Shown: positions 1-7,739 of the stretch, one piece after another
Position numbering within the stretch: the first letter of the stretch is position 1
Layout of the letters: each line of letters begins with the position of its first letter
Origin: Polyangiaceae bacterium
Lineage (GTDB): Bacteria; Myxococcota; Polyangia; Polyangiales; Polyangiaceae
NCBI GenBank assembly: GCA_025936205.1
Contig: JAICTU010000441.1
Span: forward strand, 1-7,739
DNA length: 7,739 nucleotides
Direction of reading: 5' to 3'
Notes under the pieces: model-generated
The model's database searches: none
What the model saw: only the letters and a program-made list of their open reading frames with translations
Told to the model about the DNA's origin: nothing
Position numbers and translations under genes: made by a program

Positions 1-35
1 ACGAACTGTCTCCGCTCCAGGTCCGCTTCGCTCAT
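1..35 (-). CDS. 5' end of a leftward gene, product unknown (partial)
   Basis: The reverse strand has an ATG at 35-33 followed by an open frame reading MSEADLERRQF up to the window edge. A perfect GGAGG lies 7 bases upstream (complement of 43-47), which makes this a convincing start. Only eleven full codons are visible; they are charged and hydrophilic, with no signal peptide. The gene is divergent from the two-gene module that begins at 248, so the two may share a control region. Nothing can be said of the function. Confidence 0.6.
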   Translation of the reverse strand, partial: MSEADLERRQF

Positions 36-42
36 CTCTCCA

Positions 43-47
43 CCTCC
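43..47 (-). promoter_or_regulatory. Shine-Dalgarno site of the leftward gene
   Basis: The plus strand reads CCTCC, that is GGAGG on the reverse strand, with 7 bases to the ATG at 35-33. This ideal match and spacing is the main reason for calling the leftward gene. Confidence 0.6.
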
Positions 48-136
48 CGGACGCGAGTATTGCTCGATCGCTCTCGGTACGGGGCCCGGAAATGGCAAAG
101 GAACTCGGCATCAGGCCGTAGGGATCGGGAGGTATC

Positions 137-153
137 GCGCGACCGGGTCGCGC
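137..153. repeat. Inverted repeat, possible operator
   Basis: GCGCGACC at 137-144 and GGTCGCGC at 146-153 are perfect reverse complements separated by a single G. The near-symmetric 17-base palindrome lies between the divergent starts at 35 and 248. The 1-base gap suits a homodimeric DNA-binding protein better than an RNA hairpin, and there is no following U tract. In GC-rich DNA an 8-bp arm can arise by chance, so an operator role is only a suggestion. Confidence 0.4.
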
Positions 154-247
154 CAGCGAAAGGCGATCCCCTGGCTCCGATCAGCAGCGCCGCGTTCAAA
201 CGCCATCGCAGCCAGCGCGCGCACCACCGGCGCGAAGGCAGAGCGGC

Positions 248-1207
248 ATGAAGCGCATGAATCCCGAGCGGCTCGCAGAGCTGGTTCTGGCACGGCTCGC
301 TTGCGGCGAGCGCACACGCGAGGCGGATGCGAGCAGAGCGCTCTACACCCTGGTGAAGCGTGACTGCAGTGCCAGCGAATGGAAGGAGCTGTTTTTGAGC
401 GCTCTAGCTGAGCTGCGCAGCTCCGGCGATGTGGACGCCGACAAGCTCGCCTTGACCTCCCGAGGCCGGACGCGCCTGGCGCAGGCGTTGGGGCTGCGCT
501 CCTTGCCGGCGGCACTGAGCTGGGACCGGTTTCGCAGCAAGTACCTGCCACGGTTGTTTCTGGAGCTGCCCGAGTCCAGCGCGGCGCCGAACTGCGCGGC
601 CGCCATACTCGCCAAACGGCTGGGAGTACCCTACGACGGACGCAGCACGCCGGCGCATGTCGCCGACACCTGGCTCGCCAGCATGCTCAGCCTGGAGAAG
701 CTGAGCCTCGACCAGATCCGCAAGAAGCTCCTCGCGAGCGAGCTGGGGCTGCCAGATCGGCGCAATTCAGCGGAGCTGCTCCGCCTGGCTGCAACCCAGC
801 TCGCCGATGCGCCAAAAGGCGATGCGGAGAGCGTGCGCAATGCGCTGGCTCGGCGCTGGCTGCTCGAGGGCGACGCGCAACCCCGCGGCAGCTCCCCGCC
901 CCAGCAAGCGCTCGGGCACTTCGTGCGCCGCGTACAGCAGGCCGCCGACAGCCCGCAGGCGCGCCACTTCGGCCCCGAGAAGGTCTTCATCGGCTCCGTC
1001 TGGCAGGCGCTGGCAAGCGAGCCCGACATGGCCCGGCTCGGGGAAGAGGGTTTCAAGCGCTTGCTGGTCGAAGCGCACCGCAGCGGCTCGCTGGTGCTCG
1101 CCCGCGCGGACCTGGTTGCCGCCATGGATCCGCGCGACGTGCGCTCGTCCGAGACCAAACATCACAACGCCACCTATCATTTCATTCAGCGAGGACAGCC
1201 GGCATGA
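248..1207 (+). CDS. Predicted winged-helix partner protein of the double ATPase
   Basis: This 319-residue soluble protein has no signal peptide or membrane segment. I recognise no named family. Residues about 8-80 are helical and end in LALTSRGRTRL (67-77), which resembles the wing of a winged-helix domain ('LT..Gr.rl'). A middle helical region (about 90-225) follows. Residues about 241-315 form a second compact unit: FGPEKVFIGSVW (241-252), a recognition-like segment FKRLLVEAHRSGSLVLARAD (269-288) and an ending ATYHFI (308-313), again winged-helix-like. Two such ends suggest a nucleic-acid-binding adaptor or a subunit contacting the ATPase; this is inference. The ATG at 248 was chosen because GAAGG (234-238) lies 9 bases upstream; an in-frame ATG at 257 is the alternative. 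The stop overlaps the next start as ATGA (1204-1207), so the two products are probably made in fixed proportion and work together. Confidence 0.85.
   Translation: MKRMNPERLAELVLARLACGERTREADASRALYTLVKRDCSASEWKELFLSALAELRSSGDVDADKLALTSRGRTRLAQALGLRSLPAALSWDRFRSKYLPRLFLELPESSAAPNCAAAILAKRLGVPYDGRSTPAHVADTWLASMLSLEKLSLDQIRKKLLASELGLPDRRNSAELLRLAATQLADAPKGDAESVRNALARRWLLEGDAQPRGSSPPQQALGHFVRRVQQAADSPQARHFGPEKVFIGSVWQALASEPDMARLGEEGFKRLLVEAHRSGSLVLARADLVAAMDPRDVRSSETKHHNATYHFIQRGQPA
1191..1194 (+). promoter_or_regulatory. Ribosome binding site of the double-ATPase gene
   Basis: GAGG inside the end of the upstream gene lies 9 bases before the ATG at 1204. With the ATGA stop/start overlap it fixes the start of the large gene and points to coupled translation. 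Confidence 0.5.
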
Positions 1208-4200
1208 GCGACACGCTTCCCTTCTCCACGGCCAAGATCGAAGGCCTCGCGCGCTCGATCGAGGAGATCATGGACGCGGAGAACCCCGCGCAGATCATCG
1301 GCAAGGATCTGACGCAGCTCGCTGCGCGCATCCCCTCGGAGCAACAAGTGACCCCCGGCGCCGTGGTCCGGCTGTCGCTGCTGAACGACACGCTGTGCCT
1401 GGCCGAACGCGCGATCAAGACCGATGGCTTGGTGAGCGCCGCCGAGCTCGACTACGTGGGTCCGCTGGTGGGCGAGACCCAGAAGTACCTGGGCCGCTTC
1501 CGCGAGCTGTATCGAGACGTGGACGCGGCCGGCGAGCACGGTGTGCGCCACTTCCTCGAGCAACACGCGAGCGACGGCCAGAAGTTCGGCGGGCGCTGCA
1601 AGAGCACGGCCTGGATCGGGCTCTCGCTCTGCCAGCGCGCCGCGCAGCTCACCGGCGACCAACATTTCGTCGAAGATTACCGCGACCTGGTGGTCCGCAT
1701 GCTCGACGATCTGTTCGGCGACATCGGCTCCGGCAACGACAGCGACAAGCAGGCGGTGGTCCAGGAGCTGAACCGCCTGGCCCCGCCGGTCGCGCCCGAG
1801 GCGGACCTGCGCGAGCTCGCCTACTGCTCGGCGAGCTCGCCCGAGGTCTTCCATGCGGTGGCCCACGGCGCCGACGTGTTCGAGCCCGACCCACTGGACG
1901 TGGAGAAGATCCACGCGGAAGCCCGCGCGAGCTTCTCGCGCTTGTTGCAGCGCGCCAGCGACGCCAGCCACGGCAGGATGTTGCTGGTGAAGGGCGTGGC
2001 CGGCAGCGGCAAGACGCACCTGATGCGCGCCTTCCGCAATCACGTGCATGGCGGCGAGCTCGGCTTCGTCGCTTACCTGCAAATGTCGACCCGGGTGGCG
2101 AACTATGCGCGCTACGTGCTCGCCAACCTGATCGACTCCTGGGACCGCCCCTACTACGGCAACGTGATCCCCGACCCGGCGATCACCTGCCTCTCCGACT
2201 CGCTGGTGCGCGACCTACCACGCGAAGCCGGCGAGCAGCTGCGCTCGGAGGCGCCCACGGACAGCGAGCTGGACCTGCTGGTCAACCGCAGCGCCGATCG
2301 GCTGCTTTCGATCCGCAAATACAAGGACCTGAACGTCGACCTGCTGCGCGCGCTCTTGTATCTGCAGCGCCGCGATCCCCCGCGCCGCGCACGCGTGCTC
2401 AAATTCCTGCGCTGCGAGCCCTTCAGCCCCTACGACCGCCAGCTGCTCGGCGGCGTGACCGCGCCCGAAGACGAGCACGCCCCCTCGCGCATGCTCGCGG
2501 AGCTCGGCAAGCTGGTGGCCGCGACGGGCAACGGCTCGCTGGTGCTGCTCGTGGATCAGCTCGAGGATATCTACCACCTGGATGAGAGTCCCCACCGCTT
2601 TCAAGTGGCGATGGACGAATTGCGGCACATCACCGACCACGTGCCGACCTCGATCGTCGTGATCGCCTGCCTCGACGATTTCTATACACACCTGAGCAGC
2701 TCGCTCACCAAATCGATGCTCGATCGCCTGGAGCACGATCCCGATCCGGTGACCTTGACCGCGAGCCGTAGCCGCGACGAGATCGAGGAGATCATCGAGC
2801 CGCGCCTGCAGCGCTTGTTCGAGCACCACGCGGTGCGCATCCGCGAAGACCAGCCGCTCTTCCCGTTCAGCAACGCCGAGCTGGACGCGCTCGTCAACCA
2901 GCGCACGCGCGACGTGCTGGAGTGGTGCCGGGCACACCACGACGCCAGCGTGCGCGCCGGCAAGATCCAGGCGCCGAGCACCAAGCCCTCCGCGCCCAGC
3001 CTGGGCCAGGCATCGGATCTGCTGAACCTGGCGCAGGAGTGGAACGACTTCTGGCCGAGTAGCTCCGGCACTCCGCAGGACGAGCCCGAGATGCTGCAGC
3101 TGATCGCCTGGGCGCTCGACCATGTCGGCGACGAGCTGCCCAGCAACGAGATCGCGGCGCGAGCTCAGGGCAATTACGTCTCCACCGACTCCGGCGCCGC
3201 CAAGCTGGTGGTCGGCTTGTGCGACAAGCCGCCGCAGGGCGGCGCATTGGGCAAGCAGGTCGACGCCCTGCGCGAACAAGCCAGCTCCAGCCGGGCCGTG
3301 CCGGTCGCGCTGCGCAGCTCCGAGTATCCCCGCCCCGGCGTGAGCCAGGTGTCTCAGAAGCTGAAGGGCTTGCTGCAAGATGGCGGCCGGCGCGTGGTCA
3401 TCACCGATACCGAGTGGCGCCGCCTGCACGCACTGCGCGGCTTCATGAGCCAGCGCCCGGATACGCCGGAGATGAAGGCCTGGCTGCAGCAGGATCGCCC
3501 GCTGCTCGGCGTCTCGGCCATCCGCGAGATCCTGAATCTCGATGGCGAGGCAGCGCCGCCCGCCAGCCCGCCGAAAGCAACCCACGCAGCCGAGCGCCGG
3601 CCCTCGCCCCTGCCGCCTGCGCCCCTGGCGACGCCCGCGAACGACACCGAGCCGACCGGCGCCAGCTTCGTGATCGGTCAGACCCGCGCGCTCTCACCCA
3701 AGCCCGTCACTGCCTCTGCAGCAGACTACGTGACGCACGCTGCGTTCCTCGGCTCTCCAAAGAGCGGCAAGACTACGCTCGCACTCAACATCCTGGAGCA
3801 GCTGCTGGCGCGCCAGGTGCCCGTGTTGATGATCGACCGCAAGGGCGACCTGTGCCGCTACGGCGCTCCCGAATTCTGGCGCGAGCCCGTCGCGGACCGC
3901 GAGCTCGGGGCGCGCAAGGCCCGACTCCAGCAAGCCCTCGACGTGCGGGTCTATACGCCCGGCGAGCCGCGCGGGCGCGGCCTGGATCTGCCGGTGATCC
4001 CCTCGGGCATGCAGGAGCTGCCCGCCCACGAACGCGGCATCGCCGCCCAGTCGGCAGCCTCGGCGCTGGGCTCGATGATGGGCTACGGCAAGTCCCAGGC
4101 CGATCGCACGCGGCTCAGCATCCTCGGCAAGGCGATCGAGCTGGTGGGCCAGAGCAGCTCGGCGCAAGCGCTGGGCATCCCGCAGCTGGTGAGCCTGCTG

Positions 4201-4929
4201 GACGACGAAGATCCGGATCTGGTGAACGCCGTCGGCAAGCTCGACCCACGGCACTTCCGCGCGCTGGTCGAAAACCTGGAGACGCTGCGCCTACGCCACG
4301 ACCATCTGCTCCGCAACGACAGCGAGCGGCTCGCGCCGGAAGACCTGTTCGGCAAGGCAGCGCGCTCCGGTCGCACGCGCCTGTCGGTGATCAGCAGCAA
4401 GTTCATCGGTGACAACTCGGCGGTCGACTTCTGGGTCGCGCGCTTGCTGGGCGAGCTCGCACGCTGGGCGAGCCGCAACCCCTCGGATGCGCTGCAGGGT
4501 GTGCTGTTCCTGGACGAGGCGGACATCTACTTGCCGGCGCAGAGCAAGCCCGCCACCAAGGAGCCCCTGCTCGACCTGCTCAAGCGCGGCCGCTCCGCGG
4601 GTCTCGGTGTGTTCCTGGCCACGCAGAGCCCGGGCGACCTCGACTACCGCTGCCGCGACAATATCCGCAGCTGGTTCGTGGGCAGAGTCGCGGAGAAGAC
4701 CGCCGTCGACAAGATGAAGCCGCTGCTCTCGGAGAGCCGCATCAACGTCGGCTCGAAGCTGGCGCTGGCCAAGACCGGCGAGTTCTTCCGGCTGGAGGAG
4801 GGCGAAGTGCTGGAATTCAAGGCCACCGTATCGCTGCTCGCCACGAGCCAAGTGCCTGAGGAGGAGATCCTGAAGCTGGCGGCCCTGGGCGCCCAAACCT
4901 CGGCGAACGCTCAGGGTGCAAAGCGCTGA
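1204..4929 (+). CDS. Double P-loop ATPase: TerB-like + AAA/STAND-like + HerA/FtsK-like
   Basis: This 1241-residue cytoplasmic protein has two independent NTPase modules. Residues about 50-175 are helical with a TerB-like signature, AERAIKTDGLVSAAE (67-81, D74 and E81 being the typical acidic positions). Module 1 (about 235-560) has Walker A GVAGSGKT (264-271), Walker B LVLLVDQLED (446-455) and a sensor-like strand IVVIACLDD (484-492), as in AAA/STAND ATPases; the A-to-B distance of about 180 residues is long. Residues about 635-775 are an alpha/beta region of unknown fold, followed by a Pro/Ala-rich linker (about 783-819). Module 2 (about 825-1240) is HerA/FtsK-like: Walker A GSPKSGKT (850-857), the downstream IDRKGD motif (877-882), Walker B VLFLDEAD (1100-1107), a possible arginine finger in KRGRSAG (1127-1133) and the ATQ sensor (1139-1141). 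HerA-type motors form hexamers that move on DNA, so a DNA translocase role is likely for module 2; module 1 may regulate or load it. Both P-loops look intact. No nuclease motif was recognised. The BREX, Dpt/Dnd and HerA-effector families are comparisons only. Confidence 0.9.
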   Translation: MSDTLPFSTAKIEGLARSIEEIMDAENPAQIIGKDLTQLAARIPSEQQVTPGAVVRLSLLNDTLCLAERAIKTDGLVSAAELDYVGPLVGETQKYLGRFRELYRDVDAAGEHGVRHFLEQHASDGQKFGGRCKSTAWIGLSLCQRAAQLTGDQHFVEDYRDLVVRMLDDLFGDIGSGNDSDKQAVVQELNRLAPPVAPEADLRELAYCSASSPEVFHAVAHGADVFEPDPLDVEKIHAEARASFSRLLQRASDASHGRMLLVKGVAGSGKTHLMRAFRNHVHGGELGFVAYLQMSTRVANYARYVLANLIDSWDRPYYGNVIPDPAITCLSDSLVRDLPREAGEQLRSEAPTDSELDLLVNRSADRLLSIRKYKDLNVDLLRALLYLQRRDPPRRARVLKFLRCEPFSPYDRQLLGGVTAPEDEHAPSRMLAELGKLVAATGNGSLVLLVDQLEDIYHLDESPHRFQVAMDELRHITDHVPTSIVVIACLDDFYTHLSSSLTKSMLDRLEHDPDPVTLTASRSRDEIEEIIEPRLQRLFEHHAVRIREDQPLFPFSNAELDALVNQRTRDVLEWCRAHHDASVRAGKIQAPSTKPSAPSLGQASDLLNLAQEWNDFWPSSSGTPQDEPEMLQLIAWALDHVGDELPSNEIAARAQGNYVSTDSGAAKLVVGLCDKPPQGGALGKQVDALREQASSSRAVPVALRSSEYPRPGVSQVSQKLKGLLQDGGRRVVITDTEWRRLHALRGFMSQRPDTPEMKAWLQQDRPLLGVSAIREILNLDGEAAPPASPPKATHAAERRPSPLPPAPLATPANDTEPTGASFVIGQTRALSPKPVTASAADYVTHAAFLGSPKSGKTTLALNILEQLLARQVPVLMIDRKGDLCRYGAPEFWREPVADRELGARKARLQQALDVRVYTPGEPRGRGLDLPVIPSGMQELPAHERGIAAQSAASALGSMMGYGKSQADRTRLSILGKAIELVGQSSSAQALGIPQLVSLLDDEDPDLVNAVGKLDPRHFRALVENLETLRLRHDHLLRNDSERLAPEDLFGKAARSGRTRLSVISSKFIGDNSAVDFWVARLLGELARWASRNPSDALQGVLFLDEADIYLPAQSKPATKEPLLDLLKRGRSAGLGVFLATQSPGDLDYRCRDNIRSWFVGRVAEKTAVDKMKPLLSESRINVGSKLALAKTGEFFRLEEGEVLEFKATVSLLATSQVPEEEILKLAALGAQTSANAQGAKR

Positions 4930-4963
4930 CCGGACGGGTAGACTGGAGGCGCAGGGGGGGAAC

Positions 4964-5920
4964 GTGAACGACGCAGCCGGAGACTTGGCAAGGCGCGCAG
5001 GAGGCTGGCGGAGCTGGAAGCCGAGGTCCGGGCCGCGCGCCCCCGCGAGCTGCTCTTTTCTCACGCCATCGATCTGCTGTGCGTCGCGGGGGGGAAGATG
5101 GCTACTTCAAAGAGCTCAATGCAGCCTGGGCCGACGTCCTCGGCTGGAGCCTGGAGGAGCTCACTGCGTCGCGCTTCATCGACTTCGTGCACCCCGAAGA
5201 TGCGGCAGCGACGCTGGCGGCGGCGCAGAGCCTCGCAGCGGGAGCGACGCTGACCAGGTTTCGCAACCGCTATCGGCGCCGCGATGGCAGCTATCGCTCG
5301 CTCTCGTGGAATGCGGTGTTCGACCGCGACGCGCGGCAAATTCTCGCGGTCGCGCGCGATGAGACCGATGCCGTTCTGACACGCCAGGCGCTCGAAACGA
5401 GTAAAGCCGCGTACGCTCAGCTCTTCAACGGTCACGCTCGACGGGTTCTCGTTTCACGACATGATCTTCGACGAGCGAGGCAATCCGGCAGACTACCGAT
5501 TCCGCGCCGTCAATCCGGCCTTCGAGGAAATGACGGGACTGAAGGCGCACGATCTCGTCGGCCGTCGCGTACTCGAAGTTCTACCAGGCACGGAGAAGCA
5601 CTGGATCGACGTCTTCGGAGGCGTCGCCAAGACGGGCGCGCCCATCCGTTGCGAGAACTACTCGCAGGCATTCGACAAGTGGTTCGAAGTCCTCGCCTTC
5701 CGTCCGGCAGAGGGGCATCGGTAACATCGAGCTCGCGCAGGAGGACGTGACTCGCGATCCGGAGGGAGCGCGTCGGGATCGATCGTGGTGATAGTGGCTT
5801 CGGCGACAGCAGGCTTCCGTCCAACCTGGGCGACGCTCATTCGACCTTCTGGGCAAGCCCTTTGGAAAGCGCGAGCTGAGGAGCGCGTTGCGCAGGGTTC
5901 TCGAGACCCACCCGGCGTAG
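4964..5920 (+). pseudogene. Decayed PAS-domain hybrid sensor histidine kinase
   Basis: Pieces of one sensor kinase lie in order but in different frames. A GTG at 4964 (G-rich stretch just upstream) opens VNDAAGDLA. The frame then changes, and 5002-5094 reads RLAELEAEVRAARPRELLFS and on to DLLCVAG, the usual coiled-coil lead-in to a PAS domain. At the G7 run (5088-5094) it changes again: 5094-5432 gives EDGYFKELNAAWADVLGWS, HPEDAA and YRRRDGSYRSLSWN, a full PAS/PAC domain. An extra base near 5433 moves to the third frame, where TLDGFSFHDMIFDERG (from 5434) starts a second PAS domain ending in FRPAEG at 5715. The next frame gives IGNIELAQEDVTRDPE (5717-5764), like the HisKA region just after the phospho-His helix of hybrid kinases, and 5849-5917 gives LGKPFGKRELRSALRRVLE, the last strand-loop and helix of a receiver domain, ending at TAG 5918. 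The phospho-acceptor His, the ATPase domain and most of the receiver are missing. The product cannot signal; homopolymer sequencing errors could explain some shifts but not the large loss. Confidence 0.8.
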
Positions 5921-6000
5921 CCGGTGCTCTGGCTTGGCAGGCGCTGCTTGCCTCTGCACGCACCTTGCGTCACCCTAACGGCAACACGGTGGCTGAACGG

Positions 6001-6789
6001 ATGACTTTGCTGGGCACGCTCTCGCGCATCGCTAGCGCCGTTTGCTCACTGGCCGTGCTGGCGGCCTGGTGTTCCTGCGGGGGTTCGTCCGGGCCGGGCT
6101 TGCGCGGGCAGCTCTCCGGGCGAACCTTCTTGCTCGACTCCGCGCAGGGCTTCACCCCCGTCGCACAGACCACCGTCCGGCTCAGCTTCGAGGAAGCGCA
6201 GATCCGCTTTTCCGCCGGCTGCAACTCGTTCAGCGGCTCGTACTCGCTGTGCGGCGACGCTCTGTGCGTGCAGGCGCTCGGGTCCACGGAGATCGGCTGC
6301 GCAGCGCAGCTGCAAGCGCAGGATCAATGGCTGGCAGATTTTCTGACGGCTCGCCCGGGCCTGAGCCTGGACAGTGTTCAACTGACATTGAGCGGCGCTG
6401 ACGCGACGCTCGCCTTTCTCGAGCGCGAGGTCGCGGATCCGGATCGTGCGCTCACCGGCAGAGTCTGGAACATCGATACGTTGATCGACGGTGACAGCGC
6501 CAGCAACATCCCGCTACCGGTCAGCCCCACCGTGAGTTTCGATGACGTCGGCTCCGTCCAGATCTTCACCAGCTGTAACAGGGGGGCCGGCAGCTACACG
6601 CGCCAGGCAGACCAGCTCCGGTTCTCGGGCATCGTGTACAGCCAACAGCCTTGTTCCAGCTCCAGCTCGGCCGCCGCGGAGGCGCACATCCAACGCGTGC
6701 TGAGCGACGGCACGCTCACGGCGCAGATCGAAGCTTCGAGGCTCACCCTGACGCGCGACGATGTCGGCCTGAGCGCGACAACCGAGTGA
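6001..6789 (+). CDS. Probable lipoprotein with two META (HslJ-like) domains
   Basis: The 262-residue product starts with a hydrophobic signal peptide (about 1-26), ending in a cysteine pair, AAWCSCGG (21-28). C24 or C26 could be lipidated, but neither has a textbook lipobox (W or S at -1 with unusual -3 residues), so lipidation is uncertain while export is likely. Two tandem META-type domains follow. The first (about 37-140) has SAGCNSFSGSY (71-81) and a later TEIGC (96-100), as in the family's GCN...TxxxC pattern. The second (about 148-255) has TSCNRGAGSY (190-199) and QQPC (215-218), a diverged copy. META/HslJ proteins are small envelope beta-domains linked in E. coli to novobiocin resistance and heat shock; the role here is unknown. 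The ATG at 6001 has GGTGG (5987-5991) upstream; the open frame extends left to 5785 but that part overlaps the dead kinase. The stop overlaps the next gene's GTG. Confidence 0.8.
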   Translation: MTLLGTLSRIASAVCSLAVLAAWCSCGGSSGPGLRGQLSGRTFLLDSAQGFTPVAQTTVRLSFEEAQIRFSAGCNSFSGSYSLCGDALCVQALGSTEIGCAAQLQAQDQWLADFLTARPGLSLDSVQLTLSGADATLAFLEREVADPDRALTGRVWNIDTLIDGDSASNIPLPVSPTVSFDDVGSVQIFTSCNRGAGSYTRQADQLRFSGIVYSQQPCSSSSSAAAEAHIQRVLSDGTLTAQIEASRLTLTRDDVGLSATTE

Positions 6790-7739
6790 ACAGAGACGGC
6801 AGAATTGACGCAGCGGCACTCCGCCGCGCCCAACCCGCGCTGCGTGTCGCACTCGTCCTCGCTTGCCTGGGGGTAGCGAGCGCGCTCATCTTGTGGCCTC
6901 TCACCGGGCCCGATTGGATCATCGGCCACAACGAGGGGATGCGCTATCTGGCGCTGGCCGAGCATTTCCAGCGCGTGTTGCGCTGGACGGCGTCGTACCC
7001 GCGCTGGCTCCCGGAGCTGTACGGCGGCCACGGCTACCCGACGTTCGTCTTCTACCAGCCACTCGTGTTCTTCCTGGACACGCTCTGGCGCTCCGCCTTT
7101 CCGGGCGCCCGCGCGCTCTGGGCCACGCTCTGGACGCTCCTGGTCCTGGGTGGCTCGGGTGCCTACCTGCTGGGCCGGCGCTCGGGAGGGCGGGTCTGGG
7201 GGCTGTGCGTGGCCGGCGTCTTCCTGCTCTCACCGTATCTCTACGTCGATCTGTTCGTGCGGCAGGATCTGAGCGAGCTCAGCGGCTCGATGCTCTTGCC
7301 CTGGGCGCTCTTCAGCCTGCTGCTCGTGCACGACCGCCGCACGGTGGGCGCGGTGGGCCTGCTGTCGCTGTCGCTGGCCGCGCTGATCTACGCGCACCCC
7401 ATCATCGCCCTGCTGGCCTCACTGTTTCTCTCGCCCATCGCCGCAGCGCTGTGCTTTCGCGAGGGTCAGCTCGATCGGAAGGTGGCAGCGCAGCTGGCGC
7501 TCGGCGCCGTGCTCGCCCTGCTGCTCAGCGCACCCTATTGGCTGCCCTTCGTCTCGATGCAGGACGAGGTCAATCTGCAGCACGTGGTGGGTGACGGCGC
7601 ACGTCACCACACCGTTTACTGGTCCCAGTTCTTCGATCGCACCTGGGGCTTCGGCGGGTCGCTGCCCGATACCGCAGCCGACCAGATGTCCTTTCAGCTC
7701 GGCGCGCCGCACTTCGCGCTGGCGCTCGGCGCGGCGCTG
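6786..7739 (+). CDS. Polytopic membrane protein, GT-C / PTPS_related-like (partial)
   Basis: A frame with no stop runs from GTG 6786 to the window edge (318 codons seen, 3' end missing). The GTG overlaps the lipoprotein stop as GTGA (6786-6789); no good Shine-Dalgarno is seen, so translation is probably coupled. The first membrane helix is about residues 18-39, followed by a periplasmic-side loop with DWIIGHNEG (43-51) whose acidic residues resemble the first-loop Asp/Glu of GT-C glycosyltransferases. YPRWLPELYGGHGYPTFVFY (71-90) is characteristic of the membrane proteins Pfam calls PTPS_related (6-pyruvoyl-tetrahydropterin synthase related). Further hydrophobic segments lie around 107-128, 136-158, 165-182, 188-215 and 228-250, and RQDLSELSG lies before one of them. 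Such proteins are thought to transfer sugars from lipid carriers at the cytoplasmic membrane; the substrate cannot be told. Other frames here, including one of about 240 codons at 6863-7594, lack hydrophobic pattern and are not genes. Confidence 0.85.
   Translation, partial: MNRDGRIDAAALRRAQPALRVALVLACLGVASALILWPLTGPDWIIGHNEGMRYLALAEHFQRVLRWTASYPRWLPELYGGHGYPTFVFYQPLVFFLDTLWRSAFPGARALWATLWTLLVLGGSGAYLLGRRSGGRVWGLCVAGVFLLSPYLYVDLFVRQDLSELSGSMLLPWALFSLLLVHDRRTVGAVGLLSLSLAALIYAHPIIALLASLFLSPIAAALCFREGQLDRKVAAQLALGAVLALLLSAPYWLPFVSMQDEVNLQHVVGDGARHHTVYWSQFFDRTWGFGGSLPDTAADQMSFQLGAPHFALALGAAL

What the first reader, a model, noticed from the sequence alone, without database searches (positions are those of the whole stretch)
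1204..4929. One polypeptide with an AAA/STAND-like ATPase and a HerA/FtsK-like motor, headed by a TerB-like domain
Both modules have complete Walker A and B motifs (264-271/446-455 and 850-857/1100-1107), so this is a double motor rather than a relic. HerA-like ATPases in defence loci usually stand alone with a separate nuclease or Sir2 partner, and BREX- or Dpt-type ATPases are usually separate proteins. A fusion with a TerB-like N-terminus suggests an uncharacterised DNA-acting, possibly antiphage, machine. The motifs are seen; the defence role is inferred.
Basis: partly seen in the sequence, partly recalled or inferred. Interest (0 to 1): 0.75.

Follow-up and report, generated by a model that had tools for sequence, protein, structure and literature searches.

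The report
TerB-headed ORC–HerA double DNA motor
A large bacterial protein joins two ATP-driven DNA motors and is encoded together with a small, probably DNA-binding partner; it looks like a variant of a recently predicted group of anti-invader machines in which no DNA-cutting enzyme was found beside it.

Summary

This set matches the 'HerA/FtsK capture systems' predicted in 2024 (PMC10853773), so the class is known. New is a headed branch (22 of 22 sampled headed rows together, support 74/99) with no nuclease gene found beside it in 2 of 2 readable loci. Among 9 loci without a readable head, 6 have a DUF559 nuclease gene and 2 have Septu genes.

An anti-invader DNA translocase is the best reading, inferred from relatives; nothing was tested in cells.

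The parts
248..1207 (+). partner protein, 319 aa; predicted winged helix at about residues 1-90, possibly a second at about 216-316
1204..1207 (+). ATGA overlap of partner stop and ATPase start
   Evidence: sequence
1204..4929 (+). headed ORC/Cdc6-HerA double ATPase, 1241 aa
1204..1803 (+). all-helical head (residues 1-200) of the headed branch
   Evidence: AF2 helices; in G002, G011, G023 relatives the profile match begins only at profile position 184-207
1399..1494 (+). TerB-like helix pair, residues 66-97
   Evidence: hhalign probability 48%, above 200 of 200 shuffles; no Pfam support
1816..3021 (+). ORC/Cdc6-type AAA+ domain (residues 205-606)
1993..2016 (+). Walker A, residues 264-271
2539..2568 (+). 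Walker B, residues 446-455
3082..3453 (+). candidate inactive restriction-enzyme-like domain (residues 627-750), predicted H-EEE-H-E-H-E-H
   Evidence: AF2 secondary structure; no (D/E)xK at the third strand in 25 aligned rows; fold not confirmed by any search
3670..4926 (+). HerA/FtsK-type motor (residues 823-1241)
   Evidence: HerA_C 4e-6, PADLOC mad8 3.3e-21 and HerA models, PDB HerA chains at 0.0014-0.0017
3751..3774 (+). HerA Walker A, residues 850-857
4501..4524 (+). HerA Walker B, residues 1100-1107

Best explanation
The locus is a two-gene, TerB-headed branch of the ORC/Cdc6-type HerA/FtsK capture systems, without a nuclease gene found beside it. Likely mechanism: the winged-helix partner and the ORC/Cdc6 AAA+ domain, with its dead restriction-enzyme-like domain, bind or load onto invading DNA; the HerA motor assembles as a ring and translocates that DNA. 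In headless relatives the DNA is delivered to a DUF559-type nuclease or a Septu module. In the headed branch the TerB-like head takes the nuclease gene's place as sensor or docking platform, so that the invader is displaced or blocked, or handed to a nuclease encoded elsewhere. Shown here: both P-loops, the ORC-like fold of the model, the conserved partner, nuclease genes beside headless relatives, none found beside the two headed loci. Inferred: ring formation, translocation, target choice, the role of the head, and defence itself.
Against: No defence test exists. The two headed loci lie among genes with no defence annotation: L001 has a TubZ-like gene upstream and a pullulanase gene downstream, the window PAS pieces and a META-domain gene downstream. 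No homologue in 50,697 phage records, none confirmed among 57 viral-contig candidates, 4 distant plasmid records. Only 2 headed loci could be read, by Pfam on 5 other ORFs of the window and 7 of L001 and by one nuclease motif pattern that itself misses L055, so 'nuclease-free' rests on little; one headless locus (L013) shows none either. L015 is cut before its N-terminus, so its headless state is inferred from its place beside L013 in the tree. The wHTH that should follow the dead REase was not tested, and the partner's second winged helix is weak. TnsC ties with ORC/Cdc6.
Confidence: 0.6

Rival explanations
1. Same class, but degradative: the headed form works with a nuclease encoded elsewhere in the genome, the head being its docking site.
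For: Of 9 headless-type loci, 6 have a DUF559-type nuclease gene adjacent and L015 has PtuA with HNH-type PtuB. G001, which holds the headed L001, also holds a DUF559-bearing headless system (L017).
Against: No DUF559-type motif in 7.7 kb (window) or 23.7 kb (L001) (the pattern found 5 of the 6 known cases). Other nuclease families were not searched genome-wide.
Confidence: 0.2
2. Housekeeping DNA repair or segregation machine, like HerA-NurA or FtsK.
For: The headed loci sit among ordinary genes; few plasmid and no phage copies.
Against: Patchy in the phylum sampled: besides the centre genome, the head in 0 of 154 and any form in 3 of 23 genomes, though the window's own close relatives were not identifiable and so not sampled as a clade. 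Relatives pair with two different defence-type modules.
Confidence: 0.12
3. Part of a mobile element: the ORC-like domain loads a transposon or conjugation apparatus.
Against: No transposase, integrase or relaxase family matched the ORFs scanned beside the window, L001, L020 or L021 (a part of the ORFs of each).
Confidence: 0.08

Closest known systems
HerA/FtsK capture systems of the ORC/Cdc6 type (PMC10853773)
   Same: ORC/Cdc6-like AAA+, HerA/FtsK motor, candidate dead REase between them, winged-helix partner; single-polypeptide arrangements are mentioned there
   Different: No active REase gene found at the window or L001; an added TerB-like head, not mentioned in that text ('terb' and 'tellur' 0 occurrences); Septu genes beside relatives, also not mentioned ('septu', 'ptua' 0). 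Its Figure 7 and supplements were not seen
MADS (Mad8)
   Same: HerA motor domain matches PADLOC mad8 at 3.3e-21 over 833-1194
   Different: Only the motor matches; no other MADS model hit the two genes
DndFGH (DndH)
   Same: HerA/FtsK motor at the C-terminus; relative L017 matches DndH at 9.9e-24
   Different: The window matches DndH only at 0.014 over residues 1100-1166
BREX BrxC
   Different: HerA fused; no BREX family matched the window proteins scanned
Shango (TerB-bearing defence system, table in PMC10952713, passages read)
   Same: a TerB-like domain in a defence system; that Shango pairs it with an ATPase and a helicase is recalled, from no call
   Different: No PADLOC hit to such a model for the two genes (whether the library holds one was not checked)

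Membership tests
HerA/FtsK capture system, ORC/Cdc6 type | ORC/Cdc6 family AAA+ ATPase | tested here: met
HerA/FtsK capture system, ORC/Cdc6 type | HerA/FtsK ATPase with intact Walker motifs | tested here: met
HerA/FtsK capture system, ORC/Cdc6 type | inactive REase inserted after the AAA+ core | tested here: inconclusive
   predicted H-EEE-H-E-H-E-H topology, no (D/E)xK at the third strand, but a profile search of PDB sequences gave no REase and the domain was not folded or searched alone
HerA/FtsK capture system, ORC/Cdc6 type | wHTH after the inactive REase | not tested
   residues 750-820 not searched alone; 782-803 and 808-819 have pLDDT under 50
HerA/FtsK capture system, ORC/Cdc6 type | active REase in the neighbourhood (the paper says 'usually') | tested here: not met
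   none found in the window or L001; found in 6 of 9 headless-type relatives. Hence filed as a variant, not a full member
[quoted passage not shown]
TerB (PF05099) | match to the family | tested here: inconclusive
   0 of 15 segments hit TerB at E<=10, yet hhalign probability 48%, above 200 of 200 shuffles
MADS | multi-gene set with methyltransferase (set recalled) | tested here: inconclusive
   only mad8 among MADS models hits the two genes; DNA beyond the window is not held
Septu | PtuA and PtuB | tested here: not met
   present beside relatives L014/L015; no PtuA/PtuB hit that covers them in the window pair and no such family in the window neighbours scanned by Pfam

The most novel reading that the evidence does not exclude
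The headed branch is a non-degradative anti-invader machine: it has given up the restriction nuclease of its relatives for a TerB-like sensor head and stops foreign DNA by ATP-driven stripping, pumping or blocking alone. If so, DUF559 nuclease, Septu module and TerB head are interchangeable outputs of one ORC-HerA core.
Probability: 0.25. Interest if true: 0.68.

Novelty: new variant of a known kind. Interest (0 to 1): 0.46.

Why it matters
It gives a compact two-gene representative of a class so far proposed from computation in the paper read here, and a natural comparison (headed without nuclease gene, headless with DUF559, headless with Septu genes) that could show whether the ORC-HerA core itself is the defence or only delivers DNA to a cutter. 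Such a core beside PtuA/PtuB would also tie Septu to a DNA motor; I did not find this in print (of one search's 1,068 papers only 12 were listed).

Tried and rejected
TerB by Pfam, PDB sequence and single-sequence scans: nothing. TerB comparison: of 39 matches I took 20; two first runs held wrongly framed rows and gave probabilities of 0.7% (20 rows) and 14% (19 rows); after dropping 3 more rows, 16 gave 48%. The result thus depends on the rows kept, and column shuffles also destroy helix periodicity, so this control is lenient.

A PDB profile search with the middle domain gave only unrelated weak hits, best E 0.021. Foldseek on the partner gave no match at E<=0.001.

Viral contigs: 57 stretches matched, none encodes a relative. 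Phages: none. Plasmids: 4, 7 and 3 distant records for three queries; the Priestia hit is a DptF-DptG locus with a DUF87 protein and is not counted. Promoter and terminator scans empty, ribosome-site pattern no more than chance. Papers.

The 9 headless-type loci are L010, L011, L013, L014, L015, L017, L020, L021, L055. L014 is cut upstream of the ATPase and L015 inside it, so no DUF559 gene could have been seen there, and L015's head state is inferred. Left out: L012 (AAA part only), L016 (HerA alone beside SRP54), L022/L023 (fragments of G026, not examined) and the remaining plasmid hits. The L011 ORF sent to Pfam was in the wrong frame and gave nothing; the motif lies in ORF 4152-5213, not scanned by Pfam. 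The motif pattern misses L055, which Pfam finds. In the tree, 20 of the 120 listed homologues were used, L017 has a very long branch, 11 of 28 inner branches are open and the DUF559 group has support 63/68 only.

A search with the head alone found 6 proteins of 123-261 aa; its length limits exclude full-length relatives.

Full report
What is there. The window carries a tight two-gene unit on the + strand: 248-1207 (319 aa) and 1204-4929 (1241 aa), overlapping by ATGA. The family is large: 1590 homologues at E<=1e-3, and 109 of the 120 listed cover at least 95% of the query, although the listing favours full-length hits. Six of the 120 rows show an organism name, five of them Myxococcota (family-to-phylum links recalled) and one Pseudomonadota.

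Relatives. Nine loci without a readable head were examined. Six have a DUF559-type nuclease gene directly upstream of the gene in the partner's place: L010 Tsukamurella, L017, L020, L021 and L055 Nonomuraea by Pfam, L011 Methylobacterium by motif. Two from one genome have Septu genes directly downstream: L015 PtuA (1.4e-82) and PtuB (6.4e-45), and L014 PtuA (4.7e-90), cut by the contig end. L013 has none found. L015's ATPase is itself cut at the contig start; it groups with L013 in the tree (98/91). Two headed loci were readable, the window and L001, and neither shows a nuclease gene among the ORFs scanned by Pfam or by the DUF559 motif pattern. The window is cut 247 bp upstream of the partner, so a divergent gene there is not excluded.

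Distribution. At E<=1e-40 any form occurs in 4 of 24 genomes of the phylum of G001 and in 3 of 11 of one order (two of the three already counted, and one the centre of the draw). The head, with the window sequence as query, occurs in 1 of 58 and 1 of 155 genomes of that phylum: overlapping draws, and both times the centre genome G001, which was known to have it. So 0 of 154 others. A single-sequence query can miss distant heads, and the window's own clade could not be sampled as such. In a 31-row tree the 22 headed rows form one side of a branch (74/99; 70% of bootstrap trees) and the six DUF559 rows another (63/68; 59%). One origin of the head is favoured, not proven; the direction of change is not shown.

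Prior knowledge. PMC10853773 (sections 22 and 26 read whole, other passages by term search) describes neighbourhoods with an ORC/Cdc6 AAA+, an inactive REase inserted after it, an active REase of one of two families, HerA/FtsK and wHTH, in single or multiple polypeptides, some with a 2-4 wHTH protein, and proposes that the ORC part places the apparatus on DNA while HerA/FtsK intercepts or pumps invader DNA. PMC12839542 (passages) describes a BREX-related system that also uses HerA. PMC10952713 (passages) lists TerB domains in Shango and Bunzi. PMC7824862 (passages) discusses Ter systems in jumbo phages. All other papers were seen as search listings only. None of what I saw describes a TerB-headed ORC-HerA fusion; the searches were made, in open-licence papers, and Figure 7 and the supplements of PMC10853773 were not seen, so it may be depicted there.

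Verdict. What remains new is the headed branch with its partner and no nuclease gene found beside it, and the interchange of nuclease modules among relatives. Defence remains inferred.

Noticed in passing
L010 3492-12530: In a Tsukamurella record labelled plasmid, a VapB/PIN pair, the DUF559 + 223 aa + ATPase cassette and a DEAD-box helicase gene lie between rpsQ and rplN, inside a ribosomal-protein gene cluster.
   Followed up: partly
L014 3482-5593 and L015 1781-4099: PtuA-like proteins carry about 290 extra N-terminal residues, with an AAA_22/NACHT P-loop match in L014 and a weak one in L015, ahead of the PtuA part; both follow an ORC-HerA ATPase at a distance under 50 bp.
   Followed up: partly
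window 5079-5750 and 5461-5724: Two PAS-domain pieces lie in different frames of the same stretch, as in a disrupted PAS protein gene.
   Followed up: no
L016 4737-7064: A standalone HerA-type ATPase (775 aa) lies next to an SRP54-type gene in genome G001.
   Followed up: no
L001 4665-6803: A TubZ/FtsZ-like GTPase gene with weak HEAT-repeat matches at its C-terminus lies about 3 kb upstream of the headed ATPase.
   Followed up: no
genome G001 (L001, L017, L016): One genome holds a headed ORC-HerA, a DUF559-bearing headless one and a lone HerA-type ATPase.
   Followed up: partly
L012 6898-10715: A Xanthobacter plasmid relative with only the AAA part lies next to IS3-type integrase and transposase genes.
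   Followed up: no
window 6001-6786 and 6786-7739: META-domain protein gene followed by a membrane protein (PTPS_related Pfam match); neither is linked to the finding.
   Followed up: no
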